NCBI GenBank assembly: GCA_000697665.1
Contig: KL197714.1
Coordinates: 910,728 to 974,727, forward strand
Source of the DNA: Jaapia argillacea MUCL 33604
Lineage: Eukaryota > Basidiomycota > Agaricomycetes > Jaapiales > Jaapiaceae
Reading direction: 5' to 3'
DNA length: 64,000 nucleotides
Shown here: positions 1 to 64,000 of the stretch, piece after piece
How positions within the stretch are numbered: position 1 is the stretch's first letter
Layout of the letters: each line of letters begins with the position of its first letter
Notes under the pieces: model-generated
The model's database searches: none
What the model was told of the DNA's origin: nothing
Seen by the model: the letters and a program-made list of their open reading frames with translations, nothing else
Made by a program: the position numbers and the translations under genes

Positions 1-3000
1 AGCCGCTCTTTCCTAAATCACCGAAAAAGATCCTTGGCGGTGGCCGAACGGGGTAGTTAGAGGGACGAAAGACGGTAAGTGAACCACGTATCACCAAGCA
101 TAGACGCATGGTTGGTCTGTCAGTACGGCATTTAAACCATGTTCCTGGCTGTTCGCCGCCGCCGACGTCGTGTCAGGCCCGGTCGAAGGATAAAAGCCGT
201 AGATACCTGGGGCCTGAATGTACATGCGGTAAGGCAGAGGTGTTGATGGGAGAATGTCGTTGCTTGCGTTGGACAGGGGAACAAAAAGGTACAGATAGAA
301 TTGGAACGTCGGGTGATTTCCGGGATTTTAGAAAGTACCTTAGGGTGATGTGGGGTAGCTGCTGATTCAATTCACCGTCTGGCAGGGAATGTATACCCGG
401 CTGATTGTCAATGCGAGGGAACGAAAGGTGGTGAAGAGGAAAGAGAGATCAAGGTGGTCGACGATATGTCTTCATGTGAAATTGAGGAGGGACTCCCATG
501 TCAACTTGAATATCACAACGTGGTACGTATCTAGAGTCTGGACAGTGGTGGCGTGGCTCTCCGCTGTGCTGCTAAGTAGTTGTGATTTATACATCTAGTG
601 GTAGCGAACCTTCCATCCGAGACGAGCGCACTGTGATCCTGACGTTGAAATTCAAAGTGAGACTGCGTGGTTATCGCTCCCACAACATTGCAATAACTGT
701 GCAAAGGCAACAAGTTCGCTGAGGTTGAACATCCAACAAATTCAGCCGCAATTGCGAATGACCCCACGTATCGTCATGATGCACATGTCGATGAACAGTT
801 ACCAACCTCCAGGGACGAATTGACCGCCAATTAAGTACCCCACGCCTTTGATCGTTGTGTTCCTGCCACATCACGATGATGGAGGAGATGGTCTGGCCAA
901 GCGGATTATGGGTTTGGCTGAGAGAAGAACGTGAGTAAGGTTGGGAAGAAAGTTACCAGAGTGGCGATGGCCATGCGTTACTGATTGCCCCAGATTCTCT
1001 GAGCGAGGGGTGGTGGCACACGAGTTCGGAATGTCGGGAAGGGACGAATTGTTCGTGAATTGGTTTTGAACCTTTTGGTTTAGGGTATTTGGGGGGAGGG
1101 GCAATAGAGTGAAGTTTGGGGAGTAAGGAGTTCCGGCGCTGAATAACTCCAGCTTGGGGAGGGACGAGGGTGAAGTGAAGGGCTGGGGTGAGAAGGGAGA
1201 AATTAAAGGAATAAACATGGACTCTTCTGGACGACTCGCAGACAAGTAAGAAGTGTAAGAAGTGGCACCAGTGTCAGGATTTGGGGTGGTGCAAGTCAGA
1301 CATCGTAGGCTGGATTCGAATAGAAGCGAAGGTGGAGGCCACTTTGAGGGTACTTGTGCTGAACGTTGACATAGCAACAGCCCACGAGCGAGACTGGAGG
1401 TGATAGCGAGCTTATCATCGATGACAAGACATGCAGGGACTTTCGTGTGTGGGGTTCCAGTATGTCTGAGTCAGAGAGACACGTGAGAATGGGCGAGAGT
1501 TCGGCGCGCGAACCGGTTGAATAAGACAGAAGCCAAAAGAATGGGAAGGACGAAAGTAACGTTAGGTTCTCGCTCTCCAGAAGAGATGGGATCCATTGAC
1601 CATGAATGGATGTCACCACCCAACGAGAACCAAACAAGGAAGATCGACGTATCTGCTGCAATAGCGAATGAGAGCTCGAGTTATGAAGGCTTGAAGTATT
1701 GCAACAGTGGAAACGATAGAATGGCAACCAAGGCGAGGAAGGGGATGAAGGTAAGATATACTTGTAAAGTCACTAGTTCGCTAGGCCGGCAAGGCAAAGG
1801 GAATCGGAATAAGTCCACAAAGAAGTCCAGTACGTGCACCCGGCTTGAAGTAGGGTAACGGCGACATGTGGAATTCGAAGGCCTGGGTGGCTGACTGGAG
1901 GGTGGCTAAGGGTATTGCTAGTCCGTTTCCAAGAACGGATCTTGAACAAGGAGAAGGCCAACGTGAAAATTGACAGTCTGTTCCTGGTAGCAGAAGGGTT
2001 GTTAGAAGAAGGTAGTTGCGGAACAAGGGCGTTCTGGAGGGACGATCTTGGTCCAGCGTGATGATCGGCGAATATGCGGGCTCGAGTGTGCGGACATGCG
2101 ATTTTGAAGACCAAGACTGCCATTCAGGGGATTGGGTTGCTCACGATATTGGATGCTCACGAGACCTGGGATGCTCACGCGACCGCAAAGTGGGGGTAAA
2201 CAGTGGAAGCGAAGAGAATGTGGGACGAAGGCGGGAGATGAGGCTGAAGAGGTTGACGAGAGGAGTGGAGTGGGGGGGAAGAGGCTTGAATGGGTTAGTA
2301 GGAGGTGGTAGTGCGATTCGGAGAGTGTTCTGCGAGCTCGCGATGCGCTGGTTCGTCGACTTCTTTGTGAGACGTTGGGAGGGTTACGTGATGCAGTGTG
2401 AGGATGAAGGGAAGACGAAGACTTTGCTCGGCGAGAATGATGCGCGGATGCAGAGCGTCGAGATGCAGCCACAGCCCCGCGCTGCAGCATGGGGCCATGG
2501 GCGCCTTGCCTGTCGACCCCCGCGGAAGTTGAGAACTGATGGCGATCGTCTACAGAGGGATCGACGCGGGGATAAGACAAGGGAGAAGGGAGGCACGCGG
2601 TGGAGATCTCAAGGGGTAACTGGTTACTTTTGTCCGACATTATATGGGATGAGCGCGTGGACGAGCAAATTGATGAGGAGGCACAGATGCTCGAGAAAGG
2701 GAATGCTCGGGCGATATCGATTAGGTGTAAGGTAGAAAGTTTTGTGAGAAAGTAGGCGCGGGTGAATATGTGAAGGAGGATCAGTGGAAAGGGTTGACGG
2801 ACAACGTGTCGAGAGTGATGCCGTAAGTGTAGTTGGATGGGGAGAATGGATTGCTGTTGGGGCATTGTCTTTACAATGGCTGAACGTTGGGCGGCGCACG
2901 GCGAGCTCAGGTGAATGCGTTCCAGGGGAATGGTCGTGAATGGTTCCAGGTGAATGATCCAGATGAATATTGAATGGTAAACTGTGGAGCGTGAGACGGA

Positions 3001-3480
3001 AGACGGAGAGGTCGATGAGACTGTCGAGGATATCCTTGGTTCGCTGAATACTTTTTAACTACAATTAACTGAGAATGAACTTGACAATACGATCGTAGCT
3101 GGGTCTCGAAGAATATTGTATTGAACACTGCAGTTACTAGCATCTCGACGATACCAGAGTCCGTGTGGCTGTGCTAGCATGCGGCAGTTGATTACGAAAT
3201 ACGCGGAGTGATGCGAAGAAGCAAGGTTAGAGTTGGTTAGGGTTGATTACATCAGCATCCGTTATTCTAGAACGCCGTCCCAAAGAGGCAAGTGATCTGT
3301 TGACCCTTGTTTCGGCAATCTTTCACACTTCACACCCGTAACGTACACCCAACATAAATATTCCATCAAATATGCCCGACCACCCTCGATTTCCTCAACC
3401 CAGTCATTTTTCCTCCATCCTCCTCGCCAACACCAACATCCCGCCTCCCGCCACACACAGCACCGACGCGTCCCGCCACG
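1..3480. other. Region without a convincing gene
   Basis: No reading frame here shows a family motif or a believable set of splice sites. Several overlapping minus-strand frames between 871 and 2865 are Ser/Pro-rich, have no recognisable domain and are interrupted by stops with no clear intron between them. A short near-tandem duplication containing 'ggatgctcac' lies at about 2150-2185. The last 200 bp before 3481 are pyrimidine-rich and look like the leader and promoter of the RRM gene. It could hold a lineage-specific gene or a long untranslated region. Confidence 0.5.
2002..2865 (-). CDS. Possible Ser/Arg-rich orphan (doubtful)
   Basis: An ATG-started frame of 287 codons, the longest in the first 3.4 kb. 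The product is rich in Ser, Arg and His, has no transmembrane segment and matches no family I know. A second in-frame Met at about codon 74 (MSDKSNQLP) looks a more natural start. Shorter frames continue on the same strand down to 871, so this could be one exon of a longer spliced gene, but no clean donor and acceptor pairs join them. Chance is a real alternative. Confidence 0.18.
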   Translation of the reverse strand: MPQQQSILPIQLHLRHHSRHVVRQPFPLILLHIFTRAYFLTKLSTLHLIDIARAFPFSSICASSSICSSTRSSHIMSDKSNQLPLEISTACLPSPLSYPRVDPSVDDRHQFSTSAGVDRQGAHGPMLQRGAVAASRRSASAHHSRRAKSSSSLHPHTASRNPPNVSQRSRRTSASRARRTLSESHYHLLLTHSSLFPPTPLLSSTSSASSPAFVPHSLRFHCLPPLCGRVSIPGLVSIQYREQPNPLNGSLGLQNRMSAHSSPHIRRSSRWTKIVPPERPCSATTFF

Positions 3481-5070
3481 ATGGCCACCGCTCCCTACTC
3501 CGACGCCGACGCCCTCGACCACCTCTTTGAAGATGACCACACAGCAAAAGACGCGGTCGCTCGCGTGCACAGCTGGTTGTCATCACAAACACCCCCGCCC
3601 TCCTTCTCTGCATCCAGACGCGAATCTTGCGTCTTGAACGCTTGTCTTCTCGACGACCTCGAAATTTATCCCCGTCGCACAGACGCGTACACTTTGGATA
3701 ATCTCAACGCACAGCTATTAGTGGCCTCTCCTTCCTGTCCCAATCTCGCTTTGGGTGTCGCCAGGGAAAGACCAGAACGCGAAGAAGAAGATTGGCAGGA
3801 CCAATTAATGTCTTTGCGTTTAGAACTCGACTTGGATAGAAGCGCCACACCGCGTCAACTAGATCCCAGAGAAAAGGTGAGATTCTCTGCTTTTGCGAGT
3901 TATCCATCTGACCGTTATCTTTTCAGCCACTTCCCCTCCTCCCGCCATATCCTATATCAGAAGAAGACCCCTTTGCGTCCCGCCCTTCCTCCCCCATCAG
4001 TTACACTTGTCCCCCTTCCCCCGCCTCCAGCTCTTCAGCTTCTCTCATCAGTTCAGGAGCAACCCGGCCCCTCTCCATTCGAAGGGCTCGTTCTACTTCG
4101 CGCTTCCCCTCCATCAGTACCACCATGAGCACCGTCGAAGAAACCGAGAAGCGTCAGGCTTTGTACATTCCCGAGGATGATGTCATCGCTGCGATACCGA
4201 CTCCAGTCTCCCCAGTACAGGGCTCCCCTTCTAGCATCACCTCACGACGGGAACCTCGAAAAATCCCTTCAACATTATCCCTCTCACAATTCCATCTCCC
4301 TTCTCGTTCAAATCCTCCGACCGTGCCAAACACTCCAACAATAACCGAATCATCCTCTTCACCTTTTTCTGCCATCTCATCCTTCTCTTCCGTTTCAACA
4401 AGCGCCTTTGACGGCTACGAGTCTCCCACTACGCCCACTCCCCCTACCTCCAGCAACTCGGACGCGAGATGGAGTTTCGCTTCCTCCGTCCCTAGCGTTA
4501 TTGAAGTCGGCTTCCAAAAAGTCGGGCTCAACGGCGGTGCAATGTATTCAGCCCCTACAAGTCCTACAACATCTGCTATCCCAAGCGGCACTTCAACCTT
4601 TTTGTTCCCTTATCCACCAAGCTCCCCTCCTTCCGTCACCTCTCTGCATACGACGGCTGGCAGTAATATCCCCCGTGCCTCCCCTTCCAAGCGTCGCATC
4701 ATGTCCTTCCACATGCCATCACTATCGCTTCCAGCATTAAACAAGTTGGGTGGTGGGAGCCGAAACAAGAGCAAGGGCAAGAAAAAGTTGGTTGTCAGTG
4801 GGTTGGGAAAGGAGGACAAGCGCGGATGGGAGAGTGTGAGGAGTTGGTGTGAAAGTTTTGGAGAGGTCGAAAGTTTTGTTTGGAGGAGTGATGGTGTGCA
4901 TGTCGGCTGGAAGGATCGAGGTGTTGGCGATAATGTGAGTTCTACCTTCCCCAACTGTTCTACGTTTATCCTAACTATCTTTCCAGGTCTGCTGCTTGCA
5001 AGCTAAGGTACAGATTAGAGGAGCAGGCAGCGTTAACTTGTCTTGGTACCAAGGCAAACAACGTCTCTGA
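3481..5070 (+). CDS. Orphan protein with C-terminal RRM-like fold
   Basis: Three exons: 3481-3876, 3927-4934 and 4987-5070, giving 495 residues. Both introns (50 and 52 bp) have GT..AG ends and keep the frame exactly. The start ATG sits in a good context (cacgATGgcc). Residues 1-415 are low in structure and rich in Ser, Pro and Thr. The only fold I see is at the C-terminus from about residue 418: a strand KKLVVSGL, a helix around WESVRSWCESFGEVESF, then strands ending GSVNLSWYQGKQRL. That pattern fits an RNA-recognition-motif core of the kind found in Nup53/Nup35-type proteins, with a very short last strand. The RNP motifs are not canonical, so RNA binding is not assured; a homodimerising RRM is an alternative. 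The fold is inferred from pattern; the molecular role is unknown. Confidence 0.75.
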
Positions 5071-6389
5071 CCGGTCTTCCCAACCCGCATTCCTTCTCCC
5101 TCATGGGGTGGGAAAGGATTGGCGGGAAGCTGCGATGACGCACTCGTTAAACAAAACATCTCTTCGAATTCTTGAATCATCTTCATCCATCCTCTTCTCA
5201 CCAAACTTTGCCCTACGGAACCGTCCCGTTCCCTCACACCCGGAGTTCTCCGTAACTCGACCAACACCGACCCCCTTGTTCCTTGGAAACGACGCGCACA
5301 CGATGAAGCATGTATTGTATCACACCCACACCCACGCACATACTAGCATGGAACCTAACCCCAACTATTCCACGACCAAAACAACCCCGCAGCCCTCTTT
5401 CCTTATTTGTTGGTATCACAACCACAGAGCCTCCGTCACACCCACACCTACGCCACTTGGAAGTCTTGGGATTTTGGGCGGGATTCCGTCTTGTATCATT
5501 TTCTTGTTTGTACAGGTGTCTGTATATCGGGAGCAGCCGCCGGAATATGGAGGAGTGTACGTTATCCTTTGAAGGAACACATCTATCACGCCCACCTCGA
5601 GTCGTATCTCCTGACTTGGTCTTTCCCACTCACCGTTCGACTCTCCACCTTCCTTCCCCCCTTGCGCTTCCCCGAGCTCACTATCTTCGCGAGATGGCTT
5701 CTCCCTCCCCGCCCTCTCACCACCGCCAAGTCTCTCGGAGAAGCACATTTGTACATCTTGTACATCAACCTCTCTTCATTGGATCCCACGCTCTTCAACC
5801 GATAGCTGGATCCCACCCTCTTTCCGCTCCTTTTTTCTCGCCGGATGCAACGTCTATTCACGTCACATCGTTACGCTCCTTTACGTTGGATCCCACACTC
5901 GTTCATTGGTCGCTTTCCGTTGACCTTGGTTTCTGTATCGTTCCTTGTCTCTCGTTGGATGTTTGTTTCATTTACGTCCGTCCTCTCACTCCAACTCTCT
6001 CCGCTTTGGCTATCTACGGCATTCCCCTTTTCTTTGGGGCGTCCGTCGGTCACACTTGCACGCACACTCATTCATTGCATCTTGTCTCGTCTCCTAACTC
6101 TGTTCTTATTGCATCCATTCATCCTGTTCACCTAGCATACAGTGTCACCTGCATATCCCTCCCTGTTGTCGTCGTGCTACCCCATTCCGTCTGTCGTTCT
6201 CCTCCCACATCAAAAGTTGTTTATAGCTATCATCATTGCTAGAAGTGTTGTTGTCATTATTCTGTATGTAGTAACTTATGTATTTCGACCTTCGAACACT
6301 TAGAGCGTCTAGCGTAGAGAAGGGACTTGTAGAGAAATGAATAAATCAAAAAAGAAGTTTATACTATCGTTTGCTGTCCTCTTGTGGTT
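5071..6389 (+). other. Probable 3' untranslated region with poly(A) signal
   Basis: Pyrimidine-rich sequence follows the RRM stop for about 1.25 kb. Short motifs recur, including 'ttggatcccac' near 5778, 5810 and 5887 and a CACACC-rich run near 5320. Long frames exist but carry no domain and come from biased composition. An AATAAA signal at 6340-6345, followed by an A-rich run, is a plausible transcript end. An unusually long 3'UTR or a separate non-coding transcript would both fit. Confidence 0.4.
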
Positions 6390-6839
6390 CGTCCGAAGCC
6401 CTTACTGCACCCTGTCCGGCGAGATTTACCGTAGCGCCTCGATACACGAGGGAGCGTTTGTCATTGACGAGATACCTACGGCGATCTCGCATACACGAGG
6501 CTATTTCTGAGGGCAATAATGTCGTTGACAGGCGATAATCGGATTGGACGGCAGTCTATCGTGTGTTGGAAAATCAGAAAAATCCAAATTAATTGGTGGG
6601 GTGTGCAACGTGTATCGATAGGTGGCGATTGAACGAGGAGGGATAGGAATGCCGTGTATCAGCAGACTGGTGAGGTACGGGCTACGTGTTGTAGTATAAA
6701 TGATGAGTGGTAATTGAGAGGGACATGAGGCAAAGGGATTTCATAGTGCTCACAGATATGCATCATCCATCAGTGGCAATCACGACGGGTGGTGCAACCT
6801 GCACGGGTGCAGTTTCTGTTTGGGTTCATCACCACCTCA

Positions 6840-8059
6840 CTAGGACCAATGATGGACACTATTGCTCGCCGTCGCCCGAGGTCCATATGTTGGCGAACTG
6901 GCGCTTACTCGCGGCCCTCCTCTGGTTGCGACGAAGCTCGACGATATAATACAAATGACAGACATTTCATCGGAAGCCTTCTGCTGTCTGGCGAGATGAA
7001 AGATCGACGCCACTGAAAAGGTTACCCTGAATTTGCCTGAAATGTGACGCGGAAATGCAAACGCCGTCGGTGACAATGACGAAAGGTTGGCGGGCGAGAG
7101 TAGGCAAAAGTTGACCAGAACATCATCGTAGAAACGCCGAATGATCTCGATCAGTAGTAGTCAAGGTGTGTGTAAGTGGCGGTGGGTCTGGAACTGAAGA
7201 GGGGTCATCCTGGGTGGCCCTGTCGATGATAAAGTGGACTTGGGGTAAGAAGTTCTGGTTGCAAAATCGGTCCGTTGGTTTGATGGCAGAGGGCAAACCA
7301 TTCAGGTCTGGGGTAACTTTCAAGGTTGAAACCGCAGATGGGAGAAAGCAACGGTTCACGCTGCCAGAGAAGGAGGTAACAGCGTGCGAGAAGGAATCAC
7401 AATCGGGAGAGGTTGTCGTCCTCTAATGAAGGTTGATGGCCCAACGACTGTTCGCCTCAGGTTCGCCTTCAGTTTCGCTACCCCCTGGCGACCAACGCAA
7501 GTTTGTGGTTATCACGTGCTGCCATCCCAGCGAAATGAGACCTCGCAATACGGGTGAGACCCAATCTCGACAGATAGTTAAATCAGGTAGGGAGACGGAG
7601 ATACCGAACTCAGAGATGATATCGGGGGGGCAGGAGGGAGAAATCACAGTCCAAAGAGGACTAGGACGAAGGCGGACAATTCCATAGTGCGGGGTAACTT
7701 TGGAAAGGAAATCGTCAATCTCTCCGAAGTTGAGCCAACGAAGATTGATAAAACATCTCTCGCCATCCAGTAGATCCCCACAGGCGCGAGGAACCCAAGG
7801 ACAACTCGCCAAGGATGCAGGCTCGAACAAATAAGTTCAGGTCAAAGGAACGTAGGAAGACGTCTTTGCACGAAATGTCCGGATAAAGGAAGAGGTATCG
7901 TGTGTGCCAGCGAATAAGTACATCGTGGGTGCAGAGGTTAAAAATCATCAATCCAGTGATTGCCTCTGAGCGAAAGGCGGTGTCGAGGTTGAGCAACGGG
8001 GGTCGGGGATGACGTGCGAGGAAATCTGACTGATAGAAGAGGGTCGACAGTAGTCGCAC
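6840..8059 (-). pseudogene. Possible decayed minus-strand gene
   Basis: Minus-strand frames follow one another: one around 7715-8059 (with RPPLLNLDTAFRSEAITG), another around 7423-7820 (with NLRWLNFGEIDDFLSKV and SPSCPPDIISEFGISVSLPD), then 7123-7359. The segments look protein-like in composition but sit in different frames, and I found no good splice sites to join them. The LNLD..FR and YPDI..K patterns recall the loose C-terminal parts of fungal F-box proteins, but this is a weak impression. It is either a broken host gene or chance. Confidence 0.22.
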
Positions 8060-8389
8060 TATCCGTGTCAGCGCGGTTCCAGCGACAGCGTCAAGGACAG
8101 CGTCTTTGAGTTACTTCGACGTCCTGCGGAGCACGAGGTGCTGTCAATGCTACGAACGTGTTCGAAAAGACTGACGAGGTGAGGTCGTCCGTGCGTCATG
8201 GGTCATGGTGGAACACGAGCAGGTCAGCCGAAGGAAGGATGAGCAGGACCACAAGAATAGATCCGGACCACGTGGCCACCTATGATGTCAGTCTCACCAG
8301 CGCATATATGGCTCTCATGCCCTGCGCCATGTCCTCTACAATCCTCCGTTTCATACCCAATTACTGATTCCCTTAATTCTCAACTACCA

Positions 8390-8834
8390 ATGGCTTCATA
8401 CGGAACCGTCCCCGCTACCGCTCCTCCCGTCGGCGTGAGGCGCACCCGCGTATCACCCATGTCCGACATACTGCTGTACTTTATTGCATTGTATGCTCCC
8501 ATTTGCTCGTCTCTTAATGCCATCTGACCATCGTTCAGATTCATACCACCTATTCCCGTATTCCTCAGTAAGCACTGCAATTTGAGCATCTTCGATTTGA
8601 GCTCACTGTTTCCTTCGTAGAAACTGGATGTGGTGTTGGTCAGTCAACCGCTGACTTTGCATATCTGCCGAGACTCAATCGATGTTGTAGATCTTCTCAT
8701 CAACATCCTGCTTTGGATATTAGGCTGGATCCCTGGTGTCATTCACGCATGGTTAGTTCCTGAACTTTTGTTTACGAACACCTCCTCACGACCATTGCAG
8801 GTGGATCATCTCACGGAGCGAAGGTGCTATGTAG
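8390..8834 (+). CDS. PMP3: PMP3 / UPF0057 family small membrane protein
   Basis: Five exons: 8390-8490, 8539-8567, 8621-8638, 8691-8751 and 8801-8834, giving 80 residues. All four introns (48-53 bp) have GT..AG ends and keep phase. After an N-terminal tail of about 24 residues come two hydrophobic segments: SDILLYFIALFIPPIPVFL, then the KTGCGVDLLIN turn, then ILLWILGWIPGVIHAWWII. This is the PMP3/Rci2 signature (PP.PVFL, GC..DLLIN, LGWIPG.IHA). Family members are small plasma-membrane proteolipids; yeast Pmp3 affects membrane potential and cation tolerance, so a role in salt or membrane stress is expected. The N-terminal tail is longer than in yeast Pmp3 (55 residues). Exon 3 is only 18 nt, and its exact donor was chosen because it restores the conserved GCGVDLLIN. 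Confidence 0.93.
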
Positions 8835-9132
8835 CACCTCCCTCCACATTCCACGTAGTCTAGTGAACGGAAACACGGACTTTGTTTGGACGCTTCTGTA
8901 TCAGACCACTTCTCTGTATTACATATGACGATAATCACGAGCTCTCCTTCTCCTCGACTGTTTGGACGAGGGACACGAAACCCACTTAAGACAGCTTAAC
9001 GCCTTGTTGGATTCGCACGTGTGGACGGTAAAATCGATGGATTGCATGGGACATAAATCATAGGCACATGAGGCATACAATTGGGAGATAAATAGTCTAA
9101 CAAGAATAGAAAGAGGAAAAGGCCATCGGCCC

Positions 9133-10518
9133 TCAAGCACGCTCTCGAGCCACTTCTTCGCTCAACAGTTGGGTGAGTGTCTTTGCTACAAAGCCAGCCG
9201 CTTCAGTAACCATATCCCTCTCCCACTCACTCGTCTTGCCCATCACCTTGGAATTGAACTTGTCCGGATGCCACTTCAAAAGATCAGCCCGAACACGCTC
9301 CTTTCTGCTCTTCCCGTCAACACCAGTCCTCATCGGGTGAAAGACAAACTGTTCGATGCGAGCTCGAGTAATTTCAGCGGGGGTGGTAACAACGACGTCG
9401 AGAACAGGCCAGGGGATATGTTCAAAGGCGATGCACTCCACGTCGACGGCATTGTCCTTAATCGCCGTCCATTTCCTGTCGTGAAGTTCGAACTGGTCCT
9501 TCGTTCGTGAAGCGTGGGTGGCGTTTAGAACTGCCCTAGCCGCCTCTCGAAGTTGACGAATATCGTGTAAACGCTGTTGGCGCCGACGTTCGGCCTCCTC
9601 CCGTTCCCGCTCAAGTCGTTCTTGTTTCTCTCGCTCCCAGGCCGCCTGCTTCCTGCGCATCTCCTCTGCGAACCGCCTCTGCTCCTCTTCCCTTTGCCTT
9701 TGCATCTCCTGCTCCTTTCGCACGCGCTCTACCTCCTTCCTCCGTTCCTCTTCCTCTTGACGTCGAATCCTGTCCTGCACTTGTCTCTGCAAAGCTTGAC
9801 GAATATCCTCCTCCAGTTTCTGTTGGCGCCTTTCCGCCTCCTCCCGCTTGCGCTTCGCTTCCATCTCTCGTTCCTCCGCAACCATCTTCTCAACCCTCGC
9901 ATCTCGACGAGCCTGCTCAGCGGCTCGTCGAGGAGCCTCCGCATCGGCCCGTTCCATGATATCTTGGAACGCGAGAATTTCACGTTTGATGTCCCGGTCC
10001 AGACGAAGTCGGGCCATCTGTTTTTCGAAGATGGCGTCGTCGGGGTCGACAGGCTCTTGTTCAGCAGGGACGACAGGGGATTTGGGCGGTCTCGGATTCA
10101 TCTTTGGAAAGTTGAAATGAGCTGGCGTAATGTTCTGATACGCCTGATACCCCTCAAAACCATTGCCGATGTAGACGCATCCGTCAGGCGCTGCGGGGCG
10201 CATACGGAAACCTTGACGAGCTTGGTCTCGAGGACGATGAGGCCCACCACCGGGGTGTCGTTGATGGAAGAGGGGATCGGGGCGGATATCTGCTTTGTGT
10301 ACTGATTCGAGGGGGACGCTCAGGGAAGATGCTTTAAAGAAGCTGGGGAGATGATTGATCGGTGGAGGGGGGTCATCGGGATGGGTGTGGGGGATTGGAT
10401 TTTTGGGAGCGGTGCGCACAAATGGGGTGAACCCGGCCGGCCGAGCAGATGTATGGGGACGAGAGTATGGATGAGGGCGAGCCCACTGGTAAGGTTTGCG
10501 TTTCCCAGTTGTGAACAT
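9133..10518 (-). CDS. Coiled-coil protein with WHPDKF C-terminus (NFKBIL1-like)
   Basis: A single exon of 461 codons. The start is the ATG at 10518 (MFTTGKRKPYQW); the frame stays open a little further upstream but has no other ATG. Residues 1-170 are Pro/His-rich and disordered. Residues about 180-360 are a long charged coiled coil of Glu, Arg, Gln and Lys. The C-terminal 110 residues are compact and contain ERVRADLLKWHPDKF, then a helix WERDMVTEAAGFVAKTL. The W-HPD-KF motif resembles the C-terminal helix seen in NF-kappa-B inhibitor-like proteins and also the HPD of J domains, though the rest of a J domain is absent. Such proteins are common in Agaricomycetes; the function is not known to me. 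Head-to-head distance to the next plus gene is about 830 bp. Confidence 0.8.
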   Translation of the reverse strand: MFTTGKRKPYQWARPHPYSRPHTSARPAGFTPFVRTAPKNPIPHTHPDDPPPPINHLPSFFKASSLSVPLESVHKADIRPDPLFHQRHPGGGPHRPRDQARQGFRMRPAAPDGCVYIGNGFEGYQAYQNITPAHFNFPKMNPRPPKSPVVPAEQEPVDPDDAIFEKQMARLRLDRDIKREILAFQDIMERADAEAPRRAAEQARRDARVEKMVAEEREMEAKRKREEAERRQQKLEEDIRQALQRQVQDRIRRQEEEERRKEVERVRKEQEMQRQREEEQRRFAEEMRRKQAAWEREKQERLEREREEAERRRQQRLHDIRQLREAARAVLNATHASRTKDQFELHDRKWTAIKDNAVDVECIAFEHIPWPVLDVVVTTPAEITRARIEQFVFHPMRTGVDGKSRKERVRADLLKWHPDKFNSKVMGKTSEWERDMVTEAAGFVAKTLTQLLSEEVARERA

Positions 10519-11346
10519 CGTCGGACAACAGTTTATCAACAGGGGAAGAAACTTGAATAGTCTGGCCGGGAGAGCGAGCTGTTGCAATGAGACAAGTCTA
10601 CGGTGTGCGACGTCTGTTCTTGGAGAGGGTCAGACTGAGGTGGGGACTTTGGAGCGAAAAGAAATAGTCCACCTCCCAGCCTAGTGGATTTTTAAGGTGA
10701 AGTTCAACAGACCACACTCACGTGGCTCGCTTCAAATACACTCAACAATGGTGGCCTGCGGCTAGGAAGGCCCAAGCGATGTGGACTACGCTGTCGCATG
10801 GCTCACCAGAACAATGCTGGGTCGATGAGCGGCCACGAGCAAATTTCTATTGTTCTCGGGTCCCCTCGACGTCCGCGCGTGCGTCCCATCGTCCAAAGAA
10901 TACCATAAAGACGGGCGTAGAACGATACGCAGTCAAGTTCATTCCAAGGCGAGGGCGAAAAACGGGGCGTTGGCAGAGAGGAGAGACGACGGCAGTACTG
11001 AGTCATTGTGGGGATGACTGCTTCAGCCCGTCGTCTCCTCCCGCCACTCGACCAAAAAAGGCAAGGGGCGGCAAAACATGCGCTTTGCATGTGGCGTTCG
11101 CTTTCGACTGCCACTCAAAGCACCTGAACAAAGAGCTTTGTCTATTCGTCAGACAAAGCCAGGCTGTGTGAGATCCGTGCACCGTCAAAGCAAGCAGAAG
11201 AAAGAAAACTATATCAAGGCGGCTGGTGTGATCAGGGAACGTATCGACCACCCATAATCATCCCCTCAGCAAGGAAACGTTACACAAACTTCCCATCCTA
11301 CCTATCGCCAACCCTAGGCGCCATCACCCTCTTGCGCAGCGCAGCG
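10519..11346. other. Intergenic region between divergent genes
   Basis: About 830 bp separate the start of the coiled-coil gene (-) from that of the acidic orphan (+). A 149-codon plus frame at 10722-11171 has no domain and overlaps open minus frames, so I do not call it. The stretch presumably holds both promoters; I see no clear known element. Confidence 0.45.
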
Positions 11347-12471
11347 ATGCCGTACAACACCCGGAGTACCTCCAAGAAGAATGCGTTTGTCGTAGCCTAT
11401 GCGTCCCAAGCAGCCAACATGACATTCACAACCAGTGCCACAGGAATGGGCATGCACATGCGATGGGTGTACGACGAAGCGGACGGGGAAGAGGAAGAGG
11501 TATCGCCTGTCGAGCTCGAGCCTAATTACACCCTCTCGTCCCTCTCGACTCTCACTCCACAATCGTCCATCGACGAGCCCGTAACTGGCGACCTAGTTAC
11601 AACAGACGACCGACTCTGCACACCAGAACCCTTCGGTGCCAACACGGGGCTACTTATCCCAGGCGCACCCAAGAAGCTCCAACGGACCCCCGACCGGATC
11701 GGTGGACATGGAATCAAGTTTTGGGGTGACGTTACGAACGAGAGCGGGATTCAGGAAAGGAGGATATTTGGTGCTGATGAGGATGGGAGATTCGTGATTA
11801 GGCGGGACACAGAGGCAGAGCTCGAGGAGAGTAGGCGGAGAGCTGTGGAGAGGCGAGACACTGATGATGAAAGGGTTTTTGTGAAGTATCTTCGGGAGTT
11901 GAACAAGGGGAAGGAGCTGAACGAGGAGAGGATGAGAGTTGCATGTGAACGGTGGATTGCGTCTGGGGAGGATGTTCCAGAGTCAGAGAGCGAGGACGAG
12001 GACGCGGTGATGGGAGATGGTGGAGAGGGAGTATCCGAGGACGAGGAGTCCATGGAAGAGGATCAGGTTGCGGACCTTGTGACGCGTGTAGGGGCGCAGC
12101 TGGGGCCCCATGGGACGCATCTGATTGACAACGATCCGTGGCACACGAAAGAGACGTTCCCGCACCAGACTTCCTTCGCATCGAAGCCCTTGGGACCAGT
12201 CCCTACCCAGTTGATCGAGGACGACGAATGGCATCAGCAACCCGGCGCGTCAACGGATACTCGCAGCTGTCAGACTCTGGAGCGACAATCTACGCTGCAG
12301 ATTACCAGACCGGCAGACGCTGGAATGGTTACGACAAACGCACTGCCTTACATGAATCCGCAGCTGGTGCAGGCGCAAAAGGATATGATTCGGCAGACGA
12401 GCAGTCAGGCATTTTGGCAGGAAGGGGGTAGGCCGTTGACAAGGACGGTAACGGAGCATGTGTTGTGGTAG
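11347..12471 (+). CDS. Acidic orphan protein, single exon
   Basis: Intronless, 374 residues, starting MPYNTRSTSKK at the first ATG of the frame. The middle holds an Arg/Glu helix-forming stretch (about 150-215) followed by an acidic run (ESESEDEDAVMG and DEESMEEDQ). Two short related motifs stand close together near residues 255-300: HLIDNDPWH and QLIEDDEWH. No catalytic motif, signal peptide or membrane segment is visible. The composition suggests a nuclear or cytoplasmic regulatory protein, but I do not recognise a family. Codon use and CpG content are like those of the neighbours, which supports a real gene. Confidence 0.72.
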   Translation: MPYNTRSTSKKNAFVVAYASQAANMTFTTSATGMGMHMRWVYDEADGEEEEVSPVELEPNYTLSSLSTLTPQSSIDEPVTGDLVTTDDRLCTPEPFGANTGLLIPGAPKKLQRTPDRIGGHGIKFWGDVTNESGIQERRIFGADEDGRFVIRRDTEAELEESRRRAVERRDTDDERVFVKYLRELNKGKELNEERMRVACERWIASGEDVPESESEDEDAVMGDGGEGVSEDEESMEEDQVADLVTRVGAQLGPHGTHLIDNDPWHTKETFPHQTSFASKPLGPVPTQLIEDDEWHQQPGASTDTRSCQTLERQSTLQITRPADAGMVTTNALPYMNPQLVQAQKDMIRQTSSQAFWQEGGRPLTRTVTEHVLW

Positions 12472-12776
12472 TCATCCAGTCGCAGGCGACGGAAACAGTG
12501 CGAGTTGTGTATGTATAGCATAGTTGTGTATAGCCTATGAGTTTACGACGGTGTAAATATGTGTATGTCCCAATATTTCAGAAATATGCAACGTACCACG
12601 GACTTGGGAGGTGGATGACTCGCTCATGTCACAAGCGTCACGAATGTCACAGAGTCTCTAAAGATCTCATAAAGACCATCGAGGAGACTTGAGAGACCAG
12701 GCCGGACCAGATTCGGGTCTGTGATTTACCGGGCGGGGTGATTGTGCTCATCTTAGTCCCAACGACGACGACGACG

Positions 12777-13970
12777 ATGCCTTCACCACCAAAACCCTGG
12801 GAGCGAGGCCAAGCAGCCGCCAGCGTTGCCTCGACGGTGCCAGCGCCCGCCCCGTCGGCCGCACCTGCTTCAACATCGGCCTCCACATCCTCCACGAATC
12901 CTCCTGCAGTTCCCGTTCGCCCCGCTGCCATCTCCGCAAATCAACCATCCATTTCACAGTCCAACCCATACCAGACTCCCTACTCGACTCCCTACTCATC
13001 CTATTCTTCACCTTATTCACGATTTGGCTCAACTGCCTACTCTCCATACGGCTCCACCGGGATGTATGGCGGTATGGGCTACGGAGGTGGATACGGTATG
13101 GGCGGTATGAGCAGTATGTATGGCGGTGGCATGCCCGGTTATGGCGGAATTGGTGGTATGCCTTATGGCGGTCTCAATCCTTACGATCCCAACGCTCCCG
13201 GTCCTTCGCTCACCCAAACTCTGTCCTCCACAACCCAGCACACATTCGCTCTCCTCCATTCCATTGTTCAAACTTTTACCGGACTCTCCCAGATGTTAGA
13301 GTCCACGTTCATGGCCACTCATTCCAGCTTTTTCGCCATGGTTGGTGTCGTCGAGCAGTTTACCGTTCTGCGGAATGCCCTTGGCGGGGTAATGGGTCTC
13401 TTCGGATTGGTCCAGTGGATGAAGGGACTGCTCACAGGCCGGAGAGGTCAACCGGAGATGAGGCATGAGTTCAGGGACTTCGTCAACGGCAGACCCGTCC
13501 AAGGTCCCGCCGGTCCTCCATCACCGAAACCAAGCAGGAAGCCTCTCATCATATTCTTCCTCGCTATCTTTGGCATCCCATACGCCATGCACAAACTGAT
13601 ACAAATCATCTCACGAGCTCAACAACAACAATCTCTTCCGCCAAACTCTCTACCCCCCCTCACCCCAGCAGCCCTGAGCTTCGCCCGAGCGTTATACCCA
13701 TTCACCCCTTCTGCACCCTCCGAACTCGCCCTTAGCACAAACGAAATTGTCGCCATCATGGCCAAGTTGGATCCGACAACCGGCGTGGAGGTCGATCCAA
13801 GATTGGAGGTCGAAGGTTGTGAGTGGTGGAAAGGCCGCACACGAGAAGGGAGAGAGGGTTGGTTCCCGAAGAAGTGGGTCGAGGTCCTTGAGAAGAAAGA
13901 GGGCCAGGATGGAAAGGGTTCTCTGCCTCTAGTTGAGGCGAAAGCTGATGTCGTAAAGACGATTGATTAA
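12777..13970 (+). CDS. PEX13: Peroxisomal import protein PEX13
   Basis: Intronless, 397 residues. The start ATG at 12777 gives MPSPPKPWERG, the typical PPKPWE opening of PEX13; an ACG-repeat lies just upstream. Residues about 1-85 are Ala/Pro/Ser-rich, followed by a Tyr-Gly-rich stretch (near 13055-13180) as in other PEX13 proteins. The conserved core follows: LTQTLSSTTQHTFALLHSIV, FFAMVGVVEQFTVLRNALGG, a membrane-prone GGVMGLFGLVQWMKGLL, then LIIFFLAIFGIPYAMHKL. A C-terminal SH3 domain (about 300-370) runs from FARALYPFTP through EWWKGRTREGREGWFPKKW. PEX13 is a peroxisome-membrane docking factor that binds PEX14 and the cargo receptor PEX5. Its stop lies about 230 bp from the transposon island. 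Confidence 0.96.
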   Translation: MPSPPKPWERGQAAASVASTVPAPAPSAAPASTSASTSSTNPPAVPVRPAAISANQPSISQSNPYQTPYSTPYSSYSSPYSRFGSTAYSPYGSTGMYGGMGYGGGYGMGGMSSMYGGGMPGYGGIGGMPYGGLNPYDPNAPGPSLTQTLSSTTQHTFALLHSIVQTFTGLSQMLESTFMATHSSFFAMVGVVEQFTVLRNALGGVMGLFGLVQWMKGLLTGRRGQPEMRHEFRDFVNGRPVQGPAGPPSPKPSRKPLIIFFLAIFGIPYAMHKLIQIISRAQQQQSLPPNSLPPLTPAALSFARALYPFTPSAPSELALSTNEIVAIMAKLDPTTGVEVDPRLEVEGCEWWKGRTREGREGWFPKKWVEVLEKKEGQDGKGSLPLVEAKADVVKTID

Positions 13971-14939
13971 ATTTTCTCCCACACTTGTACATTACCAGCC
14001 AGTGTAATATTGGGACTCGCAGTGGTGCCGGATTTCCTTGCAAAACGAATGAAATCTGATTCCCGTTACTTTAGTAGTGGGTCTGGCATGCCCCTCCTGT
14101 CAGCAGGATCCCCGCCATTTTTGAGCTCCCACTCAAAAGATGTGGTTCATTCAAGGGGTTTGCAGGTGCATGTGCAACATCAACAGATAGACAGACAGAT
14201 ACAGTGAGGGACAAAAGAATTTTGGGTTTGCCAAATTTATTAGCTTTCACTCTTGTAGCACAAACAAAGTTATTTGACAAACAAGTATTGAAAGATGTCT
14301 ATGTTATGCAAGTCCACAAAAGAGAGCTAAGCAGCCACAACAGTACTCGTCCCAAAATGACTTCAAGAAACCTATTGATTTCAGTGAGGTCAACAACCGA
14401 GACAAACGACTGAACAGGCAGGACAACAAATTGGACAAACCTGGTTCAATAACGAGTAAGTATTGCCACCCTTCACACTCCTCAGTGCTGCAATGTGATC
14501 AGGGATTCCACAATACTGTACCATTTCGATCACTTCAGCATGTCACACGTCACAAGGCCCTCTGCCAGACGAATTTTAGCTGTTGGTCACCGGTCACGGG
14601 GACCCCTGCCGAATCGAAAATTCAGTTGTCACAAGGCTGACATTTCAAAAAATCACCCAGGCACATTTCTGGGCTCGATTTTGGTGTTTTCGGGGCTGTT
14701 TCATGCCGTTTTTGTGCTAATTGCGCTCATTGCTTCTGGTAGCATTACACTAAAGTGGTATAACATCCAAACAATACAATTTTCACCCACCAAGGGCCGA
14801 AATTTTCATTTTGTCACAGGCCTCAATGCAAAGTGCCAAAGTGACGAATTGAAACTTCGTGGTCACAGGTCACAAGCCCTGCCAAAGTGATCGAAATGGT
14901 ACAGTAAAGCTTTTGCACATATGTGATATCTATCCAATA

Positions 14940-15530
14940 CCACTCCTCAACGATTGCCACCCACAAATCATCAGCAGACTGGGGCTGGGGATCTCACTTC
15001 CTCACTTGTTGATCCAACTGGTCCCACACATGCTTGATGACACTCATCTAGGCTTTGGGATGCCCAGGGGCAGCAGATGGAACCCTGTCTGGGACAGCCA
15101 TTGAGTCACAAGCTTTGAAGTGTGCTTCAAATCTCCATCCTGTTGGAAGAATAATTACAGGGATCCATGTGGTGATAGCAGGCAGTGCCAACTAGACCAT
15201 CCTCAAGTATCTCAATGTAGTTGGCAGCTTTCATGATGCCAGCAACCCAAATAATCCAGCCCATGCTCTTCAATATGACACATCCTCATATCATAAGGCT
15301 TCCCCCACCAAACTTCTTGGTCTTCTGGGTGTACCTCTCTTGGGACATCCCCTACCCTCCTCCAACACTATGCATGCCTGTCCAAATGAATCAAATTCAA
15401 TTTGGACTTGTCTGAGAAAATCACCCTCTCCCAAGCCTAAGTATCCCAACACCTCACACCTCATTCCAAATTCAACACATCTGCTTATGTCACTTGGTCA
15501 GAAAGGGGACCTTTTGGCACACAGCTGGAA
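14940..15530 (-). pseudogene. Tc1-type transposase, C-terminal part
   Basis: Minus-strand translation shows VIKHVWDQLDQQVRK followed by DPQPQSADDLWVAIVEEW. These match the end of Tc1 transposases, where (N)PIEHVWDELDRRVR is followed by a helix LxxAxxxEW. The last catalytic acid region just before it is degraded. Several in-frame stops, at least two being TGA in place of Arg codons, show it is inactive. It is the other half of the gene that begins at 22880. Confidence 0.7.
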
Positions 15531-15535
15531 TAAGA

Positions 15536-15910
15536 TGTTAGAAGGAGTGCTGTGAGGCTACCAATCACCTTCAGAGTTCTGATACCTGTATGTTTCTAGT
15601 TTGTGCTTGACTGTCGTCTCTCTTTTATTTCACTACTTTCCTTACAGAGTATTATTGTATGAGTCACTCTGGTGTCGAGACTGTTCATTCTGTTTCTCTT
15701 ATACTGTTGTAGTGTCGCCTGTACTCCTCAGAGGATTTCCCCATCTCTGAGGTGAGTATACCTTTGTGTTGCCCGTTTACTTTACCAGTGCCTAACATAT
15801 CGTAGTTTATATCTGTCTATTCTATCATATAGATACTTGGCTTCTAAGTGAGAGGATTTCCCCATCTCTGAGTTTATATCTGTCTATTCTATTGTATAGC
15901 GCTGCTAATA
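15536..15910 (+). repeat. 5' LTR of the copia element
   Basis: 375 bp, starts TGTTAG and ends CTAATA. It contains an internal duplicated motif, 'gaggatttccccatctctga', seen twice (near 15731 and 15852). The sequence right after it (ggttacgatcccc) is where a tRNA primer site would lie. Confidence 0.88.
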
Positions 15911-15926
15911 GGTTACGATCCCCAAA

Positions 15927-16995
15927 ATGTCCGATACCATGCTATCCTCCACTGACTCCAAGGATCCTCTCTACACTGTCCTGAAACTCTCTCAGGACAG
16001 ATCCAACTGGCTCACATACAAGCCTCCTTCCTTATTGCCGCTGATGCTTGTGGACTTCTTGGTCACTTCGATGGCACTACAACTTGTCCTTCGGATCCTG
16101 TACCTGCTGATGCCACCACCCCCTTATCTGCTGATAAGCAGAAGGCTTGTGATGCATACACCACTGAGCTAAAGGTGTGGTTGGACCATGAGAAGAAGTC
16201 TCGTCACCTCCTGGTGAGCACAATCAATAACTTGCTCTTACTCAAGATCCAGCACAAGCCCTCAGTCACTGACATGTGGTCAACTACTGTCAAGATGTAC
16301 GATGAGAAGAACGAGATGATTGTTGCTGATACCAAGTTGCATATGAGGAACTTGAAGTGTCCTGAGGATGGTAGCATTCACACTCACATCAACCAGCTAC
16401 TCCAGTTCCAGAAGCAGCTAGTGAACTCAGGCAAGACCATCAAGGACAAGGAATACTGTACCATTCTCCTTAACTCCCTCCCAACCTTCTACCGAGACTA
16501 TGCTGACATTATGATTAACACTGCTGGACTCATCCATGCCACTGCAAATCCTGCAACCCCCAGCGCCACTCCAACCCCCATCACGATCCCCACCAAACGA
16601 CTTGTCAACCTTATCCTGAACAAGTATGATAATCAGTGTCTCCATCAAGAGCTGAGCAGCACAAAGTCAAAAGAAGCTGCTTACTCAGCTGGTGGTGGAA
16701 GTTCTGGGAATAGGCATTGAGGTGGCAGTAGGCAGAGTGGTGGTAATGGTGGCGGGAGTGGTAACACCAGTAGCTACAGCAGTAGTGGTGGCCAGAAGTT
16801 GTCAGGTGGAAAGGAACTTCGTTGTTGGAACTGTGAAGGCTTGGGTCATGAGGCTGACAAGTGTCTAAGTGTGAAGCAAGAGGGAGGTACAAGCAGCAGC
16901 GGAGGTACTTGGGGAATTGAGAAGGATGGTGCTTGGTTGGCTATACTGGCAGAGAGTGACGACGACAAGATTCCGCCCCTGGAATCTATCCCTTG
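15927..16995 (+). pseudogene. Copia gag region with zinc knuckle (fossil)
   Basis: Shows a copia-type gag: LHMRNLKCPEDGSIHTHINQ, then a conserved LLNSLPTFYRDY stretch as in UBN2/gag-polypeptide domains, a Gly/Ser-rich linker and the CCHC knuckle CWNCEGLGHEADKC near 16825-16866. Part of the broken copia element. Confidence 0.8.
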
Positions 16996-17006
16996 TCATG
17001 CATGGC

Positions 17007-20000
17007 TAGTGTTGTAGAGTCCGGTCCTGGGGACCGAAAAAGACTCAAACTTGACCAGACCATGACTCCATAAGACCAGACCATATACTGGTCTCAATCA
17101 GTCCCGTCCCCTTAGTTGGTCCTGGTCATTGGGTTCCGTAGACTTGTGTGGACTGCTGAGGACTGGTTCAAACTGGTCCCAGACTGTTAGTTATTATCAA
17201 TTCTGTACTTGTACAATATACGACGTTGTGTGACTACTCAATGATATGTTGGCATCAATCAGCTACATAGTTTCTTGGAAGTTGCCAGACAAAATACTAC
17301 TGGGCATACCTTCCTATATTCGGACAGGACATCTTATCATAATGGACACATGCTCTGCTAAAAAGGCCAAAGCTAAGACAACATCAGCAAAAGAAGCACA
17401 CACTAGCACAAGGTCAAAGAAACACCATAACAGTTCCCCTGAAGCCATGGGGAAGAAGTCCAAGACTTCCACACCAGACTCGGAAAGCAAGGAACTGACT
17501 GATCCTGAGGAGTCTGAACCAGAAGTCCTGGAGGTTGATGATGACAAGGAACAGCCTGACGGAGGGGATGACCAGACTCAAGAGCCAAGCAGAGCAGAGG
17601 TAAGCCTAATTGAGCTTAACTCCACCATGAACACTCACCAAGATATCTAGGATGATGAGCTGACAATTCCTGAGAAGACCACAACCAAAGTAGAGTTGAC
17701 AAGTGATCTCAAAACCATATTCTCACTCAACATAACTGTCATCTTCAAAAAAGGGTGGACATCGACCCCAGAAAAGGGCTGGTGGTGCAAGCTGTACAGG
17801 TAGACTTGAGTTTTTGAGGCCACTGAGGTTGAGAACTGACCATTTCTGATCACCAGGGAGAGTAAGAAGAAGAAGCAGAAGGGTGGGAATTGTGCCGGTT
17901 GGCTTAGGGGGTCCACTTTGTCACTCTGTTGTCACATCTGAGCATTTCATTATGGGGAGTATAAGCGTCTCTGCAGAGAAGAATATCGATGAGAAGAAGG
18001 AGTGCATTCCAGTCAAGATACTCAAGGAGCGAAAGCATGCTGCTGAAGGTGCCAAGAAAGTTCTGAAGCAAGCAACACTTGATGGTATCACACAGAAGCC
18101 ACGACACTAACACAGTTTATGAGAGAAGGGATAATTGATGCCGTTATGAAACATGTGGTCTGTGGAGACCATGTGTGTGGTAACATCTAGTTTGCCTTTG
18201 TTCATCCTGCCTTGTACTTGCCAACAGGCCCTGCTTCTTGCAAATGACAAGACTTTCATGAACTGCCTCGTTGCAATGAGTCCAAAGACCACTCATGCTG
18301 AGCTCCCATCACAAACGGTCATCCAGACCTGCATTCAAAACACTTTTATCGACTTTCTGATGAATACGAAGACCTGTATCACCAAGTGTCCCAGAGAGAT
18401 CACCATGATCTGGGATTTATGGAGTCAAGATAAGACTAGCACTCCCTTCTTGGGATTGGTTGGTCAGTGGATCTCCGTCAATGGTAGCAACTGGAAGCTT
18501 GAGTGCAAGGTCCTCGGCTTTCACAAGATCTCAGGAGCTCATGACAGCCAGAATCTTGGTAAGTATTTCATTAAGCTCACTGATTGTGTTGGTATCACAT
18601 CCAAATCCTTGCATAAGGTGTGTTTGTTTCTGTCTTACTATTTTACCAGCCACATCACACTAACAGCATAATAGCTTGGATACGTGACATGCGACAACGC
18701 AACCAACAATGACACTGCTGCTGCCAAGGTCTCATCAATTTTCCAATGTCGGGGTGTACACGAATGGAATAACATTGAGTCAAAGCTTGGGTATGTTCTG
18801 CCATCCTCTCGCATTTGCTGTTGTTTACTGATTCCATCTCTCAGGTGCTTGGCGCACATCATCAACCTTGGAATCGGCAATTTAATGGACAAGATCACCA
18901 AGATGGCTGTGATCAAAACCCAATAAGCTATTTGGGAGTACAATCCAAGCTTGGAGGAGAGCCGTGTTGTCAATGGTGGGTTAGATGTGATAGCAGTCAT
19001 ACGGACACTGGAAATTAAGGTGAGTTCCTCTTGGCAAACCACATTCAGGTCATATCTTGATTGTTTGTCAGATTCAAGCATCTGGTCAATGAAAGGAAGT
19101 TGTTGAACAGCAGCAAATTGAGAGCAGCATTGAAACACCCCTTGTTATTCCTTTGCATGGCAACATGCAATGGGGTAGCACACATAAGATGTGTGCATGG
19201 GTGCTCCTTTTGCGTGAGGTATGTCATCTTCCTAGCTTTGACCCATCATCCACCCTTCAGCCCTAACAACTTTTCTCTCTCTGCTATTGACTCATTTGTC
19301 TCGACCACCGACGTCAAGTTTGGTCCCATCACCACAATTCAATGTAATGGCAAGATCGTCAAGAAGATCCGTTGGTCCATGTTTCATATGGATGATGATG
19401 ACTGGAATCGCGTTCAGTTGTGTGTAGAGATCCTTGCAGTAAGTCAGCGAATGACTGTTAGATGCCTCTTGTAGTCTAACACTTCTCTTTAGGATGCCAA
19501 TTGATATCAACAACTGTTTTCAACTGATAAAGCACCCACCCTCCACCTTGTCATTCCCACCCTCAAATCTCTCTGCACAAAGTTGGAGAAGAAGGCCGCG
19601 AATGGCAAGTATGAGATCTTCCATAGCACCATCAATCACAGCTTGGAAAAACTCAACAAATACTATGTTCATCTCAATCACACTCAAGTATATATTCTTG
19701 CATTAGGTGTGTCCACATCCACTGACGATATATGCTCGGTTTGCTCAAAAGATCACATTTAGCTCTTCATCCCTTCTACAAATATGAGTTGGGTACAATG
19801 TAGCGAAATGGATTTGACTTCGCCCTAGCTGTGAATGACTCAAGCAGGTCAGCTTTCTTGTTGTCAACTACCTTACATCTCAGCAGTATTCTTTTTGACT
19901 CTCATCTTGATGTTGAGTATCACTATGCTTGCAGAGCAGGTGCTGCACAATGAGGCTCAGTGCTTTGCAATCTACTTGCATGAACTAGATTTTTTGATTC

Positions 20001-20598
20001 AACAGAGAAATGCTGGTAAGTTGCTGTACTCTCAGCTTAATAGGTGATGAATGACAAGGTCCCTCCTCATCATACAGGATTCCCAGTCAACGAGTTTATC
20101 AACCTGGATAAAATTTGTCACACTCATTGGAGGGTTATTTCTGATGCTGTGATCCATGCTGCAAGGACAATTTAGGGTGATGATGACCAGCAAGGGGGCA
20201 CAGCCATAGAAGATGATGATGAAGGAAGTCAATTTGATGAGGTTCCAGAGTTAGAAGCAAGTGAAGAGTGAGGTCAGTTCTTCTATCTCATCATCTTCCG
20301 ATACCACAAGTTAACCTCCAGTTGAAGGTACAAAGCATGACTGTTGGCATTAAGTATGGCATAAATTAGTAGATTATGGTCCATTGTGGTGAATACAAGG
20401 GCAGAGGAAGCATTGCATGCAATTATTCTCATAGCAGGACCAGTCCTGACTAGTCTCAGACTACTGAAGACTGCAGTCCTTCAGGGATTGCAGTCCTGGT
20501 CCAGTCTTTTGCAACTATCGATTGTGCAGTCCTGGTCCCAGTCTCAGTCTTATGTGATTTAAGGAAAAGACTGGACCAGACTGGACTCTACAACACTA
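17007..20598 (+). mobile_element. hAT-superfamily DNA transposon nested in the copia element
   Basis: 3592 bp with perfect 16-bp terminal inverted repeats (TAGTGTTGTAGAGTCC at the left) and an 8-bp target duplication TGCATGGC at 16999-17006 and 20599-20606, both hAT hallmarks. Both subterminal regions (about 17020-17190 and 20440-20580) are packed with short GGTCCTGG, GACCAG and CCAGTC words, as expected for transposase-binding sites. The inside carries a decayed transposase on the plus strand. It entered the copia element after that element had inserted. Confidence 0.92.
17342..19760 (+). pseudogene. hAT transposase remains
   Basis: The N-terminal piece (17342-17650) starts MDTCSAKKAKAKTTSAKEA and is Lys/Ser-rich then acidic, a usual hAT lead-in. 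The catalytic core is recognisable at 18380-18600: TMIWDLWSQDKTSTPFLGLV and WKLECKVLGFHKISGAH, matching the TTDxWTS..xxxFxGxTxHWI and LxxxxLxFxxxxGxHTGEN pattern. GYVTCDNATNNDTAA follows near 18680, then CLAHIINLGIGNLMDKITK near 18842. Further C-terminal pieces reach about 19700. Phase changes between pieces partly look like introns (for example a GT..AG pair near 18615-18670), but stops inside pieces show it is inactive. No clean hAT dimerisation domain is visible at the end. Confidence 0.75.
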
Positions 20599-21148
20599 TG
20601 CATGGCCTATGTCTCTCCATTGGGAATCTGATGGATCTTTGCTTGTCAAGGTTGAGGTCGAGTCGAATGATACTTTTGATGTTCACTCACTTCCCAAATT
20701 TGAAGACAACATCAATGACCTCATTGTGACATGCCCACTCTGCAGACTCCCTCAGATTCCAAGGATGAGAGTGATGGTGAGGATGACAGCAATGACAGGG
20801 ATGATAGCTTCTGGCTCTCTGAGTGTGAGGACCATGGAGACAACGAGGACATGCCAGGGTTAATGGACATCTCAGACTCCAAAGATGAAGGTGGCAAGAA
20901 TGTCAATGTTGAAGAGTTGGGCACAGCTGCGAGCACCACACCTGCTGGGAGGACTGGAAGAGTTGTTGAACTCTATTCAATATGTGGTGAGCTCACTTGC
21001 TTGTTTCATGGAGAACCTGGGGAGAGTGCATTGGGGGGTGGTGAAAAGGGTGTTTTGTTATTTGAAGGGGACAAAGGAGTTGTGGTTAGTGTTTGGGGGG
21101 GAGAATGCAAGGCAGGAGTTGGTTGGGTATATGGATGCAGATGGGAAC

Positions 21149-21449
21149 TGTGAAGCACTGCAATAATCTAGCACTCAGAAAACCCTGAGTCAAGCTGTGT
21201 CAGAGATGAATTCATTACAAAACCAATATACTACACACCTGAGTTGAGCTGTGTCAGAGATGAGGAACACAAGCCTGACTCTGCAGAGAACAAGTCAGTG
21301 ATTACATAATACTGTCAAGTACCAAGCCACTTCTTCCCATGGGTATCAGAGAGAAATCAACCCCTAACCCTAATTCTCAGCCACTCCAAGAGGCCTGAGT
21401 TCAATCCCCTCTGGGGACAGATGTGGTCGCAGTCAATCAGCTCCCAACA
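21149..21449 (-). mobile_element. Solo LTR, family A, minus orientation
   Basis: 301 bp; on the minus strand it begins TGTTGGGAGCTGATTGACTG and ends CAGTGCTTCACA. The target duplication GGAAC (21144-21148 and 21450-21454) shows insertion into the copia RNase H region. It carries two copies of a 22-bp word containing GAGCTGTGTCAGAGATGA. Confidence 0.88.
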
Positions 21450-21596
21450 GGAACAGCGATGAGGATAGGTATGTGATCTCCAGATATGCTGTCCTTGTCA
21501 ATGGAGGTGCAGTCTTGTGAAGTTTGAAGAAGCAAGAGATTATTGCATTGTCGATGACCGAGGCCGAATACATGGCTGCCATGCATGCAGCTAAGG

Positions 21597-21882
21597 TGTT
21601 GGGAGCTGATTGACTGCGACCACATCTGTCCCCACAGGGGATTGAACTCAGGACCTCTTGGTATGGCTAAAGGTTGGGGTTAGGATTGGTCCATGGTGGA
21701 CATGGCTTGGAACTGCACAGTATTATGTAATGGTTGACTTGTTCCCTGCAGAGTTGGGCTTGTGTTCTTCATCTCTGACACAGCTCGACTCAGGTGTGTA
21801 GTACATTGGTTTTGTAATGAATATATCTCTGACACAGCTCGACTCAGGTTTTCTGAGTGCTAGATTATTCCAGTGCTTCACA
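21597..21882 (+). mobile_element. Solo LTR, family A, plus orientation
   Basis: 286 bp, from TGTTGGGAGCTG to CAGTGCTTCACA, with the target duplication TAAGG (21592-21596 and 21883-21887). Same family as the inverted copy 150 bp to the left, so the copia element was hit twice by the same family. Confidence 0.88.
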
Positions 21883-22187
21883 TAAGGAAGTGATTTGGCT
21901 TTGCTCGTTCATTGGTGAGATGTTTGGTGCTCTGACTGAACTAACAACTGTTTTCTGCGATAATCAATCTGCTATCACTCTCACCAAGAACTCTCAGTAT
22001 CATGCTCACACGAAACACATCAACATCTGTTTCCACTTCATTCACTGGGTCGTCGAGGATGGCAAACTGAAGTTGATCTATTGTCCAACCAAGGACATGG
22101 TTACGGATACCCTCAACAAAGCCCTTCCTAGCCTGAAGGCAAAACACTTTGCCAGTGCTCTCAGACTCTGTCGTGCTTGAGGGGGAG

Positions 22188-22561
22188 TGTTAGAAGGAGT
22201 GCTGTGAGGCTACCAATCACCTTTGGAGTTCTGATACCCATATGTTTCGAGTTTGTTCTTGACTGTCGTCTCTCTTTATTTCACCACTTTCCTTACAGAG
22301 TATTATTGTATGAGTCACTCTGGTGTCAAGACTGTTCATTCCATTTCTCTTATACTGTTGTAGTGTCGCCTGTACACCTCAGAGGATTTCCCCATCTCTG
22401 AGGTGAGTATACCTTTGTATTGCCCGTTTACTTTACCAGTGCCTAACATATCATAGTTTATATCTGTCTATTCTATTGTATAGGTACTTGGCTTCTAATG
22501 AAGGGGATTTCCCCATCTCTGAGTTTATATCTGTCTATTCTATTGTATAGTGCTGCTAATA
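22188..22561 (+). repeat. 3' LTR of the copia element
   Basis: 374 bp, pairs with the 5' LTR along its whole length. It follows a purine-rich tract and is followed by the TAAGA duplication, after which the Tc1-type transposase resumes. Confidence 0.88.
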
Positions 22562-22566
22562 TAAGA

Positions 22567-22880
22567 CCTTGACTGTGGATGGCCCTTCATATGGTTTTTG
22601 GATGGACATTTAGATAGTAGTTGCACTGGACCTCAGAGCAGTTTTGAGCACAGCCTTGGTCAAGCTGGAGGACACAGAACTTTGTGTCTGTGGTGGTAAG
22701 TTTATGAGGTTGGCCCATCTTTGGTTTCAGATAGCAGCCCTTGCTGCAACAAAATTTGCCTGTGACGTTTCAAATGGTTTGTTTGGTCCAGTGGAAGGCC
22801 TTGGCAATAGACTTGACAGAACAGCCAGCTTTCTGAAGTTCAATGATGTGACCACACATAGCAGCAGATGTGTAGCCCAT
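22567..22880 (-). pseudogene. Tc1-type transposase, N-terminal part
   Basis: Reads from an ATG at 22880: MGYTSAAMCGHIIELQKAG, then SVKSIAKAFHWTKQTI, a helix-turn-helix of the paired/homeodomain-like kind used by Tc1 transposases to bind the terminal repeats. Further on comes KPKMGQPHKLTTTD, the usual KxGRPxxLT region between the two DNA-binding helices. At least two TGA codons sit where Arg (CGA) is expected, in keeping with C-to-T change at CpG. The coding sequence is cut at 22566 by the copia element's target duplication and resumes across it near 15530. Confidence 0.75.
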
Positions 22881-23203
22881 AGGCTAAGAAAAAGAGTTGG
22901 CAGGTGAATGGTGAAAGGTGGGGAACTCAGGAGGGGGTTGGAGGTCTTTCATTTTCACATCTCACACATCTGTCACATAAGCTCATGTCTTTTCCCCCTT
23001 GTAATTATGCTTGGTCTTGCTTAAACAACCCCATGCCTTTTTACTGAGATACATTAACTAACCCAAATTACTTTTGTCCCTCCTCACAAGAGTATACATA
23101 TACATTCATAGCAACTGGAGAGGGAAAATTTTTGGGATCGCAGAGGAAATGAGGTCTTTGTGACTAGTGTTACTAACCCAAATTACTTTTGTCCCTCACT
23201 GTA

Positions 23204-23936
23204 CATGGTGTGGTTCCATTAAAGAACTGCCGAATTTCTTGTCAGAGCTGTCAGAAGCTACCAGGGGTGGAAGCTACTGAAAGATGAACTTGCCCCACAG
23301 CATCTGGTGGGCTTTGGTAGGCATCATAGGAGTCAGATATGTATTCTCATGCTATGGACAATTACAGGCATAGATAGACTGAGAAGAGAATCAGGAAAAA
23401 GGGTTTCATTGTTGTCAGACGACCTACCATATTTTCATTGTTTTCCATCATTTTGCTTTCCCCTCCCCCTAGTCTTGTAACCATCAATTCCTCTACTTTG
23501 GGTCAATCCTATATTATCCTCCCTTTGTTTGTTGTTGTCCCTCTTATTGTCTAAAATATTTGAGAGCTCTTTGACAGAAGATCAGAGAATTGTCCTATCC
23601 CTTGAACAATAGATATTTTGCCATTTGAAACACATTCTGCAAAACTCTAAGGAGATTCATTCACCCTAAGAACAATCTTCTGAATCATCATTGTGTAGCA
23701 TTAAGTTTCAGGAGGTTATTTTAGCTCTTTGGCAGAGGTTTGATTCATCTCAGTTATTGATTTCAAGGCAATCAACTAAATTGCAGAGAATGAATCTACA
23801 TTGATATACCTGTTGAAGAATTGAGAAGCAACCTCCAGTGTATTATTCATGGTCCAATAAGGGTCAATGTGGCCACCAGACTTGCCCATCAGGTGACAGC
23901 TTTGAATGATGCGATCTGCACTGACAATAATGATGA
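23204..23936. other. Repeat-like DNA without a recognised feature
   Basis: AT-rich, CpG-poor sequence between the Tc1-type right end and a family A LTR. I see no coding signal, terminal repeats or duplications. Confidence 0.45.
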
Positions 23937-24103
23937 TGTTGGGAGCTGATTGACTGCAACCACATCTGTCCCCACAGGGGATTGAACTCAGGACCTCCTG
24001 GTATGGCTGAAGGTTGGGGTTAGGATTGGTCAATCGTTGACTTGTTCTCTGCAGAGTTGGGCTTGTCTTCTTCATCTCTGACACAGCTCAACTCAGGTGT
24101 GTG
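23937..24103 (+). repeat. Partial family A LTR
   Basis: Begins TGTTGGGAGCTGATTGACTG and follows the family A LTR through the GACACAGCTCAACTCAGG word. It is a partial copy that abuts copia sequence on the opposite strand. Confidence 0.7.
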
Positions 24104-25330
24104 GTCCCAACATCTCCATCATCTCACCAACCTTCACCCAATGCAACCCCTTTGTCAGGATGTCAGCTGGCATCTCATCTGTCCTCAGATGCACCACCCT
24201 AATCTTCTTCCCCTTGGCCACCTCATCCCTCAGCCAGAAAAAGCAAAGGTCCATGTGCTTCATGCAGCCATGGTGTTCAGGGTTCTTGGCAACAGAGATG
24301 GCAGACTGGTTATTGATGTAAAGGAGGGAAGGTTTGTTGAATGTGAAGCCAAACTCTGTGAATAGGTTGTGCAATGTCCAAGTTCCCAGCATAGTCAGCA
24401 TCAGAATAGGTGGTGAACAGCTCTGGGGAAGAGGAGGGTGAATAGGTCAACTTGTAATCAAGCATACCTCTCAAATAGCAAAGAGGTGTGGAATGGCCTT
24501 CCAGTGTTGCATCCCAGGGTTCTTGCTGAAGTGAGCCAATACTCCCACTGCATAGGCAATGTCTGGACAAGTGGCAACTGCAAGGTAAGCAAGGGCACTG
24601 ACAGCATTGATGTAGGGAATGGAGTGCATCTCTAACTCTTCCTCTCAAGTTTGAGGTGACATCTTGGTGGTGAGGTTTGCACCAGGATCAATAGGGGTGG
24701 TGATGCTGTTGCAGTTGCTCATCTGGAAGTGGTTGAGTATGTTGATGGTGTATTGGTGCTGGGAGAGAGAGAGGATTTGCTTGGAGTGGTCTTGTTCAAT
24801 CTGAACACCTAGAAGCCATGAAGTGGGACCCAAGTCATGAAGCTTGAAGCAAGAGCTGAGTTCATCCTTGACACACTGAATGGCTGCCTTGGACTGAGCT
24901 GTAATGGTCACCATCTCCTCACTTGAAAACCCAGATGCTGTGCTCACAAACCAATCAAACAAATTGCATCTTCTCCACCAACACCTCATTCAATTTCTCA
25001 TGCCAACACCACCCCACCTGCTTCAACCTATACAACAACTTCAGCAGCTTCCACACCCAATCATCACCCTTCTCATCAAATACTTCAGGCTGCTTCATGT
25101 ACACTTCCTCCTGAATGTCACCATTCAAATAGGCAGCTGAAATATTGACGCTCTCCAACTCCAAGTCCTCCAGAGTGGCAAGCAAGTACAGCATGAAGAG
25201 ATGCCCATTTGGGAGTGGGGGCAAAGGTTCCATTGAAGTCAAAGCCAGGACACTGTGAAAAGCCCTTGGCCACCAATCTCCCCTTGTACCACTCAATAGA
25301 GCCATCTGCCTTCCCCTTCACTCTAAATAC
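24093..25330 (-). mobile_element. Copia reverse transcriptase / RNase H remnant (second lineage)
   Basis: Minus-strand translation shows ALTSMEPLPPLPNGH, AAYLNGDIQEEVYMKQPEVF and WKLLKLLYRLKQVGWCWHEKL, the copia RT core, then HDLGPTSWLLGVQIEQDHSK. The RNase H part shows LLYINNQSAISVAKNPEHHG and RTDEMPADILTKGL. It differs clearly from the copia element at 15536-22561. It is broken, with several breaks, and I see no matching LTR pair. Confidence 0.82.
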
Positions 25331-25399
25331 CCATCAACTCCCAATGGCACATTGACCAGGTGGAAGGTGCTATCACGCAGCAAAGGTGGAGGTGAGGAG

Positions 25400-25926
25400 T
25401 AGAATGATGATCATGAATCATCAACCAAAACAACCAACACTAACAACAAAATAACCTGACTCCAGATCAGTTGATCAGGAGGTTTGAGTTTCAGGGGCAA
25501 GAAGCCTGTTCTATCTTATCTTAGTAGTCAAGGATTCCTGTGAAGAAGTCAGGTCTGATGACTTCTTGGAGGCTTTCTAAGGCTTCTCAAAGGCTGGTCA
25601 CTGCTTTGGAACATCAAGGGCTGAGGCTCAACAGCTGGCTGAGCTTGAGTCACACTGATATTCTTGGGGTCCAACAGTTATCATTCTATTCTAGCAGTCC
25701 TTATATACTGTGGCACTTGACTGTGCATTAAACAAGCATAAATAGTCCAAAAAGTCGCATAATATAATCAGTATCCAATCAGAGTCCTTCCCCAGACTGC
25801 AATCAATCAGAACCATGCTGTTGCTGTGGACACCCTTGTGATCCTGTCAGGACCCACATGGACAGGTACCATTTAGACAGGTCTGTGGCTGTGCTGGCCT
25901 AGACACTTCTTTCCTTATAACATGAC
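25400..25926 (-). repeat. LTR-like segment, probably Ty3/gypsy type
   Basis: On the minus strand it starts TGTCATGTTATAAGGAAAG, right after a purine-rich tract (GGGAGGATAGAGGGATCAG), as in basidiomycete gypsy 3' LTRs. A TATATAAGG box lies about 220 bp in. The inner end is not sharp; the left border is approximate. No matching internal domains were recognised next to it. Confidence 0.4.
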
Positions 25927-28900
25927 AGTCTGATCCCTCTATCCTCCCAGGTCCTCTAAAATCACAGAAAAATCACCAAAAACTCCCTTATGCTTTCAGA
26001 CTATCCTAGGAATTATCTCAAGATGCATGTTATCCTAGAACCCCTAATATTGATCAAATGAGAGTACCATACTCCTTTCAGGGGTGAATCATTGGTTTGT
26101 AGTGTCCAAAGCATTATTTCCTAAGGAATTCTGAAGCAAATGGTCTCTCTGAAGGATCTGGACATTCCCAGACATGTTTTAGGCAGGAAATAAACCCTTG
26201 AGAAAACAAATGCAGGGTGATCACCAGGAGACTATCTGCTCAGCACATCATTTCCAATTTTCTTCAACTTCTGATCTCTTTGAGCTCCTGAGGGTCTTCC
26301 AGAAGGTCATTCAAATGGGAAAATGAGTGGAACTAGGGCTTGATGGAGACATGGAAGGTGTAGAAATATGATGAAATAGAGGGGTCCAGGTATGTGACCT
26401 GGGACAATACCTGATATCCGCCCCACACTTGAGGCTACAATGCCCTCATTACCTCTCATTAGGTATCCTGCACTGGCTCATCCTTCCTCCTCATCAACCA
26501 TCTCATCCCTTCATTGTGCTGCTCTAGCTGCTCCCTCCTAGCCAACCTAGCATCTCACTTATGAAGTGGGTTGGATATACCAGTCACAACAGCCAATACC
26601 CCTTCATACAAGTCAAATCAAAGGGTCAGGATCCCAATGTGGTACTCGTAGGTGTCACCAGGGACACCATACATGTGACAGAGGAATGCAAGGCAGCAAA
26701 GGATCCATTTGCAACAATGATTGAAGGTAGCTAGGAGGTTGGGGTCACTATAGGTCTCTCCTCCAAAACACCTCAGCACTTCTTTGTTCAATGGTTGGAG
26801 GATATGGTTGAGTGAGGTGATGAAGTAGAGTGGGTTAAAGCCACCCCTTAGGACAAGGAAGCTTCTCCAAAGGCTCCCATTCCCCCTTCTTCACATTATA
26901 GGTGCAGCCAATGTATAACCAGATGTACCCATCTCCCACTAGCCCATGCCGTTCACCAGGTGCACCATTGGGCTTGGTCACCTGGAGTAACACGCCATGA
27001 AACTAATAGTTATAAAAGTTATGGTCATGGGTCTGTCCTTCCACAGTGTGGAAAGTGACATGGTCATGGAGCTGCAGAGTGAATTCTCTAGCACTATCAT
27101 CTGGGAGAGTGGGCAGTGCAAACAGGATGACAGAATGAAAAGAGTTGAGGCCAGCATTGGCTGGGATTCCTTGCTAGGAATGTCAAGTCAAAACATGGTG
27201 GATGAAAGGGAGCAGAGGAGAAAGGGAGACAGTATAATTGTCATCTATTGTTCAGCCAAGGAATTGTCAGATTCCCAGGTAGGGGACTGTTAACAGAATG
27301 GGCAAAAATATACCAGGTGTTAAAGTTGCTACTTCAACAAAGTACCAGAGGTTAAGATACTTCTCTGGTGGTACATTGGTGACTACAAAGACTCTGAGTG
27401 AGAGAAATCATAACTCTACATCCAGACTGGATTTTTATGTACTGGGAGGTTACCCTGTCAAAGCCTCCAACTTTGCAACTTTTAATGCAAGAGTGGTACA
27501 CCTTGATCTTCTTCAATTTGAGAGTGGCATAAAATTGGTCCTTCCTGATGCTTCCCTTTGTCCAGATGTTTTTAATGTCATAGTGTGTTTCCCCATGACT
27601 TTGGCCTTCTGAAGATCAATAGATCAATGTCTTGGAAGTCAGACATCATGGATGAGCTCAGGAACACAGATCCAGCACCATTGATGCCTTTCTGACTGTG
27701 TGCTAGATGCAAAGACTTTCCAGGATCATTTTCACCACCCCTCTCTGACCAATGAAGCTGATCTTGTATGATCTTGTATACAACACAAGAAATTTGAAGG
27801 ACTAGTTTTCCAAGTGTAAGGAATGTATATCCCACCTGTTCGCCTTTTACCATTGTGGAGCAGGCCAGCTTGCTTGAGGAACAGAAATAACAATCCTCTT
27901 GGTTCTCAAGATGTGCTTGCATGCTTGGAACTTGTTTTGGTTCCTCAGCCACCTGAATATTGTCCTACTATAACAAAACCCAGATTGTACAAGACAAGCC
28001 ACAGTTGATATCTCAGAGTCTACCTCCCCAACTCACAGATCTGATGCTACTATGGATAGGCCTTGTCATGCCTGCCATGGCAACATTATCCATTGCTTTC
28101 GATACTGAGGCTGAGAAAGCAGATTATCTGTCAAATTTATTGTTCTGCAATATACAGGGAGAGTGGTCTTGCCTTGCTGTCTGGCCAACAAGTTATTAGT
28201 GGGGGCCTTGGGTACCCTATGGGCATTACAGATACACACCACCTCCTCATTGCTCTATGGCCTTTACTACCTGCTCAATGCTGAAGGGAATTTTGATGTC
28301 ATGTGTGGGTGCTTCCTGGGTAATACATAGATGCAGCAGAATGCTCTGCAGGTTTTAAGGTAGTCCTTTCCAAAAATACTTGTTGCAGATAGTCTCTGTA
28401 ATCAATTCCTTCTGCTTCAACCATCCAGCAATTCTCATGAACCTCCTCAAGCTGATGGGCTCTTGACAAGTTTCACACCTTGGGAGAATTTCCACAAGTC
28501 TCTCTCCTTATATTTCAGGTTTTGCTCTTCATAGTCATAGAGGTTAAGAATGCCCTTGCAAAGTGCAGTGCAGTTATGAGTGCCAATGCATAACTGCTGA
28601 GAGCTTCTATGACTGATCAAACATGCTGATCATAGTACTGCCAGATGGTGGTGCATTATTCTCACCCTTCCACTACACTGTTCTGCCTACATTCTATGAA
28701 ATGATTGACAAAACTAGAAATTACTCTGAATGTACAGGCTGTCTGGAATACTTTGAGTATGGATGTGCATTTCTAGACAGAGTGGACTCTGGATCTGAGT
28801 ATGGGGTAGGTGTGGGTGATGGTGAGTGAGGACACAGTCTCCTTTGAAGAACTGTGTGTTGTAGTGACACTACCTTCCTATTGCTTGTGGTGTTGGGCCT

Positions 28901-30052
28901 CACCTGGCTGCCACAGTCTACCTGATTGCCATCTTCTTCCAAATCAAATGGATTGGTTTGACCTCTACAAGAAGCTGTCATTATTTGTTGATGTCAACCC
29001 TCATGCCAGTGATGATGTACATGTTAAGCACTGTCAGGCAACCACAAGGTCACTTGCCTGAACAGACATTTCCACTCTCAGAACTACTCATCTTCTTCTC
29101 CATCATTCTTATGCTCCTAGCCCCCTGATGGTATCCATAGTGACACCTGTTCAAACCTTGTCAACATCTGATTAGTATCCTTCTTGTATCTGCCTACTCA
29201 ACCACATAGACTCCCAATAACATGCAAGCCCTTCCCCATGTTGCTCATTACCCAGACCAAACACACCTGCCCAGGATAAAGAAACCCAACCAGATGCTGC
29301 AAAGGGAGAGAAACATCAGGAAATCATCAAGCCAACAAGCTACCACCTAGCCAATCAAACACACTTTCAATGACAACTTGCCCTCCCAGCAGGAGACATG
29401 CCTAGACTAATGACATCACCCCACATGGCCAAAGCTAACCTAGGCTGATCATTTCTCCCTACCAAGGTACAAAAAAACCACCTAATTCACCACCAGCTTC
29501 CACCTACAATTCTTACCTACTACCAGTAGCAGAAAACCACCCAAAACCACTCATATTCATACCAGAAATCACCCAGTAGCATAGTACACATGAGTTTACC
29601 CATAGAAGGTTCAATTTGATTGCCAGAAGTCTCCCAGGATCAATAAATCACCTCACACAGTATCCAAGAATCACAATTGCCCCTGAATTCTAAGTCTCTC
29701 AGTCTAAAGACTGACCCAGAGCAGTGCATGAATAGTTTGAGAGTTCAACTCAGGACTCACAAGCACATTTCACACGCTTGACACTGCATCCAAACAACCG
29801 TAGCCAGACCTGCTTGAGGCCAACAGGCAGCAGTCCCATCACATTTTAACACTGCATTTGTCATTGAAGACTTGGAGAAATTCAAGGTGGGGATTCATCT
29901 TGAAGGTTTGTTCATGACTATCACTTTCCAGCTACCACATTATTTTGGCATATTCCCCCACCCCCTTGCATATATTGAGTGGTTTATCCCGTTTCTACAA
30001 CCAAACCCCACCACTGGCATGATCATCCTTTCCCATTTGACTCAAAATCATC
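25927..30052. other. Degenerate CpG-poor repeat DNA
   Basis: No long frame with a known domain. The 1000 bases 26001-27000 hold only four CpG. Minus-strand pieces near 26560-26960 read a little like protein (VTKPNGAPGERHGLVGDG, WEPLEKLPCP), and others occur near 27600-27950, but I cannot assign them. It is most likely old transposon sequence; its family is unknown to me. Confidence 0.5.
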
Positions 30053-30403
30053 TGTGAAGCACTGGAATAATCTAGCACTCAGAAAACCATTGTACTACAG
30101 TCTGGAGGATTGACAGATGTGTCTGGTCAGGGGGAGTGTTGGGAGCTGATTGACTGCAACCACATCTGTCCCCATAGGGGATCAAACTCAGGCCCTGCTG
30201 GTGTGGATGAAGATTGGGGTTAGGATTGGTCCATGGTGGATGTGGCTTGGAACTCATTCACTTGTTTTCTGCAGAGTTAGGCTTGTGTTCCTCATCTCTG
30301 ACACAGCTCAACTCAGGTGTGTAGTATATTAGTTTTGTAATGAATATATCTTTGACACAGCTTGACAGGTCCCCCAAGCGCTGAATTATTCCAGAGCTTC
30401 ACA
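30053..30403 (+). repeat. Family A LTR with preceding polypurine tract, beside an inverted scrap
   Basis: A family A LTR lies at 30137-30403 (TGTTGGGAGCTG to GAGCTTCACA). The bases before it (GGTCAGGGGGAG) look like the polypurine tract of its parent element, so this is a 3' LTR with a short piece of internal sequence. About 36 bp matching the other end of the LTR in reverse lie at 30053-30088. This copy is the most diverged of the family. Confidence 0.7.
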
Positions 30404-32507
30404 CGACGCCCCTGCATTTTTGAGCTCAGGGTCATGCTGTGGATTTCAGCAAGGGTTCTCACATATCCTCAGTGGGGGCTACCTGGCCTAAGCTCTGAGA
30501 AGCAACAGATAGGACCTATAGATATTTTAGAAGGTTCTAGCAAAAAGAAAAAAACCTCAGAGGTGGTGTGTTGTTGTGCATCAGTATCCTACCCACTAGC
30601 AATTGTGTTACCTTTATCACCAGTGTGACTTAACATCGCACCAGGTGAGATCACCCTTTCCTGGTGGCTCTAGCACACTGGTATCCTATACCTAAGGTCA
30701 TCCTGTGGCAATTTCTCTCTGGCCTGCTGCCAGAGTCAAACAGGACCAAATTGACACATTGCATCGTGTTGATTTCTTCATGTTGCATCACCCTGACCCC
30801 TGAAGTCTCACTACAACTGCTTTTTTGACTGGTTATCACAATGTTCAAGTATCAAGTGGTCTTTGCTCACTTTCTGCTTGCTTCTGCTTTCCTTCATTGG
30901 TATTCTTCTGGCTAACCTGGTGCACATGAAGGTTGTGGCACTTTGGGCAGATGCTACCAGCAAGGAAACCAAATGAAAGAATGTGCCTGCCCCACCCAAA
31001 AAGGGCCTTGTCCATCATCTTGACAATACCTGCAACTACATTAATGTCAAACTAATAACTAAACTGCACTCTACCCATGTTCCATGCCAAGAAGGGACTA
31101 CCCCCACTCCACTAATATCATCTCTTCATCTCTTTGGGCCTGAGTTGATCAGATCAACCAACCAGGCCATAATTATTGACTGTGGAGCAGCTATACTCTG
31201 TAAGTAGTCACCACCCTTTTGATTTCAGTCTGGTATGAAAAAGCCCTGTCTCATTCATCCAGCTTGCATACCTCACCCACACCTTCATTCAATTATTCCC
31301 TTCCAGCATATGGTATACATCCATATAGTAGGTTCCATAACAGCAGAAGATTCAAAGTTGTGCTAGAAATTGAGTTACCTCATGTTTATTAGCCTTTTTT
31401 TTCTCAAGATCTCGTGTTTCAGGTGAGGAGGAACCTTTCACTTTCATTTCCACTCTTGCTTGACCTCTGTCATTAAGGAGCTGCAGTGATAGGAAGTTTG
31501 GGTTCCTGATTTTCAGTGCTAAACCCTATAGAATCACAGGAGCTGGCCCAACATGGCTAGATATTAAGGCAGGGTTACTCCTGGTGGGTCGCTAGGAGCC
31601 AAAGCCAGGCATAAACAGGGGAGGCCATGTAGTCAACAACAAGGACAGTTTGGGATTGGGCACACTGGTGTTGCCTTGAGACTTCAGATTTGCTTATAGA
31701 TTTGGATTGGTATGCATGGTGACAGGTCCTGAGGTGGTGGAAAGCAGATAGAAAGTACAGGAGCTGAAGGTGTGACCCAAATGTGACTGAATCTATCAAT
31801 TCCAAGGCCCCAAAAGTTCAAGAGCCTTTACACTCCTTGTTGCTTCAACATGACATCTGGACCCAATTATACTGGGGTCATCTATACTAGTATCTCAAGA
31901 TCAGTATCTAGCTACAGCTCTAAATCTCTTTAGCAGTTGTCCAGAAGACAAACAATATAGCCAAATGACAAGAGATGTTTGTGTAACCCTTGTCAGGCAA
32001 GTATCAAGCTCCACAAGATATTTCAACCACATCCATCTCCTCCCATTGTTAATGCTGAAGCAAAACAGGTTTCTTATGAACAACATGTCTGCAAGGCTTG
32101 CCAAGTTCTTCTGTGCTGTCCAGTATTGTTCAGCATGCATATAGTTCACAGGTGAAGGCAATTGGCCCAACAGATAAGCCAGAAGACCAATAGAAACCAC
32201 TGCAATTGCACCTACTCAAAACTATGGCAAACCCCCCTTATCAATTAATGAAATTATTGTCATGCTTACTAGTGCAATGACATGAAGTCCATTCCTTGGA
32301 TCAACAGCTGCCTCTGCCTCCTTGACGAGACAGAGTTGGACTAACTGTGCCACAATGTAATTGCTAGTTGAGCAGGGTGAATCTCTGATGCAGGAGTGGA
32401 AACCAAATACATCAGGTCCTTTTTATTTGCATTGGGGCAGCTAAATGGGCTGTTGACCCAGTTTTGAAGAATTTCAACAGGACGGTAGACACCCTGCCCT
32501 GCAAGGA
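30404..32507. other. Degenerate repeat DNA
   Basis: CpG-poor; short frames only, with none carrying a motif I recognise. No host gene is visible. It ends at the target duplication of the TRIM-like element. Confidence 0.45.
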
Positions 32508-32512
32508 AAGAG

Positions 32513-33542
32513 TGTTGAATTTGCCTCTGCACCAAGCGGCAATGTGTGAGTGTCCTGAGCAAAAGCAAGCCTGAAGGCCATCATGTGAAGATTATAATCA
32601 GCAAGTTAATCTTATATACAAAAACCAGCCTCTGACAACATCCATTCTGTCGTATCCCTGTCCCATGAGTCCCAACTCTGTAAGCTTGTAAGCTCAACCA
32701 AACCAGATTCCAACCCCCAAGCAAAGCAAGGAAGCAATCATACCAACATGCACTCCCCGAATTTCAAAACTCATGTATCCTGGCATCCCTCTGTCTTGCC
32801 TCAACATCTCATCTCTGGGAAGTCAAACTTCCATATCTGTTTGCCTGCACATTAAGAGTTACAATGTAACCAGGCCTAGCTCTGTCTACCCAGTCCCCAA
32901 AGATTTCCTTTCCTGACATCTCAAATCACATCCCAAATCAGAAACAAACTCAAGGTATCATTGCATACCAGATTCAGCCCTGGTGGCAATTCCACAGCCC
33001 ATCAAAAGGGCAATCATTGTTGTTGTCATCAGTTAGCTCTCATCAGAGCAATCATTGCATGCCTTGTATATCATGAGGGCTTCTTGGTGCCTCGTCATCA
33101 AGAGGGCTTTCTTATCAGTGCCTTGTCATCATGAGGGCTTCAGGTAATGTAGACTTCGTATGTAGTCAGTAGCAAATGGTGATGAACTTGCAATGACAGG
33201 GTGATCAAGATTTGACAGTCCAACAGTCTCAACAAACAGCATGTGAGCACAAAACCAGCATTGCAGCGAGTGGACAGCTTTTGGCTGCCTCCAGAGCTTG
33301 TTGGTATTAGTGAACCCCCAACTCAGTGGGTACACACAATTGTGTTGAATTAGCCTCTGTACCAAGTGGTGAAGTGAGTGTCCCATGCAAAAGCATGCCC
33401 AAAGGGCAATGGCATGAAGATTACAATCAGCAAGTTAATCTTATATACAAAAACCAGCCTCTGACAACTGTTCTGTTGCATCCCCATCCTGTGAGTTCCA
33501 AGTCCACAAGCTTGCAAGCCCAACCAAATCCAGATTCCAACA
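32513..33542 (-). mobile_element. TRIM-like miniature LTR element with target duplication
   Basis: Two direct repeats of about 200 bp (32513-32715 and 33343-33542) flank about 627 bp of non-coding sequence. On the minus strand each repeat begins TGTTGGAATC and ends TTCAACA, and contains a TATATAAG box. The 5-bp duplication AAGAG lies at 32508-32512 and 33543-33547. A purine-rich TTTGCTTGGGGG precedes the LTR at the left, the 3' end for this orientation. The interior has short tandem units around 'tcatgagggcttc' at about 33060-33140 and no gag or pol. Size, LTRs and lack of coding fit a terminal-repeat retrotransposon in miniature, which would depend on an autonomous relative. Confidence 0.8.
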
Positions 33543-33547
33543 AAGAG

Positions 33548-34122
33548 CTCATATATTGGGAGTGACCTTTTGAATGGGGGATGCTTACTCCCTAACTGTC
33601 CACCAAGTTCTCATTGAACAAATAGTGGAGAAGGACAGCCAAGCTCTAACCAACTTCCTTGATCTAATGATCATGGTCATTTCATGGAACTTGGTCATGG
33701 TCATTTGGTCTCTGATGGACTATTGCATCACTGCCTGTTTGTATTCATTTGCTTAGTATTTGGTTGGACTCCACCTTATCGTAAAGCCTGTATCTTCACA
33801 GTCATTTCATATTTAGTCTTGCATCATGTATTCTCGCTCCTTGTTGAATCAACGCCAGTCATTGGCACCTCTCACTCAGAATCCTTTGCTTGGAATTCTC
33901 TCCTCTCGAAGGTTTTGGGCCCTCTTCATTTGTGTCCGTCACACTTGAGAGTGTTAAAGATGACCTCCAGTTTATTGGGAATGGATCTTCTTCCTGTGTA
34001 TTGCTGTTTGGTCTTAGATTGGGAGGACTTATTGCATCAGGATTGCTCTGATGGAGTCTCAAAGTTGGTATTTGTCAGGTAGGAAGGAGTAGGAGTAGAT
34101 GTAGTTGGGGTGAAGGGTAACA
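33548..34122. other. Unassigned repeat-like DNA
   Basis: Short frames on both strands, no domain. It lies between the TRIM-like element and the large palindrome. Confidence 0.4.
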
Positions 34123-36280
34123 CTGGGTGCAATGACCAGTGTTTGGTGGCCCAACATTGTCTGAACATTGGCTGAAATGAAATTTTGTTCAGGTTCCAAA
34201 AATGGTCCCAACAGTCTCTGAATAGACAGTGCTTCCGATTGCTGTTCCTTGCCTGAACAACCTTGGAATAGAATAAATCTTTGATATGGTCACAATGTTC
34301 AGAGGGGGAAAACTGTACAAATATCAAGCCAACTTGGACCATGTTTTTTGATCTGCCACTCCCTGAGCAGCATCACTTTCCAGAGACCAAACAACCTCTC
34401 AACATTGGGCTGAAAAGCGAACTGTTCAGCCTCCGAATATTGACTGGACATGGTTTATCTTTGCACTCCAACCATTCACTGAACATGAGACAAGGATCAT
34501 CCCTAATCGTAGAGTGCTCTCTTGCCAAACAAGGATACCGAAAATGCTGCATATTCATCCTCCTGGACATTCAATATGCACATACTCCTAACAATCTGAT
34601 GTTTGTTACATCTTGCCACAACTCCAAACAAATATTGTTTTTGTTGACCAAACAGCCAATGAACAGCCTGTCTGAACATTATTTGTATTTTTTTAAAATG
34701 GCGAATCACAATCACAGTGTCTGGGGTACTCCAGTGATTTGCCACACAAGTCAAACTAATTGCACTATCTCTTGAACTAATTGCTGTTGTTTCGAAACAG
34801 TACACAGGGGCTTTCATTCTCGATTGCCTGATTACCAATTTTCGAATGGTTGGTATGTCCTTTAACGCCAGCCCATGGTCACACACAGTTTGAAACACAC
34901 AAGACCTAGTGGTTTTGGAAGTATGCCTGGTGGATTTCATCAGTGCTGATTTGCAGCCTGATTCAAACTAATCGTCAGTTGTTTTGCAACAATTGCCTGC
35001 CTGCCCCTTTGACAGTATCTCACAATTGGTAAGCCAGTTCATTCCTCAATAAGTTGTCATGGGTTGCCTTATGATCTCCCCGACACCCCTTAGGCCCAAG
35101 ACTATTGGCAAGCAACAGAGGCCATTGATGTGTCTGTTTCCTCTTCTCTGGTCCCATGATCTGGCCCCCAACAATTTTGGACCCCTCAGCTCTACTGTCT
35201 CCATCACCAACCTTGCAAACCTATTAGTTTATTATGGTGATGATGTAAGTTTTAACCCTACCCATCCTGCCGACTTCTGACTTCAGCATCACCAGGCTGT
35301 TGTTTCCCTTGACCTACCCTTCAACCATGTCAGGCTGTGAGACCACTATATCTTCAACCCCTGTGGTAAGTCTAAGGTCTCATACCTGCATGGCAATCCT
35401 GGATATGTGTGCTGATTTTGAATTCACAACATCCGATAGAATCTACTCGATAGAATAGCCAAGTGCTCCCTCATGTAATGCAATCAGGCTGTCATTTCCC
35501 TTGACCTACCCTGTCAGGGTGTGGGACCACTATATCTTCAACCCCCAGGAGTAAGTCTAAGGTCTCATATAGCCACATACTTAGCCACATACTCTGCTCC
35601 CTCAATGTCAATGTGATCATATTGTTTCAAAACAACAGCGATTAGTTTGACTCATGTGGCAAATCACTGGAGTACCCCGGACACTGTGATTGCAATTCAC
35701 CATTTTAAAAAAATACAAATAATGTTCAGACAGGCTGTTCATTGGCTGTTCGGTCAACAAAAACAATATTTGTTTGGAGTTGTGGCAAGATGTAATGAAC
35801 ATCAGATTGTTAGGAGTATGTGCATATTGAATGTCCAGGAGGATGAATATGCAGCATTTTCAGTATCCTTGTTTGGCAAGAGAGCACTCTACAATTAGGG
35901 ATGATCCTTGTCTCATGTTTGGTGAATGGTTGGAGTGCAAAGATAAACTATGTCCAGTCAATATTCGGAGGCTGAACAGTTCGCTTTTCAGCCCAATGTC
36001 AAGAGGTTGTTTGGTCTCTGGAAAGTGATGCTGCTTGGGGAGTGGCAGATCAAAAAACATGGTCCAAGTTGGCTTGATATTTGTACAGTTTTCCCCCTCT
36101 GAACATTGTGTGACCATATCAAAGATTTATTCTATTCCAAGGTTGTTCAGGCAAGGAACAGCAATCGGAAGCACTGTCTATTTGGAGACTGTTGGGACCA
36201 TTTTCAGAACCCAAACAAAATTTCATTTCAGCCAATGTTCGGATAATGTTGGGTCACCAAACACTGGTCATTGCACCCAG
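34123..36280. mobile_element. Large palindrome: long-inverted-repeat (foldback-like) element
   Basis: The left arm (34123-34801) and right arm (35620-36280) are inverted copies, about 95 percent identical by eye, around a centre of about 820 bp. The outer tips are CTGGGTGCAATGACC and its reverse complement. The left arm has one extra short stretch near its inner end. Matching frames appear on opposite strands of the two arms because of the inversion; they carry no known domain. No transposase is seen and no clear target duplication flanks it. It may be a non-autonomous long-TIR transposon or an inverted duplication. A read-through transcript would fold into a long hairpin. Confidence 0.8.
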
Positions 36281-37585
36281 CATAATCCATCTGGGTGGAA
36301 TTGAGACAGTGTTGTGGGGGTTTTGGAGCTGATACTGTCAATTGCCTAGATCTCGGCCACTCTAGCCTATTTTAGCAATATCTCCCTCAATCCTCCTGTA
36401 AATTCTTGGCTGTCTTTTGTAGTCTGTAGACCATCTTTGTACCCATGTAGGAGCGCCAGTTTGATATTTTTCATGATGTCAACAGGTGCTATGAATATTT
36501 TGAGATGACAGGTATGAAATGTCCCATGACTGGCAACCTGGCTACATGTCACAACGAGAGGAAGACAACATACAGATGTGCTGTTTGGGCTCACGGAGCA
36601 TCATAGTGAACCCATAAACATAATACAAGAAGATAAAAGAACTGGGTGGAATGTATGGTCAGGTATTCAGGGGGCTATAACAAGTGGCCGAGATGAAAAA
36701 CACAAGTCAGAGGGGTGTGCAGCAAGAGAGCGTGTGTCGAAGAGCGAGGAATGATTCAAACACCACAAGAATTGCAGTATCATGGGCCCAGGATGTTAGA
36801 GATTCAACTGGAGGGTGACTGGGACTGATAGAGTGACGAGGGAAGCCAAATTTATTTCGTGAGTGGAGAGAGGTCAAAAAATGGATTTTGTACTTGAGAG
36901 CTGTGTATACAAGCTGGAAATGATGAGAGATCCCTATAAAAAATGGTATCAGCTAGGGAGAGGTCGATAGAATGACTTACGATAGTGTCACAGAGATGAG
37001 TCTGCATACTCATCTCCCAATCCCCCATCCGAACCAAACACTCCAGAATCTGAGAATTGAAGTATCACTGAAATTTCTCTGAAATAACTTGGTACTGGCT
37101 GCCATAGAGAGTGATTTGAGAAAGGATCAGATAGACCAGACCTAGCAGAGTAGACAAGACGTTGAAGTGAGCAATTTGAGGCAGTGTTGCGAGATGGAGA
37201 GACAGAACAAGGAGGAAGGGGTGTTTCTGCATGTGTGAATTTCTTCCGGAATGGCCATTTAGCACTCTCGGCCAGACAATTTCTCTTTCAATACTGGGCG
37301 GATTCACTCCAAAATTGGAATGCAATGTGTTCAGGTTGTTTACTCTGCGATGTACACTACAATTTCTGCATGTGAGGCATAGAACGATGTGGAGAGGCAA
37401 GGTGGCCGACTTCTGGGTATGGCCGAGTACCTGAACCTTAACAGTAAGTCAGGGCTATTGGATTGGTGTAGATGGGAGTGCTCTGTGAAAGACAGGCTCA
37501 GATGGGGGGATTTGCTGGTCAGATTGTTTGAGAGGGTCCGTTGGTTCATAAGCATCTGCTGTGAGAGACTAGAGCACGCCGTACC
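36281..37585. other. Island edge, no recognised feature
   Basis: Composition shifts gradually from CpG-poor repeat DNA towards host-like DNA. Frames are short and without motifs. Confidence 0.4.
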
Positions 37586-37863
37586 TGTTGGAATTTGGGA
37601 TTTAGATTTCCGTGCAAGCTCGAATGAGCACGTTTGATAGAGTTCGAACGTTTACCGTTACGTTGGGTATCCGCTTCCTTTCCGCTATTCCGGTTCCCTC
37701 CTTACTATATTCGGTATATAAGCGCCCTAGATACTAGATGTACCCTATTGCGTTTGCAAGAGATTTGTGTCTATCTCAGCCAAACGCACCCCGAACTCTG
37801 TTATTTCTACAGTACCCATATCCTACAAACTTTTTTAAGCTCGGTTTTCAACCCAACCTAACA
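37586..37863 (+). repeat. Possible solo LTR at the island border
   Basis: Runs from TGTTGGAATTTGG to CCCAACCTAACA and contains a TATATAAG box near 37717, as an LTR would. Unlike the rest of the island it is CpG-rich. I see no target duplication, so this could instead be ordinary intergenic DNA. Confidence 0.3.
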
Positions 37864-37983
37864 AGCTAGCACTACAACGTCGATAAATGAGGCTGGAACG
37901 AAGTGCAACGACCGCGCAAATGCCGTTCAGCGGGCCAGGATATTATAAATACTGCTGGAACAGTATACGCTACTTTGCCATTT

Positions 37984-40173
37984 CTATAATGCCATAATGC
38001 TACTTTTAACATGAGCGCCCCGAACCTGGAACATCTGGATTGCTCCCTGTCCATCCCTCACCAGCTGCTCGACCTGTTGGAGGATCTCCCGCCGAATCCA
38101 CTGCTCCACTGTCATTGACCTCTCTCCATCAGTGAGGGTCGTGATAGGAGCAATCACGAGGGGCATAAGGGTATCAGGGTGAGTTTGAATATCAGGCGTG
38201 TGGTTCACTGGTGTAGTGGGGCCGTGGGTCAGTGTCGAGGTGAAAGACACAAATGTTTCGGGTACAGGGGTCTCTCGCCCCGCGGCATGGAATTGGAGCT
38301 GAGACATTGGGCTGGTAGGGTTGGGGGGCGGACTGTTGTCGGGTGGAAAATCGATGTCTTTTGGGAGAACGGGACCGGCATCCACGGTATCAGGTGTGTG
38401 AGATTGAGGGGGATCATCTGCGAGGATCATCGCCCCCGCGGAAGGCACATATCCAGAATCTTCAACCTTTAGTGGAGTTGGCCTCCGATCCTCGTCATCG
38501 TCAGAGCTAACTTCGACTACCTTCACTACCGCCTTGGCGCGTGCTTTGCGGTCGGCCTGAGATCCCGACAGATTGGCGGTTTTTTTGGACCTTGCTCTGG
38601 ATGACGGCTTCACGACGAGCTTCGAGGCGGTGGTACCATCGAACTTGGGATGGACGGGTTGGGAAATTGCTTCTACCCCAGAGGGTTCATTATCGATGGC
38701 GGACTCGGATTGTCTCATATCCTGCTCCTTCCCCACAGCAATCAGCTTCGGCACCTCAAGAGCAGCAAGGGGGCGATCTTCGTCTGATGTGCCCTCAGGG
38801 ATCTCCACCGCCGCCTGCGCCTGTTCAACATCTCTCCGCTTCTTCGCCGTCAAGCTCTCCTTCAACGGTTCTGCAACGACATTAGCTCCCTCAGCTGGCT
38901 CCTCGACAGGGTTTTCCACAGCACTCTGCTGTCGGGTGTGTGATCGGGTCTTCGACGCCATGCTCTTCCTCGGCTTCTCTGGGTGCGCTTCATCCCCTTC
39001 CTCCGCAATAACCTCAGCCTTCCTCTTCCTCTTCGAAGTGTTGCGCTTTGGTTTCCGAGGGCCAGCCTCACCGCTGCTATCTGGCTCGGGGTCGGGGGTA
39101 GTGGTCCGGGTCTTCGGTGTCTTGCCGGTAATACCTCCACTCGGCATTGCGACCGTCGAACGGGTAGACCTCCTAGAGGCAGGGGTTTTGGCACCGATCT
39201 CCGTAGAGGATGATGGCGGGCGTGCCTTAACACTGCCACGAGTCGCGCGTGAATCAAGGGGCGCAGGAGTTGGGGCTTCCGCTGCAGCCAATTCCTCCTC
39301 GGAATCTGGGGGCTGAGCGATGGCGGGTTTAATGGACTTGGAGCGCGACCGAGAGCGTTGTTTCGACGTTGATCTGGATAACGGGGTCTTTGACGGCGGA
39401 GAAGGGGCGAAAAAAGGGCATGGATTGCCAGACTTGGATGCGCGTTTGCGATGTTCATCGCTGCGAACGAGACATGAGAACTTGGCAGGAGTGAGAACGA
39501 AAGGAACGTACAGAGGGTCGTCATCTGCATCCCAGCCACTGAGCGAGATGTTGCAATAGAGGCACGTTGCAGTGTCATCATCCTGTGACTGAGGTGTATA
39601 AACGAAACCGGCCTTTGCCATCTGAAGGCGATTCACGATAAGCCAAGTTGCACTTCATCAGTTACTCTGGTATCGCACCTTCTTCGAATTGGCTCCATGT
39701 CCTCTAACGGTATCATGAGGCCAAGACTTGTGGGCCCTGAATGTATCCCATCGGGCTGTCTCCATCGTCTTGTTGGACGGTAAACGGTTGGCATCCGGGA
39801 ATGTAAAGCTGGGAGAGTTGAATATTAGTCTAACTTCGTAAGAGGCGAGTACTGACTTTCCGTCTTCGTCAACGTCATGCTCGAGTCCACATCGAACGAT
39901 AGCCCAAGGACAAGAGTCATAACATTTGGACCAATGGATATGGAAAGGGTCATCATCATGTGCCCAATCGCTAAGCTCTTTGCTGCAGATGAAGCAGGAT
40001 ACACTGTCTGGTTCATCTGTGCTGGGATTGAAGTAGAAACCAGCTTCGGCCAGAGTGCGAGGGTTTGCCTTGTAGGATGACGGATGTGGCCATTTCTTAG
40101 AAGAGGAAGCTTTGTTTGATTGTTTTGTACGCTTTGTCTTGAATGAATCGAGTCTATCTTGAAGTGATTCCAT
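37984..40173 (-). CDS. BIR1: BIR1 / survivin-like protein with two BIR domains
   Basis: Four exons (in gene order 40173-39857, 39808-39679, 39621-39512, 39460-37984) give 677 residues; introns are 48, 57 and 51 bp. The start MESLQDRLDSF is the only ATG close before the first BIR. BIR1 (about 28-95) holds RTLAEAGFYFNP and CFICSKEL, with its later His and Cys ligands in HIHWSKCYDSCPW. BIR2 (about 126-200) holds MAKAGFVYTP, CLYC, and DEHRKRASKSGNPCPFF once the third intron is removed. The remaining 480 residues are basic, Ser/Pro-rich and disordered, ending in a helix EQWIRREILQQVEQLV. In yeasts Bir1 recruits Aurora kinase with INCENP (chromosomal passenger complex) to centromeres; that role is expected here. 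It shares a 142-bp promoter with WAPL. Confidence 0.9.
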
Positions 40174-40315
40174 ATCGACGACGGGAATTAAGGGAGAGGT
40201 AAAGCCAAGTTTGTTGAGGTTGACGCGCTCTGGGTGAGCAACGCGAACGGTCACACATTGTGACAACCTCTTCAGATTCCTCTCACAATCAGCCACAATA
40301 TCCGAGTCGCCTCAG
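40174..40315. promoter_or_regulatory. Shared divergent promoter of BIR1-like and WAPL, with two ACGCG boxes
   Basis: Only 142 bp separate the two start codons. Two ACGCG cores stand at 40223-40227 and 40241-40245, 18 bp apart, in contexts TTGACGCGCTC and CAACGCGAACGG. ACGCG is the core of the MluI cell-cycle box bound by MBF-type factors in fungi. Both genes act in mitotic chromosomes, so joint G1/S control is a reasonable inference. No TATA box is visible. Confidence 0.55.
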
Positions 40316-43300
40316 ATGGCGTCAAGACCGAGCAAGCCCGTCACATACAGCCGCAGATTCAGCAGGCGCGACTCCAAACGTCGCACAGACTCTGACGAAC
40401 CTGATCGTTCCCCTTCTCCAACCCCCATGCGCAGTCGCAAGCGTAGGAAGTTTCAGGTTTCGGTGGTCCAAGCTGTCGTCTCTCCACCATCGAATAAGCA
40501 AGAAAGTCACAAAGGACTCTCTAGAGATGAGTCTTCTCAACGAAGCTCGAACTCTATTCCTGTTGGGGGTCCGAAGGCGGCTGTTGCGGGGAGTAGTAGG
40601 CACCATGAATCCGGTGAAGGTGAGTCCAACCACTTCCCTCTGTGGATCGCTGGACAATCTATCATTCAATAACTTCCTGCAGATAGACCACCTGGGATTG
40701 AAGCTAGCTCAAGCTCAAGGCCACTAGCTCGCCGTCCAGAGTCTCTCAAGAGACGCAAGACAACCGAGACGCTCAGTTCACAACGCCACTCTCCTCCCCT
40801 TCCCCACAAGCGATATAGTACTCACGTATCCGCCACGGATGAGGAGACTGACATTGACGATCATGACTCTGTGCTCATCGACTGTATGCCTCAATTTCCC
40901 TATATTCCTGGCAACACCTCATATCCTCCACTTTGCTTGACAGCAGCGAATTCTTCCGCAAGGATCAACTCACTGAAGCCGCCATCAACACCTACTCGCT
41001 CTGTACCATCTATCACCTACTTGTCGCGCACTCCCAACTCCGCACAGCGGTTGCAAGCATCTCCTGAAGCCGTGCAGGCATCCCCAGGACGTCTACTATC
41101 GCGAACGCCGACGGCACCTGCATCCTTATCAACTGACTCACCCTCTTCCACATCTTCGTCCCCGAGGAAGCCGGCCAAGGATCTATCGTTCATTTTCCAC
41201 TCGTCGTCCAGGCCAAACTCTAAGAAAGTGGTTCCTTTGCCTCCGACACGAGGTAATCATGGTCTAGCTAAGCGAATGTTGGGTCGCTCCAGGACCGATT
41301 CGTCACTGGTATCAAACATCCCCGGATCCTCCGAATCCGTTACCTCTGGTGTTGAAGTTCTGCCGATCGGTCTTTCTGCCCACCCTTCTTCTGAACTTAC
41401 CTCCCAACAACGGACTGTAGACACCCCCATCATCGAATCTAACTCCCCCGATGACACCCCATTACGCCGTCCATCCCCACCAGTTCGCACTCGCACTTAT
41501 GCTGGCACCTCGCGCTCGTTTCTTGTTGCAATACCCACTTCCCAAATTCCTTCTCTTAATGGACAAGATGCATCGGCCCCCACGCTTCAGAACTCCCAAG
41601 AGGACGAATTCGACGTGCGCGAATCCTATACAGACCTGCGCACTCGCTGGGGGGTTGACAACTCTGATGATCATAACCCATTCTCACAATTACCATCGCC
41701 GTACGAAGCGCGACCAACGGGCCAGGCCGCCACTGTTCATGATGTACGAGTGGACCAGTTCTCGAATGGAGTTATCAATGACTTCAAGACCATCACCGAT
41801 CTCAGGAGCAAAGGCGAGAGCCGTCGTTTCATGGATGAAGTCGGCTACTTGTTCGAAGGTTTGCACAAGAGCGAAGGAATAACCGTACGCAGAGCAAGGT
41901 TCAACCTCTTCCCCTTGCATATGGCTTGTCGCTGATTTCTCATGCTCACATTGTAGCGCTTTAGAAATTGTCAATAAGTTATGTGATGAGGATTTTGCCC
42001 GGAAAGCAAAGGCATCAGATTTCTTAGACACGGCCTGGACTGCTTGCTGCTCTGCAGCAGCCGATGAAAGGGACAAGGTTCGCCATCGGTCCATCCCCTG
42101 CTTCACACTCGGAAATGACAATCTCTTCAGGTGCTGGATGCCATTTTGGCGTTCTTTGCTGCTCTGGTTGCTCGTGACTCCCATAGCATTGGCCAATTCG
42201 CTGACAGAACCCACTTCACTTCGATCCTCGTGCCGATCCTATCATGCCTTGTTCGCGAGCGCGACCCCTTGTGGTTGATATGTTCCGAGGCACCTGACCC
42301 TCTATTGAAACCCATTGGGATAGGCCGTGGTGAAAAGACTATGGTACGAGCCACATTCTCTCGATCGTGATTTCACTGACGTATATGCACCAGCTCAAGC
42401 GTTTGAGAGGATTCGTTTCAAAGTCCGGCATCTTTAGCAGCGACCCCTGGGTACGTGCCTCCGTGACGTTTTGATTCCACTCTCATACTTCGCAGATATC
42501 CACGCGCCTGTGTATTTCCGAGGCCCTTGCGACACTGTCCCCTTCTTTGCTTGATCCAGAGTTGCTCCCCGCCGTAGCTAGCAGCCTGATATCCGAAATG
42601 CGGCTGCTCCCTCCCCGAATAACGGCTTACAGCGCTGGCATGTCCATGCTCCCTCTCTCTCAGACCTCTGCCTTCTTGGATTTACCCTCCCTTAGACATA
42701 TTGGAAACTGCTTGAAGCTCTTGGATTCTTTCCTCCTTCGTGCCTGGGACGTTATTCCTCCCACATCCTGGGACACCGTTTTTCCTGACACTGCCAGCAC
42801 TGTTGAAGGCCTCTTATCGGCTTGCGCTGTAGCAGAGGTCATCGTACGGGACCCTCTCTCCGAAACCATCAGGAAGTCAGGTACCACTTTACCCCAGTTT
42901 CATACGAAGCGGTCATTGATGAATCCGCATCCAGCCGTTATGTGTTTCGAATATGCTCTTCGCGTCCTCATCAACATATCTCATGGTAGCCATAAATGGT
43001 GCCAGGCTCTTGTAGATCATGGACCTACACTGCCTACCTTGATGCGCTTAATTCTCTCGCTACACAACTCCGAAAGCGTCACGAGCATCAAGATCGAGCT
43101 TGACTCTGATGTTGATGGAGGAGATTCGTCTACTCTCGATCAACTATATCTCTTATTAGGCCTGCTGACAAACCTGGCGCAGGGAGCTGAGGGCTGCCGG
43201 GAGTCCTTGAGAGGAATTAGTTGAGCATCAGTGACGCACCTCGCAAGGTTCGTAGACTGATTACACTTCCTTTTGCAGGAGTGGATCCTCTATGCTTTGG

Positions 43301-43718
43301 CAAAAGGTCTTGCCTGCAGAGCTGTCGGTGTCAGAGCCGCGTTTCTGGTCTTGAATGCCTGGCTCAGATATATACCCAAGAAGAGCAGGAGAACGCTCCA
43401 CACAAGACATTCCTTCACGGTCATCTCGCAATCCTCCTCGGGCTTCTGATGCGCGATTCTGTCCCTAATCGTAATATCATCCTCGGCGCGGTGTCAGGTG
43501 TCTCGACGACGGCGAAACTTGCCTCTCTTATTGAGAGTGGACAGCACGTTCTGGCCCTACAATCTCGCCTAAATCAGGAACGACGATGTGCTCCTGGAGA
43601 ACTGGTGGATCCTCTTGACGAGTCTACTTCAGCGGGGGACGATGGTGATGATAGTATGGGAGCAATCCACGAGATTTTGGAATTCTTACACAGATTACAG
43701 GCTGAGACCGTCGATTAA
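40316..43718 (+). CDS. WPL1: Cohesin release factor WAPL
   Basis: Eight exons: 40316-40619, 40683-40883, 40944-41898, 41957-42077, 42131-42343, 42394-42450, 42496-43219 and 43279-43718, giving 1004 residues. Residues 1-460 are disordered and Ser/Pro-rich with a basic stretch MRSRKRRKF. The WAPL domain starts at about 464 with MDEVGYLFEGLHKSEG, then VRRASALEIVNKLCDEDFA, LDAILAFFAALVARDS, CFEYALRVLINISHG, LDQLYLLLGLLTNLAQG and the Cys-rich CFGKRSCLQSCRCQSR, and ends with HGHLAILLGLLM. WAPL removes cohesin from chromosomes by opening the Smc3-kleisin gate together with Pds5. The second intron is 60 bp and in frame, so its retention would add 20 residues. The last intron uses a GTTGAG donor. The stop lies 74 bp from that of the convergent tRNase Z gene. 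Confidence 0.95.
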
Positions 43719-43792
43719 CGGAGGGGAAGTTGGGATGTTTTATACATTATTTAGCTTCGTAATTTATCTATGTTGGCGTGGAGGCAACTATG

Positions 43793-46700
43793 TTATTCTG
43801 CCATGGCGGCATCTACATCATCCTCGTCTGGTACATCAAGGAACATTTGCTCGATGGCAGGCAAATAGGCATTCAACCTACGCATGTTCCCGATGGATAT
43901 CCGGGCGCCATCCAGAGCGACACCGATGACAGGTTTCGGCTTCTCACTCGGTTCTCCTGAGTCCAATAAAGATGGGGGCATTTTGGGGTAACGAGCGGAG
44001 AAGTGTGTGAGCAGAATATTCCTAGCGTCCATCCTGATGGGTAGAGACGATGAGTGATGATTATTGGCATCGACTGCAGTTGCTTACTGGGTGCCTGCAG
44101 TAATCGCCTGTCCCACTGTACTATGCGCCTTTGCAGCGGCAATCTCCAGTTGGTCGTCACCCATCGTAGCTTCATGGATGAGTAGCGTAGAGTTCATCCC
44201 CGCCTCCACTAAATCAGCGCAGGGCATTGTGTCGCCCGAAAAACTAGAATTTATAGTGTGAGCACACTTCACAAGGGATGATAAATCACTGACACAATTG
44301 TCCACCCTTGTTTATGTCGGAGAACCGCCCCAAAGCACCTTACCCCGTGATTGACGGGCACGGTTGTGAAACTATCTAGCCCTAGGGCCTCACACATGTC
44401 TTTGACCTGCGAACTAAGACACAACGGTCAGCCCTTGGAACAGACAAGGCGGCGGAAACTCAACTCGTTGTTCCATGAATCTTCTACAGATCCTCGTGGG
44501 CCGTAGCGAGTTCTACCATAGCGAGAAGTACCGCTGTCTACCAAAGTATCGGAAACAATGGCAACCACTCCGGAGTCTCTATCACTAAAGCCAAGATCTT
44601 CAATGTCATCGAATTCCCGGAGGTACAGAATGACATTATTAGGTGCAACGAGAAAGAGAGGGTCCGGGGGCGAAGGCTCAAGCTGCAGGTGATATGTGTT
44701 GAGGAGAAGTACGGTAGATGAAGGAATCTGTGCATACCTGCCTGCGAGCGCGTAAAATTTTGGCGACGCCCATGTGATGATCGCCATGGGTGTGGCTGAC
44801 GAAGATACACTTCAGGTTTCTCAAGGTCTCATCCGCATTTTGGGGATCACTGCTGTTCTTTGAAAAGAAACGAGAGATCTGCCCGTATGAACCTTCACCG
44901 GCATCGAATAGGACACTTCCCCAACGTGGAATCATGATCAGAGTCCCTGACACTACACCAATCCCATCAGCCAGCCGGGCGCCATCAAGAGAAAAGCTTC
45001 GACGAACCGTTTCGATACCTAGTTGGAACCGCACTGCTGGTTCCTAGTGGGACAATCGTCACGTCATCCCCAGAGCCTTTCAATTCGGCAGCGTCATTTG
45101 CAGTTTGTTGTGAAGACGAGAACGACTCAGTTGTCGTTCGAGACAGTGACAAGGTCGATGCTGCTGCAGGGTGGAAACGGTCCGACTCGATGGCGCGCTG
45201 GTCCAATGTCGGGGGACGGAATGGTCGGATCTGGGTGACTAAGTTAGTTTGTAGAGGTACAATGTTGTTGGGTAAGTTCGGAACAGCTGGGTTGGAGAAA
45301 TTAACCACGGCCACAAGGTTGAGAAATTTAGTTGCTCACAGCTAAGCTCAACTTTGGGGGTTGTGGAGAACGTAGGAATCGGAAACATCTGAGCATCCAA
45401 TGCGTTCAGCTTTAGTTGATTGTATCCGACACTCGTGAAAGTAACGGGATCAGGCAAGTGTGAGGGTGAGGCCACAACATGCTGCATAGGCTGAACATTA
45501 GCATGTCCCAAACAGACAGCAAAGCTCATCACACACATGAACATTTTCACCAAATCCGTTCATGAATGCCTTGTATCGATCGTCCGTGAGGACGCCTTCG
45601 CCGCAAAGGTGATAGACGAGCTGGAGTTTATATTCGGTGTTGGTCTGTGAACGAAACTTTTCAAAGAAAGGAGAATCGACAAAGGTTGAGGTCAAGCTTT
45701 CGATGTGGCCTTGCGATGGTATATCTAGAATTAAAATTGCCTACGCAATATGGGAGGCCGATGATTGGAAGATGAGGACAACCATAGTACAAATGGTACA
45801 ACCCAGAGACCAAACTCACAGATGGTTTCTCCGGTGGCCCAACACAGTCTTCCGGCTTAACGACTCTTTCTATCATACGTCCGTTCCCATCGTCAACCTT
45901 GAAAGTAATGGTCTTCCCTCTCGTCAACTGCCCACGAAGAAAACCTCGCACACCCAACGTCTCGGCCTTCTGGGCATCGAACTTGCCACGAACCTCGGGT
46001 CCGACTAGAAGGTACGACATAACCGACTTCGAAGCCCTCGAAAAGCCAGCGTTCTGCTCGGAGGGTGGTTGAAAGCGAGGCAGTCGGTGATACCATCCCA
46101 CTGGTTGTGAAGGATAAGATCGATTCGCTGTGGGCTCGCCTCCAATGGGTGATTGATTTGAAGAAGACTGTTTCATAGACATGTCAAGTTGTTCCTCCGA
46201 GTTGAAATGATACTCATCACATACCGACGTCGAATGAAAGTTTCTGTGGTCAGGATCCCTACGAAATTGAGGAGGTTGAGGCGTATCTGCGAGTCGGATC
46301 CTGGATGACCCTTCACTTGCCGAACGTTTCCCCTTGCCCTTCTTGGAACTTGGTGGATCCTCCGCGTCATTAACTGTCAAGGTCGCCGATGGGTGGCCAT
46401 ATATCATGCTTTTGATCAAGAGTCGCCTCCACTCCTGTGCCATTTCGCCCTCAAGGGGACTTGGAGAAAACGCGGGGAGTTGGCGAACCCTATCCAGACT
46501 ATCGACTTGGGGAGAATGGTTTGCTGAATGCTCTTCTTCCGAGGTCCGAACGAGAGTTCGCTTTGACGAATGCTGGGGTGATGGGGCGCGCTTTCTCTTT
46601 AATTTTGAGGAAGAGGGTTGGGTTGTGATAGAGGCGGAACAGTCCATTGTGTTTGAAGGCGAGGACTCGTGCTTGAAAGATCCAATATCAGGGGATACAG

Positions 46701-47226
46701 GGATCGCGTACACACTAACGTTGGAGTCCTTGAATACAGGGGTTGGCGTGGCATCACTGGTCAGGTCGGCGTCAGGAGTGATTTCAACAGGTTCCAAGAG
46801 AGCCCCTTTCCTGCACATGATTTCAGCTCAAAGGGAATGTGTCGGCACGTTAATCGGACATACCTGCGAACATGGAACCTCATGGTTGCTAGAAGATGGG
46901 TTAAACCTGGCGGTCCGACAACACTGAGGTCCCTGAGGCCTCCATCCGTCAAAGTCATCAGAAGCCCTACAAGAGGCTACGCTGTGAGGAAAATACGGTA
47001 GACAGAGTGTATATAACGCACCTGCCAAGCCAGCTGATCTTTGAGTCCCAACATCTGTTAGAAAGACTGCCCTTGCTCTACCCCAATGATTACAGGGGCT
47101 CTGTAGGAAAGCCCTGGAAGTATTTTCGCTAGCATTGAAAATATACTTTGCGGAGTCGAATGTGACGGATATTACTGGATCGGTGTCCGAAGATATGGTA
47201 GAAATGACAGAAGTTGACCAGTTCAT
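43793..47226 (-). CDS. TRZ1: Long-form tRNase Z (tRNA 3' processing endonuclease)
   Basis: Eleven exons (47226-47022, 46966-46864, 46810-45820, 45740-45537, 45490-45340, 45286-45008, 44952-44738, 44682-44465, 44413-44294, 44243-44088, 44033-43793) give 960 residues. Introns are 46-79 bp and all phases close. The N-terminal half has GLLMTLTDGG and VVGPPGLTHLLATMRF, then a long disordered insert. The catalytic half has LGTSSAVPTRYRN, the metal-binding SHTHGDHHMG (near 697), WTIVFSGDTMPC, LLIHEAT and LLTHFSARYP. The enzyme cuts 3' trailers from pre-tRNA in nucleus and mitochondria. The ATG at 47226 is preceded in frame by an open Arg-rich stretch back to 47390; a mini-exon from an ATG at 47470 (47470-47455) could supply it. 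Exon 8 uses a GTTGAG donor. Confidence 0.93.
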
Positions 47227-47575
47227 TGACTCGGACCCTGAACGGCGTGAGGAGAAGTGGAAGTGTCTGGGAGTTATAGATCTTGTACAGAGTTTAGGGA
47301 GCCATCGAAAGGCAAGACAGGCCAGCTTGACAAGCGATGCGCTGTGAACGACAGCACGGAGACGGAAGAAAATGCGCGACCACAGCACGACTTAGAAAAC
47401 TCAAAGATTTTTCAGGCAGAGTCACACGACCACCCTAACCTCGCAAGCTTACACAAAAGGCATACGGCATAGTATTATCCTGGTAACCACGACAGATCCA
47501 CATATCACATATATAACTATCCAACGCATAAAAACAGAGCTCTCAGAGCGAGGTCAAATATTCAAGGCCCAAGGT

Positions 47576-50500
47576 CTAGGGTTTCCAACTGGGTCGATGA
47601 TCAACATCCTTCCCATTCTTCCTCCACCCCTCCACACTCTTCATCCTCTTCAGTTCCAGTTTCGTCATCGACTCGTTCTCATGCTCACTCGACTGTTGAT
47701 GACCAATGATTTCAAAGTTCTTGACAAGATCTTTCACACTTCCGCCGCTACTACGTCGGTTCGTAAGCGGGATTGGCGCTGGGGGTGGAAGGGATCTAGG
47801 CGGAGGAGGTCGAAGTTCCACGAGTCGTCGGGGCTTCGAAGCCCGAGGGATCAGCGAAGGCTTAGGGGGGAGAGGAGCAGGCTGCAGGTGGACAAGCTCT
47901 TTGGGATGAGTCGGTTTGGGGGGAAGCTTGGGAACGGGAGTCGCGATGGGACCACGGGGCTTCTCCAGTATTTCGGGTGGAGGCAGAGGTAGGCCGCCAT
48001 GGGCGGGCCTCGGTTTAGGTTTCGAAGTTTCCTTTGATGACTTGGACAGTGTAGGCAAATATGAGAATAACAAGCCCTTCATGCGGGTCCCAATCGTCTT
48101 GGGACGGAGATTGCCATCCCCAGCAGTCGGCAGGGCCTCGACGCGGGTCGAAGCGTTGTCCAATGATCTGTCCTGTGGATCTCCGCGAGAGATGGCGACA
48201 GCTTCTTCCATCAAATGTGAATATCGAGGTGCAAGCAATGACGGGGGTACGCGACTTGAGGCTTCAGAGGCCACACTGGCAGCACGGCTTCCAGATCTTC
48301 GGTGAATGGGGGTAAAGTCGGGTACATCAAAGGACAATCGAGGAGAGAAATAAGCCGAGTGACCAGAAGGAGTCGGTGGAGCAGCCTTGCCGGATTTCTG
48401 CTTCTTCCGTAGTGCCTGTGCTCTCGCCAACAAGTTCTCCCTAGAGCAGGACATAGAGGTGAGATTGAAAGCACAGGGGAGGATGAAATGATGCAACTCA
48501 CCAATCCCAATCAGAACCAAGTCCCAGCAACACATCCTCTCCACCAATGTACTCAAGGTACCTACTCACGACGTTCTCCAACTCTATGTCGTCCACATCG
48601 GCAAGTGCATATGAACCCAAATTCATTCGCGCACCCACAGCCAACCGTTCGTCGGTAAAACAAGCATCCAAAGTCTTCCAATCATCCCTCGACCACTCTC
48701 CAGAAGGTCTGATGGATACCTGCTCCATCGGCCCATCTGCGAGATCAAACGCCTTCTTGGCACGGGCAATATTGGGCAACGGGGTCTGGTAAGCATAACC
48801 GTCGACCGAGTACTTGCTGAAAGACGGTGTTGACGTGGTGCAGATGGATTGCTCGAGATCGAGGTCCAACTCAGCCTCCTTCAGCAAGGCAGGGAGAGTC
48901 GTCGTAGGAGTCCCCGTCATAAAGACCGTGTCCCCAATCACACCTCCCAGCGTGCTTCGTCTTCTCTTCTTTTGCACACCCGCGTCAGAGACGCCTTTCC
49001 GTCGGGAGTCCTTGATCAATGTGTCCAACGTCACTTGTGAATGTCTACGACGTTTCACAGAATTCTTGGGTAACCATTCGTAGTCATGCTATGAATTGAC
49101 TTGGATTAGGACGGGAAAAGTGGCCCAACTCTGGCCAACACACCTGTTTCAAGATAGCAGCTGCTCGCGCAGCAGCTTTAGGATCGCTGCTGGTGATCTT
49201 GACAACACTCAAGTCAGCTTCCTCATTGAAATCTTCGTCGTCGCTTCCCGGCGCAAGAGCTACCAACTGATGCACCACTTCACTGGGATTCGAAGTGGAA
49301 TAGTCGAACGAAGGGGTGGACTGTGTCGGAAGGGGCGAAAATAGTTCAGGACAGATCTTGCCGGCGGCTTGGGGTTCGGCAGGATTGGATGGTTGAGGAT
49401 CGTCCCAACGTGAATGCAAGGCATGTGGGCTCCCCTGAAATGTGAGAATGCATGAGCAAACATAGCACTGCTGGAGTAACGGAAACCATACCTCGAGGTA
49501 CTCGGGCTCCTCATCATCGGACTCGAGCCCTTGCGACAACTCTCTATTAATGGACTCTTCCTCCTCTTGTTCTTCCTGCTCCTCAGATTGGAAGCGTTCC
49601 TTCACAATAGCCTCATTCTCATCGCCATCCGTTCCCCAATCAGAAGAAAGGAACGACTGGTCGTGATCCTCGGGGATTTCTCCTCCGATGGTGGTCTCGA
49701 TGGCGTCTTCAAGAACCGCTTCTAGCTCAGGTGCAACCTCCTCGGACAAGGAATGAGCTTCCCCGATTGAGGGAGGGAATGGACCATCTGAAAACTCGTC
49801 ATCCTCAGCCACTGGAAGCTGAGGCTCTTCGTCGAGTACCATTGACTCTTCTGTCACCTCGTTGGCGAGGAGGGAAGACTCTGGTTCTAGCCGCTCCTCG
49901 TCCATTGGGTGCTCGATCACACCCTCTTCTGAGCCAAAGGACTGGTCGTGAAGCAACTCCTCGTCCAGCGGTGGGGCTTCATGGGAGTATTCTAATCCGA
50001 ATGACTCTGGTGGTTCATCGGGCTCCTCGACGATTTCCTCGGCATGCTCATGGGATTCCTCCACTCGTAAGGCCTCTGGAGGCCCAAAGGCATCCTCTCC
50101 CAGCCCATCCACCTCATCCACCCTCTGAACATCATCAACCTCCTCCATCCCAACCACCTCTCTCCTTTCCTCTCCCCCCTCCCCATCCTCCTCGCACACA
50201 GGCAACACAGCCCTTCTCTTCCCCTTGTCCCCACTTCCAGGATAGGGACTGATAGGTCTTCCCCAACTATCCATCCTACTCTTCGTCCCGCTCGTGGGAG
50301 GGTCCATCTTGGTACGAACCAACATCATCCTAAACTTCCCTGTATATTCACCCTCACCCTCCCCGCCAACCCCTTGGCCGTCATCGGAATCACTCCACCC
50401 ATCATCGCCATCTCCGCCAGCGGAGAAATCAAAGTGAAGGGCAGGGATAGGTGTGGAAGGTGATTCCTGAACGTGGCTTATATCCATCGAGACGTCATGT

Positions 50501-51786
50501 TCTTGAATGTCCTCTGCGTCAACGTCGAACACTTGGTTGGCATCAACTTCAACGGCAGTAGGACGTTCGGGAGAAGTAGAGGGCATAGGTGGAGTTCTCC
50601 TTGCCGACAATGATTGTCGTGGTCGACTTGGCGAGACCTCCCGATTCTTCATTTGAGACAATCTTCTCGGAGGACCAGACAAAAGGAGCGGGTCATCGGT
50701 GGGCGAAGCGGGAGGCAACGGTTTGCTCAAATCAACATCGAACAACTCCATCTTGATACTCAACGGCTTCTCCCTCCCCTTGCCCTTTGCTTTGCCTTTC
50801 CCAGTCCCGTGGGCCGCATCTTTGGTCGTAGACTTTCGTTTACTGGACTTAGACACTTTGGTTATATGCGTGGGTGTACAAATGATCTCTCTGGGTGGTG
50901 TAAACCGATCCGGCGGGGGTTCGTAGGCAGGGATGGGGGTAGCTGAGCGACGGGAGATGATGGATTGACGACGAATGACGGGAGCGGTGCTTGGAATGGG
51001 GACTGGAGGAACGTAGTCGGCGTTCGGGTTCTTGGCGTGAGGTGACACGAGTAAGACACGTTTGGTGGGCGACATAGACTTTCGAGAGGAAGGACCGGGA
51101 GTTCGTGGCCTGGTCACAGGCGAGGAAGACGACGACGGGCCAGAGTGCTGAGCAAAAGTGGCACGGGTTGGTGAGCCCTGGGAGGCGCCAGAATCAGATT
51201 GAGATGTACTACGAGAACGACGTTTCTGTTTGCGTGGTTTGGGATTGGGAGTAGCCTCTACTAGTTGTTCTCTCTCCATACCGGGTCTTACCTCTTCAAT
51301 TTCGGCAGTACCATCGGTACCAGTGTTGGGCCTCTGCTGGTGGTCCAAGCTTGGAACGGGGGTGGTCCGTTTACGCTTTGACGAAGCGGAGGTAGATGGA
51401 GACAAAGCCCTCGCATTGGAGGTTCCTGGAGCTAGTAGCAGCTGCGCCAACAGAATACCTCATTAGTAAAGGCACAGCGAAATGAGGGGAGGTCACGAGC
51501 TCACCGAGTGTCTTGCGCCAGATCTCAGCAACTCTTCCGGGGGTGGACTTATCAACATCTTGCTCGCCTCCATAGTCAGATCCATAGAGCTACTGCCCTC
51601 GAGATTGTTCTGGGAAGCGGGGGGAGACAGCAGGCCAGAGTTGAACGGTTCGGTGTCGTGGCGGCTAACGGCGTTGGAGCGAGAAGCCAGGACGGTAGGT
51701 TTGTGTTTCGTAGCTTTTCTAGACAGATTTATGTGCGGAACGGGGGGGTTATCGACAGCGAGACGGGAGGGGGGCATGTTTTCCAT
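47576..51786 (-). CDS. Large disordered orphan protein (1324 residues)
   Basis: Five exons (51786-51505, 51441-49492, 49434-49144, 49088-48502, 48440-47576); introns 63, 57, 55 and 61 bp, all GT..AG and in phase. Start MENMPPSRLAVDN. Residues 1-330 are basic and SP-rich, with nuclear-type clusters such as KRKR and KSSKRKSTTK. The middle (about 400-720) is very acidic. The best-conserved-looking part is near 860-1045: HDYEWLPKNSVKRRRHSQV, SFSKYSVDGYAYQTPLPNIA, WSRDDWKTLDACFTDERLA, VVSRYLEYIGGEDVLLGL, then a helix ENLLARAQALRKKQ. The tail is Pro-rich and ends in a short helix. I do not recognise the family; the DWKxLDxCFxDER block hints at a small folded helical domain. Charge pattern and motifs suggest a nuclear scaffold. 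It could in principle be two genes, but the spliced frames join cleanly. Confidence 0.75.
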
Positions 51787-53090
51787 CGCAGACAACAACG
51801 ACCACAACCGTCGATGGCTCCTTCAACTAAGACGCGAGCAACACGTGATCGTCATTTCGCTATTTGCCGGCAAGCCACGCCACCTCAGCCACCCACAACT
51901 ACAACCACGGTGCACCAACTACGAGTACAGGCGCCGGGCAAGTACTAAAAGAGCTGCCTGTATACATATAAAGGATCGTAGGTGACTGCGTATAATGTTA
52001 CGGGTGTGTGGGGGGAGCAGTGGCTACGGCGGGTGGTGTCAGTATCGGGTCTAGATGGAATGAAGGTGGTCGGCGACGTAGGAGGATGCATACACATAAT
52101 AGAAATAAAATAGAATGAAAGGAAATGGTGAAAATGGCCAATTAACTTGATCTTATGACAGTATTTTTCACTAAAAATTCGAGCGTGAGAAATGACCAAG
52201 TTGAGTCAGAAGACTGTACATGTTGGTTAGTCAATGAACTTAAATTTGTGCTTGTGCTCGGAACATGGTGGTGGCAGCTTACACCACAGTACTCGTTCGA
52301 CGCTCCTTTGCGGCTTGCCGCTCGATCGGCAATGTCTCTGACCTTGCAACAGTGGTCCCCCGCATGGTCTTGGCCTCCCATCCTAAGGTCCAGCAGGTCC
52401 ACCTGTCTTCAGCATCAGAAGCGATGGCCAGTCATGTCCAGCTCCTACTCATGAGCAGGTACAATCATAACACACACAAGTCAACACAGTAAGGGAAATT
52501 CCATGCTAGGACGACATCCAACAAGTAAGGGGCACTACTATCTATCCGCCTCATTGAAAGTTCGAAATCCACGAAACCACAGTTCAACTGCTTCCGGAAG
52601 TGGTGCAACCACAGTGCGAAAGTTCGGTATCAGCCCAAACCACCAACCTCTTAACGAAGCCATGTATTTTTTGGTGAAATATACATTTATATGATCTAGA
52701 GGGATTCTGGCTCGCGGATTTGGTGTCCGCTAGTGGGTGGCAGGTATGGTGCTCTCCAACGGGTTGGACGCGCGATGTGGTTGTGCTATTGTCCGATGTA
52801 TGGACCCTTCCTCCGTTTCTCGTCCTCAATCCTCCTCCCTATCATTCCCCTCGTTTGAATCTTCCTCCTCCCCATCCTCCTCATCCTCCTCTCTCGCTCC
52901 CTCCCCGTCACTTTCCTCGCCCCCTTCCTCCTCGCCTCCTACATCGCATATCGGGGCTAATATTTGTTAAAATAGCCTTAGGAAAGTCTCTTAGATTCGG
53001 ATGTAAGAAGGCTATTCGGGTCGTAGCAGGGAAAAGGTAAACATACAACGAACCTAGCTATAAATAGTGGAATAGTACCAAACGCGGGGG
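51787..53090. other. Intergenic region with pyrimidine-rich low complexity
   Basis: Frames here are short and carry no domain. A CCT/TCC-rich stretch at about 52850-52945 explains the Pro/Ser frames. The last 130 bp (to about 52960) look like the 3' tail of the LINE relic to the right. The left part presumably holds the promoter of the large minus gene ending upstream at 51786. Confidence 0.45.
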
Positions 53091-53690
53091 ATCAAACATT
53101 GATCCAAAGTAAGTAAATAGGCGGGGGACGACAGACGTTCATGCGAGCTCGGTCATACGTTAACCGTAAATCCAACAATATTTTCCCTCTCGGCACTCCA
53201 GTCTTCGTAAAGGCACCTGATGCCTGGAGGAAATCAGTTAGTACCTCAATCCCCTTCTCGTCCCAAGAATATCCTCCATCTTCATTTCTGAGAATGGGTC
53301 CAGTATCAGGTGTCGGTAGTTGTCGTAGGTTGGGCAATCTTGGCTAATAATGTGGTCCCTTGTTTGCACGAGGGCGCCGCAGTTCCATGAAGTCGTCTCC
53401 GTAGGCACAAAACGTTCATAGTACTCACCAATGAAACCACGTCCCGTTCGACATTGGGTTAGTCAGGCATAAACTTCCCATTTTGTCGTAAAGAAGTGAT
53501 CCTTTGGTTTCCAGGCAGGTGGATATTGGTTCGCGGGAACGAAGGCTCCCGTAAACTTGTGAGATTTCCATTCTACTGTGCAATCACCGAGGGCTCGAGC
53601 TTGAATTATTCGCTTGACGTGGGTGAGGGTCGGCTTATCGAGGCACCAGACTTCTGATGCGTCTTTGCAGGTAAGCCGTCGGCTTTCTCT
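53091..53690 (-). mobile_element. LINE (non-LTR retrotransposon) 3' relic
   Basis: Minus-strand pieces read TLTHVKRIIQARALGDC, then GRGFIGEYYERFVPTE, WNCGALVQTRDHIISQDCP and MEDILGTRRG, then LTDFLQASGAFTKTGVPRG. This is the usual end of Agaricomycete LINE polyproteins: a reverse-transcriptase tail with a Cys/His knuckle (C-G...H....C). One stop and at least one frameshift between GTRRG and LTDFLQ show that it is dead. Only the last 200 residues' worth is present, a 5'-truncated copy as LINEs often leave. It ends about 80 bp from the DcpS stop. Confidence 0.72.
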
Positions 53691-53770
53691 TTTCCACGGA
53701 TTCCTTCATGTCCAGGGACCATCCGCCCACAACTACTGTACATGAACCTACTAACTTAGGAACTACCGTA

Positions 53771-55077
53771 TCACTCCCTCAGCTCATCCTGTGCACCCTC
53801 CATGGCTGTAAACAACCCGTGTTGATCACCAAGCCCATAGGTCAGCGTCATCCCCTCCAATATGGTCCGCCCATCCCCCTCTCCGTCAACCTCAAGCTAC
53901 ATCCATAAATCACTGCCTCCTTTAAAACACCGTGCCACTCACCAATGAAATAATATCGTCCAGCAGATGTGCCTGGCCCACAGTCATCCCCATAGATCCC
54001 GCATAGTTTGCATTGACGATATGCACATGGAAATGATCTGCCATCCACCCCGCATGAGATCTCGAATTCATCATCAGTGACTCGAAAACGAACTGACAAT
54101 AACTCGGTTGATAATGCACGAATAACCTCAACCCGCCCCTCCCTACACCCCACCTCTCCTTCACAACTCTCGCCGCCTCTCGCTTGATACTCCTCAGCAT
54201 CCCCAAATGCCGTTTCCTCAAATCCCTCAGACTTCGAATGTTGCTGGAGAACGCGATTGCCACTAGGTATAAAGACGAGACTGTTGTAAGATCCCATTTC
54301 ATGTCAGGCAGGATGAGGTATCCATAATCAGGACAATCGTCTTTGAAAAGGACCTTCTCCGCCTCCGTCTTGCCGGTAAGGATGTCGGTGACCCTCCATC
54401 CATCCATACACCGTCAGCAGCACTACTATACTATACTATAAGACACAGACGCACCATCGAGTACGAGACGGAGGGAAAGCAGCTATGTACGGCTTCACGA
54501 TCCGTTCATACAGCTCAGGTGTTTCGTTCACCACAATCAGCCTTTGGGCAGAGTACTACTTTGCTTCGAATATCATTATTCAGCGAGCGGGGCGTATGGA
54601 CCTGATAATCACCTTGCGAATATGAATGTCCGTCGCAGGCGAGATGATATTGATCTTCACATCCGGTTTCTCACTCGAAGCCTCTAACCAACCAAAGAGC
54701 CAAGTGTACTAGTCATCAAATGGGCGCAAAAGACATGAGAACGCATCAGGGCGCCGAGGACAACAAGCGCAAGTGACTGACAATGTCGTTATTCTCAATA
54801 AATCGCACATTCGCAAGGGAGGGAACCAGACGGTCCGCGTCTCCCGCCGAGAGAGGAGTCTTTTCTATTCGAAGAATCGATAGAGTCGGTTCTGATCCTT
54901 CCTTGTCCTCAGCATCGAAAGAACCGAGAAGAGTGAGAGCGTGGGTGGAGGGATCTAAGGCGGGTGTAACAGTAGTTAGTAGATGATGAGTGTCAAGTTA
55001 AGCTACGCACCCTCGTTGAGGATCCGGTGCAGCTTGAATTTTCTGAGTGATTCCAGATCTTTGAGCAGGTTGGCCAT
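53771..55077 (-). CDS. DCS1: Scavenger mRNA decapping enzyme DcpS
   Basis: Seven exons (55077-55011, 54954-54782, 54708-54613, 54555-54455, 54393-54098, 54037-53943, 53896-53771) give 317 residues, close to the usual length. The N-terminal domain has LILRIEKTPL-type sequence (SILRIEKTPLS) and ENNDIYTWLFGWLE; the hinge follows with VNETPELYERIVKPYI. The C-terminal HIT domain has DILTGKTEAEKVLF, YLILPDMKWDLTT and the histidine triad HFHVHIVNANYAG (His 246, 248, 250), then GMTVGQAHLLDDIISL and TLTYGLGDQHGLF. DcpS hydrolyses the m7GpppN cap left after 3'-to-5' mRNA decay, in cytoplasm and nucleus. The fifth intron is 60 bp, in frame and stop-free, so an unspliced reading would hide the HFHVH triad's proper neighbours. 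Intron 4 contains a short TATAC repeat. Confidence 0.95.
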
Positions 55078-55410
55078 CGCGATCAAGGAAAGGGAGGTGG
55101 GTGAAATGTGACACGTGACGTCGACGCGAAGCCAAGATACAGCCACACCACATTCCTTTTCCTCCACGTGGTCCAGTCATTTATATGTATCGATCCCACT
55201 CCGTGCATGCCTCAACCATTCTCATGCTCTCGTCCAAAATACGCCCGACTACCCGCACAGTGCTGGTACAACTGCTCATGTGTCTCCTCTCTTCTCATCT
55301 TCGAACCCGAGTACTTACCCGAGTTTGTCCTTCTAGCGCCTATAAGAGTGGAGTCCACGAGCCATGCATGATTCTTCACTCAAAAATTCTTTCCGGACTA
55401 TACGGCAAGG
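55078..55410. promoter_or_regulatory. Divergent promoter region between DcpS and GH51 genes
   Basis: 333 bp between the two start codons. Near the DcpS start, ACACGTGACGTCGACG (55111-55126) overlaps an E-box (CACGTG, 55112-55117) with a CRE/ATF-type TGACGTC, a plausible site for bZIP or bHLH factors. No clear TATA box was seen. Function inferred only from sequence. Confidence 0.4.
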
Positions 55411-58400
55411 ATGGCTACGAGACTTCTACCCGTCGTTTCTGTGCTCTTGTCTCTCTTGATATGTCGCGTCGCTGCTGTTACGACAGTGGTGATCAATGGT
55501 ACCGCCAGTCATACGATCCCGCCTACCTTGTGTGAGTCGACATCATCACCAATTTCTTTGAAGGAACATACATTGACGTGTCGACTAGATGGACAAATGT
55601 TCGAGGCAAGCCATCTGCCTCACTTCCACCGCATAGTTGTTGATCTTTTCGTGTAATTTGAATAGGACATTAGCGTGAGCATTCTCCCTGATGCTGATGT
55701 ATAATCCCTCCTCTGACCTTGTTTGTAGCATGTAAATAGTGATCCTTATCCCTTGTGGTTCATCACTGACATTTAACAGAGTGGTGACGGAGGGCTTTAC
55801 GCGGAACGTACGTCCTAATCCCCATTTCCTCTCTACTCACCCTTCTAACCCAATAATCACAGTCCTCCAAAACCGTGCCTTCCAACAGGTCACACCCAGT
55901 CAGTACTTCTACACAAGTCAAACCTGCATCGCTAAAACATGAAATCTCTGTGTCAGATACAACCACTGCATTGACTGCATGGCACCCAATCAATGGAGCC
56001 TCTCTAACAGTCATCTCAGATCCTCTCCCCGTCTCTTCCGCCTTACCCAACTCTCTTCAACTCACCGTTCCAGCTGGCTCCTCCGGCCCTGTCGGATTTG
56101 GGAATGAGGGCTACTTTGGTTGGTTCTCTCCGCCTCTCGTCTCACTTCAATCTGCTGAAATCTCGATTCTTCCTATAGGGATCAAAGTGGACTCCACCTG
56201 GACCTACAACGCATCCTTCTACTACCGTTTCCCCACAGCTTCCACTTTCTCAGGTCCAGTTACCATCGGTCTTCAAACATCTTCAGGTCAACCACTCGCC
56301 TCAACCACCACCGCCCTTCCATACTCCTCCACCTGGAAGCAAATCTTCGTGCAACTGACGCCTACAGTCTCTGGTAGCACAACTGCGAATAACTTTACCG
56401 TCACGCTCAACGGAGCGAGCGGGGTAACGATTAACTTTGCGATGTTTTCACTCTTCCCGCCTACTTATAAGGGCAGGGCTAATGGGATGAGGGTTGATAT
56501 CGCTACGGTGCGAATGTCTTCCTTTGGATCGTGTTGGGCGGAGGACTGAATAGTTACCCGAGCAGACATTGGCAGGCATGGCACCCTCGTTCTTCCGGCT
56601 TCCAGGCGGAAACAACCTCGTGCGTTCTTCTCACCCCTTCTCACCCATGACCGATCTCAATGTCCTCGATTATAGGAGGTAATTAAATACTCCTATCACC
56701 TCCGTTTCGTGAGGAATTCGTAATTGATTTCTTCCCTTTCGTTCGTGATGCTTCAAGGGCCAAACAACGGCCACTCGCTGGCAATGGAATGCAACTGTCG
56801 GTCCTCTCCTCGACAGACCAGGTCGCTACGGAGACTGGGGATACATCAATACCGAGTAGGTCTTCTCCCTTTTCCCGCTTAGGCGATACTGATCCAATGG
56901 TCTCTTTTGCTTTTCTAGTGGTCTCGGGCTTATGGAATACATGTATTGGTGCGAGGATGTCGGCATGCAGCCTATCATGGCCGTTTGGGCAGGTACGCAT
57001 CCTCAGCTTTTCACTTTCCATTCCATTCCATCTTCCTACTGCTTTCACCCTTCATCTAATGCTCTTCGATTGGTGTTCCAGGATATTCCCTTGGTGGAAC
57101 CAGCCTGAACGAGACGAGTTTGGCTCCGTATATCCAGCAGGCCATTGATCAGGTATGCTCTCATTATGATGATAACGGGTACCTCTGGGCTTGACATGTT
57201 GAAATTCGCTAGATCGAGTTTGTGATTGGTGATCCAACGACCACAGCCGGAGGTGTGTTATCTCGACGCAGAGTTCTGACATTCGAACCAACATCTGTCG
57301 TCGTATAGGTGCTCTGCGCGCTTCTCTCGGTCGCTACGAGCCTTTTAACTTGACTTATGTCGAGATTGGAAATGAGGTGGGCATGATCTCCCATACTAGG
57401 TTCCTCTCCTTCGTATTTCTCATCAGTTATCTGCAGGATTTCTTTGCGGCAACTTCGTTAGTACCCCAAATTCCTCACTCCCCATAGGCGACTAACATGT
57501 TACATTCAGATATGTCTATCGGTGGCGTGACTTTGCGGGCAATCTTACCGCTGCGTTCCCACAACTTCGTCAGTCTAACTTCACTCCCTCCTTTCATCAT
57601 CCCGACTCTGGATGTGCCATGGCCCAACTCTGCTGACGCTTTTTTACAGGATTCATCGCGACAACATACGCATGGAATCCCATGCTGACCCCCACCCCTC
57701 TTCAATATGACGTCCACGTTTACCAGACTCCTAGTACGTTCCCTTCTCCCTCGTTGGCTCATCATCAACTTCATGCATTTTGCACAAGGCTGGTTTGCGC
57801 AAAACGCTTTCTACTATGATAGCTTCGAAGTACGTCCATCATCTCGAATAGTCGTTTGAATTCATGGATTGATCGTGCCCTGCAGCGTAACGGCACGACC
57901 TACTTTGAGGTACACTCACTCTCACCTTTCGATGAATGCATCTGACCGCTGATCAGGGAGAGTACGCTGCCATCTCAACAAACGCGTCCAACTTGTATGG
58001 TGCTATCGGGACTGGTCGGTTGATGTACCCCACCATGGAAAGTAAGGCACTCTCGGAACCAAGTGCCCTACCCATTTGCTAAATACCTGACCACAAAGGC
58101 TCCACTGGAGAAGCTGCGTTTATGACTGGGTTGGAAAGGAACAGTGATATCGTGTTTGCTGCTTCATATGCTCCTCTTTTGAATGTAAGTTTTTCACCCT
58201 TCCTCGCAAACAGCGATCCTCGGACTAACATTTTTGTGCTCTCTCCAGCACATTGTCGATTCGCAATGGGTGCGTGATGATGACATTTAGGTTGAATTCG
58301 CGCTTATAACAGGTTCGCAGACACCGAACCTCGTCAGCTTCGAGTAAGTTCCAAACCGATGTCCGAACGCAGTGTGAGGTAATAACCATTTCCAATAGTG

Positions 58401-58889
58401 CCGGTACCGTGTATGCATCCACAAGCTACTACGCTCAGCAGGTGATGTCAATCAACTCAGCTTGGTGATGAAATTCTGAACTTTCCCTAGTTGTTCAGTG
58501 TCAATCGCGGAGACGTGTACCTTCCTAGCACTCTCCCCACCGTGGACGGGACTCTCTTCTGGAGTGTGACTCGTCGAACGGCGACCCAAGAACTATTGAT
58601 CAAGGTGCGTCATTCCTTCCTAATTCCAACACAAGGCGCCGAGTAACACCGTTATAAATAGGTGTCCAATACCATCGCGACTTCCGCCCCCATGACCTTC
58701 GAGCTCCCGTACGCCACAGTCGCTGGCTTTGGAACAGCTCAAGTCTTGCAGGGTTCGCAGAACACTAGCAACAGCCCCGCTACGCCTTATGCTGCCGTTC
58801 CCGTGGCCACCCCGATTGTCACTGGGAAGACCTTCAATTACACTGCACCAGGCTACAGCGTGAGCGTCCTCACTGTCAATGCCTACTAA
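55411..58889 (+). CDS. Secreted GH51 alpha-L-arabinofuranosidase, 27 exons
   Basis: Twenty-seven exons give 646 residues. Exon starts are 55411, 55589, 55666, 55729, 55780, 55863, 55957, 56179, 56566, 56676, 56758, 56919, 57082, 57213, 57309, 57437, 57510, 57650, 57789, 57886, 57957, 58099, 58249, 58321, 58399, 58491 and 58662. A signal peptide (about 1-22, [19 protein letters not shown]) is followed by [19 protein letters not shown], then [44 protein letters not shown], the acid/base YVEIGNE (Glu 371) and the nucleophile GEYA (Glu 449). The enzyme releases arabinose from arabinoxylan and pectin side chains outside the cell. Two exons are only 3 nt (55729-55731 CAT; 56676-56678 GAG), and intron 2 has a GC donor (55606). 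Several Asn-X-Ser/Thr sites fit secretion. The stop is 69 bp from the convergent HDAC stop. Confidence 0.95.
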
Positions 58890-58958
58890 TGGTGCGGGGA
58901 TGCAGAAGCTGGTCCCAAAATGTGTCCAGTAGCAATAAATGAGAAATAAATACTCATG

Positions 58959-60447
58959 TCATAAGGGCTGCATGGCTACCTCTGAAAGTCTCTGAGAAAG
59001 CAAATCTACGACTCTGTTGAATACGCCTTCCACCTCTACTAAGTATTCTTCTCCGTTTTGATCTTGCATGTTCCCAGCTGGAACATCCAAGGTAAACGAC
59101 GGTGCATAAAGTGGGAATGCACTGTGGTCGGGGATGTCCGTCTCAAGAGACAGTTTACTCCCAATCTACGAATCAGGATGAGTTAGGGGGGTTGGCTACC
59201 GACAAGAAGGGACTCACTGCGATGGAGGTCAAATACGCCCACGCACGAGCAGCGTTTGGATGATTGTAGCCGCCTAAGTGTCTCGGTAAGCATTGTCTGA
59301 AAAACAACTCAGAAAGATTCAACCTCCGCCTAGAAGGACTGTCTTGCACGACCACTCCGTTATGACCCGCTCGATGCACCAGCCAAGGCTTCCTTCCTCC
59401 TCCCCTAGGCACCAATTCCATGTCGCACAAGAATCCCCAGCCAAACCATCACAGCCGCACTGAACAACCAAGTAGTCCGGGAAAAATACATCCTTGATCC
59501 TCTCCACAATCTTCCACACTCGAGCAAACGTGGCAGAAGATGCACCCTCATTGAGCGGGAGCGAAAGCATCAACGGGTTGAAGTCAGGGTCATTGGTATC
59601 GGGAAGAAAGGCTGGAGTTGAGCTTGAGAAGAAGCCGCGAGATGCGTGATGGATGGATAAGTGAAGGAAATTTGAAGAATTCGACCACCGGAAAGCTTGG
59701 TAGACTCCGTCGGAGAAATGTAGATCCAGATCCAAATACATTACTCTTGGTTTTTTTGGCGCAAGAGGAGTCACATCGAGCGAGAGAGTTACGGGTGGAG
59801 GTCGCCCGAGGTTCAGAATCGCGAGTACGCAATCAGCGACATAGCAAAATCCGGAAGCTTGCGATCTCAGCGCATGATGCCTGCTCTCATTCATGAGTAC
59901 CCCTTAGCCAAAGACAATTGCGGTGGAGATGAGCTGACCTCCCGCCATCCCAACATATCGCAACCCTCGCCGGAGTTCGACGTAGAGCCTCTGTCGCCGT
60001 TAGAGTTGCTCCAGCAACAAGTCGGACGTATTCAGGTAGACCAGGAAACGGAGGACAGTCCTATCGGCACCTCAGAGAGATGCAAGCACAGCGAAGAATT
60101 GACAATCACGTCTTCCAAGCCAAAAGTAGAGCACAACTTCTCGTTCGCCGTGGAGGGGTCTTGTGAATTTACGGGATCTAGGATGAAGTCGAGGTATGTA
60201 GGAGTGTGATAGACTGAGAGGTTCTTGTAAGAAGCGAGAATTGGTCGGAGGATTTGGATGCGACTTGATGACAGAAGCTCCAAAGATTTTACAAGAGAAT
60301 GAACGATGATAGAGCGATTGATATTTGAGGGCAAAAGGGACGAGATCTACCCAAGAATGTGAGCTGATCGCACTGTGTATCGCACAGATATCCACACACC
60401 TTCACCAGATCGTCTGAGATGACATACACAATAGGGACATCTGACAT
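58959..60447 (-). CDS. Histone deacetylase, class I type (Hos1/HDAC8-like)
   Basis: Six exons (60447-60400, 60346-60110, 60060-59939, 59880-59324, 59273-59218, 59165-58959) give 408 residues; introns are 49-58 bp. Family blocks in order: SSLLPSNINRSIIVHSLV, EDDCPPFPGLPEYVRLVAGA, GGRHHALRSQASGFCYVAD (His 137/138 of the charge relay), YLDLDLHFSDG (metal ligands Asp 188 and His 190), CGCDGLAGDSCATWNW, and LLGGGGYNHPNAARAWAYL with the catalytic Tyr. It removes acetyl groups from lysines in histones or other proteins. Two deviations stand out: Arg 136 where most class I enzymes have Trp before HH, and LHFSDG in place of LHHGDG. Core catalytic residues are kept, so activity is expected. The subclass is an inference. 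Confidence 0.92.
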
Positions 60448-60670
60448 AGTAGAATGGCAGGCGTAGGGGGGCTTATGAGAGGTGGGCGATGCAGATCGTC
60501 GTATTGTTTTGGAATGAAGTTGATTGGCGCGCAAGAATGAGTCTGTTATACAACGACAATTTACATATGTAACAGGAACCCCTTTTACGATCAAATTGGC
60601 TCGAAAAAACTTGAAATACTAGTGGTGTTCAACTGGCAATATGCCTTTGAGATCAGAGGTGTATCTACCT

Positions 60671-62038
60671 CTACAGCTTCTCCATCTCGCTTCTGATCAA
60701 CTGCTTCGTCTTCTTCTCCATCTCACCAAAGATCTCCAACGCATCGGCAAGCCGTCTGCTTGATTCCCCATCTGCAGCTAGAGCCTCTCTCAACAGCCTC
60801 CCACCATGAGCAAGATAATCACCCTCTACGTACGTAGCTAGAGGAGAGATCGTCAGTAGAAGGTGCAACAAGAGATAACCTGGGGAACATACTTGAGGTT
60901 CCTTTGCTCTCAGACTGATGCTGCAGCGGGATACTAGTGTCAAGTTCGGGATGGTGTGGTTGTGGGGTCTGAGGCGAAGAGCTGACTGGCGCCTTTAGCT
61001 GTGCGAGGACGGCTCCTGGAATGGTGATATGATCCGGGTGGAGTGAAGCCAGGGCCTTCACCTAGACAACGATGAGTCAATCTGGTTCAACTTAAGATCC
61101 CACACACCTACTTCCGCTGCGGTGACAATGCTAAAGACGCAAGTATTTCAGTGACGAGTGTAGATATACTAAACCGAATTGACCTGGCTGGCATGACGAG
61201 TGTCGTCGACCCTATAGTTTTGAAAGTTTGAACAATCGCGCTGATCACTGGCGACATTGGGTGTTCCTTGGCAGGATCTTTGTATTCTTTCCACAACGAA
61301 GGCTCAAAGTGAGCTCGGAGCTCTAATCCGCAGTTAGATGCCACAGTTCGTTGGAGAGTAAGTCAGGTACCCACCGTTGAAATATGGAGCTACGTAGAGA
61401 CACCCTGCTTGAGATGCTGCAACCGCTTGGGGCACAGAAAAGAGAGAAGTTGCAAGAGTTCTGATGCCCTCTTGCTCTAGACGACGACATGCGATGATAG
61501 ACTCTGGAGTGGCGGGGATTTTGATGCAAACTCGAGATCTGATGTAGGTAATGAGCAAAGAGAATCCTCATAGTAGGGATACTCACCTTGGGATACCATT
61601 CTGTTCAAAGACCGATACGAGTTCTTTCGCATGCTGTACCGTCGCCTCGGTGTCGTAAGCCGCAGACGGAGATGTCTGAGCATGAACTCGACCCTTCAAA
61701 TATGGGAAGACTTCCTTGGCTAACAATACCGTCTGAGTTCAGGTGTAGTTAGTTCACCCGTAGAATTTTCGTCGGGAGTGACGCCTGACTAGGAGGTTCA
61801 CAGCGTCGTCGACCGCTCCTTCAATGTTCTTGTGACTCTCCTTGGCTGCTTGAATTACGCTCTTTAAAATGTGTGTTCTCTCCTTCCGAATCGATTCGTT
61901 GTAAACGATCGCCTGATTGGAAGTCATGTCGCAGAACTGGTAGATGGACTCGAACCCAGCAGCCACCTGAGGATCCATAGAATCGACATCGATCGTCACT
62001 GTCGAGGAGATTTGAGACAGCAAAGATATATCAGACAT
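60671..62038 (-). CDS. Transaldolase-family protein
   Basis: Seven exons (62038-61790, 61732-61587, 61538-61375, 61322-61184, 61130-61112, 61061-60893, 60837-60671) give 350 residues. Exon 5 is 19 nt; its donor GTAGGT was chosen because it gives TAAEVKALASL. Family marks are VDVDSMDP at the start, FCDMTSNQAIV, GRVHAQTSPSAAYD, VCIKIPATPESI with the Schiff-base lysine (Lys 138), GIRTLATSLFS, and the later VMPAR and ALASLHPDHITIP. It should use a TIM-barrel with Lys chemistry to move dihydroxyacetone units, as in the pentose-phosphate pathway. The sequence departs from housekeeping transaldolase (no usual TTNPS; DMTSN instead), so it may be a paralogue with another substrate. A Pro/His/Ser-rich insert sits near residues 260-290. 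Confidence 0.85.
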
Positions 62039-62542
62039 GGTTCAAGAGGGACTGAGGCAATTGGGGTGCGGGGTCTGGTGATTTATAGTTGCAGTACGGT
62101 CGGTCCGGGAGGCTCAAGTCTGGCGGATAAGGACACCATGGGACCATAGAAGGCCCCGGTAATTGGAACAATGAGGCAGAAGGAAGATACACATCCCGTC
62201 CAAATTATCCAAGGGTTGTGGCATCCTGGTTCCTGGAGGGAGGTATTGGGGAGGTAAGCAAGTGTGACAGATTGCTGTGTCACGTTCATCTCGACTTACC
62301 CCACGTTTGCGACATCGAAAGTGAAATCAAAGTGAAATGCAAACATGTCCTTGATCAGCGATACAGAGTGCTTATCCTCCTCCAAACTCATCTCATAATT
62401 TCACTGAAATACTGCCTGCCACAGCTACCTCATCCACAGTCTGCGCTTGAATTACCTTCGCCATGTAGATGATCCGTATGGCCCCCGAATCATATCCCTC
62501 AACCCTTCATACTCGTCCAACCCCTACATATTAGCATCCGCC
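62039..62542. promoter_or_regulatory. Divergent promoter region between transaldolase and Sin1 genes
   Basis: 504 bp between the two start codons, with no believable coding exon. Presumably holds both promoters and leaders. No known binding site is clear to me. Confidence 0.4.
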
Positions 62543-64000
62543 ATGGCCGACACCGACAGATGGCCTGAGCTCGCCGTCCCTTCCAGTCCTTTGCCATCGG
62601 AGGACGAGTCGAATCGGGTGCCAGGCGGCGCTCACGGACTGAAGCACACGCATACCATCATGGGGCCGTCCAGGACAGGAATGTACGGCATGCGAGTATC
62701 TGGTCGGAGAGCCTCTGCTATCAAACCTTCCATTAGAAACTCTCGTCTCATCAAACCAGAGTCGGATCAGGTCCTCGAAGAAGATCTTGACGAAGACAAT
62801 GGCGCTCCGCCCACTGGAGGCTCAGCGGAACCAGAGTCGTGGATAGCCGTTCCCCAGAAAAACGAGCCACGGGACGGTGGAGAGGGTGGTCAGGCCGATG
62901 GAGTGGGTGCTGGGGAGAAGGAGCCTACTGCGCCAGAGGTCCAGTTCGTACCAAAGTTCACTTTCAAAGGCGCTGCAGAGATGGAAGCTAGGCGACGACA
63001 GCGTATGATGGCTCGACGTGTGCCTCCCGGTGCAGGCGTGCGACTACCTATCCAACCTGACCCCAGTCTGAACCCAGAAATATCCTCTTCGTCATCGTCT
63101 GAATCCGACGACGACCTGTTGGCAGAAGATGATGAAGACGATTTTGATGATATGCCAGTCGATGATGATGATATGGATGGAGACGATTTCGACCCGTAAG
63201 CTTCAATCACCCCCCAATATATCATGGTTCTGACTCTGTACTCAGAGATTTTGCAGCCACCCGCACACCCGGTGTCACCTCAGACAGCGCCTCCGACGCC
63301 CTCTCCCTCCTCTCCGCTGGCAACTCTTTATCGACCTCAAACCCATCCGGCATCCCATCCTCCTTCCATACGAGTCTTAATACTGGCCGAATACGACCTC
63401 GACCTCTAAGCCCGGTCTCCGAAGGCCGTCATAGCGAAGAGAAAGCTACATCAGAACGGCCCCGAAATACTCAAGAAGATGGGTTTAGTTTCGAGATGGT
63501 CACTCCGCAAAAGGCCCCTCACAGCGATTCTAGCACCCAAACTGATTCAACAAAGACCAAAACCCGGCCTACTCCCCGCCCTTCGTCGTCGTCGTCGGAC
63601 TCGATCTTTGCGCGAGTCAAAGTCTCGCCCATCCGATCGGGTCAATCAGCCCTGACGGCCATGCTCGCATCATCCACTAGTAACTCCTCCAACCCATTCA
63701 GTGAACTGTACGCAAAGACCTCTGGTCGAGCCGAGAAAGACTCCATTTCAGTCCAAGTATTCTTCCCTCACGCCAAGAAACCTGCTGGAAAAGCCATGGA
63801 ATTGAAGGTGAGGAAGGACTCGTCGGTGGAAGAGGTCATTGGGTTTGCGTTGTGGAGTTTTTGGGAAGAAGGCTGGGGGCCAAAGTTGGATGAGGGGTTG
63901 GGTGGCGAGGATGATCCAAAGAGGGCGACGAAGTTGTCTGCTGTTGGGTGGATATTAAGGATAGCAGAAGAGGATGGGGAGGTTGACGAGGATTTCCCAT
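62543..64000 (+). CDS. AVO1: TORC2 subunit Sin1/Avo1 (partial, runs off the window)
   Basis: Exon 1 is 62543-63195 and exon 2 runs from 63246 beyond 64000 after a 50-bp intron; 469 residues are visible. The start is the first ATG in frame (MADTDRWPELAV). The N-terminal region is disordered, with a conserved-looking FTFKGAAEMEARRRQRM and an acidic run near 63090-63190. From about residue 377 the CRIM domain begins: GRAEKDSISVQVFFPHA, then MELKVRKDSSVEEVIGFAL and AVGWILRIAEEDGEVDEDFP. Sin1/Avo1 is a core TORC2 subunit; its CRIM domain recruits AGC kinases such as Ypk1/Gad8 and a C-terminal PH domain binds membrane, which would lie past the window. Confidence 0.92.

Follow-up and report, generated by a model that had tools for sequence, protein, structure and literature searches.

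The window analyzed here is a stretch of 64,000 nucleotides of the Jaapia argillacea MUCL 33604 genome (contig KL197714.1). It contains a gene for a GH51 alpha-L-arabinofuranosidase, for which we built a model by hand and checked it by script (Table 1). The coding sequence of 1941 nt specifies 646 amino acids followed by a stop codon, with zero internal stops. The introns span 47-89 nt each, so that an intron occurs about every 75 nt of coding sequence, and 9 of the 25 internal exons do not exceed 30 nt. Exons 2 through 5, in a row, measure 17, 9, 3 and 28 nt and jointly encode one block (55589-55807). Two exons, exon 4 and exon 10, consist of a single codon. As read directly from the bases, the CAT of exon 4 sits within TAGCATGTAAAT and the GAG of exon 10 within TAGGAGGTAATT.

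Table 1. Features of the GH51 gene and of other parts of the window. Positions are those of the window; a slash marks an exon-intron boundary, and intron bases in junctions are in lower case.
Feature	Position	Strand	Description
GH51 alpha-L-arabinofuranosidase gene	55411-58889	+	27 coding exons, 26 introns, 646 aa
Exon 2	55589-55605	+	17 nt; final codon GAG aligns with substrate-binding Glu23 of MgGH51
Intron 2	55606-55665	+	60 nt, GC-AG (GAG/gcaagc ... gaatag/GAC)
Exon 3	55666-55674	+	9-nt microexon GACATTAGC, Asp-Ile-Ser
Intron 3	55675-55728	+	54 nt, GT-AG; branch-like CTGAC begins 16 nt before the end
Exon 4	55729-55731	+	3-nt microexon CAT, His50 (MgGH51 His27), phase 0 on both sides
Intron 4	55732-55779	+	48 nt, GT-AG; branch-like CTGAC begins 14 nt before the end
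Exon 5	55780-55807	+	28 nt; completes the conserved block; predicted junction string GACATTAGC+CAT+AGTGGTGACGG
Exon 9	56566-56619	+	54 nt; ends in GGAAACAACCTC, Gly-Asn-Asn-Leu
Intron 9	56620-56675	+	56 nt, GT-AG; acceptor is a TAG/GAG tandem (NAGNAG)
Exon 10	56676-56678	+	3-nt microexon GAG, Glu254 (MgGH51 Glu234), phase 0 on both sides
Intron 10	56679-56757	+	79 nt, GT-AG
Exon 11	56758-56855	+	98 nt; begins with GGCCAAACAACG, Gly-Gln-Thr-Thr; predicted junction GGAAACAACCTC+GAG+GGCCAAACAACG
RVT_2 matches	24690-25369	-	Copia-type reverse transcriptase
Histone deacetylase domain	59325-59888	-	PF00850
Transaldolase-family match	61376-61984	-	PF00923
Sin1 CRIM domain	63643-63999	+	PF16978; continues past the window end

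The predicted protein passed the Pfam cut-offs for both domains, PF22848 (97.9 bits, cut-off 22.2) and PF06964 (94.4 bits, cut-off 27). The closest solved structure was MgGH51 of the mushroom Meripilus giganteus (PDB 6zps; 946 bits, E 1e-283), with identity at 418 of the 620 aligned positions (67%) and no gaps across either of the junctions formed at the single-codon exons. According to the available text of the MgGH51 study, Glu351 is the acid/base and Glu429 the nucleophile, contacts are made by Glu23, Asn231, Asn350 and Tyr402, and the arabinose is contacted by Glu23 and Asn231 (PMC7604909). All these residues are identical in the J. argillacea protein, in ungapped MFED, PGGNN, GNED, HVYQTP and YFEGEYA blocks. 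The catalytic and C-terminal domains and the active-site residues fit a GH51 enzyme of the fungal type, with its activity predicted. A mushroom enzyme as best solved match at this level of identity fits an agaricomycete gene. The start of the protein, judged by eye, is likely a signal peptide. The gene most likely encodes a functional GH51 alpha-L-arabinofuranosidase of the intron-rich basidiomycete kind, a function that we read from its sequence.

DNA was compared with protein by means of a custom spliced aligner that puts no lower bound on exon length. It accepts introns of any of the three phases, either GT-AG or, at a penalty, GC-AG; its scope is GT/GC-AG sites. In the trained mode, splice matrices were derived from 21 introns of the hand-built model, leaving out introns 2, 3, 4, 9 and 10. 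The flat mode gave uniform splice scores and made no use of the gene model. MgGH51, in which both His27 and Glu234 are present, entered the comparison as a protein and not as a gene structure (PDB 6zps; PMC7604909). With it as the query, the aligner reproduced all 26 introns of the hand-built model and no others, including those around CAT and GAG and the one with the GC donor at 55606. This full set was recovered in all nine of the nine settings that allowed GC donors (7/7 trained intron penalties and 2/2 flat). A preliminary description of this DNA had held that a clean reading through 26 introns needs both 3-nt exons, and the alignment with MgGH51, flat scores included, arrived at the same structure. 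The coordinates and bases given there (GCAAGC at 55606-55611, CAT and GAG), the lengths of the flanking introns (54/48 and 56/79 nt) and the count of 26 introns were all correct; the 9-nt exon 3 was not in its list.

The GC donor of intron 2, also proposed there, was borne out by the alignments. The GC-AG intron was returned in 70 of the 80 alignments with bacterial queries (flat scores). When GC donors were forbidden, both microexons were kept, but different introns took the place of introns 1 and 2, which cost 59 units. The usual consensus of a GC-AG donor is AG/GCAAGT. The donor found here, GAG/GCAAGC, scored 3.3 bits, compared with the donor mean of 5.9, and the acceptor, AATAG/G, scored 8.1 bits. 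Intron 2 is predicted to be an ordinary GC-AG intron.

The bacterial queries were 80 relatives, some of them truncated, aligned with flat scores and one parameter set. GAG was recovered with 79 of the 80, CAT with 71 and both with 71. Among the nine queries that missed CAT, eight lost CAT alone and one (L036) lost both microexons. In an earlier run of eight bacterial queries under two scorings, six of the eight gave both microexons under both scorings. For the other two, L003 gave neither microexon under either scoring, and L018 gave CAT under one of the two and GAG under none; their scores were at most 295, compared with 676-1416 for the other queries in that run. These failures were taken as the result of badly cut queries, and neither L003 nor L018 was among the nine misses of the 80-query run, for which the cuts were based on alignment. 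These bacterial proteins, each encoded in a single frame, carry no information on fungal introns. Two of the bacterial GH51 loci, L015 (3001-5902) and L036 (3001-5517), extend over 2.9 and 2.5 kb for ~620 residues, compared with ~1.75-2.05 kb for the other full-length loci.

For the two residues encoded by the single-codon exons, column counts were made in an alignment of 81 sequences, namely MgGH51 and the best 80 of 128 relatives found, all 80 bacterial. At the His column, 37 sequences had H, 32 had Y and 12 had F; at the Glu column, 77 had E and 4 had Q. Neither column was gapped in any of the 81. The conserved feature of the first site is a filled aromatic position rather than His itself. 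At the second block, the distant bacterial GH51 1pz2 reads GGNFVSG, with Ser in place of Glu. The claim that the family needs this His and this Glu stands for the occupancy of the two columns; as to identity, Glu is the usual residue among these relatives, whereas His is one of three aromatic ones. Among 50 aligned GH51 sequences, the strictly conserved Glu residues of Pleurotus PoAbf were given as E293, E371, E449, E480 and E488 in the available text of PMC4686458. If the numbering matches ours, as the catalytic E371 and E449 suggest, this list omits position 254 as well as the substrate-binding position 46 (PMC4686458). With residue numbers checked, His27 of MgGH51 lies four residues past Glu23, and Glu234 lies three past Asn231; the available text of PMC7604909 describes no role of their own for His27 and Glu234. 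No fungal relative was among the best 80 of 128 from the search of genome contigs, and the search of viral contigs gave no relative. Both microexons appear to supply residues at positions that the protein family keeps filled.

The splice sites of the microexons were compared with those of the rest of the gene. In the 1544 nt of intron sequence, with introns 3 and 4 and introns 9 and 10 merged and the triplets included, there were exactly two AG-NNN-GT strings, those of CAT and GAG. The acceptors scored 3.4 (CAT) and 1.4 (GAG), and the donors 5.0 and 7.0. All four values fell between the extremes of the 21 other introns, whose means were 3.2 for acceptors and 5.9 for donors; the intron 9 acceptor was below its mean. 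No clear branch-like site was seen in introns 9 and 10, where the only candidates lay farther away (CTCAC at 36 and TTGAT at 34).

Metazoan splicing is thought to recognize mainly exons, and tiny exons are hard for it. The introns that flank the microexons of this GH51 gene are short, so intron definition would apply and a minimum exon length would not be needed: the donor would be paired with the acceptor across each intron (48-79 nt). As a 3-nt exon cannot have both of its ends occupied at once, the flanking introns would be spliced in turn, the first event fusing the codon to a neighboring exon and the second joining the rest. The authors of a plant study reasoned in the same way that a microexon cannot hold the complexes for both flanking introns, which compete and are spliced in turn (PMC8831610). 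In Caenorhabditis elegans, the introns on either side of the two PRP-40-independent microexons are very short (the smallest is 49 nt, with 58 nt also named), which was taken as intron definition by default (PMC8378409). With lengths of 54/48 and 56/79 nt, the introns here are similar in size, and ordered, intron-defined, constitutive splicing would by this analogy be the expected route for both microexons. With a probability of roughly 0.88, we infer that the His (CAT) and Glu (GAG) single-codon exons are constitutively included in the mRNA of a functional GH51 gene through splicing of this kind.

It is improbable, in our judgment, that the microexons are instead alternatively spliced, with in-frame skipping that gives a secreted protein of 645 or 644 residues, probably inactive, and so tunes enzyme output. 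Such skipping would be possible without loss of frame, as both exons are in phase 0-0, and both adjoin residues equivalent to the substrate-binding Glu23 and Asn231 of MgGH51. A glucose-responsive microexon switch is described for Xlr2 of Trichoderma virens (PMC11121469). When the acceptor of a microexon was destroyed in silico, the best alignment deleted exactly residue His27 or Glu234 of MgGH51, just as the preliminary description had predicted in stating that skipping keeps the frame and drops one residue each. At intron 9, the sequence TAG/GAG/GTAATT (56673-56684) forms a tandem acceptor with a donor directly after it. Use of the second AG drops the Glu codon and leaves a re-spliceable AG/GT junction, and when the TAG was removed in silico, the aligner took the second AG and lost the Glu. 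By general experience, however, GAG is a poor acceptor, and TAG is therefore expected to win at intron 9. Skipping of a whole triplet would need a merged intron of 105 or 138 nt, the longest in the gene, compared with 47-89 nt (mean 59) for the 21 others, and intron definition should favor the nearer pairs of sites. Moreover, the residue is never missing at these columns in the 81 homologues, and no sign of regulation was seen in the sequence data here. A marginally smaller chance is given to a paired off-switch, in which conditional skipping (through the tandem of intron 9, or from the donor of intron 3 to the acceptor of intron 4) would yield a full-length but inactive secreted enzyme. Were this true, a basidiomycete would tune its hemicellulase output by one codon spliced in or out.

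We consider it very unlikely that the microexons go unrecognized, so that the mRNA uses the single 105- and 138-nt introns and both residues are lost, either as a tolerated deletion or in a decaying gene. The outer sites and the frame of the merged introns are intact, which agrees with this reading. The triplets themselves would then have arisen by chance. Each merged intron was shuffled 20,000 times with its dinucleotides preserved and with 8 nt at the outer donor and 16 nt at the outer acceptor left in place, and we counted as a success a phase-0 AG-NNN-GT that encoded H/Y/F or E/Q and had a splice score equal to or higher than the real one. Only 0.055% (CAT) and 0.02% (GAG) of the shuffles passed; without the score condition, 0.89% and 0.20% passed. 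Loss of both residues would thus need a triplet with good sites and a residue of the right class to have arisen by chance twice, independently, and also two deletions in columns that are never gapped. Decay is further opposed by the state of the gene, which is otherwise without internal stops and 67% identical to MgGH51. Least likely of all is that the residues come through other splice sites, for example with the triplet joined to a neighboring exon: non-GT/GC-AG sites and 1-2-nt exons inside a codon lie outside the aligner's model, but removal of the acceptors in silico, at a cost of 21.7 (CAT) and 17.3 units (GAG), uncovered no alternative GT/GC-AG route to either residue, and the aligner found no substitute and deleted the residue.

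For the preferred reading, that of two constitutively included single-codon exons, we asked how unusual such a pair is. Random placement of 26 introns over 1941 nt was simulated 50,000 times: 4.1% of the runs contained at least two exons measuring exactly 3 nt, and 26% contained at least two that were no longer than 3 nt. The presence of two such exons in one gene, regarded as striking in the preliminary description, is therefore only moderately so. The pair is a mild tail event, uncommon but not extreme. As it is only this in a very intron-dense gene, a special process of origin is not needed; we infer that, where introns lie as close together as this (about one per 75 nt), a pair of insertions would sometimes land one codon apart.

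Exons as small as these have been described before, though rarely, and gene-finding programs are prone to overlook them; ordinary read mappers may likewise pass over exons of 3 nt. Our literature searches mostly covered material outside subscription journals, and among the matches listed there was neither a 3-nt exon in a basidiomycete nor a microexon in a GH51 gene. Among the papers listed for the structure of the Pleurotus ostreatus GH51 gene, none described such exons. The words 'exon' and 'introns' were absent from the text of PMC3129051. Two candidate reports of fungal microexons, PMC3990503 and PMC4014442, were rejected, as the mentions in their available texts concern read-mapper settings only.

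A length of 3 nt is near the lower limit for an exon, as had been claimed, but it is not at the limit and is no record, for exons of 1 nt have been published in Fusarium (PMC12940212) and Arabidopsis (PMC4674806). The 1-nt exon of Fusarium CYP621A is covered by RNA reads and, like the exons described here, is an ultra-small exon in a conserved motif of a fungal enzyme gene (PMC12940212). An intronless relative aided its inference and an overlong merged intron served as a clue, as in our case, and a further feature listed as shared is that nearly all existing gene models of it are wrong (PMC12940212). The two cases differ in that omission of a 1-nt exon breaks the frame, and in that the Fusarium exon, from Ascomycota, comes with 20-24 orthologues and 18 RNA reads (PMC12940212), whereas the exons here are 3 nt long, in frame, two per gene and predicted from DNA. 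The exon of Arabidopsis APC11 is likewise ultra-small, constitutive and placed between introns, but it is from a plant, 1 nt long and experimentally shown; before that study, 3 nt was the smallest size known for an alternatively spliced exon (PMC4674806). The P450 genes of Phanerochaete chrysosporium resemble the GH51 gene in that they encode enzymes of a basidiomycete and combine numerous short introns with exons only a few codons long, although the shortest exon listed in the available text is 6 bp (2 aa), compared with 3 nt here (PMC1184071). Plant microexons, including 9-nt ones in GH32 invertases and AP2, are also tiny coding exons in conserved motifs that are usually included; a survey of ten plant species identified 2,398 small microexons, mostly unannotated and some in conserved domains (PMC8831610). 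They differ from ours in that those of flowering plants most often measure 9 nt and that cross-species conservation was tested (PMC8831610). An in-frame exon of exactly 3 bp, as here, is present in Drosophila homothorax, but it is an alternative version of an exon of 48 bp, of which it makes up the first 3 bp, and belongs to a developmental regulator (PMC7392893).

If RNA bears it out, this would be a clean case of a basidiomycete gene with two single-codon exons, both of them constitutive and both next to substrate-binding residues. Such a case would show that intron-defined splicing with short introns sets almost no lower bound on exon size. Skipping keeps the frame, so an annotator gets no frameshift warning, and models of mushroom glycoside hydrolases may, in that case, silently miss single conserved residues. 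Enzymes made from predicted sequences that lack such residues could be inactive.

Pfam scans covered part of the window: 18-33 kb on both strands, 52-64 kb on the plus strand, 59-62 kb on the minus strand and 33-36 kb on the minus strand (two frames). The RVT_2 matches on the minus strand consist of consecutive pieces in three frames, which we interpret as a putative decayed or interrupted retrotransposon. Around them, at 18.7-38.0 kb, every stop-to-stop frame was shorter than 170 aa. The gene that adjoins GH51 carries the histone deacetylase domain, and HDAC8 enzymes are among its best solved relatives (82 bits). The transaldolase-family match (95 bits) lies beyond this deacetylase gene.
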